DNA of 64,000 nucleotides from Sialis fuliginosa (lineage: Eukaryota > Arthropoda > Insecta > Megaloptera > Sialidae): positions 2,604,001-2,668,000 of the forward strand of contig OY540812.1 in the NCBI GenBank assembly GCA_961205875.1. The letters are read 5' to 3'. Both the position numbers and the translations under genes were made by a program. Shown here piece after piece: positions 1 through 64,000 of this stretch. The stretch's first letter is position 1; the number at the start of each line of letters is the position of its first letter. The notes beneath the pieces were generated by a model. The model was not told the DNA's origin. It did not search any database and saw only the letters and a program-made list of their open reading frames with translations.

Positions 1-608
1 AATTAAAAAAGTATAGACACAGCTTTAGAAAATCAAATAATACAGGTACTAATTTATTATTTATTACACATAATATTTATTCCCATAGACGGTGTGGTTT
101 AGTGTTTTTATTGCGTCTGAAAATGATTAGTTTAGAGTTTTGTGAACGCCATTTCAATGTGATTAGGCGAACATCACTTCTTGCGGCCGAGGTGAAAATT
201 GATCCGATTGTTCGAGATCAATAGGTCTCGAATCAAATGTATATCATTACACAAATAAGCTGTAATAGACTCTGATTGCTATGTAAATGGTTTGCCCAGT
301 TTACATTCTATCTGTTGGCCGCTTTTTGGTTTATAATGTGTAAGTGGAAACCGGCAGGCTTTGGAATAATCGATCACAGATTGTTTGTATTGTGAAGAAT
401 TGAATATATGTATCAATACTCATTGATTGGAATTATTATCGGAACAAATAGTTATTGATGAGAAACTCACTGAAACTGAATTACTGAAATTTTGGAATTT
501 AGAGATTAAATTTGTGTGCCTCACCCACATAAGTAAAACTTCTTTTGTTTTCATTAACTATTCGATTCAAATAAATAAAGTTAACGATTATTAAATTTTC
601 TCAAAATT
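1..608. other. Non-coding, no recognised feature
   Basis: AT-rich sequence without a convincing frame, RNA gene or repeat shared with the rest of the window. A small GC-richer patch near 170-200 has no recognisable motif. Confidence 0.4.
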
Positions 609-625
609 TTAGAGCATTGGAAATA

Positions 626-765
626 TGTCTTGGCTTCTGGGTACAATCCTCAATGATTTGGTCGTTCTGTCGGCCAACGTTTCATCACACATTGCAGTGG
701 ATTTGTACAGGTCTCTATTGAAAAACGATGTCCGATCAAATGATTGTACCCAGAAATCAAGATCA
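626..765. repeat. Small inverted repeat (foldback)
   Basis: The motif TCTTGGCTTCTGGGTACAAT near 628 returns in inverted, slightly diverged form near 742-765, separated by about 95 bp. A 63-codon minus-strand frame over it resembles no protein family I know and is probably incidental. A related motif (TTTGGCTTCTGGGTGTAAG) occurs near 35977. The arrangement suggests a short foldback or a remnant of a larger mobile element, directly abutting the family A copy that starts at 787. Confidence 0.4.
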
Positions 766-786
766 CCGAGGAGGCCTACAAGCTTA

Positions 787-1262
787 TAAGGTATTGGCAC
801 CAGTTATGGCCGCTATAAGAGCAAGGTTTACTGTTTTTGTGATTGATGGGCTTCGATCTTTTTTGTAATTCTCATGAACTCATGTTACTAATAAAACAAG
901 TAACTCTTTATTTAATCAATTTAATTACCAAAGTCTGCAAATATAATTTGTTTTTTAAATTATAGCCTTTTACTTTGTTTATGTTTTTTCTCCAGTAATG
1001 GATAAAGTAAAACCAGTGATGGACACTTGTTAATGATTACAAAATAATAAGTACTACGACACAAAAGACATAAAAGAAAGAATACTCAAATTTGAAACAA
1101 TGTAAAGCAGTTGCTATGACATATTGGCCGATTGTCATCAAATCACGCTGTAAGACAGTTAAACGTATATAGATTAATATTCAGAAATATCAATAAATAT
1201 TTCTAATTCAGTATATTTAATTAAAAAATAGTCATTACTGGGGTCATATCCAAGACTGGTGC
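787..1262 (-). mobile_element. Family A MITE, copy 1
   Basis: Starts with the family A terminus (TAAGGTATTGGCACCAGTTA) and its subterminal stretch (GCTCTTATAGCGGCC on the other strand), and ends with CCAAGACTGGTG. The interior is shared with the copies near 2926, 8851, 25881, 53529 and 55600. It has no coding capacity. The right end is cut at 1262, where a different repeat (CAGGGGTTATTTTAG) begins. Orientation is arbitrary: '-' means the end carrying the cluster near GCTCTTATAGCGGCC lies on the left. Confidence 0.65.
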
Positions 1263-1458
1263 AGGGGTTATTTTAGTGTGTAGTTGTAGCTTATTTCTGC
1301 AGTTCTAAAAATGAAAAGTGCAGTTGTAAAAGTCAATTTGTGTAGTTGAAACTATAGAATCACTTTTATCATAATTAGCCCGGTTCCAAGATTTTGAAGG
1401 CTGATTATGATAAAAGGGGTTCTTACTTAGTATACTGCAAAAATAAAACCGCCCCTGC
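1262..1458. mobile_element. Short MITE with CAGGGG termini
   Basis: Begins CAGGGGTTATTTTAGTGTG and ends with the imperfect inverse AAATAAAACCGCCCCTG. The left-end sequence recurs near 27058, where a second copy ends AAATAACCCCTG at about 27241. The copy here abuts, or interrupts, the end of family A copy 1. No coding capacity and no clear target duplication. Confidence 0.5.
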
Positions 1459-1622
1459 GCCAAACGCTAACGAAACTAGCTGACTGACGGCAGCCTGTAT
1501 CTCTACACCACAAATGTGACGTAATATCAAAAAATCAGCCTTTATAAAGTAGTTGTAATTTTTGTCGCTCACCTCCCCGACTATACATCCAATTGAAAAA
1601 TAACAAGTAGAAAAAAAGGAAA

Positions 1623-2340
1623 ATGTGCAGTTTGAAAATTTTCTTATATTCGCTAAATATCAACTACGCATATGCCTATCCTTTTTTAAAACAATGCATT
1701 CTATGTTGGGGTAACTCTGAGACTGCCAGTAGAGTGTTTATTAAACAAAAAGCTTTAATACGATGTTTCTTTGGTATGAAACAAATCACATCTTGTGCTC
1801 CATATTTCATAAAATATAAAATACTTACACTAGCAGGTATATATATCTTGCAAGCTTCACTCTATGTAAAACAAAACTTAGATGAATATCAAATGAGGTC
1901 TGACATACATAAACACAACACTAGGAATAAATATAACCTCTTAACTCCCAAAACTAATCTCAATGTTTTTAAAAACAGTCCTCAAGTATCCGCCGTAACC
2001 ATCTACAATAATCTTCCTAACGATATCAAAAATATTCATGCCTACAACAAATTTAAGAGAGAACTATTTAATATCAAAATGTTTTTATACTATAAAAGAC
2101 TTTCTTGCTAACAGTTGAATTACAAACATATTACATATACCTCACCTATGTATGTAGAGCCCAACAATTTGCAGTTACTATTTCTATATAATCTATATTT
2201 GTATGTAAGACAATACCTATTTGTTTTCTATTCTTATTTTAATTTTTATTATAGTTTATAAGTTTAAATTTAGATATTTTATACTATCGACAAATGTATG
2301 AGATCTGTAATGGTTTACAAAAATGCTAAATAAATAATAA
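1623..2340 (+). mobile_element. 5'-truncated non-LTR (LINE) retrotransposon, RT C-terminal part
   Basis: An open frame of 162 codons (1623-2111) matches the region just after the reverse-transcriptase palm of Jockey/CR1-like LINEs. It has a thumb-proximal ILCWGNS motif, then VFIKQKALIRCFFG, a Cys-containing SCAPYFIKYKILTL block, the HKHNTRNKYNLLTP motif (family form H-x-x-x-TR), and a terminal YNNLPNDIK followed by a FKREL-type helix. About 200 bp of AT-rich 3' UTR end in an AAATAAATAATAATAA-type tail near 2340, typical of LINE insertions. The catalytic palm, endonuclease and ORF1 are absent, so this is a 3' fragment created by incomplete reverse transcription. The methionine at 1623 is only the first in-frame ATG, not a biological start. 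The exact clade is uncertain. Confidence 0.8.
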
Positions 2341-2925
2341 TAATTTGTGTTTACATAGGATGGTGTGTATATGATAGCGCCGGAGAAGGTGCCAGTGTAA
2401 ACGTATAACGACAATCACGTAGTGCACGTGGTGTGAGCGTTGTGGTTTAGCACCGCGCGCGATACTAACGAGCCGTGCTAGTTGCTTTGTATTATTGTCG
2501 ATAACTAGATACTCGTACATGTTCGATGCGGTCATCTTGGGACCCACGTACAAACATCATCGTATCGTCAAAATAACTATTACTGAATGTGTACGTATAC
2601 CTTTTTAATATTAAAAGTTGAAAATTGTCACCGATTAAAGGAAATTTTTTGTATAATATAAAATTTCGGTTTGCAAAGTATTTGGACTCAAAAACTGTTA
2701 TTTTTTGGGTACAAGTTTGCAACTGGAAGAAAATTATTTTGTTCGAAAAAAAAAATTATAATTAACAAATAAAATATTTCTTGAAAGAAGAAACATCAAT
2801 ATCCATTAAAATATTGCTAGAAAAAAATTACCCTATAAAAATTGATTCTTTTTTCAGATTTTTTTTTCAAATTGGAATGTATTTCAGTTATAGAGTTAAA
2901 AAAGAATGTAAAAAATATGTAAATT
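2341..2925. other. Non-coding, GC-richer patch 2380-2490
   Basis: About 100 bp near 2380-2490 is clearly richer in G+C and CpG than its surroundings, with palindromic GTGCAC/GCACGTG and GCGCGCG strings. No exon, RNA or repeat match is visible. It might be a regulatory island or the flank of the LINE insertion. The rest is poly-A/T-rich. Confidence 0.3.
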
Positions 2926-3410
2926 TTATGAACTCATGTTACTAATAAAACAAGTAACTCTTTATTTAATCAATTTAATTACCAAAGTCTTCAAATATAG
3001 TTTTTTTTTTAAATTATAGCCTTTTATTTTGTTTATGTTTTTTTTCCAGTAATGGATAAAGTAAAACCAGTAATGAGCATGAAGTGATGGACACTTTAAA
3101 CAAAATGATAAGTACTACGACACAAAAATCGTCAAATTTGAAACAATGTAAAGCAGTTTCTATGATAATATAATAATAAATAAATAAATTATAATAACAT
3201 AATAATTATAATAACAATTAGTTTTAATGTTAGTTTAAATGTCAACTATTTTAACACCTATTGGCCGATTGTCATCAAATCACGCTGTAAGACAGTTAAA
3301 TGTATATAGATTAATATTCAGAAATGGTAGTAATCAAACATCAACAAATATTTATAATTCAGTACATTTAATTAAAAATTCGCCATTACTGGAGTCTGTG
3401 CCAATACCTT
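2926..3410 (-). mobile_element. Family A MITE, copy 2 (one end missing)
   Basis: Shares the interior of copy 1 almost base for base from ATGAACTCATGTTACTAAT to the end GTGCCAATACCTT. The terminus carrying the GCTCTTATAGCGGCC stretch is absent. Internal differences include a short AT-rich ATAATAATAA segment near 3165-3210. Confidence 0.65.
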
Positions 3411-3583
3411 CTCACTGAAATACTTTTAAAGACAATATAAAACATTTACTATTAATTAATTTTATAATTCCAAACAATTGATATTTATTTTTAAATCTGA
3501 ATGATACGCTAATGACTCGTAGAGCGATATGGTAACAAAACAACGCTAGGTAATGTGTTATTTGTCCTTTATCTTTCCTTGTC

Positions 3584-3921
3584 TAATGTCCGGTATTATA
3601 AAGGAGCTAACAAAATTTGCTAGCTAGCAATTACTTTCAAATGGGGTATTAATTCTGTACTAGTATCTATGGATTAGTTATGGAATTTAGAGCAGTGACA
3701 CTTCAACTAATTGTAACACAGTTGGCATCTTTCACCGTACAAAATAATTTTCATAATATCACCACTGTTTTAATACCGTTGGTATTTACCTAAGACGCGT
3801 CCGCGAAACTTGCAAAGTCTTCAACAAACTCCAAAAGAATTGTCATATAAGTTTGATATCTCACTTGAAAGTGCTTGTTAGCTAACAAATTTGCTAGGTC
3901 CTTTATAATACCGGACATAAG
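3584..3921. mobile_element. Family B MITE, copy 1
   Basis: Terminal inverted repeats TGTCCGGTATTATAAAGGAG and its inverse (CTTTATAATACCGGACA), each followed by palindromic GCTAGC-rich subterminal sequence. It is about 335 bp with no coding capacity. Other copies lie at 37613-37946, 51647-51942 and 50322-50596, with fragments near 12040, 33895 and 37403. Confidence 0.75.
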
Positions 3922-4093
3922 CTTTTTTCTGTATTGTGAAAAGTTTACAACCGCTGTTCTATTGTAACGACTAAATAATTGAAAACCTATGTACGAATAC
4001 GATATCTATTTGTCATATATAATGTAGAATTAAATAATACAGCTGATATGATACGGAATGTATTGTTGCTAATATAAAGCCGTCGTTAAGGAC

Positions 4094-4420
4094 CAGTGGC
4101 GTAGATAGCATTTTGCGATGGGGGGGGGGGGGGGGGGGGGATAAATAAAAAAATAAAGTTGGGGGGCCCTCAAAATATGCAAAAAAAATTTAAATAAATA
4201 TTATTATAATTTTTAATTGGATGACCTTTTTTTTTTGATCATATAGTTAAATTACTGAACCATTTATTACTAAAAAAAAGTCGTCCCATTCAAAGTTAAC
4301 CAATTTTTTTTTACTCTTCATTTACCACTTTTACTATTTATTTTACTAGAAGAGTTTCTCATGATATAGGCTCATGGGGGGTGATTTATCATCTTGATCC
4401 CCCCCCTATCTACGCCACTG
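4094..4420. mobile_element. hAT-type MITE (CAGTGGCGTA termini)
   Basis: Terminal inverted repeats CAGTGGCGTAGATAG and CTATCTACGCCACTG. The flanks TTAAGGAC (4086-4093) and TTAAGGGC (4421-4428) form an 8-bp target duplication with one mismatch, the hAT signature. A 21-base G homopolymer lies just inside the left end and a C run inside the right end. No transposase sequence. Confidence 0.8.
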
Positions 4421-5039
4421 TTAAGGGCATTATTGTAGTTGGCTATACACAAATGGTTATAATTTGCCCGTAGATTATGTACCTAATCAGTAGTTTTTTT
4501 ATTTGTATAGTTCATAATGTTTTTAAATATTAATGCGTGCATTATTAGGGGATATTAATATTACAGTATTATGTAATGATATTATTAGCTATATCGTATA
4601 TGAAATCTACAAATGTAATTATGTATAATTATATATGTAAAGGTATTGTATACATTATACATATACTGCATTTTAAATTGTTTAGCTTATACAATATATT
4701 ATGGATATTACTGATTTTTATAAATTTGCTCGGTAGCTAACACTATCTGCGGGGTATTATATGTAAACTAGTATCGCCTATGGTTGAAATTCTATTCTAC
4801 CAATATTTTACCTGCCCTAACGGCAACATACACACATGATTTTTATAAAATGTATACCATTTACATTACCATACATTTATTACCACTGTTTTAGAATCCC
4901 GAGTAAATTCGTATTGATTTGATACCTCGCAGATAGAGTTAGCTAAAAGCTAATTTCTTTATAATATTTGTCTTATAATTCAAACGAGATCGAGACGAGA
5001 CTCTAATGCCGTGTTGAGACCAAAGAAAACAATATAAAA

Positions 5040-6415
5040 AATACATCGTATTTAAAAATGCATAAGGTTTATTGCACTTTTGTCAAAAAGACACATAAAC
5101 TAACAAATAAGTAAATTTAATAGTTAATATCTCAGCTTGGCGCGATCCTACAGACTCAATTTTTTTTAAAATGTAGCTTACACTATTATCTTTAAGAGTA
5201 TCACGCACCCAAAGACCCTCGCGACCTCCTTCCTTTTTTTTAAACAAATTAAAACTCATAAACTAACAAAGAAGTAAATTGAATAGTTAGTATAATATAT
5301 TATACTAAATTACAAATCAAGTATTTTGATTGTGCAAATTTATAAACAACCTGTGGTGCTATGATATTTCGTAGTTTTTCCCAAAATCATATTTGAGTAT
5401 TAAAGCATTTATTTAAAAAATGAACTCACTATATCAAATTTGTGACTATAATTTGACATTGGACGGTTTTGTGAAGATCTTATCTCTCTATTACGTTCTA
5501 TGCACACGACATTCGCTCATTTACGTGTGGGGGGGAGGGGGGGGGGGTGACTGATTGAATTAAGCTAGCCGGAATTACATTATGGCTGTTTGTTTAACAA
5601 AACTTACCCAAAATGTACAACCATTTTTTTTATTTATTCAATTAATTTTTTGGTAGTGTTTTAGAATGATATTTATACCTATTTTGTTTAGCAAAGATGC
5701 CCATATGAATTTTAGAATAATAGAATATATAATTTAAAAAATTGAATTAACATATTCAAAATTAATAGTCTGTCCCTGCTGTTTCAAAAATAGTTAGAAA
5801 AATGTTCGTTATAGCGAATGTTCGTAAATCGAGAACTGCTTTTATTTAAGCACTGATACAAAGTCTATAGTTGTTGTCAGAACCCCCACATGGGGGGGGG
5901 GGAGATTAGACTTTAGTTTTGGGGCCCGGAGTATAGGAGCTCCAAATAAACATTCCTATGAGATTTATTTTCCTATTGAAAGACCTAAAAAAATTCATTC
6001 AAAAAACTGGTCGAAAAAAAGTTTCGTAGGTGGCCCTTGATGGAATGTGGGGGCCCTGGTTGTTATATATACTTGTATATCTAGATTTTTACACCATTAA
6101 CTAAGGGCACCAAGTATTCTAAGACCATCGTGACCCTTTTCCCCTATTATAAACAAATTAAATGTGATAAATTGATAAATTAACAAATAAGTTAAATAAT
6201 TAATATCTCAGCTTGGCGCGATCCTACAGACTCAAACTTTTTTTTAAATGTAGCTTACATCATTAACTTTAAGACTATCAAATGCCCAAAGACCGTAGCG
6301 ACCCCTTTCCCCTATTATAAACAAATTAAAATTGATAAATTAACAAATAAGTTGTATAATTAATATCTCAGCTTGGCGCGATCCTACAGACTCAAACTTT
6401 TAGTAGTTTAAGTTG
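5040..6415. repeat. Family C repeats, partly tandem
   Basis: A unit containing CTCAGCTTGGCGCGATCCTA occurs near 5131, 6207 and 6367; the last two are 160 bp apart in direct orientation and include a shared CCCCTATTATAAACAAATTA stretch. The reverse complement recurs twice at about 44720-44960. Between the units lie G-rich fragments (near 5529 and 5893) that look like hAT-MITE ends. Function unknown. Confidence 0.6.
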
Positions 6416-6429
6416 GTGTCAGGATTTTT

Positions 6430-6469
6430 TGTGGCCCCCTTAACCCCGGACCCCCAGGCTAGAGCCCTG
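6430..6469 (-). mobile_element. Terminus of a hAT-like element
   Basis: GCTAGAGCCCTG, preceded by a C-rich stretch (CCCCGGACCCCC), is a typical right end of CAGGGC-type hAT MITEs. No matching left end was identified, so the full extent is unknown. Confidence 0.4.
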
Positions 6470-6962
6470 TCAATCCCCCCTTTATAGACAATAATACAGA
6501 AATAAAAAAAGTAATTTAAAAAAACGAATATTTTATGTTCAAAATTTAGAATACCCTATATATATAAATTTCAATTTTAACAATAATTTACATACGCTGT
6601 AAAAGTCATAAAAAATAAATATTAGATTTTATTATCAGATTGAGATAACTGACCTTATTAAATGTTAATAAGAAAAGTAAACGCATTTAAATCTGTTTAA
6701 TGAAGCAATTTCTGAATGATAAAATACAATATTACGTGTGGAATTAAAAAATATAAATTACATATTAAATGTATGTAAGTTTATAAACAAAACCCCTTAT
6801 CGAAAAACGTGTGGTAATTGTTAATCTTAACAATCATCATATAAAATAAGCGAGAGTCCAAAGAAAACAATAAATTATTCGCTAAAAACAAAAAACGCTA
6901 CTCGGATCCGGTGCGAGTATTCGAGTATCTATACTTAGAGCTGGGAGTTAATATCAGTAAAG

Positions 6963-7333
6963 CAGGGTTTCGAACCGTTATTTTTTTCGTTTCGGTTTTC
7001 GTTCCGGTTCGAGTAAAAAAATATATTTCGGTTCGGTTCCGGTTTTTGTTCCGCAAAAAATAACGGTTTTTTCGGTTCAGCTCCGAGTGATTAATTAAAA
7101 AAAAATTATTTGTATTAAAAAAAATTTTTGTACCATAATTTAGAATATTTTATGGTACTTGTATGATAGTCCGAACGACAATTGAAGTTGGAAATAAGAT
7201 CATGTTAACGCGAGTATTTTATCATGTACTGAACCGTAAAAAACGATATTTTTATTTCGTTTCTGTTCCGGTTTTCGTTTCGGCAAAAAATAACGGTTTT
7301 CGGTTTTCGGTTCAGTTCCGGTTCGAAACCCTG
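6963..7333. mobile_element. hAT-type MITE rich in GGTTTCGGTTC repeats
   Basis: Terminal inverted repeats CAGGGTTTCGAACCG and CGGTTCGAAACCCTG. The flanks CAGTAAAG (6955-6962) and CAGTATAG (7334-7341) form an 8-bp duplication with one mismatch. The subterminal zones are built from many CGGTT/CGGTTTTCG copies in both orientations, as expected for transposase-binding repeats. A 70-codon frame inside (7163-7375) is incidental. Confidence 0.8.
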
Positions 7334-7341
7334 CAGTATAG

Positions 7342-7745
7342 AATAGGTATGATGCCAGTAACAAAGTATTACTGAAATTATGATTTTAAATAATGAAATA
7401 GGTTAAAAAGATTCTAAGAAATGCATTTATTTTTATATTAAAAGCGAGATTAATATGATTTTTGTTAAAATAAAAACACAAAATACAGCAATCCGCCATG
7501 TTAGATAAAACACCATTAATATCTGCACTGTTTATAAATTATTTTGTGGTTTTAAATTATCAATTTGCTTAGTTTTGTGTTACAAAAACTAAAACCGAGA
7601 AACGTTTGCGATGGAACAAGGATTTATTATTGTTTACAAGGAGTCTTTACATAGGCGTGACATCAAAAATGCGCCATGACACCTGCGAGCGTTTTGGCGT
7701 CAAATTCATAATTAGTTTTAAAAGAGTCAATTTTTGTGATAAATT
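7342..7745 (+). mobile_element. Family D element, copy 1 (truncated)
   Basis: Begins near the GGTATGATGCCAGTAACAAA motif and shares about 400 bp with 14982-15660 (reverse) and 19340-20100. It includes GTGACGTCA-like, GAGAAACGTTAGCGATGGAA-like and CATGACACCTGCGAGCG blocks. No coding capacity. It diverges after about 7745. Confidence 0.65.
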
Positions 7746-9207
7746 GCGTCATCGCCCGTTTAGTTAAAAATGGCGACGCTGTCATAACTCTTTTTGTGAG
7801 TGGGCCGTAAATTTTGAGACTGCGATTTTGAAATATATTTCGTGAATCGGGCATGTGTTATATTTCGACGATAAAAGAAGTAATTTTCTACTTTAGAATT
7901 ATAATAAAATTATAGAAATCGTAACATGAAAATAAATTGTTTCTCAAGATAAAATTTACATTACAAATTAATATATAGGATGGCCCGTAAGTCTTGACCA
8001 CAGGAAAAAAATAATAGTCAAACAATGTATTATAATATAATCTGTTAAAAATGTCCGAAGTTGTAACTTGCAACATAATTTTAAAAATAACAGAAAATCG
8101 GGACACTGAATATAAAAATTTTAGATTCAATTTTTACATCGAGAAATAAAATTTTTAATTGTACCTAATATTTATTACGATATTAATCGATTAAAATCAA
8201 TTTTTAGTGTTATGTGCCAAATGTCCATCCGTCCATCTGTCTGTCACAAGTGATTTGCTCTGTAAAAATAATAATAATTCAAGAAAGAATAATTGTTAAA
8301 AAAGCATTATCTACTCAGAAGATTCGAATACTCGTAAATACCGAGTAGCGGCAGTTACGACCCCTGCGGACTTAACTTGAAATGCTAATGTGCTTGCATT
8401 ATACGAGTTAATTTGTTAGCGTTTGTGATTTCCATCTTCGTCGTAAATAACTCCCTTTCTACGTCGCTTCTCTTCTACCCACCAACGGTGTGTATATTGC
8501 TTAATTTAGTTGGTTTTTAGTTAAAATCTTGATAGGGCCTGGGTTCTTTCCACATTTTTATTTATTGGTCCTGAACCCGATTGCAATTATGATAAATATT
8601 ATGTAATTATGCATTCGGACTGTTTCTTTAAGAATACATTTCCGTATTAATATTTAATATTCAAATTAATGAAAATATATAACGTCTCATAGTTTGTGAA
8701 TTTTTATCAAGTTTGTAAGCTTGCAAGGATTTAGAATAGGGTTTAAAATCATAAGTCAGTTTTTTTTTTAACTTTTTTTTTTGGGGGGGGGGGGCGGTCT
8801 ACAGACTCACTTAGACTGAATTTAGTGACCTGTGTTCAAATATGAGTATATAAGGTACTGGCACCAGTCTTGGACTCTTGTTTAATAAAATGTATAACTA
8901 AATTAGAAATATTTTTTGATATTTGATTACATACTGCCATTATTGAATCATAATCTATAGACAATTAACTGTAAAACAACTTAATTTGATAACAATCGGT
9001 CAATGGTGGACAATTAAACTAGTTATTAATAGTGTAATCTATTTTTTAATTATTATATTATCATAGCAGCTGTTTTATATTGTTTCAAATTTTATGATTC
9101 TTTATTTTATAACTTTTGTATCGTAATTATTAGAAAGTATCACCGAGTGTCCATTACTGGTTTTATTTTGACCATTATTGGAGATAAAACATAAACAAAA
9201 TAAAAGG

Positions 9208-9386
9208 TTTATAACAAACAACAGACAAAAACTATGGTTATGACTTATCAAATAAAAATCCCCTAACCATAAAATTTGTAATAGTTTAGACTTACACGTG
9301 TTTCAATAGCAATACTATCATCATCAGAGTCCTAAAGACACATAGTGTCTTTACAATTTTTATGGTTGGGGGATTTGTATTTGATA
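9208..9386 (-). mobile_element. Small hammerhead-ribozyme retroelement, copy 1
   Basis: An insertion of 179 bp interrupts family A and is bracketed by the 11-bp duplication AAAATAAAAGG (9197-9207 and 9387-9397). On the minus strand it contains a hammerhead core. Its first part is inversely repeated after the ribozyme, so stem I can extend over about 35 bp. Minus-strand positions 9248-9207 are identical over 42 bp to 23334-23375, and the layout matches the 175-bp element at 35397-35571. Known relatives are hammerheads in Penelope-like elements and small non-autonomous retrozymes. It encodes no protein. Confidence 0.75.
9281..9337 (-). ncRNA. Hammerhead ribozyme (type I-like, short stem III)
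   Basis: Read on the minus strand: a stem I strand ending GACT, the invariant CTGATGA (9327-9321), a stem II hairpin with ATAG/CTAT pairing and a short loop, the invariant GAAA (9304-9301), a very short self-complementary stem III (ACACGTGT), then GTA as the cleavage triplet with the predicted cut between 9293 and 9292. AGTC follows and pairs with GACT; TAAA pairs with TTTA across a single bulge. All core residues of the family are present. The minimal stem III is like that of Penelope-type hammerheads, which may act as dimers. Confidence 0.75.
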
Positions 9387-9967
9387 AAAATAAAAGGCTA
9401 TAATTTAAAAAAATAAACTATATTTTCGGATTTTGGTAATTAAATTAATTTAATAAAAATATACTATTTTTAACATGAGTTCATAACAATTTCAAAAAAC
9501 AGTTACCTTGTTCTTAATGCGTCTAAGACTGGTGCTAGTGCCTTATATTAATCACTACTGCTTTTAGATCACCGATTCCTACTTAGTTATTAATAAATGC
9601 CGTACAACTGTCATTTAAATTTAATATCATTCAAAAAACGTTTAGTTGATAGATTTAAAAATTTTACTTTCTGATTCTCTTAAAAATTTCAGACCTCGCC
9701 ACTTATGTCAGGTAATGAACAATACTAAAAAATACAGTTACTATTTTTTGCACTTACAAATAAATAAACAAGCAATACAAAATTTATGTTTGAAATTAAA
9801 AACACCGAACACTAATATTCCTATTACAAGCTTTCAAACTAATTACAATTTTTTTTATTTTTGCAAGAACAAAATTAAAAACAATAAATAACAAATATAT
9901 CCATCTTACATTTGCCGAAAACAATACTGTGCAAATTAAAACAATAAATAGTACAACATCATCATAT

Positions 9968-10488
9968 AGTACGTTTACACAGCGCTTTTATTCCGGTTTA
10001 ACTACAACCGATGTAATAAAACCGTTTCAAGTGGTGCTGTTTACACATACGAGAATAAGTGACGTCAGCTGGAATTATAATTCCGATTTGAAATACGCTA
10101 TAAGATCTCAAAAATATTTCGTCTCTTTTATGTCCCACAAATCACGTTTCTTTTGTTTTCCATCTCTTCATCTCAGGTGTTTTAACCATATTTTAACTGA
10201 CGACGCTTTTTCAAATGTTATTACGATGAAATCCCTATACTCCGTAGATACTTATATTTTTTGAGGTTGGCTAAATAGGTATAACTATGTCCATGCAATT
10301 TACACGCATTTTTACTCCTGCTCTATTCCGGTTTACTTATGCTATTCCCGTAGACCAAGAGGAATAGCATAACTAAACCCGATTAGTTATGTCGAGTGTA
10401 AAGTGTAAAGACTTTTACACCCGGTTTTATTACATCGGTTATAGTTAAACCGGAATAAAAGCGCTGTGTAAACGTACTCATATACAGC
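9968..10488. mobile_element. MITE with ~57-bp terminal inverted repeats (family F)
   Basis: Starts AGTACGTTTACACAGCGC and ends with the inverse. The two arms match for about 57 bp with one visible mismatch and contain CGGTTTAAC and ACCGATGTAATAAAACCG. The flanks are CATAT on both sides (9963-9967 and 10489-10493), a possible 5-bp target duplication. A 111-codon frame spanning its left half is not similar to any transposase and is incidental. The superfamily is unclear. Confidence 0.75.
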
Positions 10489-10639
10489 GAAAAACTAGAA
10501 AGTCCGAGGCAACAATATTTATTGTACTAAAAAACAAACCAAACAAATCACCTGCAGAACAAACACAATAAGTATATATTAAATTATATCATTTCGATAA
10601 TGAAAAAAAAAATGTTCATAAAATCATAAATAATGTCTA

Positions 10640-10930
10640 GCACATTAGGCTTCGGGGATCTTCTCTTTGTATCAACACAATTAAAGAGCGGCATCTAATT
10701 TCAATAAAGCAATCATATAAATCATGGAAACGGCTAGCAATAAAAACAATTACCGAGAGAAACATTCACTAATTAAAAACAATAAAACGTTATTCAGTTT
10801 TCTGTGGAATAATAAATAAAAAAATCTATTATAAAACAAACAACCCTCGGCTAATTGGTTCCCTCCAAAATACATTAATCAAAATGACCGCGGCCGCTTC
10901 ATGGAGAATATAATGTTCGCGTGAGGTTTA
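10640..10930. promoter_or_regulatory. Candidate regulatory island, homeodomain-type sites
   Basis: Not shared with any other place in the window. It holds several CAATAAA-type (Hox/Caudal-like) sites and TAATT cores near 10700-10800, followed by a GC-richer stretch with GACCGCGGCCGC near 10886. It lacks repeat or coding features. The assignment rests only on uniqueness and site composition. Confidence 0.3.
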
Positions 10931-11053
10931 AATGAATACAAAATAAATATTATACCTACTATAATGCATCTGTCCATTTTGGACAATTAATTTTATAAAT
11001 TTACCAAATTTTGAATAGTTATATTATTGTTTTTTTTAGTCAGGATCGTACTT

Positions 11054-11516
11054 AGGCGGCTATTAACTATCAAATAAATATGTCAAAGATCTTTGACAAA
11101 GATTTGATCATATTTCTTTGATAAAATACGAGATTTTGTTTTATTACATTACATAACATATTTGATAATATTTTCTCAATAATATCTAAGGATATTTTCT
11201 TCCTTTTTGGTGCTTTTTGAATATCAGTGCGTGGATGTTCGTCAATTGACGCGATCGAGGTTTGAATTTACAACCGTGTATTGTGGTTTTTATAATCAAT
11301 AAGAAGATTATCATATAATACTGGATTTTGTTGATATTCATATGTTAATAATTATGTAACTGTAACTGTCAGTGATAACTTGGTAGTCGCCATTTTGTTT
11401 TTGACGTCAAAAAACTTTGATCAAATATAAGAGACTGTCATTAACTATGATCATAGAAATATTATGAAGGTAAATATTATAAAAGTTGACTTATTACACT
11501 GTCATATTTCTTTGAT
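11054..11516 (+). mobile_element. Family E MITE, copy 1 (right end lost)
   Basis: Begins AGGCGGCTATTAACTATCAA and continues collinear with the copies at 43804-44299 and 49182-49689. The matching right terminus (TTTGATAGTGTAATAGCCGC in the others) is missing; the homology ends at a TTTCTTTGATGATG sequence. It contains the palindromic TCAAAGATCTTTGA. No coding capacity. Confidence 0.75.
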
Positions 11517-12039
11517 GATGAAAAATGAGCATATGGGGCATCGTAATTCGGTCTCAAGCCAAAAAAGAAGCAAAATAAGCAACTGAAAACCGCCAATCCT
11601 ACATAGTCTTGAAAAAAAGTAGGAACTAACGTCGACATTTTCATGTAGTAAAACAGTTTCCAAAATTTAACTTTATTTTTATCGAAATCACGTTTTTAAA
11701 AACTGCAAAAAACGTATCTTAGCCATTTTCCATCCGATTGACTTGAAATTTTAACTGTAACATCTTAGATAGATTTTTCATCGAAGTACAAATGATTTTT
11801 ACGATTGATTAACAATTACGGTTTTTATAAACAATTTAAGGCCGTTTTTTTCGTCAAAAACGTGAATTTTTATTCAAACTGATACAAAATTTGCAAAAAA
11901 TGATATTTTTTAATAATCGTGTGTACTTCGATGGAAAAACTCATGTTAATTTTAATAACGAGAATTTTTTTTTGTTCTGGATATTAATCCATTTAAGTTC
12001 TGTTTTCTGCAGTGGACCACATACAAAAAAGATGCACTC

Positions 12040-12140
12040 ATGTCCGCGGAATTATAAAGAAGCTAGCAAAATTTGCAAGCACTTTCAAATGGGGTATCAA
12101 ACTTATATGACAGTTTTATTAGAGTTTTTGACAGTTAATT
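12040..12140 (+). mobile_element. Family B fragment
   Basis: About 100 bp match the left end and subterminal part of family B (GGAATTATAAAGAAGCTAGC, then CACTTTCAAATGGGGTATCA). It is embedded in otherwise unassigned AT-rich sequence; the 93-codon frame over it is incidental. Confidence 0.55.
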
Positions 12141-12925
12141 TCATGCATATCATGTTAAGTATATATGTTTGACGCATGCTACATCAAAATCGCCCCAATT
12201 ATCAGAATTTTCGAAGATAAAAAATTTGTAGGTTACACCAAAATGAATCCACTCACGAAGTTTCAGAGGAATATTTTTTATTTCAAAAAGGACTACTGTA
12301 CTATAATTACAATTAAGTAATAATAATTATTCTTTATACACAAATTTGTATTAATTCATTAAAAACACGTTCTCTAGCTTCTAATAAACATATATAAATC
12401 ATTACATTGAAAAAGCTTTTTGAGTTTGTTTATATAAAACATATCAAAGTAATATAACATTTGTTAATCAGACACCTTTATATATAACGATTCTTGTTTG
12501 GTCTTAATTCTTGAACACAAAAGATAGTTGCCTGTATATATAATACAATGACGGTAGCTAAGAAACAAATTAACTTAGAATTACACAGCACAATTTTCTT
12601 TAATTACAAATTATTGTAATGATATAACATTTTCGATACGACTTTTTGTTCCTAGTTTTTTTTATGTATGGTTAATGTGTAAATATTTAGGCCATATTAA
12701 ATTGCGCATTTTTTTAATAATTAAAATATAATGGCGGCAAATAAGAAAAAATTAAAAGAAACTTAATGTATATGTATCAATTTATTTAGATGTTATCTTA
12801 GATAGTGAATGGCTGGATGTCAAAATATCTAGTTATTTTATTTTATTTTTTTAATAATGTCCTAATAAATTAGATATCGTAATTGAGTGAGAATTATATA
12901 AAATATTTTTAATATATATCTAAAG

Positions 12926-13007
12926 CAGTGGTTCTTAAAGTAGTGGGCCGCGGCCCTCTAGGGAGCCGTGGCCTTCCCACAAGGGGGCCGCGAAGAGCCT
13001 GCAAATA
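12926..13007 (+). mobile_element. Left end of a hAT-like element
   Basis: CAGTGGTTCTTAAAGTAGTG followed by GGCCGCGGCCCTC-type GC-rich sequence is the usual left end of a widespread hAT MITE class. A relative lies at 26964. No right end was identified. Confidence 0.5.
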
Positions 13008-13059
13008 TTACAAATAAATATATTATTGTTAAATAATATATATATTATGAATTGTACAT

Positions 13060-13967
13060 GAAGCAGGGGAAGCAGTGCTTCCCTTACTTTATGGGTAAAT
13101 TAATACAAATCCGCGTGTTTTCAGTTAATAAATAATTTAAAAAAATTATTAGAATATTCATCTTTATGCGCAACTCAAACATTTTAATCAAAAATAGCAT
13201 TTAATATTAATTTACACGCTCAATTATAAAACTATACGTCTTATTTTTTTGTTTTTTAGTCGATATTTGTATGACGAGTTGAAGTTCACTGCAGGAAATT
13301 TCACTAAAATTTTTTGAATTTTTGATTTCGTTAAAAGTATGTTTATTGTATAGAAAATGGCGTGAAAAGTTGTTTGTTTCAAACTGCAGGTCTGTATCTC
13401 AAACCGTTCTCGAGATATAGCCTCTCAAAGTTTCTGTTTTTTCAAAATTATGAAGAAAAATGGCCCTAACTTTTGAATGCGTGGTCGGAATTGATTTTAG
13501 TTGACGGATTTGGAATCAGCGTGTCAAAATCTATGTAATAACATGTATAATACCTTAAAACTCGAAAAAATTTTTTTTACGAAAAATCGAAAAAATTCAA
13601 AGGGGTATACCTTAAAAAAATGTCGATTTTTGGTCAAAATTTTTTTGTCGGATTTTAAAGTATTATACATGTCATTATATAGATTTTGACACGCTGATTT
13701 CAAATCCGTCAACCAAAATCAATTCCGACCACGCGTTCAAAAGTTATGGCCTTTTTTCTCCAAAAATTTGAAAAAACTAAAACTTTGAGAGGCTATATCT
13801 CGTGAACGATTTGAGATACAGACCTGCGGTTTGAAACAAACAACTTTTTACGTCATTTTCTATACAATAAACATACTTTTAACGAAATCAAAAATTCGAA
13901 ATTTTTTAGTGATATTTCCTGCAGTGAACTCGTCATACAAATATCGACTAAAATACAAGAGAATATA
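13060..13967. mobile_element. Foldback element with ~350-bp palindromic arms, copy 1
   Basis: After a leader containing GAAGCAGGGGAAGCAGTGCT, the sequence from about 13261 to 13600 is repeated in inverted order to about 13960. Both arms carry GTATGACGAG, CCTGCAGTGAA, CTCGAGATATAGCC-like and GGTCGGAATTGATTTT blocks. Two overlapping 62-codon frames on opposite strands give nearly the same peptide (MTDL.SACQNL), a direct consequence of the palindrome and not evidence of a gene. A second copy lies at 30222-31168 and a fragment at 46170-46352. Confidence 0.8.
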
Positions 13968-14699
13968 TTTATTTTCTTATATTTAGTATTTGCACAACAA
14001 ATTGAAGTTTGTTACATAAAATATAACTTCAAAGTTTTGTATTTTCGATTTTGTTGAAAGTATGTTTATTATACTTATAGAAAATGGCGCGAAAAGTTAA
14101 AAAAAAAATTCAAACTGCATGTCTGTAATTTAAACGATTCTTGAGGTATATGACTTCTTGAAGTTTTGGAGATAAATGGCCGTAGAAATATATTTTTGAA
14201 AAAATATAATATATTTTGAAAGTTTACTATTTTATACCCAATGTATTTACACTTTTAACTTTCTAGTCGAGACGAATTTTATATTTTTAATTAAATATGA
14301 TATATTCTAATTTAACCCTTTGCCGCATGAATTAGGATAGGGGAAAAATAAAACAATATTTTTAACAATATTAGTCGTAACAAAAAAAAATAATGTACTG
14401 AAAAAATAGACTTCAGGATTCATAAATATTTTTAAAATCATATTCACTGAATAAGTTTAAAACAGAAAAAAATATTTTTTATACTATATGAGGTAAAGGG
14501 TTAAAATAATGTAACAAAAGTTCACTGTATTATTTGAAGAAACGTTGGTTTCCGTCAAGAAATCAAGAATCATAATTATGTTAATTATAATACCATAAAA
14601 ACTAACATGATATCCATTGAAAAAAAAAAAAACTTTATAGTTTCATCGGTTGATCGATTTGTTTTTTTCATGTTTTATTTATTTTTTATGTAAGTTCTA

Positions 14700-14860
14700 T
14701 ATAAAATACATGCACGGGGATCAAACCGCAGCCCGTGGATTGGCAGGCGGATATTGGTTACCAGCTATATGCGTTTCATGCATCGCTAACTATGATCTTT
14801 TTATTCGGTTCTTTCGATCAAATGTAATTATCCGACTTCGTTGCAACATCGCTTCTTGAA
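14700..14860 (-). mobile_element. Possible tRNA-related SINE head
   Basis: On the minus strand GCGGTTTGATCCCCG resembles an RNA polymerase III B box, and ATAGCTGGTAACC upstream weakly resembles an A box at about the right distance. There is no clear tail or cloverleaf, so this is a weak call. The 69-codon plus-strand frame here is incidental. Confidence 0.25.
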
Positions 14861-14981
14861 TAGTAATTATTGATTTATACGTATTCTGGGCTCCTTGATT
14901 TTATACAAGGAGGTAATTTTCTAGTAAATATTCATACGGAAACATCGCAAAAATCATCATATTCAATTTTATTCCTTACAA

Positions 14982-15660
14982 TAGGCATGATGATCTTACG
15001 TGTCTCTTATTTCCAAAAAAATACTTATTTCTGCAGAAAATAAAGGTTTAATCACAAAAATTGACCCTTTTAAAACTAATTTTGAATTTGACGCCAAAAT
15101 GCTCGCAGGTGTCATGGCGCATTTTTGACGTCACGCCTATGTAAACACTCCTTGTCAACTATAATAAATCCTTGTTCCATCGCTAATGTTTCTCGGTTTT
15201 ACTTTTGGTAACACAAAACTGGACAAATTGATAATTTAAAACCACAACATAATTTATAAACAATGCAGATATTAACGAAACAAAAATTACGTTTACTTAG
15301 GCGTGACGTCATCCACTCTGACTGGTGTTTTATCAAACATGGCAGATTGCTGTATTTTGCGTTTTTATTTTAACAAAAATCATATTAATCTCGCTTTTAA
15401 TATAAAAATAAATACATTTTTTAGAATCTTTTTAACTTATTTCATTATTTAAAATCATAATTTCAGTGATACTTTGTTACTGACATCATGCCATTACCCT
15501 AATAAAAATTATGTAAACGAAATTTTATGGTAAAATTAACACATACAATCAGAAAAAGCGAGTTGGCGAAACTGGCTTTGTTGGGGAAGGGGGCTGAAAA
15601 AAATAACCCTCTGATTTAGAGTGTATTTTAAAAATTTGTCTTATAATTTTTTACACAATG
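14982..15660 (-). mobile_element. Family D element, copy 2
   Basis: Reverse complement of 19400-20090 over most of its length: the CTGCAG-proximal end near 15033, the CGCTCGCAGGTGTCATGG block near 15103, GGATGACGTCACG-like sequence near 15305, then TGATGTCAGTAACA-like sequence near 15480. It extends through GTGTTAATTTTACCATAAAA (minus strand) to the CCCCCTTCCCC segment near 15585. Not coding. Confidence 0.7.
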
Positions 15661-15774
15661 TATTAATGCAGTAAAAACTACCCTAAATGATAGAAAAATT
15701 TATAATTTTTAACAGACTTTATTCTTAATTCGAATATATATTTTTTCATGTATTTTCGGGTATAACTTCAACAA

Positions 15775-15905
15775 ATATGCCCTGATTTGGATGATTTTTG
15801 TTTGTTTGAAAGAATATAGTCTCGAGATGGTCCTATATAAATTTTATCAGAATCTGACCATGAACTTGAAAGATACGCCATTCAAAATAAAAAATAAAAA
15901 AATTT
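15775..15905 (+). repeat. Family J dispersed repeat
   Basis: The stretch with GAAAGAATATAGTCTCGAGA and AAATTTTATCAGAATCTGAC also occurs at 28685-28830 and, inverted, at 41530-41615. No ends or coding potential are visible. Confidence 0.55.
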
Positions 15906-16566
15906 AGAAAAAAATAAAATCTATATTTAAAAAAACAACTGAAAAGAACAGTCGGTGAAGCCAATAAAAAACATTTTTAAGAAAAAAAAATGGCCCCTTC
16001 TCCCCTCCTCTCGTTGTATAATTTATTTAAGTTTCTACAATATTATCTATACGAAAATAATTAAAATTTCTTTAAAACTAAAGACAATATATTTTTAAAA
16101 AATCTACAAAATTTAGGGAAGTTAATTTTTCATTGAAACTTTGAGTTGACAATCGCACCTACAGATCTGCGTATAGACCGTTAAAATAAACAACAATTAA
16201 ATTTGATATGATTTTAATAGAGCTGAGGTTAATGTACCTAATCAAAATTAAGTCCAGTGTGGGCGAAATTATTTTAAAAAATTACATGTAACTTTAATCT
16301 ACATACTTCCTTAAAAATATACAAACATTTTGTTCTTTTGTAAAACATGGTTTCTATTAATATTGATGATAGAATTTATGTCATACTCTATGTATGTGTG
16401 TTTGTATTGAAGGAGATATTTAATTTTTTATATTCGTTCGATAATTAATCAATAATAATGTGATAAGTTAATTACCTGTCAGTATCAAAATTTGATATTA
16501 ATATAATTGTATTAATAAGCATATTTTCGTTTATAACCTTGTAAATTAAGTAAAATTAGTTGTATA

Positions 16567-16918
16567 CAGGGCCGTATTAATAAATATAAATATATTTTTA
16601 TTATTTATAAAAATTAGACGTTACCCGCGACTTCGTCCGCGTGGAATTTAGGCTAGGTAGGAGCTGTCTTTAAAATTGAAAATCGACCTGACATAAAACC
16701 CATGAAGAAGAAAGTTAGGTAACACAGATTTCTGTTATGATAGTCGATAAAACAGGTCGCGCGTACAAATTATTTTATCAAAAGTAACTTATGCCTTTCC
16801 TCAGGATGTAAGCTATATCCCTGCTAAATTTCATCAAAATCGGTTTAGCGGTTTAATTGTGGAAAGATAACAAACAGACAGACAGACTTTTGCATTTATA
16901 ATATTAGTATGGATTTAT
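16567..16918 (+). mobile_element. SINE-like family G copy next to a CAGGGCCGTA hAT end
   Basis: A CAGGGCCGTATTAATAA left end at 16567 is followed by a family G copy from 16613: it opens with ACCCGCGACTTCGTCCGCGT, carries the conserved AAATTTCATCAAAATCGG and CAGACAGACAGAC blocks, and ends with TTTATAATATTAGTATGGA. Family G also occurs at about 28930-29165, 34580-34885 (reverse), 36100-36883 and 60050-60290 (reverse). Such sequences are widespread in insect genomes. Confidence 0.65.
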
Positions 16919-17597
16919 ATTTATGTAAAATTCAAATTTAACTTAATACACTAAAACCTAAAAAATATTAACTATGTATATATAAAATTTATCAATATCA
17001 AAAGAGCTAATATATTTTTACAAGGTTTGAAAAGAGCGATCAAAAATAATAATATGTATTAAATATAATAAAATATTTAATAATTTAACTCTTGTACGCC
17101 ACTGTGTAAACAATTTAGTGCCCTTTGTTACCTAAAGTTAGTTAATTACATTTAAATTAGTCGCGCACTGTTTTGTTTCTAATGTCATTTTGTCACACGA
17201 ATTCCACAAACATCGTTTTGTTAGAGAACCACTTTACCGACAGCAGAACAACTACTTTACCGACTAATCACTATTTGTCGTTTTAATTGTTGTAATAACG
17301 TTTTGAGTCGCTGAGTTTTTCGTGTGGACACTTTTTGAATCCGTTATTATAATTATTCACGAATCTAACATTGTTGAAATTTTAATTACAGTATTTTATC
17401 ATTGTTATTATTATTACTGTATGAAAATATAGAACGCGTAAGTGTATTATGTCGGGTTTTGCCTAATGCATAAATAATTTTTCTGGCAGTAATTATATTT
17501 ATCTGTCTCCATTTTGAATAAGTTTTATTACTGTTTTAGAATCATTTAGTGGATTATAATTAAATATGAGTTTAATGTACGGCAGCTACAGTATAAC

Positions 17598-17762
17598 CAG
17601 GGCCGTAACTAGAAGCTCGGGGGCCCCGGGGCAAGAGGTGGCTGAGGAGCCCCCAGAATATGCAAGAGGAAAAATTTGAAGACTTTTTTTTTTTTTTTGA
17701 TCATAGTTAACAAACTGTAGTCTACTCCTTATTAGGCTGCCCCGGTGGTAGTTACGGCCCTG
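17598..17762. mobile_element. hAT-type MITE (CAGGGCCGTAACTA termini)
   Basis: Terminal inverted repeats CAGGGCCGTAACTA and TAGTTACGGCCCTG enclose GC-rich subterminal sequence. It is bracketed by a perfect 8-bp target duplication, AGTATAAC (17590-17597 and 17763-17770). 165 bp, non-autonomous. The perfect duplication suggests a comparatively young insertion. Confidence 0.88.
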
Positions 17763-18311
17763 AGTATAACCTCTCTAAACGTATATAGAATAATCTCTCC
17801 ATTTACGCGATCAATTGGTTCAGTGAAAACAGCGCATAAAAAAAAAACACGCAAAAAGAGTAATAGAAATTATTTTATTATACGTTGTGTTTTTTTAAGT
17901 ATTTCCACATTTTTTCCAAAGTTTTTTGAACCGCAAATGGACGGATTACTGTACTTGGAACCTGGCAACTTCTCTAAAATTATATTTTGTCTCTAACCTC
18001 ACATTTTTGTATTTATCTTTATTAATAAAAACTTATTTATGTGGGGGAAATAGACGTTTAAAGTTGTATTATATAACAAATATCTTAATTTGTATAAAAA
18101 AACTATGTGTAATTTTCATATATCAATTTAGATTTTGCAGATAGTAAATTTAAAATTACAGAATTTGCAGCTTCTGATATCTCTGGTAATGCACTTTTAT
18201 GTTCTTTCTCAGTAATACAACTTATCCATCTTATATTATAGAAACACAAATTATGAAACTCATTTGAATGAAAATAGAACTGTCAAAAATTTTATCCAAA
18301 TCTTACTAGAG

Positions 18312-18860
18312 TTGAATTTTACTTCCATGTTCCGAAGGAAATGGAAGTATTGTAATACCATCGAAAAATCGTATCCGAGAAAATGACAAATTCTGATTGT
18401 ACTAACTTCAAAACGTAAAGAAAAGTTAATTTCCGCATGGCGGCTGTGCGTGTGTCTGTGTGTCTATGCGGATGTAGAATTTTCTTTCGTTCACGATAAC
18501 TACTGTAAAAATGCACCGATCTGAATTTTTTTTGGGGAAAATGTTTGTCTCAGTGAGTACTCCAGACCTATTGATTTTGGTGCTAATCGGATTAGGGGTT
18601 TTGGAAATATTCGCAATTTTGTAACTTTTTTCGTCTAAAAAGTGAATATTGCGAGTATTATCTCACTAATTTTGATAAGATTTGGTACATTTGCAGTTCA
18701 ATTGAATCTAAGGGACATTTATTATTTGTACGTGCCTAAACAGCCATTTAAGGGGTGAAAAAATTTGAATAGGGTTGTAGAAAAAATATTGTGTGCACCT
18801 CGGGTGTAAAATGCGTAGAAAAACTATCATTTTACACCCTAGATACACAAATAACTATTT
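18312..18860 (+). repeat. Family H dispersed repeat
   Basis: Contains ACTTCCATGTTCCGAAGGAA, GATTGTACTAACTTCAAAAC and a GTGTGTCTGTGTGTCT stretch. A reverse-complement fragment with the same three-block order occurs at 31243-31346. Not coding; ends are not defined. Confidence 0.55.
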
Positions 18861-19339
18861 ATGTTCTACTATATATATTTTTTCATTTTAATTCACATAT
18901 ATACGCATATCTACATAACTACATTAACTGAAAGTTATTTATTATTTTAGTTTTAACACCTTCATAATAGTTTTTATAAGTTAACATGCGTTGGAGTTAT
19001 ACATAGTACAAAAAATCTCATCTAATTTCAACATTAAAAAAGCTCCAGCCTTATTATGTTTTTTCACAGCTATACAGAGTTCTTTATTGACCCATCCCGG
19101 TTGTATTGTATCGCTAATACCCGTGCTAATTGTATTATAGTGACTGTTGCTTTTTCACTATTCAAGGAGCACAACAGACGTGTAATACAATCTGCTTAAA
19201 AAAATAATTTCATGGGTCAATAATAGCTGCTTTTTTATCATCGTCTTATGTTCTTGTGTCGATTTAATTTCGTAATATGTATATGATTAAAAAAATATCA
19301 GTAACATATTAATATGTTACTATTGTTAACTGAGTTAAT

Positions 19340-20100
19340 AGACATGATGCCAATAACAAAATATCACTGAAATTATGATTTTAAATTATGAAATAGATTA
19401 AAAAGATTCTAAAAAATTATAAGACAAATTTCTAAAATATATTTTAAATCAGAGGGTTATTTTTTCCAGCCCCCACCCCCAGCTAGCCAGTTTCGCCAAA
19501 TCGCTTTTTCTGATTGTATGTGTTAATTTTACAATAAAATTTCGTTTACATAATTTTTATTAGGGTAATAGGCATGATGCCAGTAACAAAGTATCACTGA
19601 AATTATGATTTTAAATAATGAAATAAGTTAAAAAGATTCTAAAAAAATTATTTACTTTTATTTTAAAAGCGAGATTAATATGATTTTTGTTAAAATAAAA
19701 ACGCAAAATACAGCAATCCGCCATGTTTGATAAAACACCAGTAGAGTGGATGACGTCACGGCTAAGTAAACGTAATTTTTGTTTCGTTAATATCTACATT
19801 GTTTATAAATTATGTTGTGGTTTTAAATTATCAATTTGCTCAGTTTTGTGTTACCAAAACTAAAACCGAGAAACGTTAGCGATGGAACAAGGATTTATTA
19901 TTGTTTAAAAGGAGTGTTTACATAGACGTGACGTCAAAAATGCGCCATGACACCTGCGAGCGTTTTGGCGTCAATTCAAAATTAGTTTAAAAAAAGTCAA
20001 TTTTAGTGATTAAACCTTTATTTTCTGCAGAAATAATAGTGCGAGAGCTGATTATCATAAAATAGTTTTTAAAAATTAGGCATAATGCCTATTCAACTGT
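19340..20100 (+). mobile_element. Family D element, copy 3, with partial duplication
   Basis: The D start sequence (GATGCCAGTAACAAAGTATC and what follows) occurs twice, at about 19344 and 19573, so a D copy appears attached to a second partial one. The main unit ends near AGGCATAATGCCTATTC at 20080-20093, and the start carries GGCATGATGCC. These short palindromic ends may be the element's termini. Not coding. Confidence 0.65.
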
Positions 20101-20164
20101 TTATATTTGTATAACTGTTCGAGGGCCGCACATAAATAAAAATTCAAAAATTGTATCGAAGATA

Positions 20165-20846
20165 CGAGAAGCTTTGTGATCGTTTCAGATTGAGACGAAA
20201 AAAATGTTCTCCGATTTCAAAATTTTAAATTGATCTTTCCGTTTCACGTCAAGACAAACACTTTTCGTTCCGTGTCTGTCTGTCTGTCCGTCCGTGTGTG
20301 TGCCCGTCTGTCCCCTGAATCCTTGTCACACGCATAACTCATGAACCACTGAACCGATATTGTTGAAACTTGGTCCGATTGTTGGGTCTGGCTTGAGGAC
20401 GGTTCCATTTCAAAATCATCAAAATCGTGTGTAAGGGGGAGAGGTGACATCCCAAAATATTTATTTTTTTCAAGATATTTCAAGAACGACACATGTTAAG
20501 TGAAAATTTTATAGAATCTTTTTTGTAGAGTATTAAATTTCCTATAATATAAGTCTACAACGTTTGTTGTAAAATATTCCTTACAAAGATTTATCTCAAT
20601 TTGTTTTAAATAAAAAATCCTAATTTGTTTTTTTTTTAAATTTGTTATTTACTTTATCATTTCGACGATTGCATTTTAGATTTAGATTGGAATTATCAAA
20701 AAATAAAAGATATAAGAAAAATTTCTAATATTTTTTAGTATAAAATTGTATAAAAATTAAATGTTTAATTTATCTGAAAACTTTATCGTTTTTTTTTTTT
20801 AAATTGTTCAATAATTAACTATCTTTCGTGTATTTAACACAAGGAA
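20165..20846 (+). mobile_element. Family I repeat, copy 1
   Basis: Contains a TCTGTCTGTCTGTCCGTCCG tract, CATGAACCACTGAACCGATA, TTGAGGACGGTTCC and a long AT-rich 3' half ending near TTTAACACAAGG. Copies lie at 46353-46919 and, reverse, at 63568-64000. An 82-codon minus-strand frame over the tract is incidental. Confidence 0.65.
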
Positions 20847-21049
20847 GCCTGTGCAGATTTTTTTCCGGCTTCTGAATAACAAAATCCTATACTTCTACCC
20901 AGTAGTCAAGAATAATTTAAAAACTAAATTATTTTCTTAAAAATAAATAAATAAACAATTAAAAAAATCTCCATACTTTATTGTTACACACATACAAATA
21001 ATACAGATATGGAAAAATCAACATTGCATGCACAGTTGTATAATTTACA

Positions 21050-21146
21050 TGTGGGCGGAGCGATCGTTCCGCAGTTCACGCCCACCTGAGCGCTGATTGG
21101 CCGACAGGTGATACACAGGTACTGTCATTACTTATGTTACCGGCTC
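21050..21146 (+). promoter_or_regulatory. al: Candidate aristaless core/proximal promoter
   Basis: A sharply GC-richer, non-repeat block in AT-rich surroundings. It contains an inverted CCAAT box (ATTGG at 21096-21100) flanked by E-boxes in mirror orientation (CACCTG at 21083-21088, CAGGTG at 21105-21110). It leads into TCAGTT at 21145-21150, a match to the arthropod initiator. No TATA box is seen 30 bp upstream and no good DPE downstream. Linking it to al is an inference from position and from the splice donor that follows. Confidence 0.4.
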
Positions 21147-21430
21147 AGTTTCAACACTCCCCGCCATCAGACCCGCAGTGAAGTTCAGACTGTCATTCAT
21201 ATAACATCGCGTATATGAGCATATTTTTAAACACGTCGCAAATTAATTATAAAACCATTTGTTTTGACTTTTTTTTGTCTTTTATTTTGTGTCGTCATTT
21301 GTTAATTGTTCGTTGTTGTTGTTTTTTTTATTGTGTGATGAAACTGAGATGTGAATTGTTTGACTGATTTGATCTTTGTAATTGTTTTTTATTGATTGAT
21401 TGATCGATTAAGCAGTTACCGTGGATTTGG
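21147..21430 (+). other. al: Candidate non-coding first exon (5' UTR) of aristaless
   Basis: Runs from the initiator-like TCAGTT to a strong splice donor (TTTGG|GTGAGT, cut after 21430). It holds only a short upstream frame (ATGAAACTG..., nine codons). Reading back from the donor in the frame of exon 2, a TAA lies about 25 bases before the junction with no ATG after it, so this exon would add no in-frame start. That agrees with initiation at 48417. Transcript evidence is lacking; the TSS and the link to exon 2 are inferred. Confidence 0.4.
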
Positions 21431-21992
21431 GTGAGTTAAATTAAGAGTTTAAAATTTTCTGAATTTTTTTTTTAATATTTACCTATACTCTCTTGATTCA
21501 AATACAAAAAATTATATTTAATTTTCCGTTAATCGTTTTGATTTTAATTAATTTTAATTGATTGAAATTTTGAACGAATTTGATTAAAAATATTTTTTTT
21601 ACATTTTAAAATTACAATTTTAATTTGTTATAAAATTGCTACGAATATTTATATTTCAATTAAAATTAATTACTTTATATATTTTTAAATGATTGATTTT
21701 TTTCGAAATTAATTTATAAAATGTAAAAAATGATATACTTTTTTTTGCTTCGAGTTTCCTCCAATAATTTGATAGTTTTTTAATCTTGAAATTAAGATAT
21801 AATTAAAATCAATTGAAGCGTCCTCAATATATGTATAAAATAAATTATTTTATTAATTTCTTATATATATATTTTTTCTTATGATATTTATGTTCAAGAC
21901 ATGTTACTAAAACCATGAAGCCGAGAATATTTTTTTCACTTAGTGATTAGTATATTTAAAAAATAAAAAATATATTTTTTTAAATTGATAGA

Positions 21993-22563
21993 AATAGGGT
22001 TAAGTGGGGGTAAATGCAATACCGAAATAAATGTAATAACGTTTTATTATTTTTCTATATGTATATAATCGAAGCAGCTTTGCATCTTTAAATAGATTAT
22101 TTATAATATTTAATAATAAAATAAAAATTTATTTAAAATTGTAAATTTTATATATTTCTATCATCTCTAATACTTTTAAATGGTACTCCACTGTTTAACT
22201 TTTGATGTATGTGATATTTTGTATATCAAATTGTTCTATGTGCAAATAAATTATTATATATAAATATTATAATTACATTATCTCCGAATCGCTGGGGTAA
22301 AAGTAACACCAAGGGTTATTTTAGTTCCAAAAATAAAAATTGTAAAAGTGTAAGTGTAGAGCAAAAAAGGCTACTATAATTTATAAGAGAGAAATATATA
22401 AAGTGTAGAGTACAAGAAAAAGAAAAAAATTCTTAAAATAATCCATGTAATAATGCACAACTCTAATTTAAAAATAAATTTGTACCTACAAAAAAATCTC
22501 AAAAAGGAAAACTATAAAGCTATAGGTATGTAGTAAAAATAAGCATTTACCCCACTTCACTCT
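21993..22563. mobile_element. Family L MITE (GTGGGGTAAATGC termini)
   Basis: Left end GGGTTAAGTGGGGGTAAATG and right end GCATTTACCCCACTTCACTC are imperfect inverse repeats of about 26 bp around an AT-rich interior. Fragments with similar ACCCCAC/GGGTAA motifs occur near 29195 and 39310-39360. No coding capacity; target duplication not resolved. Confidence 0.6.
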
Positions 22564-22964
22564 ATTAACCCATTAACGTCCACCGTGTGTACACCTCATT
22601 TTATAATTCGTGTTGCTTTCTATGGATATTAATTCACAATATTTCCTTAAAAATCAGATACTAGTAGTGCAATAAACAAAATCTGTTAACCTTATTAGTT
22701 TCATGAGTGTTTAAAAGTGTTTTAATTGCTGCGAATTATTTGTATATATATGAATAGAGGCATGTAATATGCTAATATATTTTATCCAACTGAAGCATGT
22801 GATTTCGAATTTTGTTTAAATCATATGGAATAACTTAAATGTATGATTTTTAAATGTAATTTATCTATAAAAAAAATGCAGTCTCACACAAAATAAGCTT
22901 CATATCTGTCAAATTTACTCGTACAAATGAACACCGTTATTTTGTTGTAATAATTAGTTAAATA

Positions 22965-23450
22965 CAGTGTAACCTTAATATAACGAGCCTCAATATAACG
23001 ATTTCCTCGATTTAACAATTTTTTCGAAATCCCCTAGAACTGCCCGTAAGAGCTAATGCAAAATATACCTTTATATTACGAATACATTTATCAACAACCT
23101 CTTTATAACGAATTTTTCGACAGGTTCAGACACGTTAAATTTTTCGTAAGACAATCATTATTGTTTTTTTTTTTTGCTGTTTGTCACTGTTGCTAGTTTT
23201 AAAGTTGCAATGGCTGAAAAACAAAAAAGGTGTTCCTTAACCGTCGCAAAGAAACGAGAAAAAATAGACATCGCTACATTCTTACCTTGTTATAACGAAT
23301 TTATATAACAAACCTCACTGTTAAATACAATAAATAAGTCATAACCATAGTTTTTGTCTGTTGTTTGTTATAAACCTCACTGTAACAAATTACTTGGTAT
23401 AACGAATATTTTCTACTTCCCTTCAGTTTTGTTATATCGAGGTTGCACTG
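22965..23450 (+). mobile_element. pogo/Tigger-like DNA transposon remnant
   Basis: Ends are CAGTGTAACCTTAATATAAC and the inverse of CAGTGCAACCTCGATATAAC, with TA on both outer sides (22963-22964 and 23451-23452), the pogo/mariner target. The interior carries more ATATAACGA-type repeats. A short frame from 23210 (MAEKQKRCSLTVAKKREKID) resembles the N-terminal start of Tigger/CENP-B-type transposases, where a basic helix-turn-helix begins. It stops within 31 codons, so the copy is internally deleted and non-autonomous. A 50-bp piece at 23322-23371 is a later insertion. Confidence 0.75.
23322..23371 (+). mobile_element. Truncated third copy of the hammerhead retroelement
   Basis: A 50-bp insertion in the pogo remnant, flanked by the 12-bp direct repeat AAACCTCACTGT (23310-23321 and 23372-23383). 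Positions 23334-23375 match 9248-9207 on the opposite strand over 42 bp without a mismatch. This corresponds to the 3' end of the element, as expected for a 5'-truncated retroposed copy. The ribozyme part is absent. Confidence 0.65.
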
Positions 23451-23697
23451 TATATTGTATGTGTACTTAAAAAAATCTTCTGTATGTTTTTCTTTTCTTT
23501 TGGGCGTTAATGGGTTAATAAAAATTATCGATGAAGGATATTCAATATGAATATGCGGCAATTTCAAATCAATGTTTCGCTCGATCAAAACAAGTCTAAC
23601 TGAAAATATATATACACATTTCAATTTGTAGTGATAGTTTTATGGTTATATTTTATTGATATCTAAATAAATTCTCGGAATACGTCTAATTTACGAT

Positions 23698-23850
23698 TGT
23701 GTGTGTGTGTGTGTCTGTGTAGATAAGGTCGGCTCCAATGGACCTGAGTGCGGCAGGTCGATGCGCCGCCGGTTGCTGAGAGATAGCGGCACGGCGGATC
23801 CTTTTATATACAGAAAAGTGTGTTTGTAGATGTATGTGTGCCTGTGTGTG
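23698..23850. repeat. GT microsatellite and adjoining GC-rich segment
   Basis: A GT run with one interruption (23698-23720) is followed by about 75 bp of GC-rich, non-repeat sequence (23722-23800) containing GCGCCGCCGG and CGGCACGGCGG, then a second, looser TGTGTG stretch. No exon could be supported; it may be regulatory or part of an unrecognised element. Confidence 0.45.
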
Positions 23851-23852
23851 AT

Positions 23853-24495
23853 CCAGGGATGTAACGGATATCCGCATCCGCATTAATTTACATATCCGCA
23901 TCCTTATCCCCAACTTTAAATTTTTAAAACATAAATTTTTTTTACTCACGCCCGATCACGCACGGCTGGTCACGCTCGTGACCCGATTTAATCTAATTGT
24001 TGTAAATTAAATTTTTAAATGATGAAAATTAAAGTTTTTTACGTGCAATATATTGTGTATATTTTATATTCATATCATTTTCTTCTAAATTGCATTCTAG
24101 TACAGTAATAGCAAACAAAACAATAAGAAAATAAAGCTAAACTACTGAAAGTGTTTCTAAAAATAACATTTATTTTTTATACTATATTTTTTAATATCAA
24201 AATTCGTTTTAAAACATTATTATATCTATGCATCATTAGTTCAGATATTAAAAAAAAATCAAATAAGTTTATAAAAAAAATTATCTTCGAAATATACTCA
24301 CGCACGAGAAAAATGTACTCACGCACGGTCACGCACGGTTGTTTTAATTTGACTCACGATCACGCCCGCTCTCGATTCAAGATTTGAAAATCGCTCACGC
24401 TCACGCGGGTCACGGCCGTGACCCGAAAAGTTGACGGCTTGCGCCCAGCTCTACTCCGCATCCTCATTTTTCTATGAGGATATTATAACGGATAT
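23853..24495. mobile_element. Nested hAT-like MITEs (ATCCGCATCC and TCACGC types)
   Basis: An outer element starts CAGGGATGTAACGGATATCC with repeated ATCCGCATCC motifs that reappear near 24455-24495. It is split at about 23940 by a second element, whose ends carry clustered CTCACGCNCG and GTCACGGCCGTGACC motifs in both orientations and which finishes near GGCTTGCGCCCAGCTC at 24452. Neither has coding capacity. Exact borders and target duplications are uncertain. Confidence 0.55.
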
Positions 24496-24715
24496 TTTCT
24501 ACAATAAGGGGCATATTTATTCAGATTTTTTTTCAGAAATTGACACAGTAAAAGAAAATTTGTTCAATATTATTGAAATTTTTCATGAGTGGTACTTTAG
24601 TCAAATTATCAACTGTAAATTTTTTGTATTACTTTAAAAAAATAATATTTAATTATTATCAATTAAATACAGTCCGCAAATTGTATTATTTCATTAAATT
24701 AACAGAATTTAGAGT

Positions 24716-25013
24716 ATAATATCTCGGAAACGGGGAAAGATATTTGAATGCGCAATAATTTAAATTAAAGAGCAATCCAGTGTCTTTAAAATAATATGTA
24801 ACTGTAATTTTTTTTTATAGTTAATCATTTTTTTTAAATGATGTGTATTTTTTGGTTTTTTTATAAAAATAATCTTATTTTGAGAGCATTTTTCAAACGC
24901 TTAACTATAATAAATGTTTGACTGTTATATTTCATTTTAAAGGTACTGAATGTCTCTTTAAATTAAACTATTGCGCATTCAAATATCTTACCCCGTTACC
25001 GAGATATAATGCC
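24716..25013. repeat. Imperfect foldback (~80-bp arms)
   Basis: AATATCTCGGAAACGGGGAA plus GATATTTGAATGCGCAAT at the left are repeated inversely at the right (ATTGCGCATTCAAATATC, then GTTACCGAGATATAAT), with further pairing of the AGTGTCTTTAAAAT and TTTTAAAGGTACT-type blocks. About 140 bp lie between the arms. Confidence 0.65.
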
Positions 25014-25880
25014 CAAAAATTTATGTTTTTTTTCAAATAAATAAAATCATTTAGGAACCTCAGGATGATATCCAATTACAATTTCCTTCATAAGGTGTTT
25101 TAAGGATATACAAATGCACATTTTGCGCAAATAGCGTTTCGAAGATTCAAAAAAAAAATTTTTTTCACTCCACCCTAGTATATACATATGTTACATATTA
25201 AATTACTCATGCTAAAATGTCATGTTATTAATATCTGTTAAAAGTACGGAGAAAATAAAGTATGTAAGCATTTCCGTTTAAAAAATGAAGCATAAAAATT
25301 CCAAACTGATTGTTTAAGTCCTTTAATCGTGTTTATCAAAGAAACACTCATTTGCTTTGGCTCTACACCCAATTTAAATTAATCTAAATACGTTAATGGT
25401 GTTTTTTATACACAAAATATCTTTGTCATAAATTATAGTTGTGCAGTCAGCCGTTATGTATAACGGATATTTTGTAAATGATTTCATGGTGGATCAATAT
25501 TTAACTGGCCGACTGTACGAAGATATCGAATTAAAATGGAGTTTACAAATATCGCAGTTCCAAGAAAAAGAATCATAAAAGATTTTTTTCTCTACTACTT
25601 GTATTAATGTGTTGATTCAATAATTTGACTGAATTCTGATGATTAATTTATTACCTTACAACACTTATTTGCATATGGGCAAACTGAGCACTTATCCCCC
25701 CCCCCCCCCCTCATAGCATTTAGTGAATTGATGCATCTTGTAGTTGTGAATTTAAAAAAAATAAAAGTAATTATTTGTTACAAGCTTTTCCCACTCTTCG
25801 AAATTTTTTTACATACGCCCCTGTATGTATGTAAAATGAATTTTATTGATTGGGTTTCATAATCAAAGAAGAAAAGTTGA

Positions 25881-26388
25881 TAAGGTAGTGGCACCAGTCT
25901 TGAAAAGGATCCCAGTAATGGACATTTTTTTATTAAATGTACTGAATTAGAAATATGTGTTGATATTTGATTACTACCATTTCTGAATATTAATCTATAT
26001 ATGTACATTTAACTGTCTTACAACGTGATTTGATGACAATCGGCCAATAGGTGTCAAAATGGTGGGCATTTAAACTAATTATTAGTATAATTTATTTATT
26101 AATTATTATGTTATCATAGCAACTGTTTTACATTGCTTCAAAGACGATTCTTTTTTTATATCTTTTGTGTCGTAGTATTTATCATTTTGTATATAATCAT
26201 TAGCAAGCGTCCATCACTGAGTGCTCAATACTGGTTTTACTTTATCCATTACTGGAGATGAAACATAAACAAATTAAAATGCTATAATTTAAAAAACAAA
26301 CTATATTTGCGGACTTTGGTAATTAAATTGATTAAATAAAAAGTTACTTGTTTTATTAGTAACATGAGTTCATGAGAATTACAAAAAA
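25881..26388 (+). mobile_element. Family A MITE, copy 4
   Basis: Starts TAAGGTAGTGGCACCAGTCT and contains the full family A interior, including GTGATTTGATGACAATCGGC and TTTATCCATTACTGGAGATG. It ends near CATGAGTTCATGAGAATTAC; the last 60-bp terminus is missing. The 76-codon minus-strand frame is part of the repeat and recurs in other copies. Confidence 0.7.
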
Positions 26389-26963
26389 TTATGTGGTTAC
26401 AAAAAACGTTTAATAACATAAAAATACCCTTGAATTGGAAAATTAGATTAATTTTCTTTCAATTTTCATCCCCTATATGTTCAAAAATGATAATATTTAA
26501 TCTACTGGAACTACATTAAAAAAATCTTTTAGTATAGTAAAATACAGGAAATACAAACATAAAAAATATTTATCTGTAAATAAATTACTGCATTCATTAA
26601 TGATTATATATTATAACCTGATATGTCTCTTGATATCTCTTTTAAAAGTGTTTAATACATTTATTGTTGTAGTAATTGCGTTAAACTCGATATTGTAATT
26701 ACCCTTTCTACTTTGCATGAATACTAAGTATTAATAACAATTATTTCGAACGCATTTTGTGTTATGTAATGTTATTAATGATTCGTTGAAAAGAGATCAG
26801 GTAGAATTGTAATAAATTATATTTACTGTCAAAGCATTAGCCTAGATATGTATTATCTATGTTTATTATATTTATAATAATTATATAGTTTAGCTATATA
26901 ATATAATAGGTAGTACCTATGCCTTTTTCGCGATATGTATATTTTTTTAACGAAAATCTAGTC

Positions 26964-27241
26964 CAGTGGTTCTTAAACTATAGGGTCCGCGGAACTTTTG
27001 CCGGGGGTCCGTGAAACATGTTTGGCATAAATTAAAATACTTTTTGTCAGGGAGGTAGGGGTTATTTTAGTGTGTAGTTGTAGCTTATTTCTGTAGTTGT
27101 AAAAGCTAATTTGTTTTTTGAAAAAATGTATTATAAATAAATAAAATATGTCAAAAAAGGTCATTGCAGTAGTAAAAGCAAAAAATGTAAGTATGAAGCA
27201 AAAAAATAAGGTTGTAAAATTTTCTTTAAATAACCCCTGTT
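26964..27241 (+). mobile_element. hAT left end followed by CAGGGG-type MITE
   Basis: CAGTGGTTCTTAAACTATAG with GGTCCGCGGAAC at 26964 is a hAT left end related to 12926. From about 27053 a copy of the GGGGTTATTTTAGTGTGTAG repeat (also at 1262) runs to AAATAACCCCTG. Two short frames over it on opposite strands are incidental. Confidence 0.5.
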
Positions 27242-28113
27242 CAAAAGGGGGTCCCTTTTTCCAGGTTTCAGTATATTTTGTTACGTTAGGTAACATAAGG
27301 TATAAGCAGTACGATAATAGTAAATCAAGTCGGAAAAAAGTTGTTGCTCTTTTATAATACTGAACCGTTAAATATCGAACAATATAATGTAGTAAAGAAT
27401 TGTGTAGAATAAAAAGATCTAAAATAAACTCAGCGATACCATATATCTAACTTTTGTATATAAGCGAGCGAAGCCGCGTGCACAGCTTGTTTATTATATT
27501 TTAATGTTTACTAAAACATCAAGGGCTCTTACAAAGAAACCATTTGGTCAGCCCTGCTATAAATTATACAATTAAACTGAATCTCTACACATTTTAATAA
27601 AAAAAGCCACACAATTAAAAGGCACAAATGTAATGTACACATTTATAAATATTAATACAGAACCGAGTATTATGTTTCCCAACATATGTAATTAATCGTA
27701 TTATTATGTTTTTAGTTATCATAAATAAACATTACATTAAATATAATTTATAGATTGAATTATTTATTCTTCAAACATGAAATAGAATAAATGAATTCAC
27801 AAATTTAGCGCAGTCATGTAAACCTTACTCGACATTTTATTTTAAATCAAATTTTGTCTGACACGCAAACCAATGTACATAGACGCTCCTTCTTGTAGAG
27901 GAAACAATAGCGTGGCTGATGTGAAACATTTATTTTGAATTAATAAAAACAAATCAATGCTAAATGCGATTCCGTGTTATATTCTATGTCTATATTATTT
28001 ATAGTTCGGATTGAAACTTTGTCTGTATGTACAATAATTCATTTTTAACCGAGTTAAAAACGGAGGCGATTCTTAATATTTTTTATGTATTATATTACTA
28101 TACTATATGTTAC

Positions 28114-28325
28114 TAGGGTGACCAGGACTCTGGGTTTGGGTGCAATTTCTCCGGGTTTTGTAAAAAATGGTGACGACTAAAAAAAAAGGTCGTCAAAACT
28201 ACAGCAGATTATGGTAAATGGTAATAAATGTTATGAAAATAAAAATAAACAGAATAAAAAAAAAATAAAAAACGGGTCTTCATTTACATGTCAGGGTTTA
28301 CCAAAACTAAAATCTGGTCACCCTA
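28114..28325. mobile_element. hAT-type MITE (TAGGGTGACCAG termini)
   Basis: Ends TAGGGTGACCAG and CTGGTCACCCTA. Flanks TATGTTAC (28106-28113) and TCTGTTAC (28326-28333) form an 8-bp duplication with one mismatch. 212 bp, no coding sequence. This terminus type is a common hAT MITE class in animals. Confidence 0.82.
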
Positions 28326-28684
28326 TCTGTTACCCGCAACTACATTAAGTACTTATGACGATAAAATCATTTATTTCGATAAGTAAACAGAACCCAAATA
28401 TTTTTAATTTTTTTTGTAATATAAAGCAGTAATTGATTCTACACAATTCTTTACTACATTATTTTGTTCAATATTGAACGGTTTAGACAGTGTATTGCAA
28501 AAGACTGCTTATTCCTTATGTTACCTAACATAACAAAATATATACTAAAACCCGGACAAAGAACATATCTATGGATTAAAAAAAAACACGTAAATCGGAT
28601 AAGTGGTTCTCGAGTTATAAGCGCACTAACGGACAGACAGACAGAGAGAAGTTGAGTTTTATATATATGTATTGAGGATTAAGG

Positions 28685-29165
28685 ATGCACCGATATGGAT
28701 GATTTTTTTTGTTTGAAAGAATATACTCTCAAGGTGGTCCTATATAAATTTTATCAGAATCTGACAGTGGACTTCGAAATACACCACTCGAAAGGGAAAA
28801 TAAAAAACTTTAAAAAATGAAAATAAAACCGTTTATGAAGCCAGTGCCCATGTGACGTGATATATTAAAAAATAACAAATTAATTGTCCAAACGTCAAAA
28901 AATTTATTGAAGAAAAAGTATCGCAAGCTTTCGATAATACAGATTCCTGTTATGATAGTCGATAAAACAGGTTTTTAGTTTCACATTTACACGCTAACCT
29001 ATCGAGCGTACAAAAGTACCTTTTATCTAATACAAAGTAGCCTATGTCCTTCCTCATGATGCAAGCTATATCCTTGCCAAATTTCATCAAAATCGGTTCA
29101 GCAGTTTAGGCGTGAAGAGATAACAAACATACAGAGGCACTTTACCATTTATAATATTAGTATTT
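28685..29165 (+). mobile_element. Family J repeat and family G SINE-like copy
   Basis: 28685-28830 shares the GGTGGTCCTATATAAATTTT and AATCTGAC blocks of family J. From about 28930 a family G copy with GTTATGATAGTCGATAAAAC, AAATTTCATCAAAATCGGTT and the terminal TTTATAATATTAGTAT follows. A third partial G fragment lies at 29285-29330. Confidence 0.55.
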
Positions 29166-29399
29166 ATTTCTTTATAATACAATAATACATAGGGGAGAGT
29201 TGGGTAATTACGAGCACCTCACGGAAAAATGAAAATAAATTTAAATAATGTATTGTTTATTATTATTATATAAGCAATTAGTTATAAATTTTCATCAAAA
29301 TCGGTTTAGCCGTGAAATGGTAACAAACAGAGAAAAAAATCTATATAATTCGATATATAAAAAAAAACTCATAAATTAATTCTATGCACATATTTTACT

Positions 29400-30220
29400 A
29401 ACAGATAGAAAAAGTAATCCAATTTCTATACATATCGCTACCAGGCACGGCTTAGAGCCAACTAATAGAGATCTCACCGAGCGAGACAAGCTCTACAACA
29501 GTCTTGCTGTGGAACAAATCGTGGAGTGTGCTTTTTTATACACACAATTACAATACAAAGAATATAATATCAACGTTACACAGTGTCACTCAAGCGGAAC
29601 TCTCTTATGTACCAGCAATTGTACGTAGGAATGTGTATTATGTATTGGCCGCTATGTTCGAATTGTCGACCGTACTAAATTTTTGTTGACAATAGTGTTT
29701 TGTAATCGTGTAATTGAATAAAAGAATGATGAAAGTCAAGGGTGATTTGATCTTTGTATAGGAATATATTATATCAGTTTTTATGTGTTTTAAAGATATT
29801 TCGTCACATCGTGAATCGAAAAGGTTTCGCTTTTATTATTTGTTGAAAGTAAATTTATTTAATTAACCTTTTCAATCATGAGTTTTTCTGCTTAAGTATA
29901 GAGTTAATATAATATAGAGTAGGTGTAGCATAGCACTTCATGTAAGTAGAAGCGACACATAAATTTTATCTTTGGAACACATTCAATTAAAAGGTTTATT
30001 ACAGATTAGATTTATATCCCCGGGTAACGTCGGATCTAATGCGCTAGTGTATAGTAAAATATCGGTATGGAGAACCATACATGACTTCCATGTTCATTTT
30101 ATTTTTTTAAATAATTTATAATACATATATGAGAAATTTCAATGGGATTTGTTAGAAATAAAACTCACCTTTGTATTATAAATATTAGTTTTCTAATGTC
30201 CTAATGTCAAAAACATAATA
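29400..30220. other. Non-coding, no recognised feature
   Basis: Includes a slightly GC-richer stretch at 29435-29510 and another near 30017-30050 (CCCCGGGTAACGTCGGATCT), neither repeated elsewhere in the window. A 61-codon frame at 29504 has no recognisable similarity. Confidence 0.35.
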
Positions 30221-30221
30221 C

Positions 30222-31168
30222 CAGTGGCGGAGCGTCCATGGAAGCAGGGGAAGCAGTGCTTCCCTTTCTTTATGGGTAAATTAATTCAAATCTATGTTTT
30301 CAGTTAATAAATAATTTAAATATATTATTAGAATATTCGTCTTTATGCGCAACTCAAACATTTTAATCAAAAATAGCATTTAATATTAATTTACACGTTC
30401 AATTATAAAACCATAATATCATTACGTCTTATTTTCTTGTATTTTAGTCAATTTTTGTATGACGAGTTGAAGTTCACTGCAGGAAATTTCACTAAAAAAT
30501 TTCGAATTTTTGATTTCGTTAAAAGTATGTTTATTGTATAGAAAATGACGTGAAAAGTTGTTTGTTTCAAACCGCAGGTCTGTATCTCAAACCGTTCTCG
30601 AGATATAGCCTCTCAAAGTTTTAGTTTTTTCAAATTTTTGGAGAAAAAAGGCCATAACTTTTGAACGGGTGGTCGGAATTGATTTTAGTTGACGGATTTG
30701 AAATCAGCGTGTCAAAATCTATATAATGACATGTATAATACCTTATAACTCGAAAAAAAAAATTTCGCGAAAAATCGAAAAAATTCAAAGGGGTATACCT
30801 TAAAAAAATGTCGATTTTTGACGAAAATTTTTTTGTCGGATTTTAAAGTATTATACATGTCATTATATAGATTTTGACACGCTGATTTCAAATCCGTCAA
30901 CTAAAATCAATTCCGACCACTCGTTCAAAAGTTATGGCCTTTTTTCTCCAAAAATTTGAAAAAACTAAAACTTTGAGAGGCTATATCTCGAGAACGGTTT
31001 GAGATACAGACCTGCGGTTTAAAACAAACAACTTTTCACGTCGTTTTCTATACAATAAACATATTTTTAACGAAATCAAAAATTCAAAAAATTTTAGTGA
31101 AATTTCCTGCAGTGAACTTCAACTCGTCATACAAATATCGACTAAAATACAAGAAAATAAGACGTAGA
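30222..31168. mobile_element. Foldback element with ~370-bp palindromic arms, copy 2
   Basis: Begins CAGTGGCGGAGCGTCCATGG, followed by a 200-bp leader shared with copy 1. Then comes a near-perfect palindrome from about 30427 to 31165 centred near 30796. Each arm holds GTATGACGAGTTGAAGTTCA, CTCGAGATATAGCCTCTCAA and GGTCGGAATTGATTTTAGTT in mirror order. The CAGTGGCGG start is hAT-like, but no matching right terminus is present. A 62-codon minus-strand frame is the same incidental peptide seen in copy 1. If transcribed it would form a very long hairpin. Confidence 0.85.
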
Positions 31169-31242
31169 ATCATTTAGTTACTACATAAATATATAAGAAT
31201 TTATTTAAACAAGTAAAAGATTGAACTAAAGCTGTTTTATAA

Positions 31243-31346
31243 TCAACTTTTCTTTACGTTTTGAAGGTAGTACAATCAGAATCTGCTCTTATTTTTCAAC
31301 GGTATTACAATTACTACTTTCTTTCAGAACATGGAAGTAAAAAATC
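31243..31346 (-). repeat. Family H fragment
   Basis: Reverse complement of the first 100 bp or so of the family H copy at 18312: TTTGAAGGTAGTACAATCAG, TTTCAACGGTATTACAAT and GAACATGGAAGTAAAA, in the expected order. A TGATGAGTCAGGCACTCA motif follows at about 31360 and recurs near 57400 and 61045. Confidence 0.55.
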
Positions 31347-31449
31347 GAGCTGGGCGTTGATGAGTCAGGCACTCAGAACATATGTTTATATCCATATGAA
31401 ATGTACCGCTATATTTTTTACATGTAATTTTATTGGCATTATATAATGT

Positions 31450-33460
31450 ATTTTAATTTTTGTAGACAAAGCCGGAATAAGTACTATAACATTAATATAG
31501 ATGGAGAAACATAAAATAGGAGATAATTAATAGAATTAGACTGGAAACACGAATTATACATTAGATTTGTAAAGACTGCAGATAAGAAAACCTGTTGTTG
31601 TATTATATTTATCGCTAAACAAGAAACCGATGAATCAAACAGAAATAATAGATTTTATTACTCATGTAGTTCTCTCTGTTACACTAATATGTGACTTCTC
31701 TTTTTTTTTTCTCCCTCTTCCTTTTTTGTCAGTTTTTTTTATTGTTGATACATATGTATACATATTAGATCGTAGAATGTAGAGTAAATCACATTGGAAA
31801 TAATAATTCCGAGATTAAAATTGAGAAAATAGTGCATAATATGTTATTATTATAATGGTATAATCCAGGGCCGTATTTATTAGGTTTGGAAGTAACCGTC
31901 ATTTTGAATTGATGTTAATAGTAATAAATGACATAACCTCACTTTCAAGTAGTATATTTTCTTAAAACAATTTGTCACAAAAGAATAAATAAATACAGAA
32001 CCTGAAAAACATATTCCACAACTAATAAATTTTAATTTATCATAATACGTGAATCTTACAATTATAATTTTTCGGAATTAACATTAAATTTCAACAAACA
32101 CAATTCAAAATTTAAAAAAAAACATACCATACCAACAATGAAACATGAAATTCATAACACAGAACAATATGTTTATTACCGTCGTATATTTTCATAGAAA
32201 AACATATCAAACAAAATTTAAATGTGCATTTTTAGCTATAAACATGTCAGTTCACGCGACGGTCGCGCTTAGCGGATATTTTTCAAACTTTCCTGAACCA
32301 CTATATATTTGCCAGAAATTTTGAGGTTAAAATACGTAAAAATATTTAAATAAACTACAAATTTCCTTACTTCTAGTTATCCGATTTGGCTGAGTTTTAA
32401 TATGGTTCTATTCTGCAAATAGATGAAGCGAATTCAAAAGATTTAATGTTAATTTATTACGTATTGCGAACTGTAGTTTGTTGCCGTGGTGTAAAAATGG
32501 GTCTAAAACGACAAATTGAACTTTGTTTATATTTTTATGACAGAAAATTAAAACCAATCGATATTAAATTAAGTGAATATGGAAACTGTAATGTTCTCTT
32601 TCAGAAAATGTAAATTTTTAAGTGGGTTACTGAAGAAATTTTAGATATAATGCTCATTTTGTCAATGTATGTATAAACGCAAAAAAAATAGGACGATAAT
32701 ATACTACATTCCAAGCTATGCTTGAGGAGTGCAATACTATATGTTTTCCGTATATTTTTTTCCGTGTAGGTAAATTTGAATCAACTCTTTAGAGATGATT
32801 ATCACCTATTTACCCTTTCTCTACCACGAGCATCTAATGTGAGTCTCTATGATTAATAGCTTTATAGAAACAAGTAAAAATAACTAAACTGATAAATTTC
32901 TTATATACTGTGTACTACAAATGTCTTGTTTCTTTTCGACATGTGATTAACGCTTACGTAACTTTATCTATAATTAAATCTTGTTAATAACTGACATAAC
33001 AGAATGAAAATATTCATTTTACCATTAAAAAAGTATACCCGATTATGGGAAAAATACACTGGAAATGTAATAAACTGCAAACTCATGTAATACATGCATT
33101 TTTTAAACAATATTTTTATTACTTTGTTAATTAAAAAATGTATTTAAATGTTTTTTTTTTTTTAATACATGTAACTGTAAGAAAAATGGACTTGATTTAA
33201 TTTATGGGAACAAATTAAACGGGTACTATTTTAAATGAAATGAGAAATAGTTAAGAACATTAAATAAACTATTCACTTTTTTTTATAGCATTTGTGAACA
33301 AATGTATTTTTTGTTTTAACACCAAAAAATTAAAAGTTATAAAATTTAAAAAAATTCAATGATACAATTATTTTATTTAGGGGGGGAGGGGAGGAGTAAT
33401 GTAATAAATTGAGTTATGGTGGTTACGATCATCTGCTTGATACTATCCATAAATTCTGTA
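31450..33460. other. Non-coding, only short repeat ends seen
   Basis: AT-rich sequence. The only recognisable item is a CAGGGCCGTATTTATTAGG hAT-type left end at 31866 without a partner. No frame, RNA or conserved-looking island was found. Confidence 0.35.
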
Positions 33461-33464
33461 AGTC

Positions 33465-33830
33465 TCACCTCTTCCAAAACTAAACAACGTATCTTGATGC
33501 GGTAAAAAGCATTTTATACTAGGCGTATTCACAATTCTGCTCTTGGCCCATAGCATATAAAATAATGCTTCAAAGCGTTTTTAACTACCGGTAATGCACT
33601 TGCCCCGAAAATGGGGCAAGTGCACTGTAGTTGACATTTTTTACAATTTCCTATCATAAAGCAAATATACAAAGAAAATTGGCGTCCTATTCAATTTAAA
33701 CTAGTCGGTAATAACTGCACAATCATTTGATACTGAAAATATTAAGTATTTATATAACAGATTGAAAATATATGGGTTCAAAGTTCAACTATACAAAAAA
33801 ATATTAAAATTATCATCAGTTTTTTGTGCC
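33465..33830 (+). mobile_element. Family K MITE, copy 1 (ends lost)
   Basis: Shares about 330 bp with the interior of the complete K element at 52692-53187, including GTATCTTGATGCGGTAAAAA and the internal hairpin at 33594-33626 (TGCACTTGCCCC, AAAA-type loop, GGGGCAAGTGCA). The outer AGGTGCAGTGGGGTAAGTGC termini are missing. Confidence 0.65.
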
Positions 33831-34074
33831 TACTGTAAAATTAGAAAAATGTCGCTTACGCTACTTTACCTTGTATGGTAAAGCTTGAAACCCTATATAT
33901 AATACCGGACGTAAGGTTTTTATCTATAAGTAGGTAGGTACATAAATATTGTTACAAAATAAAAACTTGAGGGAAGGTTTCATACTATAGTAACTATAGT
34001 ATACTATATATACATTAATAGAATTCTAATAGATATCTATCTCGAGATACACATATAAATACAATCGCACTGTC

Positions 34075-34260
34075 TTTGTTTAATTTAATTGAATACTAAT
34101 TACGATTAGTTAAATGCCACGCCATTAATTAAGTCAATTGATTAACGCATTGCACATGGTTAAAAATGGCAACAGTGTACAGTCATGACTAACATACATA
34201 TAGCGCTAAATCAGTTGGTTCTTTCGCGAATATAGCGATGTTATAATTTACAGCTCACGG
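34075..34260. promoter_or_regulatory. Candidate regulatory island with clustered TAAT sites
   Basis: Unique sequence with dense homeodomain-type cores: CTAATTACGATTAG near 34096, CATTAATTAAGTCAATTGATT near 34121-34141, plus CGCATTGCAC and CATGGTTAAAAATGG. No repeat or coding features. Its location would be within al intron 1. Confidence 0.3.
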
Positions 34261-34579
34261 TTTTTGTATTTCTCCTTTCCTTCTTTATATCCATATATAG
34301 TTAAGTCATTATATGCATGTAAAGGTGTCTTAAGCATGTGTTTGCGCCTATGTTTGGATTTAGAGTTCTTGGAATTGAATAAGTTGCCTTAAATATATAG
34401 TTGTCGCATTGCTTTTATGTAAAGTTTTAATTAATCTATAGTTTTATTTTTGTAAAAACTGAATTGTATAATAATTATATCATATAGTTATAATTAAGTT
34501 CAATATGAGTGGGGGGGGGGTACATTTGCACCTCTTTTTAAATTCAACTTCGAGTAAAGGATGAGTAGGTACTAATCCA

Positions 34580-34885
34580 TACTATCCATACTAATATGTG
34601 TCTGTCTGTCTCTCTATCTGTTTGTTACCTTTTCACGGCTAAACTGCTGATCCGATCTTGATGAAATTTGGCAGGGAGATAGCTTGCATCCTCAGAAAGG
34701 ACTATTTCTTTGTACCCCGAAAAATTTATTAGATAAAAAAATGGGTTTGTGACATTTGTGCAAGCGACCTGTTTTATCGACTATCATAACAGAAATCTGT
34801 ATTACCTAACCTTCTTCTTCATGGGTTTTATGTCTGACAGTTCGTACTTAACCTAACTTCCACGCGAACAAAGTAGCAGGTAAGA
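34580..34885 (-). mobile_element. Family G SINE-like copy (reverse)
   Basis: Inverse order of the G blocks: CCATACTAATATGTGTCTGT, then CTGCTGATCCGATCTTGATG, GATGAAATTTGGCAGGGAGA, GTTTTATCGACTATCATAAC and CCACGCGAACAAAGTAGCAG. Confidence 0.65.
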
Positions 34886-35396
34886 GGTAGTAATTAATAA
34901 ATAATTCATAGAACGTTACTTATATTATTTACTTTATAAATGTAAAGTTTTTACTCATGTGCTCATACATCTTCATAAATCATAAATGTTTTTACTTTAG
35001 ATATAAACAGTTAAATAATTACATAAGTTGCTGTAATTATAAAATGTAAAGAATAAAAAGTTAATGTGCAAAACAAACAATGAAAATGAAAAATTACATG
35101 AAATTTATCAAAGTCGTTAATGTGTTAACATAATGTATGCAGGCTCAGATATAGGAGGGGGGGGGGGCTTCAGGAGCCCCGGCACCCCAAAATTTATTTA
35201 TATTTTATATAAATAGATATTTAAAATTTATATTACCTTACATTTGTCAATTATTCTTAGAATGTTTTTGAGTTTATATGCTTCTGTTATTTCCGCTGAA
35301 AGAAGTTTTAGTACCCTGAAAAAAAATACAAAATTTTAACAGATCGAGAATGTCTCAGAAAAGACTCAATATAAATTGTGACTATATACCTATTTA

Positions 35397-35571
35397 CTAC
35401 TGGAAAAATGGAGAAACTGTGGTTTCTTAGTCACTTAAACTAAAAAATGTACACCTTAACCACAATAAAACAATGTCACTCGACACGTGTTTCGACTTCA
35501 CAAGAAGTCCTCATCAAGAGCCTAACAGTTCCAGACTCTGGAACGTGTCGAGTGACATTGTTTTAGTTTAA
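35397..35571 (-). mobile_element. Small hammerhead-ribozyme retroelement, copy 2
   Basis: A 175-bp insertion bracketed by a perfect 13-bp direct repeat, ATATACCTATTTA (35384-35396 and 35572-35584). On the minus strand: a 5' arm (ACAATGTCACTCGACACG) that is inversely repeated after the ribozyme, a hammerhead-like fold (35478-35521), then a 3' tail whose GTGGTTAAGG...GTGACTAAGAAACCAC layout parallels GGTTAGGGG...ATAAGTCATAACC of the 9208 copy. The near-equal length and shared architecture indicate a defined small element, not a random fragment. Confidence 0.7.
35478..35521 (-). ncRNA. Hammerhead-like ribozyme, core variant
   Basis: Minus strand: CTC of stem I, TTGATGA (35517-35511) in place of the invariant CTGATGA, a strong stem II (GGACTTC-TTGT-GAAGTC), GAAA (35493-35490), minimal stem III ACACGTGT, GTC as cleavage triplet with the predicted cut between 35482 and 35481, then GAG pairing with CTC. 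The C3-to-U change would leave only a wobble with G8, so cleavage is probably weak or lost. Confidence 0.6.
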
Positions 35572-36099
35572 ATATACCTATTTATTTATAAAAACATATA
35601 GTATATATAATTTGTTGTAATAGGTTATGTACTTATATTAATTTGTTTCTCTGTTAATATATAATTAATAAATAACTAACATTGAGTAATTTATACAAGC
35701 ATTAATCATTACTTATTATATTTATCATATTAATTATAATTTGCAGCATTTACACAAATGCACAACAAAATGACAGGATATAGCAATTAGAAAGTTTCCA
35801 ACAGCAGCAGTTTTGGTATTTTTCAATCAACTTACACTGTTTTTATACATAAAACATAAAATTATATTATCGACAATAATGAGAAAACTATAATTTCTGG
35901 TTGATTTAATTATAATGAAAAAAACATTTTAGCTTTAGTTTAACATTTTTAAAGGTTCGCAATGATCTTGATATGGATTTTGGCTTCTGGGTGTAAGCCG
36001 CGTCGATTTTTAACTATAATTTACTACTCGTAGTACCCAAGGCAGCTTTTTTAAATACCTAGATTTTTAAGCAGAATGAATTCTTTTTTATGATAAACT

Positions 36100-36883
36100 A
36101 GCTGCTACCCGCGGCTTCGCTCGCGTGGATTTCGAAACCCCCATCCCCATGATATTTTTTCCGCCGGATCGAATAAAACTAATTACAACCCTTCATATGT
36201 GACAGGGGGTGAAATATTTATTACTAAATAAAATTCCCCATATAAATTTTTCAACCTTTTTGCAATCCCGTAAGGGTTTTATTTTCGGGATACGAAGTAG
36301 CCTATGCCCTTCTTCGGGATGCAAGCTATCTCACTGCCAAATTTCATTAAGATTCGTAAAGCGGTTTAGCCGTAAACAGGTAACAAATAGACAGACTGAG
36401 AGATACAATTTCGCATTTATAATATAAGTCACGACTCCTATGTAAGATAAGGGGTTGTTTTGTCCCCCTAATAACCCCTCTTCCGTAGTATTTTTCCCGC
36501 CAGATTGAATGTAACTAATTACAACCCTTCATATGTGATAGGGGGTGAAATATAAAATTTTTCTTATTTTTAGTTTTCTTTCATTACACAAAATCGTAAA
36601 TATCTCGGCTCCTATGCGAGATAGAGGGTTGTTTTTCCTCCTGATTCCCCCGCCACCGGATCGAATAAAACCATTTACAACCCTTCATATGTAACGGGGG
36701 GTAAAATATTATTATATTATTCATTAGGGGTTGAATTTTCGAGATATAAAGTAGCCTATGTCCGTCCTCGGGATGCAAGCTATTCACTGCGAAATTTCAT
36801 CAAGATCGGTTCAGCAGTTTAGCCGTGAAAAGGTAACAAACAGACAGACACACTTTCACATTTATAATATTAGTATGGATTAA
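36100..36883 (+). mobile_element. Family G SINE-like copy with internal repetition
   Basis: Starts AGCTGCTACCCGCGGCTTCG and ends TTTATAATATTAGTATGGAT. Internally the AACCCTTCATATGTGA and TATGCGAGATAGAGGG-like blocks recur three times (near 36188, 36522, 36680), so the copy is roughly twice the usual length through internal duplication or nested insertion. Short frames over it are incidental. Confidence 0.65.
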
Positions 36884-37015
36884 TTTTTTTGAATAAAAAA
36901 CTGTTTTAAAATTTGAGGTTAAAAATATTTGGAGCTAATTAGTTATCTATTAATATGTATATAAAGTATGGCAAACGCTTGTTATATTAAAGTACGAGTG
37001 CCTAGAAGAAATCAA

Positions 37016-37036
37016 GAGAGAGAGAGAGAGAGAGAG
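37016..37036. repeat. GA microsatellite
   Basis: An uninterrupted GA dinucleotide run of about ten units. Confidence 0.9.
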
Positions 37037-37059
37037 CAGTTGTTGTTAATAATGAATTT

Positions 37060-37140
37060 CGGTATGAAATAATCGCAACAATTACACGTCATTTGCGACG
37101 CACGGCGGCGGAACAAGATAATGTAATTACGTTTAATTAA
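37060..37140. promoter_or_regulatory. Candidate regulatory island
   Basis: A unique stretch with ACACGTCATTTGCGACGC and CGGCGGCGGAAC next to AATGTAATTACG and TTTAATTAA homeodomain-type sites, between a GA microsatellite and an ACACAC-rich tract. No coding or repeat match. Confidence 0.28.
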
Positions 37141-37402
37141 GAGAAACACACACATACACACATACAAATGCACATATTAGCGGTAACTATAAGCATGCAG
37201 GTTGTATGCACTTATCTTTCTCTACTTTAATACATATATATGCAGATATGCACCTTGTATCTTCCCCTCTCTCTTCTGTTTATAGTGAGTTAGTTCTGTG
37301 AGAATTACTGCAATTGTTTATTTTTTATGATATGCACATGTATGCAAACATTGGCGTTTTATAATGATTGATATAGGGGACAGTGAAGTTTTAAATTGAT
37401 AG

Positions 37403-37946
37403 TTATGTCCGGTGTTATAAAAGAACTAATTAAATAGCATTTTTATATGAAGGTATAAAACCAATATGACAGTTCTCTTGAAGTGTCATGAAGTGTTTGG
37501 CAAGTTTCTCGCACGCGCGGTAAGTTAACACAAAGTGATCTAAATTCTAAAATAAATCCATAAATAATAAGACAGAATTAATAGCCCGTGGTTAACTAAC
37601 AAATTTTGTTAGTGTCGGTATTATAAAGGAGCTAGCAAAATTTGCTAGCTAGCAAGCACTTTCAAATGGGGTATTAATTCTGTACTAGTATCTATGGATT
37701 AGTTATGGAATTTAGAGCAGTGACACTTCAATTAATTGTAATACAGTTGGCATCTTTCACCGTACAAAATAATTTTCATAACATCACCACTGTTTTAATA
37801 CCGTTGGTATTTACCTACAACGCGTGCGCGAAACTTGTCAAAGTCTTCAACAAACTCCAAAATAACTGTCATATAAGTTTGATATCTCATTTGAAAGTGC
37901 TTGCTAGCTAGCAAATTTGCTAGCTCCTTTATAATACCGGACATAA
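37403..37946. mobile_element. Two adjoining family B MITE copies
   Basis: An older, truncated copy in one orientation (from TTATGTCCGGTGTTATAAAA at 37403) runs into a nearly complete copy (37613-37946) in the other orientation, which ends CTTTATAATACCGGACATAA. The complete copy closely matches 3584-3921. A 68-codon frame (37705) lies within it but is disrupted in the other copies, so it is not a gene. Confidence 0.7.
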
Positions 37947-38393
37947 GTAAAGTTGATTGAAAAGCACCCATGAATATCGTTAGGTTTTCGGGGGGGGGGG
38001 TAAAACCGTATGTAGTAAAAGGGAGGGAGTCAATTATTTTAAAATACCTTAATTGACACCACAGTTTCGGACGTTGAAATTTTTACGAACCCTATAGGGG
38101 GGTGGGGGGCAAAATTTCGAAAATCATTTTTACGTAATAATGGACGCTCCCTAATAGAAACCAAGATTTTATGTTTAGGAGGTAAAACTTTTTAATAAAA
38201 AAAAAAAATAAACGTTCAATACGATAAATTATATTATATATACCGTATCAAACCGGTAATTACCCTTATTAATGTACTTCCGTTATAAAATATTATGGGG
38301 TTAGAAAAGTGGTCAGTAACTTTTCGTAATATACTTGTCCAATAAAACATATAAACAAATGTAAAAATCTTTAAAAAACATAATACGTCATTG

Positions 38394-38551
38394 CAGTGGC
38401 GCACCTATAGAGGAGTGAGGGACAAGAACTCCCCCCCCCCCGTCCTGGTTTTTATCAATATACTTTATTTAATTTAATAATTATAATACATAAAAAATAA
38501 AAATATATATTATTACAAAAAAAAATTACCCCTCCTCTGGGTGCGCCACTG
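38394..38551. mobile_element. hAT-type MITE (CAGTGGCGCAC termini)
   Basis: Ends CAGTGGCGCACC and GGTGCGCCACTG-like inverse (GGGTGCGCCACTG). Flanks CGTCATTG (38386-38393) and CGTCACTG (38552-38559) form an 8-bp duplication with one mismatch. A poly-C run lies inside the left end. 158 bp, non-autonomous; related to 4094-4420 by its CAGTGGCG terminus. Confidence 0.82.
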
Positions 38552-39859
38552 CGTCACTGTATAGTCATATAATTCATACATACTTCTGTATATGTGAACA
38601 AACATACATACATTAACACAATTCCGGTATAATAAAGTTTTCATTTATTTTTTCTTTATATAACCGCCAAGATGGAAAACGTGATTTTTTAAACTTGAAT
38701 GTTATTTATCTGATTTAAAATTACAAGCATTAATAATGCAATTATTAATATATGTAGATAATTATAAGATAATTGTAACAAATATGAACATTTGCTTATA
38801 AATATGTCATATTAATTTATAAAAAAGTAAGTAATTTTTAACATTTTTATGTATATACTTCAGTTCCGTACAAATTGAAATATTAATATAAATATAATAT
38901 AAACTATTTTAAATACTTACGTCATTTGAACTGTACGATACAACACGGACTTTAAAAATGAAAAAAGTGTGTTTCATTTTTAACCTCTAATTTGGGAAAA
39001 AGTGAAATATGGAAAATATTTCTCGAAAAATTAAAAGAAAAGCTACAAAGGCAACTTTGATTCATCTTCTTTGTGGCATATCAATGTGAAATTGTAACTT
39101 TAATTAATATCTGAGCTATACAGAAAGTTATGTGCAAAGAATTAAAATTTAATTCACACGTTTTGACATCGACTAACAGGGAAATCTGTAGGGGTGACAC
39201 ATCACTTATTAGGCGATTCATATTTACAGGTCGCTTTAACAAACCTTTAATGATGATGTCAGTTTTTATAATTCTCCTATAAACAAATTAGTTTTTTAGT
39301 TGCAAGCTTGTTTCACTTTTACCCCATTTTTTTGGTGTTTCATATTTACCCCACTCGACCCTACATATTTCTCGGAGTAATATATATAATAATATTATAT
39401 TGTATATTTAATAATATATATGCTATTAATCCAATAACATATGTTTATTTATTTATTTTTATACAATTTATGTATGATAGGTATATACAATATACATATT
39501 TGTAGTTACATATGTATGTAGAAACTATAATTATTTACAATATCCTGTAACGACAAATGAATGAGTTAAGGAATACATACATACTTCCGTTTTCATTTGA
39601 CCCGCAGGTGTTAAGTGACTTACGATGTACTTAATACACCTGAATAATTACTCTTAATTAAAAACTTTATATGCGTATTAGAATTGTTTATGTGAATTTA
39701 GTCTATTTAAGTTAACTAACTAAAAAATAATGTTTTTAATTATGAAATTTTTTTTGAAAGTGGAGGGGGGGGGGTAAATTAATTCAAAGTAATATACCTA
39801 TTATAGTAATTGTAAAATGATTCTAGTTTTTAATTCCTTATATTGCAAAATTACAACAA

Positions 39860-40709
39860 CTCGTTTTCTATTAAAATAATGTATACCTTGGTCTTAAAGC
39901 GGCCAAGACTGGTGCCAATACACTACTGGCTGGTAAATAACTCTATTTCATGAATTCTTAACTAATTTTTACAAATAAAAGCATCGTTTTTCAAACAACC
40001 CGTTTTCTATTAAAATAATGTATACCTTGGTCTTAAAGCGTCCAAGACTGGTGCCAATACACTACTGGTTAGTAAATAACTCTATTTCATGAATTCTTAA
40101 CTAATTTTTACAAATAAAAGCATCGTTTTTCAAACAACCCGTTTTCTATTAAAATAATGTATACCTTGGTCTTAAAGCGGCCAAGACTGGTGCCAATACA
40201 CTACTGGTTAGTAAATAACTCTATTTTATGAATTCTTAACTAATTTTTACAAATAAAAGCATCGCTTTTCAAACAACCCGTTTTCTATTATAATAATGTA
40301 TACCTCGGTCTTAAAGCGGCCAAGACTGGTGCCAATACACTACTGTTTAGTAAATAACTCTATTTCATGAATTCTTAACTAATTTTTACAAATAAAAATA
40401 TCGTTTTTCAAACAACCCATTTTCCATTAAAATAATGTATACCGTGGTCTTAAAGCGGCCAAGACTGGTGCCAATACACTACTGGTTAGTAAATAACTCT
40501 ATTTTCTGAATTCTTAACTAATTTTTACAAATAAAAGCATCGTTTTTCAATCAACCCATTTTCTATTAAAATAATGTATACCGTGGTCTTAAAGCGGCCA
40601 AGACTGGTACCAATACACTACTGGTTAGTAAATAACTCTATTTTATGAATTCTTAACTAATTTTTACAAATAAAAGCATCGTTTTTTAATCAACCCGTTT
40701 TCCATTAAA
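39860..40709 (+). repeat. Tandem array, 139-bp unit, six copies
   Basis: The word GTCTTAAAGC begins at 39891, 40030, 40169, 40308, 40447 and 40586, exactly 139 bp apart each time. Units differ at only a few positions. Each contains AAGACTGGTGCCAATACACT, close to the terminus of family A, and ends with an ACAAATAAAAGCATCG stretch. Not coding. The constant period and low divergence indicate recent expansion. Confidence 0.93.
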
Positions 40710-40799
40710 AACATGTTCCCTATCTAAAAAACGTCTAAGAAAACTATGATTAATTTATTTGAGGCAGATAAAGCTACGTACGTTTTCGTAACAAAGAAT

Positions 40800-40985
40800 T
40801 GTCTACAACAATTGTTGACCACGGAGCGGGCTGTGAACCGCAACGTTTCGGTCGATGGCTATCTGTCTATCTGCTTACCTCCCCCCACCCCTCCTTCTTC
40901 CGACACCCCGCGTCGCTCCCCCCCTCGCCTATCAACACCTGTACCACGGTGCATTGTCATGCAGCCCGCAACAAAAACATGATAA
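40800..40985. promoter_or_regulatory. GC-rich unique island
   Basis: Clearly richer in G+C than its surroundings, with the palindrome CAACAATTGTTG, then GGAGCGGGCTGTGAACCGC and a pyrimidine-rich CCCCCCACCCCTCCTTC stretch. Two overlapping short frames give low-complexity peptides with no family resemblance and no convincing splice sites. It could be a regulatory element or an untranslated exon. Confidence 0.3.
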
Positions 40986-41529
40986 ATTAATTTAGATTCT
41001 TTGTTTATTAAGTAAACTGTTCCATTAAGTCATTAGGGACAACTACTATTGTGTTATTTTTTGTAACTTTATATATATATGTTGGTTGCTTCTAATTATT
41101 GTGTTCTCTCCACTGAGAATTAAAATATCCTATGTTGTTGAGTGTATATTAGTTATGGTGATGTATTTTTATGCGCTGCATACAAATTGAGCTATACAAA
41201 TTATAAAAATAATAAAATAAAAGTAAATTGTCATTTTCTATTGTTTCAAAGTTCATGTCATTATTTTAACCTTTTATGTACTGAATATTACAGTTAAATG
41301 AAAATTATATGAATGAAAAAAAAAGAGTAGAGATGATTTTAACTCGGGTATTTGTTTATGTATTTTTATTTTAATAGAAGAGTATTTTGACTAAAACTCG
41401 TCTTTATAATATGAGCAGTTATAGAAAAATCTTTAAAAAATAGAAACGTCTTAAAAAATCCCTAAAAGTACTGAAAATTATATAATATTAAATTTAAATT
41501 AAAGAGTTTTTTTAAGACGTTTTTATTTT

Positions 41530-41615
41530 TTTTTTTGAGTGGCTTATCTTCGAAGTCCACGGTCAGATTCTGATAAATTTTATATATACTCTTTCAAACA
41601 ATCAAAAATCGCAAA
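41530..41615 (-). repeat. Family J fragment
   Basis: Reverse complement of part of the J repeat: CCACGGTCAGATTCTGATAA and TACTCTTTCAAACAATC. Confidence 0.5.
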
Positions 41616-41844
41616 ATCATAAATAAAAGCTATTACATACAATTTGGTCTATTCGGGAAGTGTCATTTTTACTGTTCTTAAGTTGGCAATACGTTCTGTG
41701 ATTCTGACAGCTTTTTATGATTTTGCAATGTCGAATTTGTACTTCTTTGATTGTATGTGTTGTTAAAATATCAAAAAAAACGAAAACAAGGAATTTTTTG
41801 TAATTGATATTCTATTATACATTTATAACATTTGAATACGTCTT

Positions 41845-41945
41845 CGTGGTGACGTCAATTCCCGCGCCAACGGTGATTGGTCAAGGAGCTGATGAGACTA
41901 CCTTGTCTTTATATACCTTGCTGTACAAGTAAAATTAAATTGTAA
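41845..41945 (+). promoter_or_regulatory. Promoter-like cluster: CRE, CCAAT, TATA
   Basis: TGACGTCA (41850-41857), a CCCGCGCC G/C box, an inverted CCAAT box in GTGATTGGTC (ATTGG at 41876-41880) and TTTATATACC (41908-41917) occur in promoter order and spacing. A start would be expected near 41940. No open frame follows. It could drive a non-coding RNA or be the promoter of an unrecognised element. Confidence 0.35.
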
Positions 41946-42497
41946 CACGCATTTCTAGGAACTGAGTCTGCACAAGCCCCACTGGCTCGGTTAAACATCG
42001 AGCAAAACTCTAACTGAATACTAATAACTCATTGTGTCCATAGGCGCCACCAAATAGGGTTAAAGCAATGGTGTATACATTATAAAAAAGTTCAGCGAAT
42101 TAATTAATTATAATTAAGCTGTAATCAAATTATTATTATTATAAATTAAAATTCCTATGTTTTTAGAGTTCTTTGTTATCCGTCTGTCTATCTGATCGTC
42201 AATGCTCTTTTTCTCAGGGACGGCTAGAAGTATCAATTTGAAATTAATATCAAATATTAAGGTCTACAGTTTCATAGTCATGTGAAAAATTCAAGTTTCT
42301 AAAACAAAGCAATAAAAATATAAGGTCTTTATCATCAAAACAGTACCCCCCCCCCTCCCCGAATATAGAGAGCCCCGAAGCAGTGTAAAAATTAGAGCCA
42401 GCAAGAATCAGAAACAAAAAAAAGGTCATTAAAATAAAAATTAGTACCTAATAAATGTTAAATTCACGTTGGTAACGAAAAAATATTTATTTATAAG

Positions 42498-42543
42498 GGG
42501 GGGGGGGGGAGGCTCGGTCACAGAGCCTCTAGTTACGGCCCTG
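42498..42543 (-). mobile_element. Right end of CAGGGCCGTAACTAG-type hAT MITE
   Basis: CTCTAGTTACGGCCCTG preceded by a 12-13-base G run. It matches the terminus of 17598-17762. No left end was found upstream. Confidence 0.5.
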
Positions 42544-43762
42544 GACGGTACAGAACCCTCAGGGCACGAGTTTTTCTGGCATTTATTTTATAAAACGAAT
42601 ATTAGTTTTTTAATAGATTTATTTCGGAAGATATAATTTGTTTTTTGGGGTTTATTTACCCCTCATGAAACAATTCCTGTAAGTAACCATGATATGTGAA
42701 TGGTGGTATTCGTGTGTGAAAAACTTGTTATTTAATTTACTAAGAATTGATTTATCTTAATGCCAATACCGATTGTCTTATATGGTATACATAACAATAT
42801 ATGTGACTTAACTAATTGCCTCTACCGTGCACTCAATATTTAAATAATATTATCTGGGTGAAAAAAATTGATACAAAGAAATCGTAAAAATTCATTTTAA
42901 TATTATTATTTTCTTTTGCCATTATTTAATTTAATTTATCAATTTTATGAGTATAAATTATAAATATAAAACTGTCACACAAACATAAATAAAAGTGGCA
43001 CCCCCTTTTTTTAAATTCGAATTTTATGACATTTTTTTTTTTTATATTTTTCTCAATTTTTTTTTCTCACAATTTAATTTTGTACGTGTATAATTTTTTT
43101 ATGAAACTTGTTGCTAAATATGTAAGTGACGTGTTGTGAAAATTTCAGATTTTTCTCGATGCTTGAACCATGTGTTTTATTGGACTTTAACCGTAAATAC
43201 ACCATTCTTCCATAAAAGCCCATGTTAATTTGAAAAAATAATAACTTTCAAATTATTTGAAATTTTGTTTGGGTACTTCAGATTTATAAAGGAGTAAATT
43301 CTCCAAATTTCAACTATTTCTCGTTGAAATTAGATACCTGCTATACATCTCCAATTCGATTATCAATAATTTTGGTAGCTGTAGTTTTATTTCCAAAATA
43401 TTTCACCAGTGAAAAATCTGATTAACATAAAATTCGATCACAACATTTCATGCATCGATAGTTACATAATTTGAGATATGAAATATTTAATTAAAAAACG
43501 TTATCTAGCCGAGAGACTGGGATCGGATTCCAGGCAGTCTTCTGTCGGCAGAGCACCAGACAGAATGCGCCGCGTTATAATAGAGTCGCTAAATGGCCAT
43601 TCATTTCAAATTGAATTATATTTCTTATATTGACCATTCTTCAGCCACTGTTTTTGCCACAACACAATGCCTTGGCTTGATTCCACGACTTAATTAATGG
43701 GTAGTTTACTTTTTACACATTTATAACTTACTTATGTATATGTATACTTTATATATGTAGCT

Positions 43763-44341
43763 ATATCAAAGGTTGTAACAAAAAATGTGTTTTGTTTTCT
43801 ATAAGGCGGCTATTACACTATCAAATAAATATGTCAAAGGTCTTTGACAAAGATTTGATCATATTTCTTTGATAAAATACGAGATTTTGTTTCATTACAC
43901 TACATAAAATATTTGATAATATTTTCTCAATATTATCTAGGGATATTTTCTTCTTTTTTGGTGCCTTTTGAATATCAGTGCGTGGATGTTCGTCAATTGA
44001 CGCGATCGAGGTTTGAATTTACAACCATGTATTGTGGTTTTTATAATCAATAAGAAGATTGTCATATAATACTGGATTTTGTTGATATTAATATATTAAC
44101 TGTAACTGTCAGTAATAACTTGGTAGTCGCCATTTTGTTTTTGACGTCAAAAAACTTTGATCAAATATAAGAGATGTCATTAACTATGATCATAGAAATA
44201 TTATGAAGGTAAATATTATAAAAATTGACTTATTACACTGTCATATTTCTTTGATCAAAGAAATTTTATCATATTTCTTTGATAGTGTAATAGCCGCCTA
44301 TATCAACGATTTGTAACAAAAAATGTGTTTTGTTTTCTATA
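43763..44341 (+). mobile_element. Family E MITE, copy 2, between 41-bp direct repeats
   Basis: The element itself (43804-44299) starts AGGCGGCTATTACACTATCA and ends with the inverse, TGATAGTGTAATAGCCGCCT-like. ATA on both sides fits a 3-bp target duplication. Unusually, about 41 bp of flank (43763-43803, TGTAACAAAAAATGTGTTTT and neighbours) is repeated directly after it (44300-44341) with a few mismatches. No coding capacity. Confidence 0.8.
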
Positions 44342-44399
44342 AGACAATCATTAATAAAAGAATAGATATATCACAAAAAAGTGGACTCTATCTGATAAT

Positions 44400-44530
44400 T
44401 ACTAAAAACTCTTAGAATTAACACTGTGTCTGTCTGTCTGTCTGTCACAACTCACTTGACCTAGTAGCTGAGATTTGGTATACCTATATACAGTACCGGC
44501 TTTAGGGGGTGTGGGGCGAACCAGGGCAAC
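44400..44530. repeat. TCTG tract and hAT-like left end
   Basis: TCTGTCTGTCTGTCTGTC near 44430 is the usual simple-sequence part of insect dispersed repeats. CAGTACCGGCTTTAGGGG at 44491 resembles a hAT left end. No complete element was delimited. Confidence 0.35.
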
Positions 44531-44719
44531 TTTTTTGGTTCAAATCAGTGTACAGGCTGTAATTTTTGTGTAAACTTTTTGTTTTTTTTTAATTTTTTGT
44601 CAATCGTTGAAACCCGATTAAGCAAAAAATATAGCTAAATATAAACAATGTTAATTTGTAAAAATTTGATAGCTGCTACCTAACAAATACTTATTCGGCA
44701 ACCCAGAAAACCTTTAATA

Positions 44720-44960
44720 AGGTATTAGCTGAGATACTAACTAGTCAACTTATTTGTTGATTTATCAATTTTAATTTGTTCATTATAGGGGAAGGTGGTT
44801 TCGACGGTCTTAGGGCATTTGAGTCTTAAAGTTAATGATGTAAGCTATATTTAAAAAAAAAAGTTTGAGTCTGTAGGATCGCACCAAGCTGAGATATGAA
44901 TTATTCAACTTAATTGTTAATTTATCAATTTGAATATGTTCATAATAGGGGAATCAAATT
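44720..44960 (-). repeat. Family C repeats (reverse), two units
   Basis: GATCGCACCAAGCTGAGATA near 44878 and a more diverged unit near 44725 are inverse copies of the 5040-6415 repeat, again with the TTCATAATAGGGGAA-type block between them. Confidence 0.6.
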
Positions 44961-45336
44961 CTACTAATTGAGATGTACATTTTGACATGCCATACGTCTT
45001 TGTATACAATGTTTTTGTTTTTTTGGATTTGCTTTAAAGCCCCCTACAAGCACCATTTTTGATTTAGAAAAAAAATACAAAAAGGGTAAAATTCCGTTTG
45101 TTTGGTTATACATTTTAACGTGCCACATGCCTTGGTATAAAAAAAAATTACCTAGCTTTAGCTCCTTATTGCCCCCCCTGAAAAATTATTTATTCAATAA
45201 ATTTGTACATATTTTACTACAGGGTGTCATTTTACATGTTCAGTAAAAATTTCAAGTTTCTAGCTTATATAGTTTACGAGCTATTTAACTTTGAGTTAAA
45301 AGGACGGACGGACGGACGACAAAGTGAGATTAAAAA

Positions 45337-45405
45337 GGAATCCGTTAATCACAAAAACAGAAAACCTTGCTCTTATAGCTACCATAACTAGTGCCAGTAC
45401 CTTAT
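45337..45405 (+). mobile_element. Family A terminal fragment
   Basis: About 70 bp match the family A end from AATCACAAAAACAG through CCTTGCTCTTATAGC to GTGCCAGTACCTTA. The rest of A is absent; upstream is a different repeat with a GGACGGACGGACGGAC tract. Confidence 0.6.
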
Positions 45406-46169
45406 ATTATAATAATTTAATAAATAATTGTTTTTTGGATATAACTTTAACAAGTACGCGACCTTTAAATCATTAAGTTTTAGAGGCACTGGTTAATAGT
45501 GTAACAAACTACACATCATATATGATTTTATTACAGTAAAATTTTATATTCAGTGTAATTTTTAACAACATTATGCGGTAAATGAAACCTGAGGATCAAT
45601 TACAGATCAATTTGATTTTATGGGCAAAATGATTACAAATTAAAGTTATAATTATATAATCATCAGCCATTTATGTTCTGGCATTATAATGATAACTACA
45701 AGTAGATAAAACCTAATTACGGGTCTGGTGTTCACGTAAAATCAGTCCAGATATATTTTAAAATTAAATTAAAATTATGTTTTATAAATGTTAATCTTTA
45801 TGCTATCACTTCTTAATTTTTATTTCTTATAAATATAGTATAAGAATGGTTTATGGGTTAGGTAGGTTACTATATATAAAAACTCCCACTGATATTAAGT
45901 TATGTATGTATTGAATAAAGTAAGTACTATTTTTTTACTTTCCGCTCTGGATTGTATTATATTAATAATAAAAATAAAAATGTCGGTAAATGCAATAACA
46001 ATAAACTAAGATTGTTATAATAAAATAAAATTTTATTTTATGTTCGTATAATTTTTCTAAATGAGCAAACGGCATTTTTAATTGAAACGCATATTGTAAT
46101 GTTTTTTCTTATAATAATAAACGATTATTTTGATCTAGTGTGCGTAATATACAGTTATTATTATTATAT

Positions 46170-46352
46170 GATTTTTGGAATCAGCGTATCAAAATCTATA
46201 TAATACTTTAAAATTAAAAAATTGGTCAAAAATCGACATATACAGTTTTAAAGTATTATACATGTCTTTATACAGATTTTGACGCGTTGATTTCAAATCT
46301 GTCAACTAAAATCGAATCCGACCACCATTTCAAAAGTTATGGTCATTTTTCC
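46170..46352. mobile_element. Internal fragment of the foldback element
   Basis: GGAATCAGCGTATCAAAATC and its inverse (GATTTTGACGCGTTGATTTC) about 90 bp apart, with AAAATCGACATA between, match the centre of the palindromes at 13060 and 30222. It joins directly to a family I copy at 46353. Confidence 0.65.
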
Positions 46353-46919
46353 TTGTCACACGCATAAATCATGAACCACTGAACCGATATTATTGAAACT
46401 TGGTCGGATGGTTGGGTCTGACTTGAGGACGGTCCCATTTCAAAATCATCAACATCGTGTGTAAGGGGGAGGGGTGACACCCCAAAATATTTCTTTTTTC
46501 AAGATATCTCAAGAACGACGCATGTTACGTGAAAATTTTATAGATTATTTTTTGTAGAGCATTAAATTTCCTATAATATGGGTCTACAACGTTTGTTGTA
46601 AAATATTCCCTTACGAAGATTTATCTCAATTTATTTTAAAAATTCGTGTTTTGTTTTTCTAAATTGATATTTGCTTGGATATATTAAATGTCATTTTGAC
46701 ATTTGCGCAAATTTAGATTTAGATTGAACTTGTCAAAAAATTAAAAATATATGAAAAAATATTCAGGTGCGTTTTAAGGAAAATTTCGAACTAATATTTT
46801 TTAGTAAAATTGTATAAAAATTAAATGGTTAACCAATTCCAGGCAATTTTTATAAACACTATCGGTTTTTATTGAAATTGTTGAATAATTAACTACCTTT
46901 GGTGAATTTAGCACGAGGA
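46353..46919 (+). mobile_element. Family I repeat, copy 2
   Basis: Collinear with 20330-20846: CATGAACCACTGAACCGATA, GACTTGAGGACGGTCC, GTGTGTAAGGGGGAGGGG and the AT-rich 3' half ending near TTTAGCACGAGG. The TCTG tract is replaced by the foldback fragment at the left. Confidence 0.65.
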
Positions 46920-47244
46920 TCCCCGAGATAAAATTTTCAGTCTCCCTTGAGTATCCCAGCGACCTTTACAGTATTCCAAAGCGTCTCTCAGAGTTTTCCG
47001 GTGACTTCTTGCTTATATTTGAGTCTCCCATAGGAATACTCGAGTCGCTATAGGATACTTGAGTCTCCCATAGGAATACTCGAGTCTTCCAAAGTTGGTG
47101 GACTTAAAAGGTTTTTGAACTGGTAATATTTCTTAGGTTTCTTGGAATATTTAACGGACTGAGAGCATGTTGCATAAACAAGGACACAACTTCGAAGCAC
47201 TGTGCATTTACTTTGCAGATGTTTTCTTATAATATGTATCACTT

Positions 47245-48290
47245 TTGTAATCCATTACTGGTTTTTACTTTCTTATACCATGTATATGAAATATACATTA
47301 GTATAAGTAAGTATAGTGAAGCCGATTTTTTTCGAACCTCGGATTTTGACGGAATTATCTATTTTGACCTTCCCTTAATCCATTCTGACTATTTTCGCCA
47401 TGATGTCTGTGTGTCCGTCTGTCTGTCTGTCTGTAAGCGCTGTAACTCAAATACGACAAATCGTAGAACGGTGATATTTTATATTTAAGATTAATTTTTG
47501 GCTGGGAAGAAAACGTCCTATTTTTGAAAACGATCTTTCAACCGGATACGGATGTTTGCCTACGTCGATTTTTTAATTTTTCGAATTACTCTGAAACAGT
47601 ACAAAATTGAGAAAAATGGTCAAGTTAAAAAATGTAGGCAATATCTATATCTATAATTTATGTTCTATTCATTTTTTTGTAAAAACGAATTTTTGAAGAA
47701 AAAAAATTATTATAATTCAAATGGTTCATAACAGAGGAGAAATATCTGCCATGAGTGTCATGGGACTTTCTTATACGTATTACAGAGATTGAACAGTGTG
47801 TGTATTTGCCGTAGGTAACATGGGACTTTCTTATACGTAATACTGAGAGTGAACTGTGTAGGTGAATCTAAATAATTACATAAAAAAATTCTTTCTGGCT
47901 AAATCATAAATGTTTGAAAAAATGTATGGGGAATAAATTATAGATAATAACATACTCGACATTTTTTATCTAAAACATTTTTTTCTTATTTCAAAAATAA
48001 GTCAACAATCCAAAAATTTACAAGAGTAAACATCCGTTTTCAGTTATTACGTTAAAAAAAAAAAAACACTTGTTATATAATGGAGAGAATAATATTACCT
48101 ATATATTATTCATTTTGTTTTATTTTGTTAGAAATGTTTTAATAAACAAAGAATCACGTATACAATTCACTGTTAGGTTAGGTATAAGAAAGTCCCGTGG
48201 TTCCCAAGGCAGATATTTCTTTATCCATTACTGGAGAAAGCCATAAACTAAATAAAAGGGTGGTTTAGCTTTTGAATAATTAGTTTATTT
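47245..48290. mobile_element. Family M element inserted in a family A copy
   Basis: Family A sequence (CCATTACTGGTTTTTA near 47252) is interrupted and resumes at 48217 (TTATCCATTACTGGAGAAAG, then the CATAAACTAAATAAAAGG-type block to about 48290). The insert (about 47266-48213) begins CTTTCTTATACCATGTATAT and ends GGTATAAGAAAGTCCCGTGG. It has internal TCTGTCTGTC and repeated GGGACTTTCTTATACGTA motifs. A shorter copy lies at 54629-55372. No transposase; the 91-codon frame at 47213 is incidental. Confidence 0.65.
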
Positions 48291-48345
48291 TCACGATGAG
48301 ATGTTATTTCATGTAATTAAAACAAATTTTTTTTGCATATTCCAG

Positions 48346-48682
48346 GGTCACCACGACGAACCACACCTCCAACTAACAATAACAGCCACCAGGTGGTGCT
48401 CTCGTCGCCACAGGTCATGGGAGTTGTGAGCGAAGGTTCACCCAAGCTAGACGTGCAGGGCCCGTGCGGGGGTGAAGCGATGCCCCCGGGTGGAGCACCA
48501 GGAAGTGGTGGTGGCGGCGGTGGAGGTAGTGTTTCAGATAACAACAGCGATGATGCTGGCGATGCTGATGAGTTTACGCCGAAACGTAAACAGCGTAGAT
48601 ATAGAACCACGTTCACTAGTTTTCAGTTGGAGGAGTTGGAGAAAGCGTTCTCGAGGACACATTATCCAGATGTTTTTACCAG
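48346..48682 (+). CDS. al: Aristaless-like homeodomain protein, one internal exon (partial gene)
   Basis: Paired-like homeobox transcription factor exon, expected to act in the nucleus. In Drosophila, Aristaless patterns distal appendages. The acceptor is TTCCAG|GG at 48345/48346; the donor is ACCAG|GTTAGT after 48682. The exon opens in the last two bases of a codon. I favour translation from ATG at 48417-48419 (context GTCATGG): it gives [12 protein letters not shown], reminiscent of the Drosophila Al start. From there: a Gly/Pro-rich stretch with seven glycines (residues about 24-37), an acidic [14 protein letters not shown] segment, the basic PKRK, then homeodomain residues 1-31 (protein residues 59-89). 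The Arg at homeodomain position 31 is split by a phase-2 intron. Helix 1 and the start of helix 2 are present; helix 3 and the rest must lie beyond 64000. The exon is far GC-richer than its surroundings. Arx and Aristaless are nearly identical in this part; in an insect, Aristaless is the likelier name. Confidence 0.88.
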
Positions 48683-49181
48683 GTTAGTAAATCATGGATT
48701 GATTCATCTTTTTGTTTGTTAGGCGGCTATTCATTGACATGGCTGGACTGATGATAAGTCAGATATGATGGCTGAAATTGAATATTTCCTAACAACTGAA
48801 ACTGATTATGCGCATGCGTCAACGGATGTTCGAAATTCAAATTTATCAAATTGATTTGTTAAATATATAAATAAATACATACAAGTTCGATTGTATATCA
48901 ACTACAATACACTTATTTAACACGCGAATACCTGTAATTTATTTTAATTATCAAATAATAACTAAATAAACAACCATAGATGCATATTAACTGTCAAATC
49001 TGATTAACAATTGAATAAAGAAACTAATAACTCTATATTATATCAAAATTTAGTTCAGTGTTGCGTCTTGCGCATGCGCAATTGGAAACGATACTGTTAG
49101 TACTAAAAGTATGAAATTTAGCCATCCGGTTTAATAGTAATTCCATAGGTATCCACTATCCAGTTAAATAATACCAGATCA

Positions 49182-49689
49182 GTGCGGCTATTACACTATC
49201 AAATAAATATGTCAAAGATCTTTGACAAAGATTTGATCATATTTAATTGATAAAATACGAGATTTTGTTTTATGACACTATATAAAATATTTGATAATAT
49301 TTTCTCAATATTATCTAGGGATATTTTCTTCTTTTTTGTTGCCTTTTGAATATCAGTGCGTGGATGTTCGTCAATTGACGTGATCGAGGTTTGAATTTAC
49401 AACCGTGTATTGTGGTTTTTATAATCAATAAGAAGATTATCATATAATACTGGATTTTGTTGATATTCATATATTAATAATTATGTATCTGTAACTGTCA
49501 GTGATAACTTGGTAGTCGCCATTTTGTTTTTGACGTAAAAAAACTTTGATCAAATATAAGAGACTGTTATTATCTATGATCATAGAAATATTGTGAAGGT
49601 AAATATTATAAAAGTTAACTTATTACTCTGTCATATTTCTTTGATCAAAGAAATTTTATCATATTTCTTTGATAGTGTAATAGCCGCCT
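49182..49689 (+). mobile_element. Family E MITE, copy 3
   Basis: Starts GCGGCTATTACACTATCAAA and ends TTTGATAGTGTAATAGCCGC(CT). About 508 bp, collinear with 43804-44299. It lies 500 bp downstream of the homeobox exon donor, within the intron. The first one or two terminal bases are altered (GTGCGGC instead of AGGCGGC). Confidence 0.8.
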
Positions 49690-50321
49690 TACGCAGAAAT
49701 GTTAGAATATTTGTAAAATGGACACAAATAATTGTTTCTTAGTCTAAATAGTCCAGAAAAGCATTTTAACATAAAATTTAGGAGGTAAGCAATTTTATGA
49801 TTGATTCTTATAGATTTTGAACCGGAGAATTCAAAAAAATAACCCGGATTAGCAAAAAGGGGTACAACACTCTTAAAAATGGGGTTTAAGGGTGAAAACC
49901 CCATTTCCAACCGTTTTTTCAATTCATCACAAAATCTAAAGCGACGATGGTGTATTTTTATGGTTGATATATTTTCAGGACACTCAGACGAATCGATTGT
50001 GACCACATATACTAAATTTGGCCAAAAATTACCTCTTCCAGAGTGTTTAAAAGATGTAGAAAAACATATTTTCGGGAAAATAGTTTAAAAATTAATAACT
50101 TTTGTTAAAATCATCCAAATGACTCATAATTAGCCTCAAATTGTTCCTGAAGTTCCAAAGAATAATGACCAACCATAATTTTTTTTAAATATTAATAGTT
50201 GAACAAATGAAAATCGCTAATGTTTAAGGGTAAATACCGTACATTTTTGAAAAATTACCTGTATACTAAAATTTAAATAAAAACATCAGGGTTGAATATT
50301 TTTTAGTGAAACCATATATAT
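49690..50321. other. Non-coding, unassigned
   Basis: AT-rich. Contains an inverted ACCCCATTT/AAATGGGGTTT pair near 49877-49905. Two short frames on opposite strands have no recognisable similarity. Confidence 0.35.
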
Positions 50322-50596
50322 CTGGTATTATAAACGAGCTAACAACATTTGCAAGCACTTTCAAATGAGGTTTCAACAGTTCTCTTGAAGTTTCATGAAA
50401 TATTTGGCGCGTGGTAAATAAACACCAACAGTATTAAAACAGTGGTGATGTTATTAAAATTATTTTATACTGTCAGAGTCGACAACTGTCTTACAATAAG
50501 TTGAAGTATCACTGCTCTAAATTCCATAACAAATCCATAGATACTAACACAGAATTAATACCCCATTTAAAAGTGCTTGCAAATTTGTTAGCTCTT
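50322..50596. mobile_element. Family B MITE, copy (right end lost)
   Basis: Starts TCTGGTATTATAAACGAGCT and carries the family B interior (AACAGTGGTGATGTTATTAA, AAATTCCATAACAAATCCAT) in the orientation opposite to copy 1. It stops at TTTGTTAGCTCTT, where a 16-base G run begins. Confidence 0.65.
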
Positions 50597-51646
50597 GGGG
50601 GGGGGGGGGGAAGAGGCACCCACACAGAAACTATAATTATAATAATAGCTTGATATCTTTCTACATATCTAAAAGATGTCAGAGTTAAATGTAATAACAA
50701 TATTGCAGATTTTATATTTACTTAAAATTATAAATACACATAATTACACGTTCATTATACATAATATGCATACTACATATGCAATATGCATGCATGATAC
50801 ACGAGTAAATGGTAATTTAAATGTATATATGCATGATGATAATAGGTATAGGGGGTCACACATTTTAACAGAAATAAAACTAATAGGTAAACCATGTACC
50901 CCGGTGTGCTTCTTCTATAATATATGTAGTTCTCCGTGCGCTTGTGGTCAACATGGACCTACCTGGTTATACAGATAACAGAGTTATTTCGGCGAAGTAC
51001 TGTCGGCGACTAAAGACATCTGTTAGGCGTCAGCTCTGATAAAGTCGTTGAAATATCAAACGCGATAGACTAGATGGCTAATTCTTTATATGCCTTGTGT
51101 TTTAACCGGTATTTTGGGTGTTGTATGCGCGTATTATAGAAATCGACAGTGAAAAATTTAACAGGGAAAATATTAAATTATGTACAAATTCTAACTGGCC
51201 GTTTTCTAGACTGAATTGCGCTAAAAATTTTTTTACTGTATTCTACGGGTCCTGATATGTAAATATCCTTTTAAATTGGTCAATTTTTAATTGTATAAGT
51301 CAATACTTTTTTATCGCTGACGTAATAAAAAAAATTAAATTAATATTTTTCGAAATATGATAATGTGACGATAAAAGGGTTAAAAAATTTTTTGTGAAAT
51401 ATGTCATATTTGAATTACTATTGTATACTATAATTAATTTTAGTTAATATACAAAATAAATAATGGGGTGGGTAGGAGGTGGGGTTTAACCGTTTCATTT
51501 TTTCGAATTTCAACTGTCGCCATTCGAAAGAGTATACAAAATCATGAAAATTTTGTACTATTAGTTTCAGAGTTATTTGAAATATATGATTATTTTACAC
51601 ATTTTCGTAGGGGTGTTTCACCCCCTTAAACCGTTTTACCGCAGCT

Positions 51647-51942
51647 AATATCCGGTATTATAAAGGAGCTCGCAAATTTGCTAGCTTGCAAGCACTCTCA
51701 AATGAGATATCATACTTATATGACAGTTCTTTTGGAGTTTGTTGAAGATTTACGCGTTGTAGGTAAACCAACGGTATTAAAACAGTGGTGATATTATGAA
51801 AATTATTTTGTACGGTCAAAGATGCCAACTATGTTACAATTAGTTGAAGTGTCACTGCTCTAAATTCCATAGCTCCATATCTCATTTGAGAGTGCTTGCA
51901 AGCTAGCAAATTTAGCGAGCTCCTCTATAATACGGACATAAG
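51647..51942. mobile_element. Family B MITE, copy 4
   Basis: Starts ATATCCGGTATTATAAAGGA and ends CTCTATAATACGGACATAAG. About 296 bp; the interior includes AACAGTGGTGATATTATGAA and TAGTTGAAGTGTCACTGCTC. Confidence 0.72.
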
Positions 51943-52691
51943 ATAATTTTGTTTCTCACTTACCCTGGCCCTCTCTAATTATATACAAAATTTAAACTCG
52001 ATCCTAGTTCAGTTAGTTTTTTTTTTTAAATAAAATCAAATTGTTCGTACTGAATGTTTCTATAAAACTGCATAGGTAAAGAATTACTCAAATTTTATAT
52101 CTAATGACTTAATTTGTTTTTGTAGATAAATAGCTGTATTTGTTATTATTGCATAAAATACTAATTTATTTATTTATAATATAATAATACATACATGTTT
52201 ATACGTAAGTATAGTATCATATGAACATTATTTACATTTTGATCGCATTATAAAATCATTAAAAGCAATTTAATCACATTTAGCCTGAAGAATAAATGTA
52301 AAGAAACCAAAACAACAAAATTGCTTAATAAACTATAATAATCGTAACAAAAAACAACGTAAAGTTGACACATTACTAATCAGTTAGACCAGAGACCCAT
52401 AAAAATAATCTCTAGACGTAGGGGATTTGTTTAATTTGTTTGGAATGTTAAGAAACAAAAGGATAGACACCATAAATCTTACAAAAAATGAGTGAATCTT
52501 CAATAAACAGTGGCGTAGCTGATATAAAATAACTCAAATAATAAAAATTAAGGTTATTGTATATGAGATTATTTTTAGTGTTCTGGTAAAAACACTAATA
52601 GAATAACTTCGGTGCGTGTCTGTCCGTCCGTCTGTCACAGGCGATTTAATCTGAATTTCAATTTGAATTTTAGCACAGATATAGAATGTGG

Positions 52692-53187
52692 TAAGGTGCA
52701 GTGGGGTAAGTGCAGAAACGGGGCAAATGCATTAACGGGTTCTTTTTATTATAGTACGAGTGAAATTGTAATAGCTAATATGTAGTGAACTACTAAAATT
52801 TAATACCAACTTGTTTAAAAAGTTCACTACTCCAAAACTAAACAACGTATCTTGATGCGGTAAAAAGCATTTTATTCTAGCCGTATTCACAATTCTGCTC
52901 TTGCCTCATAGCATATAAAATAATGCTTCAAAGCGTTTTTAACTACCGGTAATGCACTTGCCCCGAAAATGGGGCAAGTGCACTGTAGTTGACATTTTTT
53001 TACAATTTCCTATCATAATGCAAATATACAAAGAAAATTGGCGTCCTATTCAATTTAAACTAGTCAGTAATAATTGCACAATCATTTGATACTGAAAATA
53101 TTGAGTATTTATATATCAGATTGAAAATATATGGGTTCAAAGTTCAACTATGCAAAAACCGGTCTGCACTTACCCCACTGCACCTTA
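52692..53187. mobile_element. Family K MITE, complete copy
   Basis: Terminal inverted repeats AGGTGCAGTGGGGTAAGTGC and its inverse (GCACTTACCCCACTGCACCT), about 24 bp, flanked by TA on both sides: a Tc1/mariner-type target. Inside is a second perfect hairpin (about 52950-52982, TGCACTTGCCCC/GGGGCAAGTGCA) that mimics the termini. A partial copy lies at 33465-33830. No transposase. Confidence 0.78.
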
Positions 53188-53528
53188 GGTCAGTTATAAA
53201 CGTGAAGTATAAAAAGTTGAATTTTGATTCTGAGAGGGAAAAATAGGAAAATAGAAAACAATTTTTTTGGGGGCAACATGTAGGGTGTCTAATAAAAAAT
53301 TATCGAAGCACGAATTCAACAAAATGTTGAATTTTTTTAATGAATTTTTCGGGAAAACGTTTAAAAATTGCTGTCGTCTATCATTATATATATATCACCA
53401 AAAGGATCGCTCAGAAAAATCTTAAAAAAATCATGCACATTGAAAATTAGGTGTAGATTGAGCCAAAATTATCGGGCTTTAATTGTAACTTCTGAATAGA
53501 AAATCTTGAACTTACTTATGAAATATAA

Positions 53529-54035
53529 TGTAGTGGCACCAGTTATGGCCGCTATAAGAGCAAAGTTTACTGTTTTTGTGATTGACGGGCTTTTTTTGCA
53601 ATCTATAAAAACAAATAACTCATTTTTAATCAATTTAATTATCAAAGTCCGCAAATATAGTTTGTTTTTTTAAATTATAGACTTATTTTGTTTATGTTTT
53701 TTCTCCAGTAATGGATATAGTAAAACCAATAATGATGGACACTTACTAATGATTACTACGACACAAAATATATAAAATAAAGAATCGTCTTTAAAACAAT
53801 GTAAAGCAGTTGCTATGCTAAAATAATAATTAATAAATAAATTATACTAATAATAATTAGTTTAAATGTCCACCATATTGACACCTATTGGCCGATTGTC
53901 ATCAAATCACGCTATAAGACAGTTAAATGTATATAGATTAATATTCAGAAATGGTAATAATCAAATATCAACAAATATTTCTAATTCAGTACCTTCAATT
54001 AAAAAAATAGCCATTACTGGGGTCATATTCAATAT
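53529..54035 (-). mobile_element. Family A MITE, copy 5
   Basis: From TAGTGGCACCAGTTATGGCC, through GCAAAGTTTACTGTTTTTGT and the shared interior, to CCATTACTGGGGTCATATTC. A second short piece of the same end (ACCATTACTGGGGTCATATC) recurs at about 54140, inside a local direct duplication of roughly 130 bp (54036-54245) that includes TTTTCCCCTCG and GGGGGTCTATGGT. Confidence 0.65.
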
Positions 54036-54628
54036 ATTTTGTATTAAATAAAGAATTTAAAAAAAAAAATTTTTTACCACATTTTCCCCTCGTAAAAAGC
54101 GTTAAGGGGGTCTATGGTGCATTTAATTTAAAAAAATAACCATTACTGGGGTCATATCCCATACCTCATATTTTCTATTAAATAAAGAATTTTGGCTTGA
54201 AAAAAAAATTTTTTTTACCATATTTTCCCCTCGGAAAAAGTGTATAGGGGGTCTATGGTTACAATGTTAGTTAGTGATTTCCATGACCCTCCACTGTGTT
54301 TACATTGGATGCGTATAAAATGGTGTAGTCCCGGTCTAATTTGAAGTAATCTACATATTTAATAAGCACCTGTCGACTGGTGGAATTTCAGAATTATTAA
54401 AACTACGGTGGGTGTAACTCGACTCGCATAATTATTGTTTGCTCATTCTGTTCTCTGCTTTCTGTTTTTAAATTGATTTTTAAAGTGATGACGTCTCACG
54501 TATATACAACATGACTTATGTTCGTGTTTTTAAATGACAGGTTATATTAAATTAAATTAGCTAAAGGTCTGTGTGGTACCGTTGTCATATCGTGTGGAGT
54601 TTTTCAAAATTTAGCTAAATTCAATTTT

Positions 54629-55372
54629 TACTTTCTTATACCATGTAGGTATATGAAATATACATATAGTATAAGTAAGTATAGTGAAGCCGATTTTTTT
54701 CTAACTCCGGATTTTGACCTTCCCTGAATCCATTCTGACTATTTTCGCCATGATGTCTGTGTGTCCGTCTGTCTGTCTGTCTGTCGGTCTGTAAGCGCTG
54801 TAATTCAAATACGACAAATCGTAGAAGGGTGATATTTTATATTTAGGATTAATTTTTGGCTGGGAAGAAAACGTCATATTTTTGAAAACGATCTTTCAAC
54901 CGGATACGGATGTTTACCTACGTCGATTTTTAAATTTTTCGAATTACTCTGAAACAGTGCGAAATTGAGAAAAATGGTCAAGTTAAAAAATGTAGGTAAT
55001 ATCTATATCTATAATTTATGTTCTATTCATTTTTTTGTAAAAACGAATTTTTGAAGAAAAAAATTTATTATAATTCAAATGGTTCATAACAGAGAAAAAA
55101 ATGTATGGGGATTAAATTATAGATAATAACATACTCGACATTTTTTATCTAAAACATTTTTTTCTTATTTCAAAAATAATTCAAAAATCCAAAAATTTAC
55201 AAGAGTAAACATCCGTTTTCAGTTATTACGTTAAAAAAAATCACTTGTTATATAAATATAAAATTTTTTATTTTGTTCTTTCTTGTTAGTTTGTTAGAAA
55301 TGTTTTAATAAACAAAGAATCACGTATACAATTCACTGTTAGGTTAGGTATAAGAAAGTCCCGTGGTTCCCA
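54629..55372 (+). mobile_element. Family M element, copy 2 (internally shorter)
   Basis: Starts CTTTCTTATACCATGTAGGT and ends GGTATAAGAAAGTCCCGTGG, like the copy at 47266-48213, but lacks about 170 bp corresponding to 47746-47917 of that copy. Not coding. Confidence 0.68.
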
Positions 55373-55599
55373 GAGATTAACTTGGTAAGCTGTAATTTGG
55401 TTAATTTAACTGGATATCTTGTTTTAATTAAAAGGATACAGAGCTCAATTATAATAAATTTAATAAGTATAGGCGCATGAGGCGCTTACTGTACGGAAAA
55501 AATGGAACTAAAATTTTAGAAAAAAATAGGTTACATTCCTAAATGAAAATATACAATCCGTATATGGCTATTTTTTTAGAAATATTTGTGATTACTACA

Positions 55600-56046
55600 T
55601 TTAATTAACTGTCTTACAGCGTGATTTGATGACAATCGGCCAAGAGGTATCAAAATGGTGGACATTTAAACTAATTATTAGTATAATTTATTTATTATCA
55701 TAGCAACTGCTTTACATTGTTTCAAATTTTACGATTCTTTCTTATATGTCTTTTGTGTCGTAGTACTTATCATTTTGTAATCATTAGCTAGTCTCCATCA
55801 CTGCGTGCTCATTACTGATTTTACTTTATTTATTACTGGAGAAAAAAAAAACATAAACAAAATAAAAGGCTATAATTTAAAATACAAACTATTTTTGCGG
55901 GTTTTGATAATTAAATTGATTAAATAAAGAGTTACTTGTTTTATTAGTAACATGAGTTCATGAGAATTACAGAAAAGGAGCCCGTCAATCACAAAAACAG
56001 TAAACCTTGCTCTTATAGCGGCCATAACTGGTGCCAGTACCTTATT
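55600..56046 (+). mobile_element. Family A MITE, copy 6
   Basis: From TTAACTGTCTTACAGCGTGA through the shared interior to the complete right terminus ATAGCGGCCATAACTGGTGC plus CAGTACCTTA. The left terminus is missing. Confidence 0.68.
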
Positions 56047-58059
56047 TAAACATACAATAAATTTTTATTTATGTAGGGGCCTCTAAGAGATGGTTAAATC
56101 TTTATATTTTTTTTACCATAGGAATTTTTTTCATTGGGGCCTAAATTTTTTATTTCTGTCTATAGTAATAATAATAATAAATATATTTATTTTATAATCT
56201 GTGGTACAGTGTAAATAAGTTGACAAAAAAAGAGAGAGAAAAAAAGAAATTACAATGCTAATATTAAGAGAGAAAACAAATAAGAAATTTTACAAAATTA
56301 GGTACTAAATGCTACCAAAATAAATATGTGTAAGTACGGCCCTGTATACTAGCATTGTAGATACAATGTAGTAGACGTAACTTATTAGGACTTTAATGAA
56401 AAAGTAGATAATTCTCAAATGCTTGTATGTAAAATTCTTATATATGTATATATATAGAAAGTGGTTGTTGAAGTTAATAGAATATATTTAGAAATAAACT
56501 TAATGAATATGGTTTGTCGAGACGAGACTGGTATTTTTTTACGAGACAGCTGTTGAATGAAACCGTATTAATAATACAAGTTATATTTTCAAAAAAAAGT
56601 AACAAAATGCAATACGCTTGTTAGAATTTATACTATACTAGATACAATATTTACGATATTATTTAAAAAATAAAAACGGACAAGTTTATGTTAGGCACAC
56701 ACTTGATAGGGTTCTGTAGTCATTCTCACTAACATTCTCCTTCGAAATTAACTAGATTTCTACAATATAAAGTAAACAAATCTAATTTTCATTGAAAGTA
56801 CTACATTTTTTCAGATTTTTTACATTGATAGTTTAGAAATTAAAATTAAAAAAACAAATATATATTAAAACATTTTTTGTTGAATTTTTGACCAATTTAA
56901 AGACAATCAATGGGGTGAGTGAAAAAAATGTTTTTTTGAGTATGGGAGGGGAGTTCGAAATTTTTGTTTTTGGGTCGTCATTCTACGCCCGTACACCAAA
57001 TTTCTTTTTAATAGGTATATAAATGAGAGAATAGGAGGCTGTGACATACAGACAGACGGACTATAAGGGTTTAAGAAAAACAAAAATGTTAAAATAAAGT
57101 ATAAAATCTGTCTAAAAAGATCAGCAAGGATTTAAAAGAGAAAAATAAATCAAAAATAAATCAATAAAAAATAATTAAGATAATATAAGAACTAGCGTTC
57201 ATCTCGCGGCTTCGATCGTGTTGTATTTGTTTTAATAAACATTTATAAAATATAATATCATTAGTAACTACTGTAAGTCTGGAAAAAATGAATTTGATAA
57301 ACGCAACTTCCCCCTTTCCTCTATTAATTTGAAAATCCCTTCGTAAAGATTTAAAAATAAGACCACTATAATTTCACATTTCTAGGTCCAAGAGTTTGGG
57401 CTGTGCATTGATGAGTCAGTCACTCAAAACTTTATAAATATGTATAGTATTAATAAAAATGATCGTAAAAAAATATAGTAAAATAATCTTAAAAAAATTT
57501 GATTAAATATTTTTCAATTTACACTTTATATTTCAACCATATGTAAGTATATGTATACATAAAAAAATCTATTGGAAATATTGAATAATATGAAACAAGT
57601 TTTGTAATTATCAACGAGACAAAAGTTATTTGCTTATTAATTTTTCATGAATACGTACTTAATTCTAAAGTGTAATAAACAACAAAATTAATAACATACA
57701 TATTAGAATTACAGACGAAAAATTGTAGGTTTAGTAACTTTCTTCATTAAAATCTCCTTCACATCAATTATTTATGATTAAAAATTTTGATACATATAAT
57801 TTATGATCATAAATTTAATCTAAAGCATTACTAATTTAATAAAATAATTACTTCATCTGCTTCTAGTTTCTACTTAATATTCATTAAAAACTTTTTACCT
57901 GGTTATAAAATTAAAAGTATACATTAGTAGTAAATATTAGTTTTCGGAAACCCATTTAAAAAAAACTTGACTTGGGTTCTATAAAATACGACAGAAGGTT
58001 AGACAATTATTTCACAATTATAATTATTGCTTATTAAACAGTATAAGAAAGAAAATTGG

Positions 58060-58775
58060 ATTTATATAATTTTATATTTCGGTTAAAATTGCGACATACA
58101 TTATACATTAATTGATGTTTCCCGTATTACATGAATACTCACGCAATAAATTCAAATTAAAAAAATTGTCAAATGCGAGTCGAGGTTCACGAGTTAGTGT
58201 CCCGTACCGAATTTATTCGATTAATTTCGGTTAAAATTGCGACATACATACATTAAGTGTTGTTTCCTGTATTACATGAATACTCACGCAATAAATTCAA
58301 ATTTAAAAAAATGTCAAGTGCGAGTCGAGCTTCACGTATTAGTGTCCCGTACCGAATTTATTCGATTAATTTCGGTTACATTAATTGATGTTTCCCGTAT
58401 TAGTTTTCATGAATACTCACGCAATAAATTCAAATTTAAAAAAATGTCAAGTGCGAGTCGAGCTTCACGTATTAGTGTCCCGTACCGAATTTATTCGATT
58501 AATTTCGGTTACATTAATTGATGTTTCCCGTATTAGTTTTCATGAATACTCACGCAATAAATTCAAATTTAAAAAAATGTCAAGTGCGAGTCGAGCTTGA
58601 CGTATTAGTGTCCCGTACCGAATTTATTCGATTAATTTCGGTTACATTAATTGATGTTTCCCGTATTAGTTTTCATGAATACTCACGCAATAAATTCAAA
58701 TTTAAAAAAAATGTCAAGTGCGAGTCAAGCCTCACGTGTTAGTGTCCCGTACCGAATTTATTCGATTATTTTATT
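58060..58775 (+). repeat. Tandem array, 133-bp unit, about five copies
   Basis: GTCCCGTACCGAATTTATTC starts at 58199, 58344, 58477, 58610 and 58744. The spacing is 133-134 bp except for the first interval (145 bp). Each unit also contains TGAATACTCACGCAATAAAT and GTGCGAGTCGAGC. A lone diverged unit end occurs at 61838-61875. Three overlapping frames here are products of the repetition; the unit length is not a multiple of three, so they drift between frames. Confidence 0.92.
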
Positions 58776-59639
58776 TTGAATTGTACTTGTTAACACTAGC
58801 AATGGCAATAGATAACACATAACTCTGCAGATTCAAATTTTTTTTAAATTTTAGTAAAGTTAAGAACTATCGAAAATTTTGAATTATTTTTTTAAAAAGT
58901 GTGGTGATATTTCATATTTAAATTCTTTTAACTTTCAGCTTTCATTTGATACCCCACTCACCGGGATCGAGTAAAAAAAATTACTAGCATAACCTGGGGG
59001 TAACATGGTAATAATATCGAGATATTTATATGTTAGTTTTTAAAGAAAAACTTAATTTTCATCAAAATAGAAAAAAACCTAAGAGAACAATTTTTTTTTA
59101 GGGAATAGCTATTAAAATCAGAATTACATACAACTTTGTTATTTTAAATATAACAATCTACTGAAAAAATTATCAAATCTATAAGTAAAATAAAATTAGA
59201 GATCCTCATATTAAGAGTTCTGACAGCCCGAATCGATTTCTGATTTTATCCATCAATAGCATTTAATAAAATGGAACTAATTCTAGGATCTTAGGCTTTC
59301 AAATAGTGAAATTCCCATAAAAATCTGATCAGTAGTTTTCGTGTCAAATCTTTATATTATTATTACGTTAAATTTTAATTGAATTTTTTTACGCTTGCTA
59401 AAAATATTATATAAAATAAAGTTTGGCTAAAAAAGGCATCACTGTCGAAAACCAAAAAAATTCTAAAAATAATCAAATATATTTTGAGGGAGGCGGGAGT
59501 GTCTCAAATAATTTCTGGGTTATCATCTGTGTGAGTGGGAAGTTAAAAAAAAAAAAAAAATTAATACAAATCAACCTAACAGGGCTGATATAATAATATT
59601 CGCAGTGATTTGAATGCATGTGATAGAAGGTAGCCTCAA

Positions 59640-59850
59640 TCAAGCTCTCATGTTTAATTTCCTATTGCCAATGACGCTTTCATCGGCCGTTTAGCTAATG
59701 ACCGAGCGCTGGCCGTCTGCTCGCGGGCCGTCACCGCTACCAGCGGTAATTACACCAAATTACCGGTTACCTTGGTAACCAATTACACGGGGTACCGTGC
59801 AGTGCACAGTGCGTACCGAGCGGCAAACTCTAATATGTGCCGCTCGCTAT
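59640..59850. promoter_or_regulatory. Candidate enhancer with palindromic RFX X-box
   Basis: A GC-rich, non-repeat island inside the presumed intron 2. GGTTACCTTGGTAACC (59765-59780) is a perfect palindromic X-box (half sites GTTACC and GGTAAC). It is flanked at once by homeodomain-type sites GGTAATTACACC (59745-59756) and CCAATTACAC (59779-59788). Further GC-rich palindromes follow (GGGGTACC, GTGCAGTGCACAGTGC). No coding frame or repeat copy. The function is inferred from motifs only. Confidence 0.45.
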
Positions 59851-60049
59851 AGATTTTTAAAATTTATTATTTTTCTAATGAATTTTTACAAATTTGTACA
59901 TCTGTCTGTTACGGTTTGACACGAAAACTACCGAACAGATTTTTATGGGAATTGTACTCTTCGGAAGCCTAAGACCCTAAAATTAGTTTCAGTTTTATAA
60001 TTTTATGATAATTTTATAAGTGAAGGACCGTATTAAGGAAAATTTACAA

Positions 60050-60290
60050 TTGATATTTTCTAATCCATAAAGGCGAATATCTCTGTCTGTTTGTTACCTT
60101 TTCACGGCTAAATCGCTAAACCGATCTCGATGAAATTTGGCAGGGAAGAACGTAGGCTACTTTATATCCCGAAAATTTTATTAAATAAAAAATGGGTGTG
60201 TGACATTTGTACGCACGACCTGTTTTATCGACTATCATAACAGAAATCTGTATTACATAACCTTTTTCTTTCTCTTATCTTCGTCAAATG
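60050..60290 (-). mobile_element. Family G SINE-like copy (reverse, partial)
   Basis: TCTGTCTGTTTGTTACCTTTTC, CGATGAAATTTGGCAGGGA and GTTTTATCGACTATCATAAC occur in the reverse G order. Confidence 0.6.
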
Positions 60291-60817
60291 TATTTTATCC
60301 TTTTCTGACAGTATAATTCGTGCTTAAAAAATATAATTACTAATTCATATTGAACATTTTTATTAATTCAAATAATCATATCAGATTTTTATAATGCATA
60401 TTTATTAACTTTTTTGTATACTATTATTTATCGGCATAAAAAATATTATTAAATCTAAGAAAGAGATAGAGATATGTGGTCAGACAAGCGCGTACCTACT
60501 TAAAAAACCTTCAATGATAATTTTCAAGTAAATTATAAGTGTACATTACACTATTTAGTTTATATATAAGCTAACACAAATTATAGTTTTCTTCAAGTTT
60601 TGATAACACTTTCTATTAACTTGAAGTGTAATTATTACTAACCTTGTAATTTCTTTATGTGTATTTGAAAATATATTTGATTATTCTTTAAATTAAAATA
60701 ATTTATTTGTGGTTGAAAATCAACTGAAAAAACATTTGCCATTTGACGAAAATGGTATTTCTTAATTTTCGTTTATTCATATTTTTTTCGTAATGAAAAT
60801 GCAATAATAAATATATA

Positions 60818-61000
60818 TACAGGATGATTTATAACGAGTGTAAAAAAACAGTAACATAATTGTATAAATGTATCACAGATATTAAATAAAAACTAATAAT
60901 TTTTAACTGGCTGTAGCTCCCTCAAAAAAAATTTCCGGACAAATGTTCATATAAATTTTTTTGTTTAAAATCACATCCTCGATCTACTGTTAAATTATTT
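60818..61000 (+). repeat. Repeat with ACAGGGTGATT-type end (first of two)
   Basis: Begins ATACAGGATGATTTATAAC and contains GGCTGTAGCTCCCTC and TTTCCGGACAAATGTTCATA. The same blocks occur at 62690-62862, which ends AATCACCCTGTATAA. Possibly the two ends of one large decayed element or two fragments. Confidence 0.4.
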
Positions 61001-62689
61001 TTTTTCATTCGTTGTAAATCAGACTATATAAAAAAATGTTTTGAGTGACTGACTCATCAACGCCTAGCCCAAACCCCTTGACCTAAATGTGAAATTTTAA
61101 ATACGTCTTCCTTTTATGACATTAAAATTCTTTACGAAAGGATTTTCCGAAATTGTTCCATATGATATTAAATTTTATAATTTATATAAATGTTCATAAA
61201 AATCAAAACAACGCGGATGAAGCCGCGAGCGGGAGGATTTTATAAGAAGAAGATACGTCATTATTAAAAATGTTATTTGTGTAAATTGTGAAAAATAACA
61301 ATAGGATTAACGTATTATTAAAATTTTATATAGTAAAACATAATTGGAAGCAATCATGATTGAAAAGGTTAAAAAAAAAATAAAAAAATATATTAAATTA
61401 TTAAATTTCATTCCATTTAAGTAACACATTTATTAAAATACTCAAACTGAAATTCAATTATAGAGAAAAAGTTTACCGACAACAACATATAATAACATGA
61501 TTTTGATCATAATAGGAAACAACAAGAAATATCTGACCTTGATCATTTTAATTAAGTTAGACCACAATACTGACTTAAAAAATGACCTTTACTTTGGTAA
61601 AGAACTTGTGAAGCGTATATTATAGCCCATACATATGTTATATTGTATCAGTTGGTCCATTACAGTCATTCAGAAACGAAAGTGACTAAATCCAAAGAAA
61701 CTTATTGTAATTTTTTTTTAGTAAATAAATTACATTTTTTATATTAATGAATTAATGACGTATGGATTTTTTAAAGGAGGGGCGGGTGCTCCAAGTGTTT
61801 TATCTTTCTAATTAATAACAGAAAATACATTTGTCAATTGCGAGGCAAGCCTCGCGTATTAGTGTCCCGTATTGTAAAGTTATGATAATTTAATTTAATT
61901 TTAGCAAAGTTAAGAATAACTTTAATAGTTCGTTTCTTAGAAAACAGATTGATCCAAATGAACTATAGCTAAATTTTTTATTATTTTTGAAAAAAAAAAT
62001 ACACGCAAGTGCGGTGATTGCTGGCAATTATCTTTTGATCTCAGCATCATTATAAATACATGTTTCCAATTTTTTTCATATTTTTCTCATGAGCGCAGGG
62101 AACAAAATATTTTTACAAAGATCTTAAAATGTCTAATTGGCCCATCATTTATTATAATTAAGCCAAATCACAGCTTTCTAGGTCAAACGGTTTAGTAGCT
62201 AGAAGTCTATTACAGACAGATAGACAGACACAGTGTTTATTCCAGTTCTATTAATGTTGCAAGTAATTTACTAACATAACTAGAAAGCGATACTTAAAAT
62301 GGCTATTTGTTGGTAAGGATGAATTTTTGGAGGTAAATTTTTATTATTTTTTTGTCTTATTTTTTATCATAGAACAAGAATATAAAAATATATTTGTAAT
62401 TTGAAGCATCCGTATTAAGTAAAATTCTGCATCCTTTCTTTTGCATCCATATTTCTCGTAAACGGTTTATCCTGATAAATGAGCAAAGTATATTTTTGTG
62501 TATTTTGTGCCATACAATCTTATTCAAATGTCTAATTCAGGAAAAAATCAAAGAACAAAAAAATACTAGAGAAAAATCGATGGGCCCACTGGCCCCATAC
62601 AGCCCTGATCTAAATTATAATTGCTCAATACTGGAAATCGATAACATTTATTAATACTAAACCCTGTATCAAATTTCATAACTTTAGCA

Positions 62690-62865
62690 CAATGGGGTCT
62701 TCAGATATTAAATAAAAACTAATTTTGAGTAAAATCTTTAGAGGGCTGTAGCCCCATTACAAAAAATTTCCGGACACATGTTCATATAATGTTTTTTGCT
62801 TAAAATATTTCTCTTAATTTACTGTTCAAGTTTGGCACGACAGTGCTGAATCACCCTGTATAATA
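62690..62865 (+). repeat. Repeat with ACAGGGTGATT-type end (second)
   Basis: GGGCTGTAGCCCCATTAC and TTTCCGGACACATGTTCATA match 60905-60960. It ends GAATCACCCTGTATAATA, the common terminus of several insect DNA transposon groups. Confidence 0.4.
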
Positions 62866-63567
62866 CATTTTATAATGAAAATATTTGGTCTGACTTTAAC
62901 CAATTTAATTTTTCACCACCTATTTTAATCATACACTGATGATTTAAAATTGCATGGAAATGGTGTTATTAAAGTTAATTTAACACCAGGTACATTTTCA
63001 ATGCATAAAATTGAACGAGCGCTACTAATTGTGTATATCCAGTTTACAAAAAATATGCACATTTTAAAAACATAAACCTATCTTTCGGTTATAATTTATT
63101 ACAGGAACAATAAAATCAGTTTTAAATTCATTATGTGAACGTCTGCGATATTAAATACGAAATTAACGACCAGTCAAAATATTTGCAAATTTTGTTAGGG
63201 TATTCATTTTGTGTTTCGAAGTGGAAATTTAAGTAAAATTACAAAATCTATAAGTTCAGATATTAATAGGGGAAGTGTGCCTTATATCGTATTAAATTTT
63301 AGTTTACAAATCACTTTAATATACATTATCATTTCTATCAATCTACTATATATAACGAAGTGCCCTCACTCATCTATCAGGATTTTAAGTATTTCCACGC
63401 ATATAAGAACCTTGAAATTTGGTATATATTTCTCTGGGGGCTTAAGGTAAAAGTGACGAAGCCTTTTTTTGAAAAAGTTTATAGATGGGGTAAAGCTAGT
63501 CTATATATAATTGGACTGACTCTAATAGGTTATAATCGTCACTAAAAAAACATCTGTCAAGTAAATG

Positions 63568-64000
63568 TACAGTGCTTCCTCGTGCTAAATTTGATTTAAT
63601 TTGTTATTTTAACAATTTAAATAAAAACCGATAAGGTATTTAGATAAATTGCTTGGTATTGGTTTACTAAAAAATATTTAAAAAAACAAAACACGATTTT
63701 TTAAAGCAAATTGAGATAAATCTTTGTAAGGGAATATTTTACAACAATGTAGGAAATTTAATGCTCTACAAAAAAGATTCTATACAATTTTCACGTAACA
63801 TATGTCGTTTTTGAGATATCTTGAAAAAAAGAAATATTTTAGAATGTCACCCCTCCCCTAAAGCTAGACCCAACCAACCAACCAAGTTTCATTAATATCG
63901 GTTCAGTGGTTCATGAGTTATGTGTGTGACAAGGATTCACTCGACAGACAGACAGACACGGAACGAAAAGTATTTGTCTTGATTTCTCATTTTAAAACGA
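63568..64000 (-). mobile_element. Family I repeat, copy 3 (reverse, runs off the window)
   Basis: Inverse of the I repeat: GCTTCCTCGTGCTAAATTTG, TTTAATGCTCTACAAAAAAG, AAGTTTCATTAATATCGGTT, then the GACAGACAGACACGGAACGA tract at the window's end. Confidence 0.65.

Follow-up and report, generated by a model that had tools for sequence, protein, structure and literature searches.

The window, the 64-kb stretch of DNA analysed here, contains a MITE-like repeat interrupted by a 179-bp insert, and within that insert, on the minus strand, lies a candidate type I hammerhead ribozyme (HHR) at the tip of a long RNA rod (Table 1). An earlier reading made from the sequence alone (the sequence-only reading) had described a precise insertion with 11-bp target duplications nested in a MITE, and both points were borne out. 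The two direct repeats agree at all 11 positions, the host at 8848-9548 is MITE-like with 28-nt inverted termini, and the insert is absent from 5 of 5 other host-repeat copies that span the site within the window. At 3020-3030 and 55859-55869 two of these copies keep the 11-bp site unchanged; it has one change at 966-976, two changes at 26271-26281, and an altered form in the fifth copy, near 53690. The insert has no terminal direct repeat inside its duplications, and at 179 bp it is too short for a reverse transcriptase (RT) ORF.

A sixth, partial host match at 48213-48259 was left out of the empty-site count because its homology ends at the site; in this MITE-like fragment the break falls exactly at the AAATAAAAGG site of the 179-bp insertion. 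A tandem array at 39855-40710 (139-bp unit, 6.2 copies) has about 32 bp of its unit in common with the end of the host repeat, and the array seems to have arisen by amplification of a terminal fragment of that repeat.

Table 1. Positions of the insert, its hammerhead parts and related features in the window.
Feature	Position	Strand	Sequence	Remarks
Host repeat, MITE-like	8848..9548			28-nt inverted termini at 8848-8875 and 9521-9548; 5 site-spanning relatives in the window
Target duplication, copy 1	9197..9207		AAAATAAAAGG	Identical to 9387-9397
Inserted element	9208..9386	minus (sense)		179 bp, GC 0.29; flush target duplications; no counterpart in 5 site-spanning host-repeat copies
Target duplication, copy 2	9387..9397		AAAATAAAAGG	11/11 match to copy 1
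Rod (37 bp), 5' arm	9351..9387	minus		Inverted repeat; outermost base 9387 lies in the target duplication
Side hairpin	9335..9351	minus	AAGACACUAUGUGUCUU	Between rod and stem I; minimum-free-energy (MFE) fold
Candidate type I HHR	9288..9332	minus		From descriptor with shuffles, coordinates and folding
Stem I	9332-9328/9292-9288	minus	GGACU/AGUCU	
Core motif	9327-9321	minus	CTGATGA (CUGAUGA)	
Extra U after A9	9320	minus	U	Between A9 and 10.1
Stem II	9319-9305	minus	GAUAG-loop-CUAUU	
Core motif	9304-9301	minus	GAAA	
Stem III strand	9301-9294	minus	ACACGUGU	As 2-bp stem: A-C-[ACGU]-G-U
Predicted cut	9293/9292	minus		H17 = A at 9293
Rod (37 bp), 3' arm	9245..9281	minus		Inverted repeat
3' tail past the rod	9208..9244	minus		37 nt; exact match in the second insertion
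Second insertion, same element	23322..23374	plus	5' AAATACAA	53 bp: 41-nt identical 3' part plus the 5' piece; without rod and hammerhead
Its target duplication, left	23310..23321		AAACCTCACTGT	12 bp
Its target duplication, right	23372..23383		AAACCTCACTGT	First AAA common with the element's 3' end

A second insertion with the same 3' end

A second insertion of the same element lies inside a repeat at 22963-23452 whose termini are alike at 20 of 24 nt and which we take to be a pogo/Tigger-like short repeat; the window holds no other copy of this host that would show an empty site. The second insertion and the 179-bp insert agree in all of their last 41 bases; each ends in ...TTGTTATAAA, after which the target continues with CCT. 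The two are also alike at their 5' ends, where the second insertion has an 8-nt match to the first 16 nt of the 179-bp insert, a match equalled by 91 of 20,000 random pieces of the window. Since the first AAA of the right-hand duplication is common to the element's 3' end, the target duplication is 9-12 bp long. A reading of the shared 44-bp block (9205-9248 and 23334-23377) as part of the pogo-like host was rejected because the 12-bp duplication around it points to an insertion.

The simplest reading of the two sites is one unit with fixed ends, whose second copy lost the rod. Their undecayed duplications and exact shared part argue that both insertions are young, and the letters of the hammerhead are therefore probably close to those of its source. 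This bears on the earlier proposal of a compact non-coding retroelement family processed by its own ribozyme, which stood in part: a discrete retroinsertion with an HHR core is present and the unit recurs, sharing its 3' end exactly and its 5' end approximately, but the recurring copy lacks the HHR, which is found in one window copy only, and processing by the element's own ribozyme is a prediction.

The hammerhead core and its predicted folds

The layout of a type I HHR was found on the minus strand, with CUGANGA, GAAA and NUH in place, three stems in order and stem I open. CTGATGA stands at 9327-9321 and GAAA at 9304-9301, which puts the predicted cut at 9293/9292, where the sequence-only reading had placed it. 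That reading had further described a stem I that closes with a single bulge; the outer four pairs beyond the bulge are possible, but their pair probabilities in the folded insert are only 0.016-0.096. In the predicted fold stem I runs out into an unpaired stretch and a side hairpin, and the hairpin forms a three-way junction with that stem. Stem II closes on a G.U pair that adjoins the bulged U. Five features go beyond the sequence-only reading: the extra U at 9320, the G.U pair of stem II, the instability of stem III in the monomer, the 37-bp palindrome and the second insertion at 23322-23374.

A viroid offers a precedent for an extra nucleotide after A9. In the portion of PMC3705267 available, the plus HHR of chrysanthemum chlorotic mottle viroid has an extra A at the same place; this A slows cleavage in trans moderately, and the rate rose 3-4-fold when it was replaced by U. 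An excerpt of PMC3088659 reports that poor cleavage is frequent among natural HHR cores that carry insertions or changes, and that some are inactive; by analogy this would count against an active ribozyme here.

The HHR sits at the tip of a rod whose arms are complementary at 34 of 37 positions. The whole insert folds at z = -5.3 against 200 shuffles, none of which (0/200) folds as well. The window contains three other strong short-spaced palindromes, so that a palindrome as such is not rare here. Two long fold-back palindromes are also present at 30423-31166 and 13242-13965, with self-matches of 93% and 87% over 744 and 730 columns, and the similarity between the two is about 90-92%.

All 8 nt of the stem III strand, ACACGUGU, make up a perfect palindrome, so the strand equals its reverse complement. 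When the monomer is folded, the four inner pairs of stem I have pair probabilities of 0.77-0.83 and those of stem II 0.62-0.85; the two stem III pairs, at 0.008 and 0.009, are essentially absent, and forcing the HHR core in the monomer costs 2.6 kcal/mol (-48.5 vs -51.1 kcal/mol). In energy-model predictions that start from one sequence, whose palindrome by itself favours dimers, two 53-nt cores folded without constraint formed a double hammerhead at -23.5 vs 2 x -6.8 kcal/mol as monomers. The same double hammerhead was obtained from two full-length RNAs (-112.1 vs -102.2) and from a hypothetical head-to-tail tandem (-110.5), and in all these unconstrained folds the two hammerheads share an 8-bp stem III. 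By these predictions the HHR needs two copies, joined in trans or in tandem, to fold properly. On the insertion data and these folds, 9208-9386 is a real, young and compact retroinsertion with a plausible dimer-type hammerhead.

Known hammerhead elements and competing explanations

Our preferred reading of the insert, to which we give roughly even chances, is a compact retroelement of the retrozyme type: it would be non-autonomous, its RNA would be cut in dimeric form, and a Penelope-type enzyme would probably mobilise it. In the part of PMC7229834 (Cervera and de la Pena 2020) available, animal HHR elements are expressed as RNAs of ~170-400 nt and insects are named among the groups with such repeats; the earlier suggestion that the unit may be undescribed was accordingly too strong as regards the kind of element. 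The insert resembles the metazoan non-LTR retrozymes of that source in its type I HHR, a unit within ~170-400 nt at low GC (179 nt, GC 0.29), the lack of LTRs and protein, target duplications of more than 4 bp (here 11 and 9-12 bp) and a highly self-paired RNA. It differs from them in two ways. First, the retrozymes described there are tandem repeats, from dimers up to 62-mers in a coral, whereas a single unit stands at both sites in the window. Second, most invertebrate retrozymes are reported there to self-cleave efficiently as single motifs, whereas stem III here predicts dimer dependence. Because head-to-tail tandem HHR units are a defining feature and were not found in the window, we call the insert retrozyme-like; its membership of the retrozymes is not established.

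Closer parallels for the stem III region come from amphibians. The same portion of PMC7229834 describes axolotl HHRs with a one-pair stem III and a palindromic tetraloop, or with a two-pair stem III and a weak stem II base, that cleave far better as dimeric constructs. The insert is like the axolotl/newt retrozymes HHR_Amex1 and HHR_Amex2 of that source in its 1-2-bp stem III with a tetraloop (palindromic in Amex1) and its weak stem II base (Amex2); those elements are tandem units of 330-350 nt, whereas the insert is 179 nt long, single and marked by the extra U after A9. The SMalpha SINE-like HHR retroposons of Schistosoma, as treated in an excerpt of PMC8490949, are likewise short retroposons with an HHR, but the unit of the SMalpha-like W element is 335 bp. 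In the insert no Pol III B box was found with ≤2 mismatches, its sense strand contains three T4-T5 runs, and no tRNA was detected in the window (ARAGORN, bacterial code); by the tests made, the insert is not a Pol III SINE.

The competing explanation that survives best, unlikely in our judgement, sees in the insert what 5' truncation left of an autonomous Penelope-like element (PLE), a very short copy whose HHR would be that of the PLE leader and whose 3' end would be the enzyme's fixed internal start; there would be no independent small element. PLEs carry minimal HHRs, and the insert shares with the PLEs described in the accessible parts of PMC11167929 and PMC7761336 a minimal type I HHR, a preferred internal RT start, AT-rich targets and a 30-40-nt tail. 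The Anolis enzyme starts at preferred internal sites, favours AT-rich DNA and can leave optional 30-40-bp tails; its HHR cut lies 26 nt into the ORF and its start site at 111-118 (PMC11167929). Subtraction of these figures gives a cut-to-start distance of 85-92 nt, and the predicted cut here lies 85 nt before the element's 3' end, an agreement that amounts to a single number. The 3' end common to the two insertions would suit a fixed start as well, but their similar 5' ends are not what random truncation gives. Moreover, the PLEs of these sources are autonomous, with an RT and GIY-YIG ORF, whereas the ATG in the hammerhead core meets a stop after 10 codons and a Pfam scan that covered 9 of the window's 10 ORFs of ≥100 aa found no RT or GIY-YIG domain.

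The ORF left out of that scan (48317-48622, minus) is antisense to a homeobox ORF, and a Cas_csx3 match returned by the scan was weak, fell below the curated cut-off and was taken as chance. The homeobox ORF, at 48321-48722, encodes an aristaless-like homeodomain. Its best PDB match is 3a01 (aristaless; E 1e-17), which we take to be the Drosophila protein, ahead of vertebrate relatives, which makes an arthropod origin of the DNA plausible; an intron is likely, since the match leaves the homeodomain after profile position 30.

We regard it as distinctly unlikely that the hammerhead likeness is accidental or dead, with the insert being some unrelated small element, fold-back or SINE-like, that has no ribozyme activity. 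Under a strict descriptor, which required ≥4 bp in stems I and II and ≥2 bp in stem III and allowed an extra nucleotide after A9, 23 matches arose in 17,625 dinucleotide-shuffled windows. With stem III reduced to ≥1 bp there were 61 matches in 17,625 shuffles and 61 in 17,036 in another run, 36 of the latter counted without the extra nucleotide; a first small run of 60 shuffles gave 0. When a palindromic stem III strand of ≥6 nt was required, 3 matches in 17,036 shuffles were left. These rates are to be read with the fact that the palindrome test and the optional nucleotide were set after the sequence had been seen, at a site that an earlier reader had chosen from a scan. By looser descriptors, about 0.0013-0.0036 chance matches are expected per window and several in a whole genome, so the motif alone is not proof; the weight of the HHR reading comes from its position at the rod tip of a discrete young insertion. 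The other palindromes of the window and the G.U pair and bulged U at the base of stem II favour an accidental or dead motif. Against this stand the 8-nt palindromic stem III strand and the double hammerhead, which is the unconstrained optimum of the folds. The descriptor found no other such HHR motif in the 64-kb window. A tandem array at 58104-58772 (133-bp unit, 3.7 copies in the best row) contains no hammerhead motif by the same descriptor.

Covariance searches point the same way as an accidental or dead motif. The sequence-only reading had named a missing covariance-model hit as evidence against itself, and this was the outcome: Rfam hammerhead models gave no match over the window at the gathering score, and none at E ≤ 10 on 401 and 63 bases around the site, in searches run without a positive control for such variants. 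The missing match counts against an ordinary hammerhead. We weighed it lightly because the 2-bp stem III and the extra U depart from the consensus. Pattern scans of other collections yielded no relatives. In viral_contigs a 16-base motif occurred in six contigs, with CTGANGA within the preceding 60 bases in 0 of 6 (by eye), and further exact-pattern scans of that collection found no relatives. In genome_contigs one contig, L007 (a MAG contig), matched inside a long open reading frame, and RF00163 had no match in its genome, nor in 14 control genomes. These absences mean little, since the two collections consist of viral and prokaryote sequence.

More doubtful again is the explanation of the palindrome as an insertion scar, in which the same RNA was copied from both target strands at two starts 37 nt apart until the copies met. 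The Anolis PLE enzyme does extend both target strands, with two start sites one 30-40-bp 'tail' apart (PMC11167929); the rod ends flush with the target duplication and leaves a 37-nt tail outside one arm, and a short inverted arm is one possible reading of the second copy's 5' piece. However, the arms differ at 3 of 37 positions while the duplications and shared ends are undecayed, and that 5' piece has the bases of the left arm, AAATACAA, where the right arm reads AAATAAAA; a fixed unit would give this result. A terminal-inverted-repeat DNA transposon (MITE) or repair filler is scarcely credible: a long palindrome and an 11-bp duplication would suit it, but the insert's ends are not inverted repeats of each other, the rod stops 37 nt inside one end, the duplications measure 11 and 9-12 bp, and an unrelated target carries an insertion with the same 3' end.

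A candidate route of processing and mobilisation

For the retrozyme-like element, we infer the following route. RNA would be made by read-through, including head-to-tail or multimeric forms, and two HHRs would pair through ACACGUGU into a double hammerhead that cuts out unit-length RNA; a single unit, having no stem III, would stay intact and might serve in linear form or after circularisation. Next, a reverse transcriptase, of the Penelope type or another target-primed kind, would start at a fixed 3' point, copy one unit length and insert it, possibly aided by pairing of a CCU in the RNA with an AGG target end, for which the CCT that follows the element in both targets (n = 2) is a weak basis. 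The insert's ends lie off the predicted cut, which argues that the template was a circle or uncleaved RNA and not a linear cleavage product. In the second copy the enzyme would have skipped the rod, perhaps by jumping across its base.

By analogy with the Anolis system, a Penelope-type enzyme appears to be the best candidate for mobilisation. Other results from that system pull in the opposite direction: HHR mutants had no effect on insertion in vitro, the PLE HHR cut only with added protein, and no reads ended at the cut (PMC11167929). As far as the analogy holds, the first of these results would tell against a required role of the HHR, and evidence from the same system would tell against the CCU pairing idea.

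A more specific form of the retrozyme-like reading, possible but short of probable, is that the HHR acts as a copy-number gate. It would form only in multimers, by way of the 8-nt palindromic stem III, so that multimeric precursors are cut to units and the 179-nt rod RNA, when single, escapes its own ribozyme and becomes the template from which a Penelope-type enzyme copies exactly one lap. How circular retrozyme RNAs escape re-cutting by their own ribozyme is a question left open in the available part of PMC7229834. The common 3' end and clean duplications make the mobilising enzyme a testable question, and if the gate is real, the re-cutting question would have a direct, testable answer in a stem III that needs two units to form, within a very small unit.
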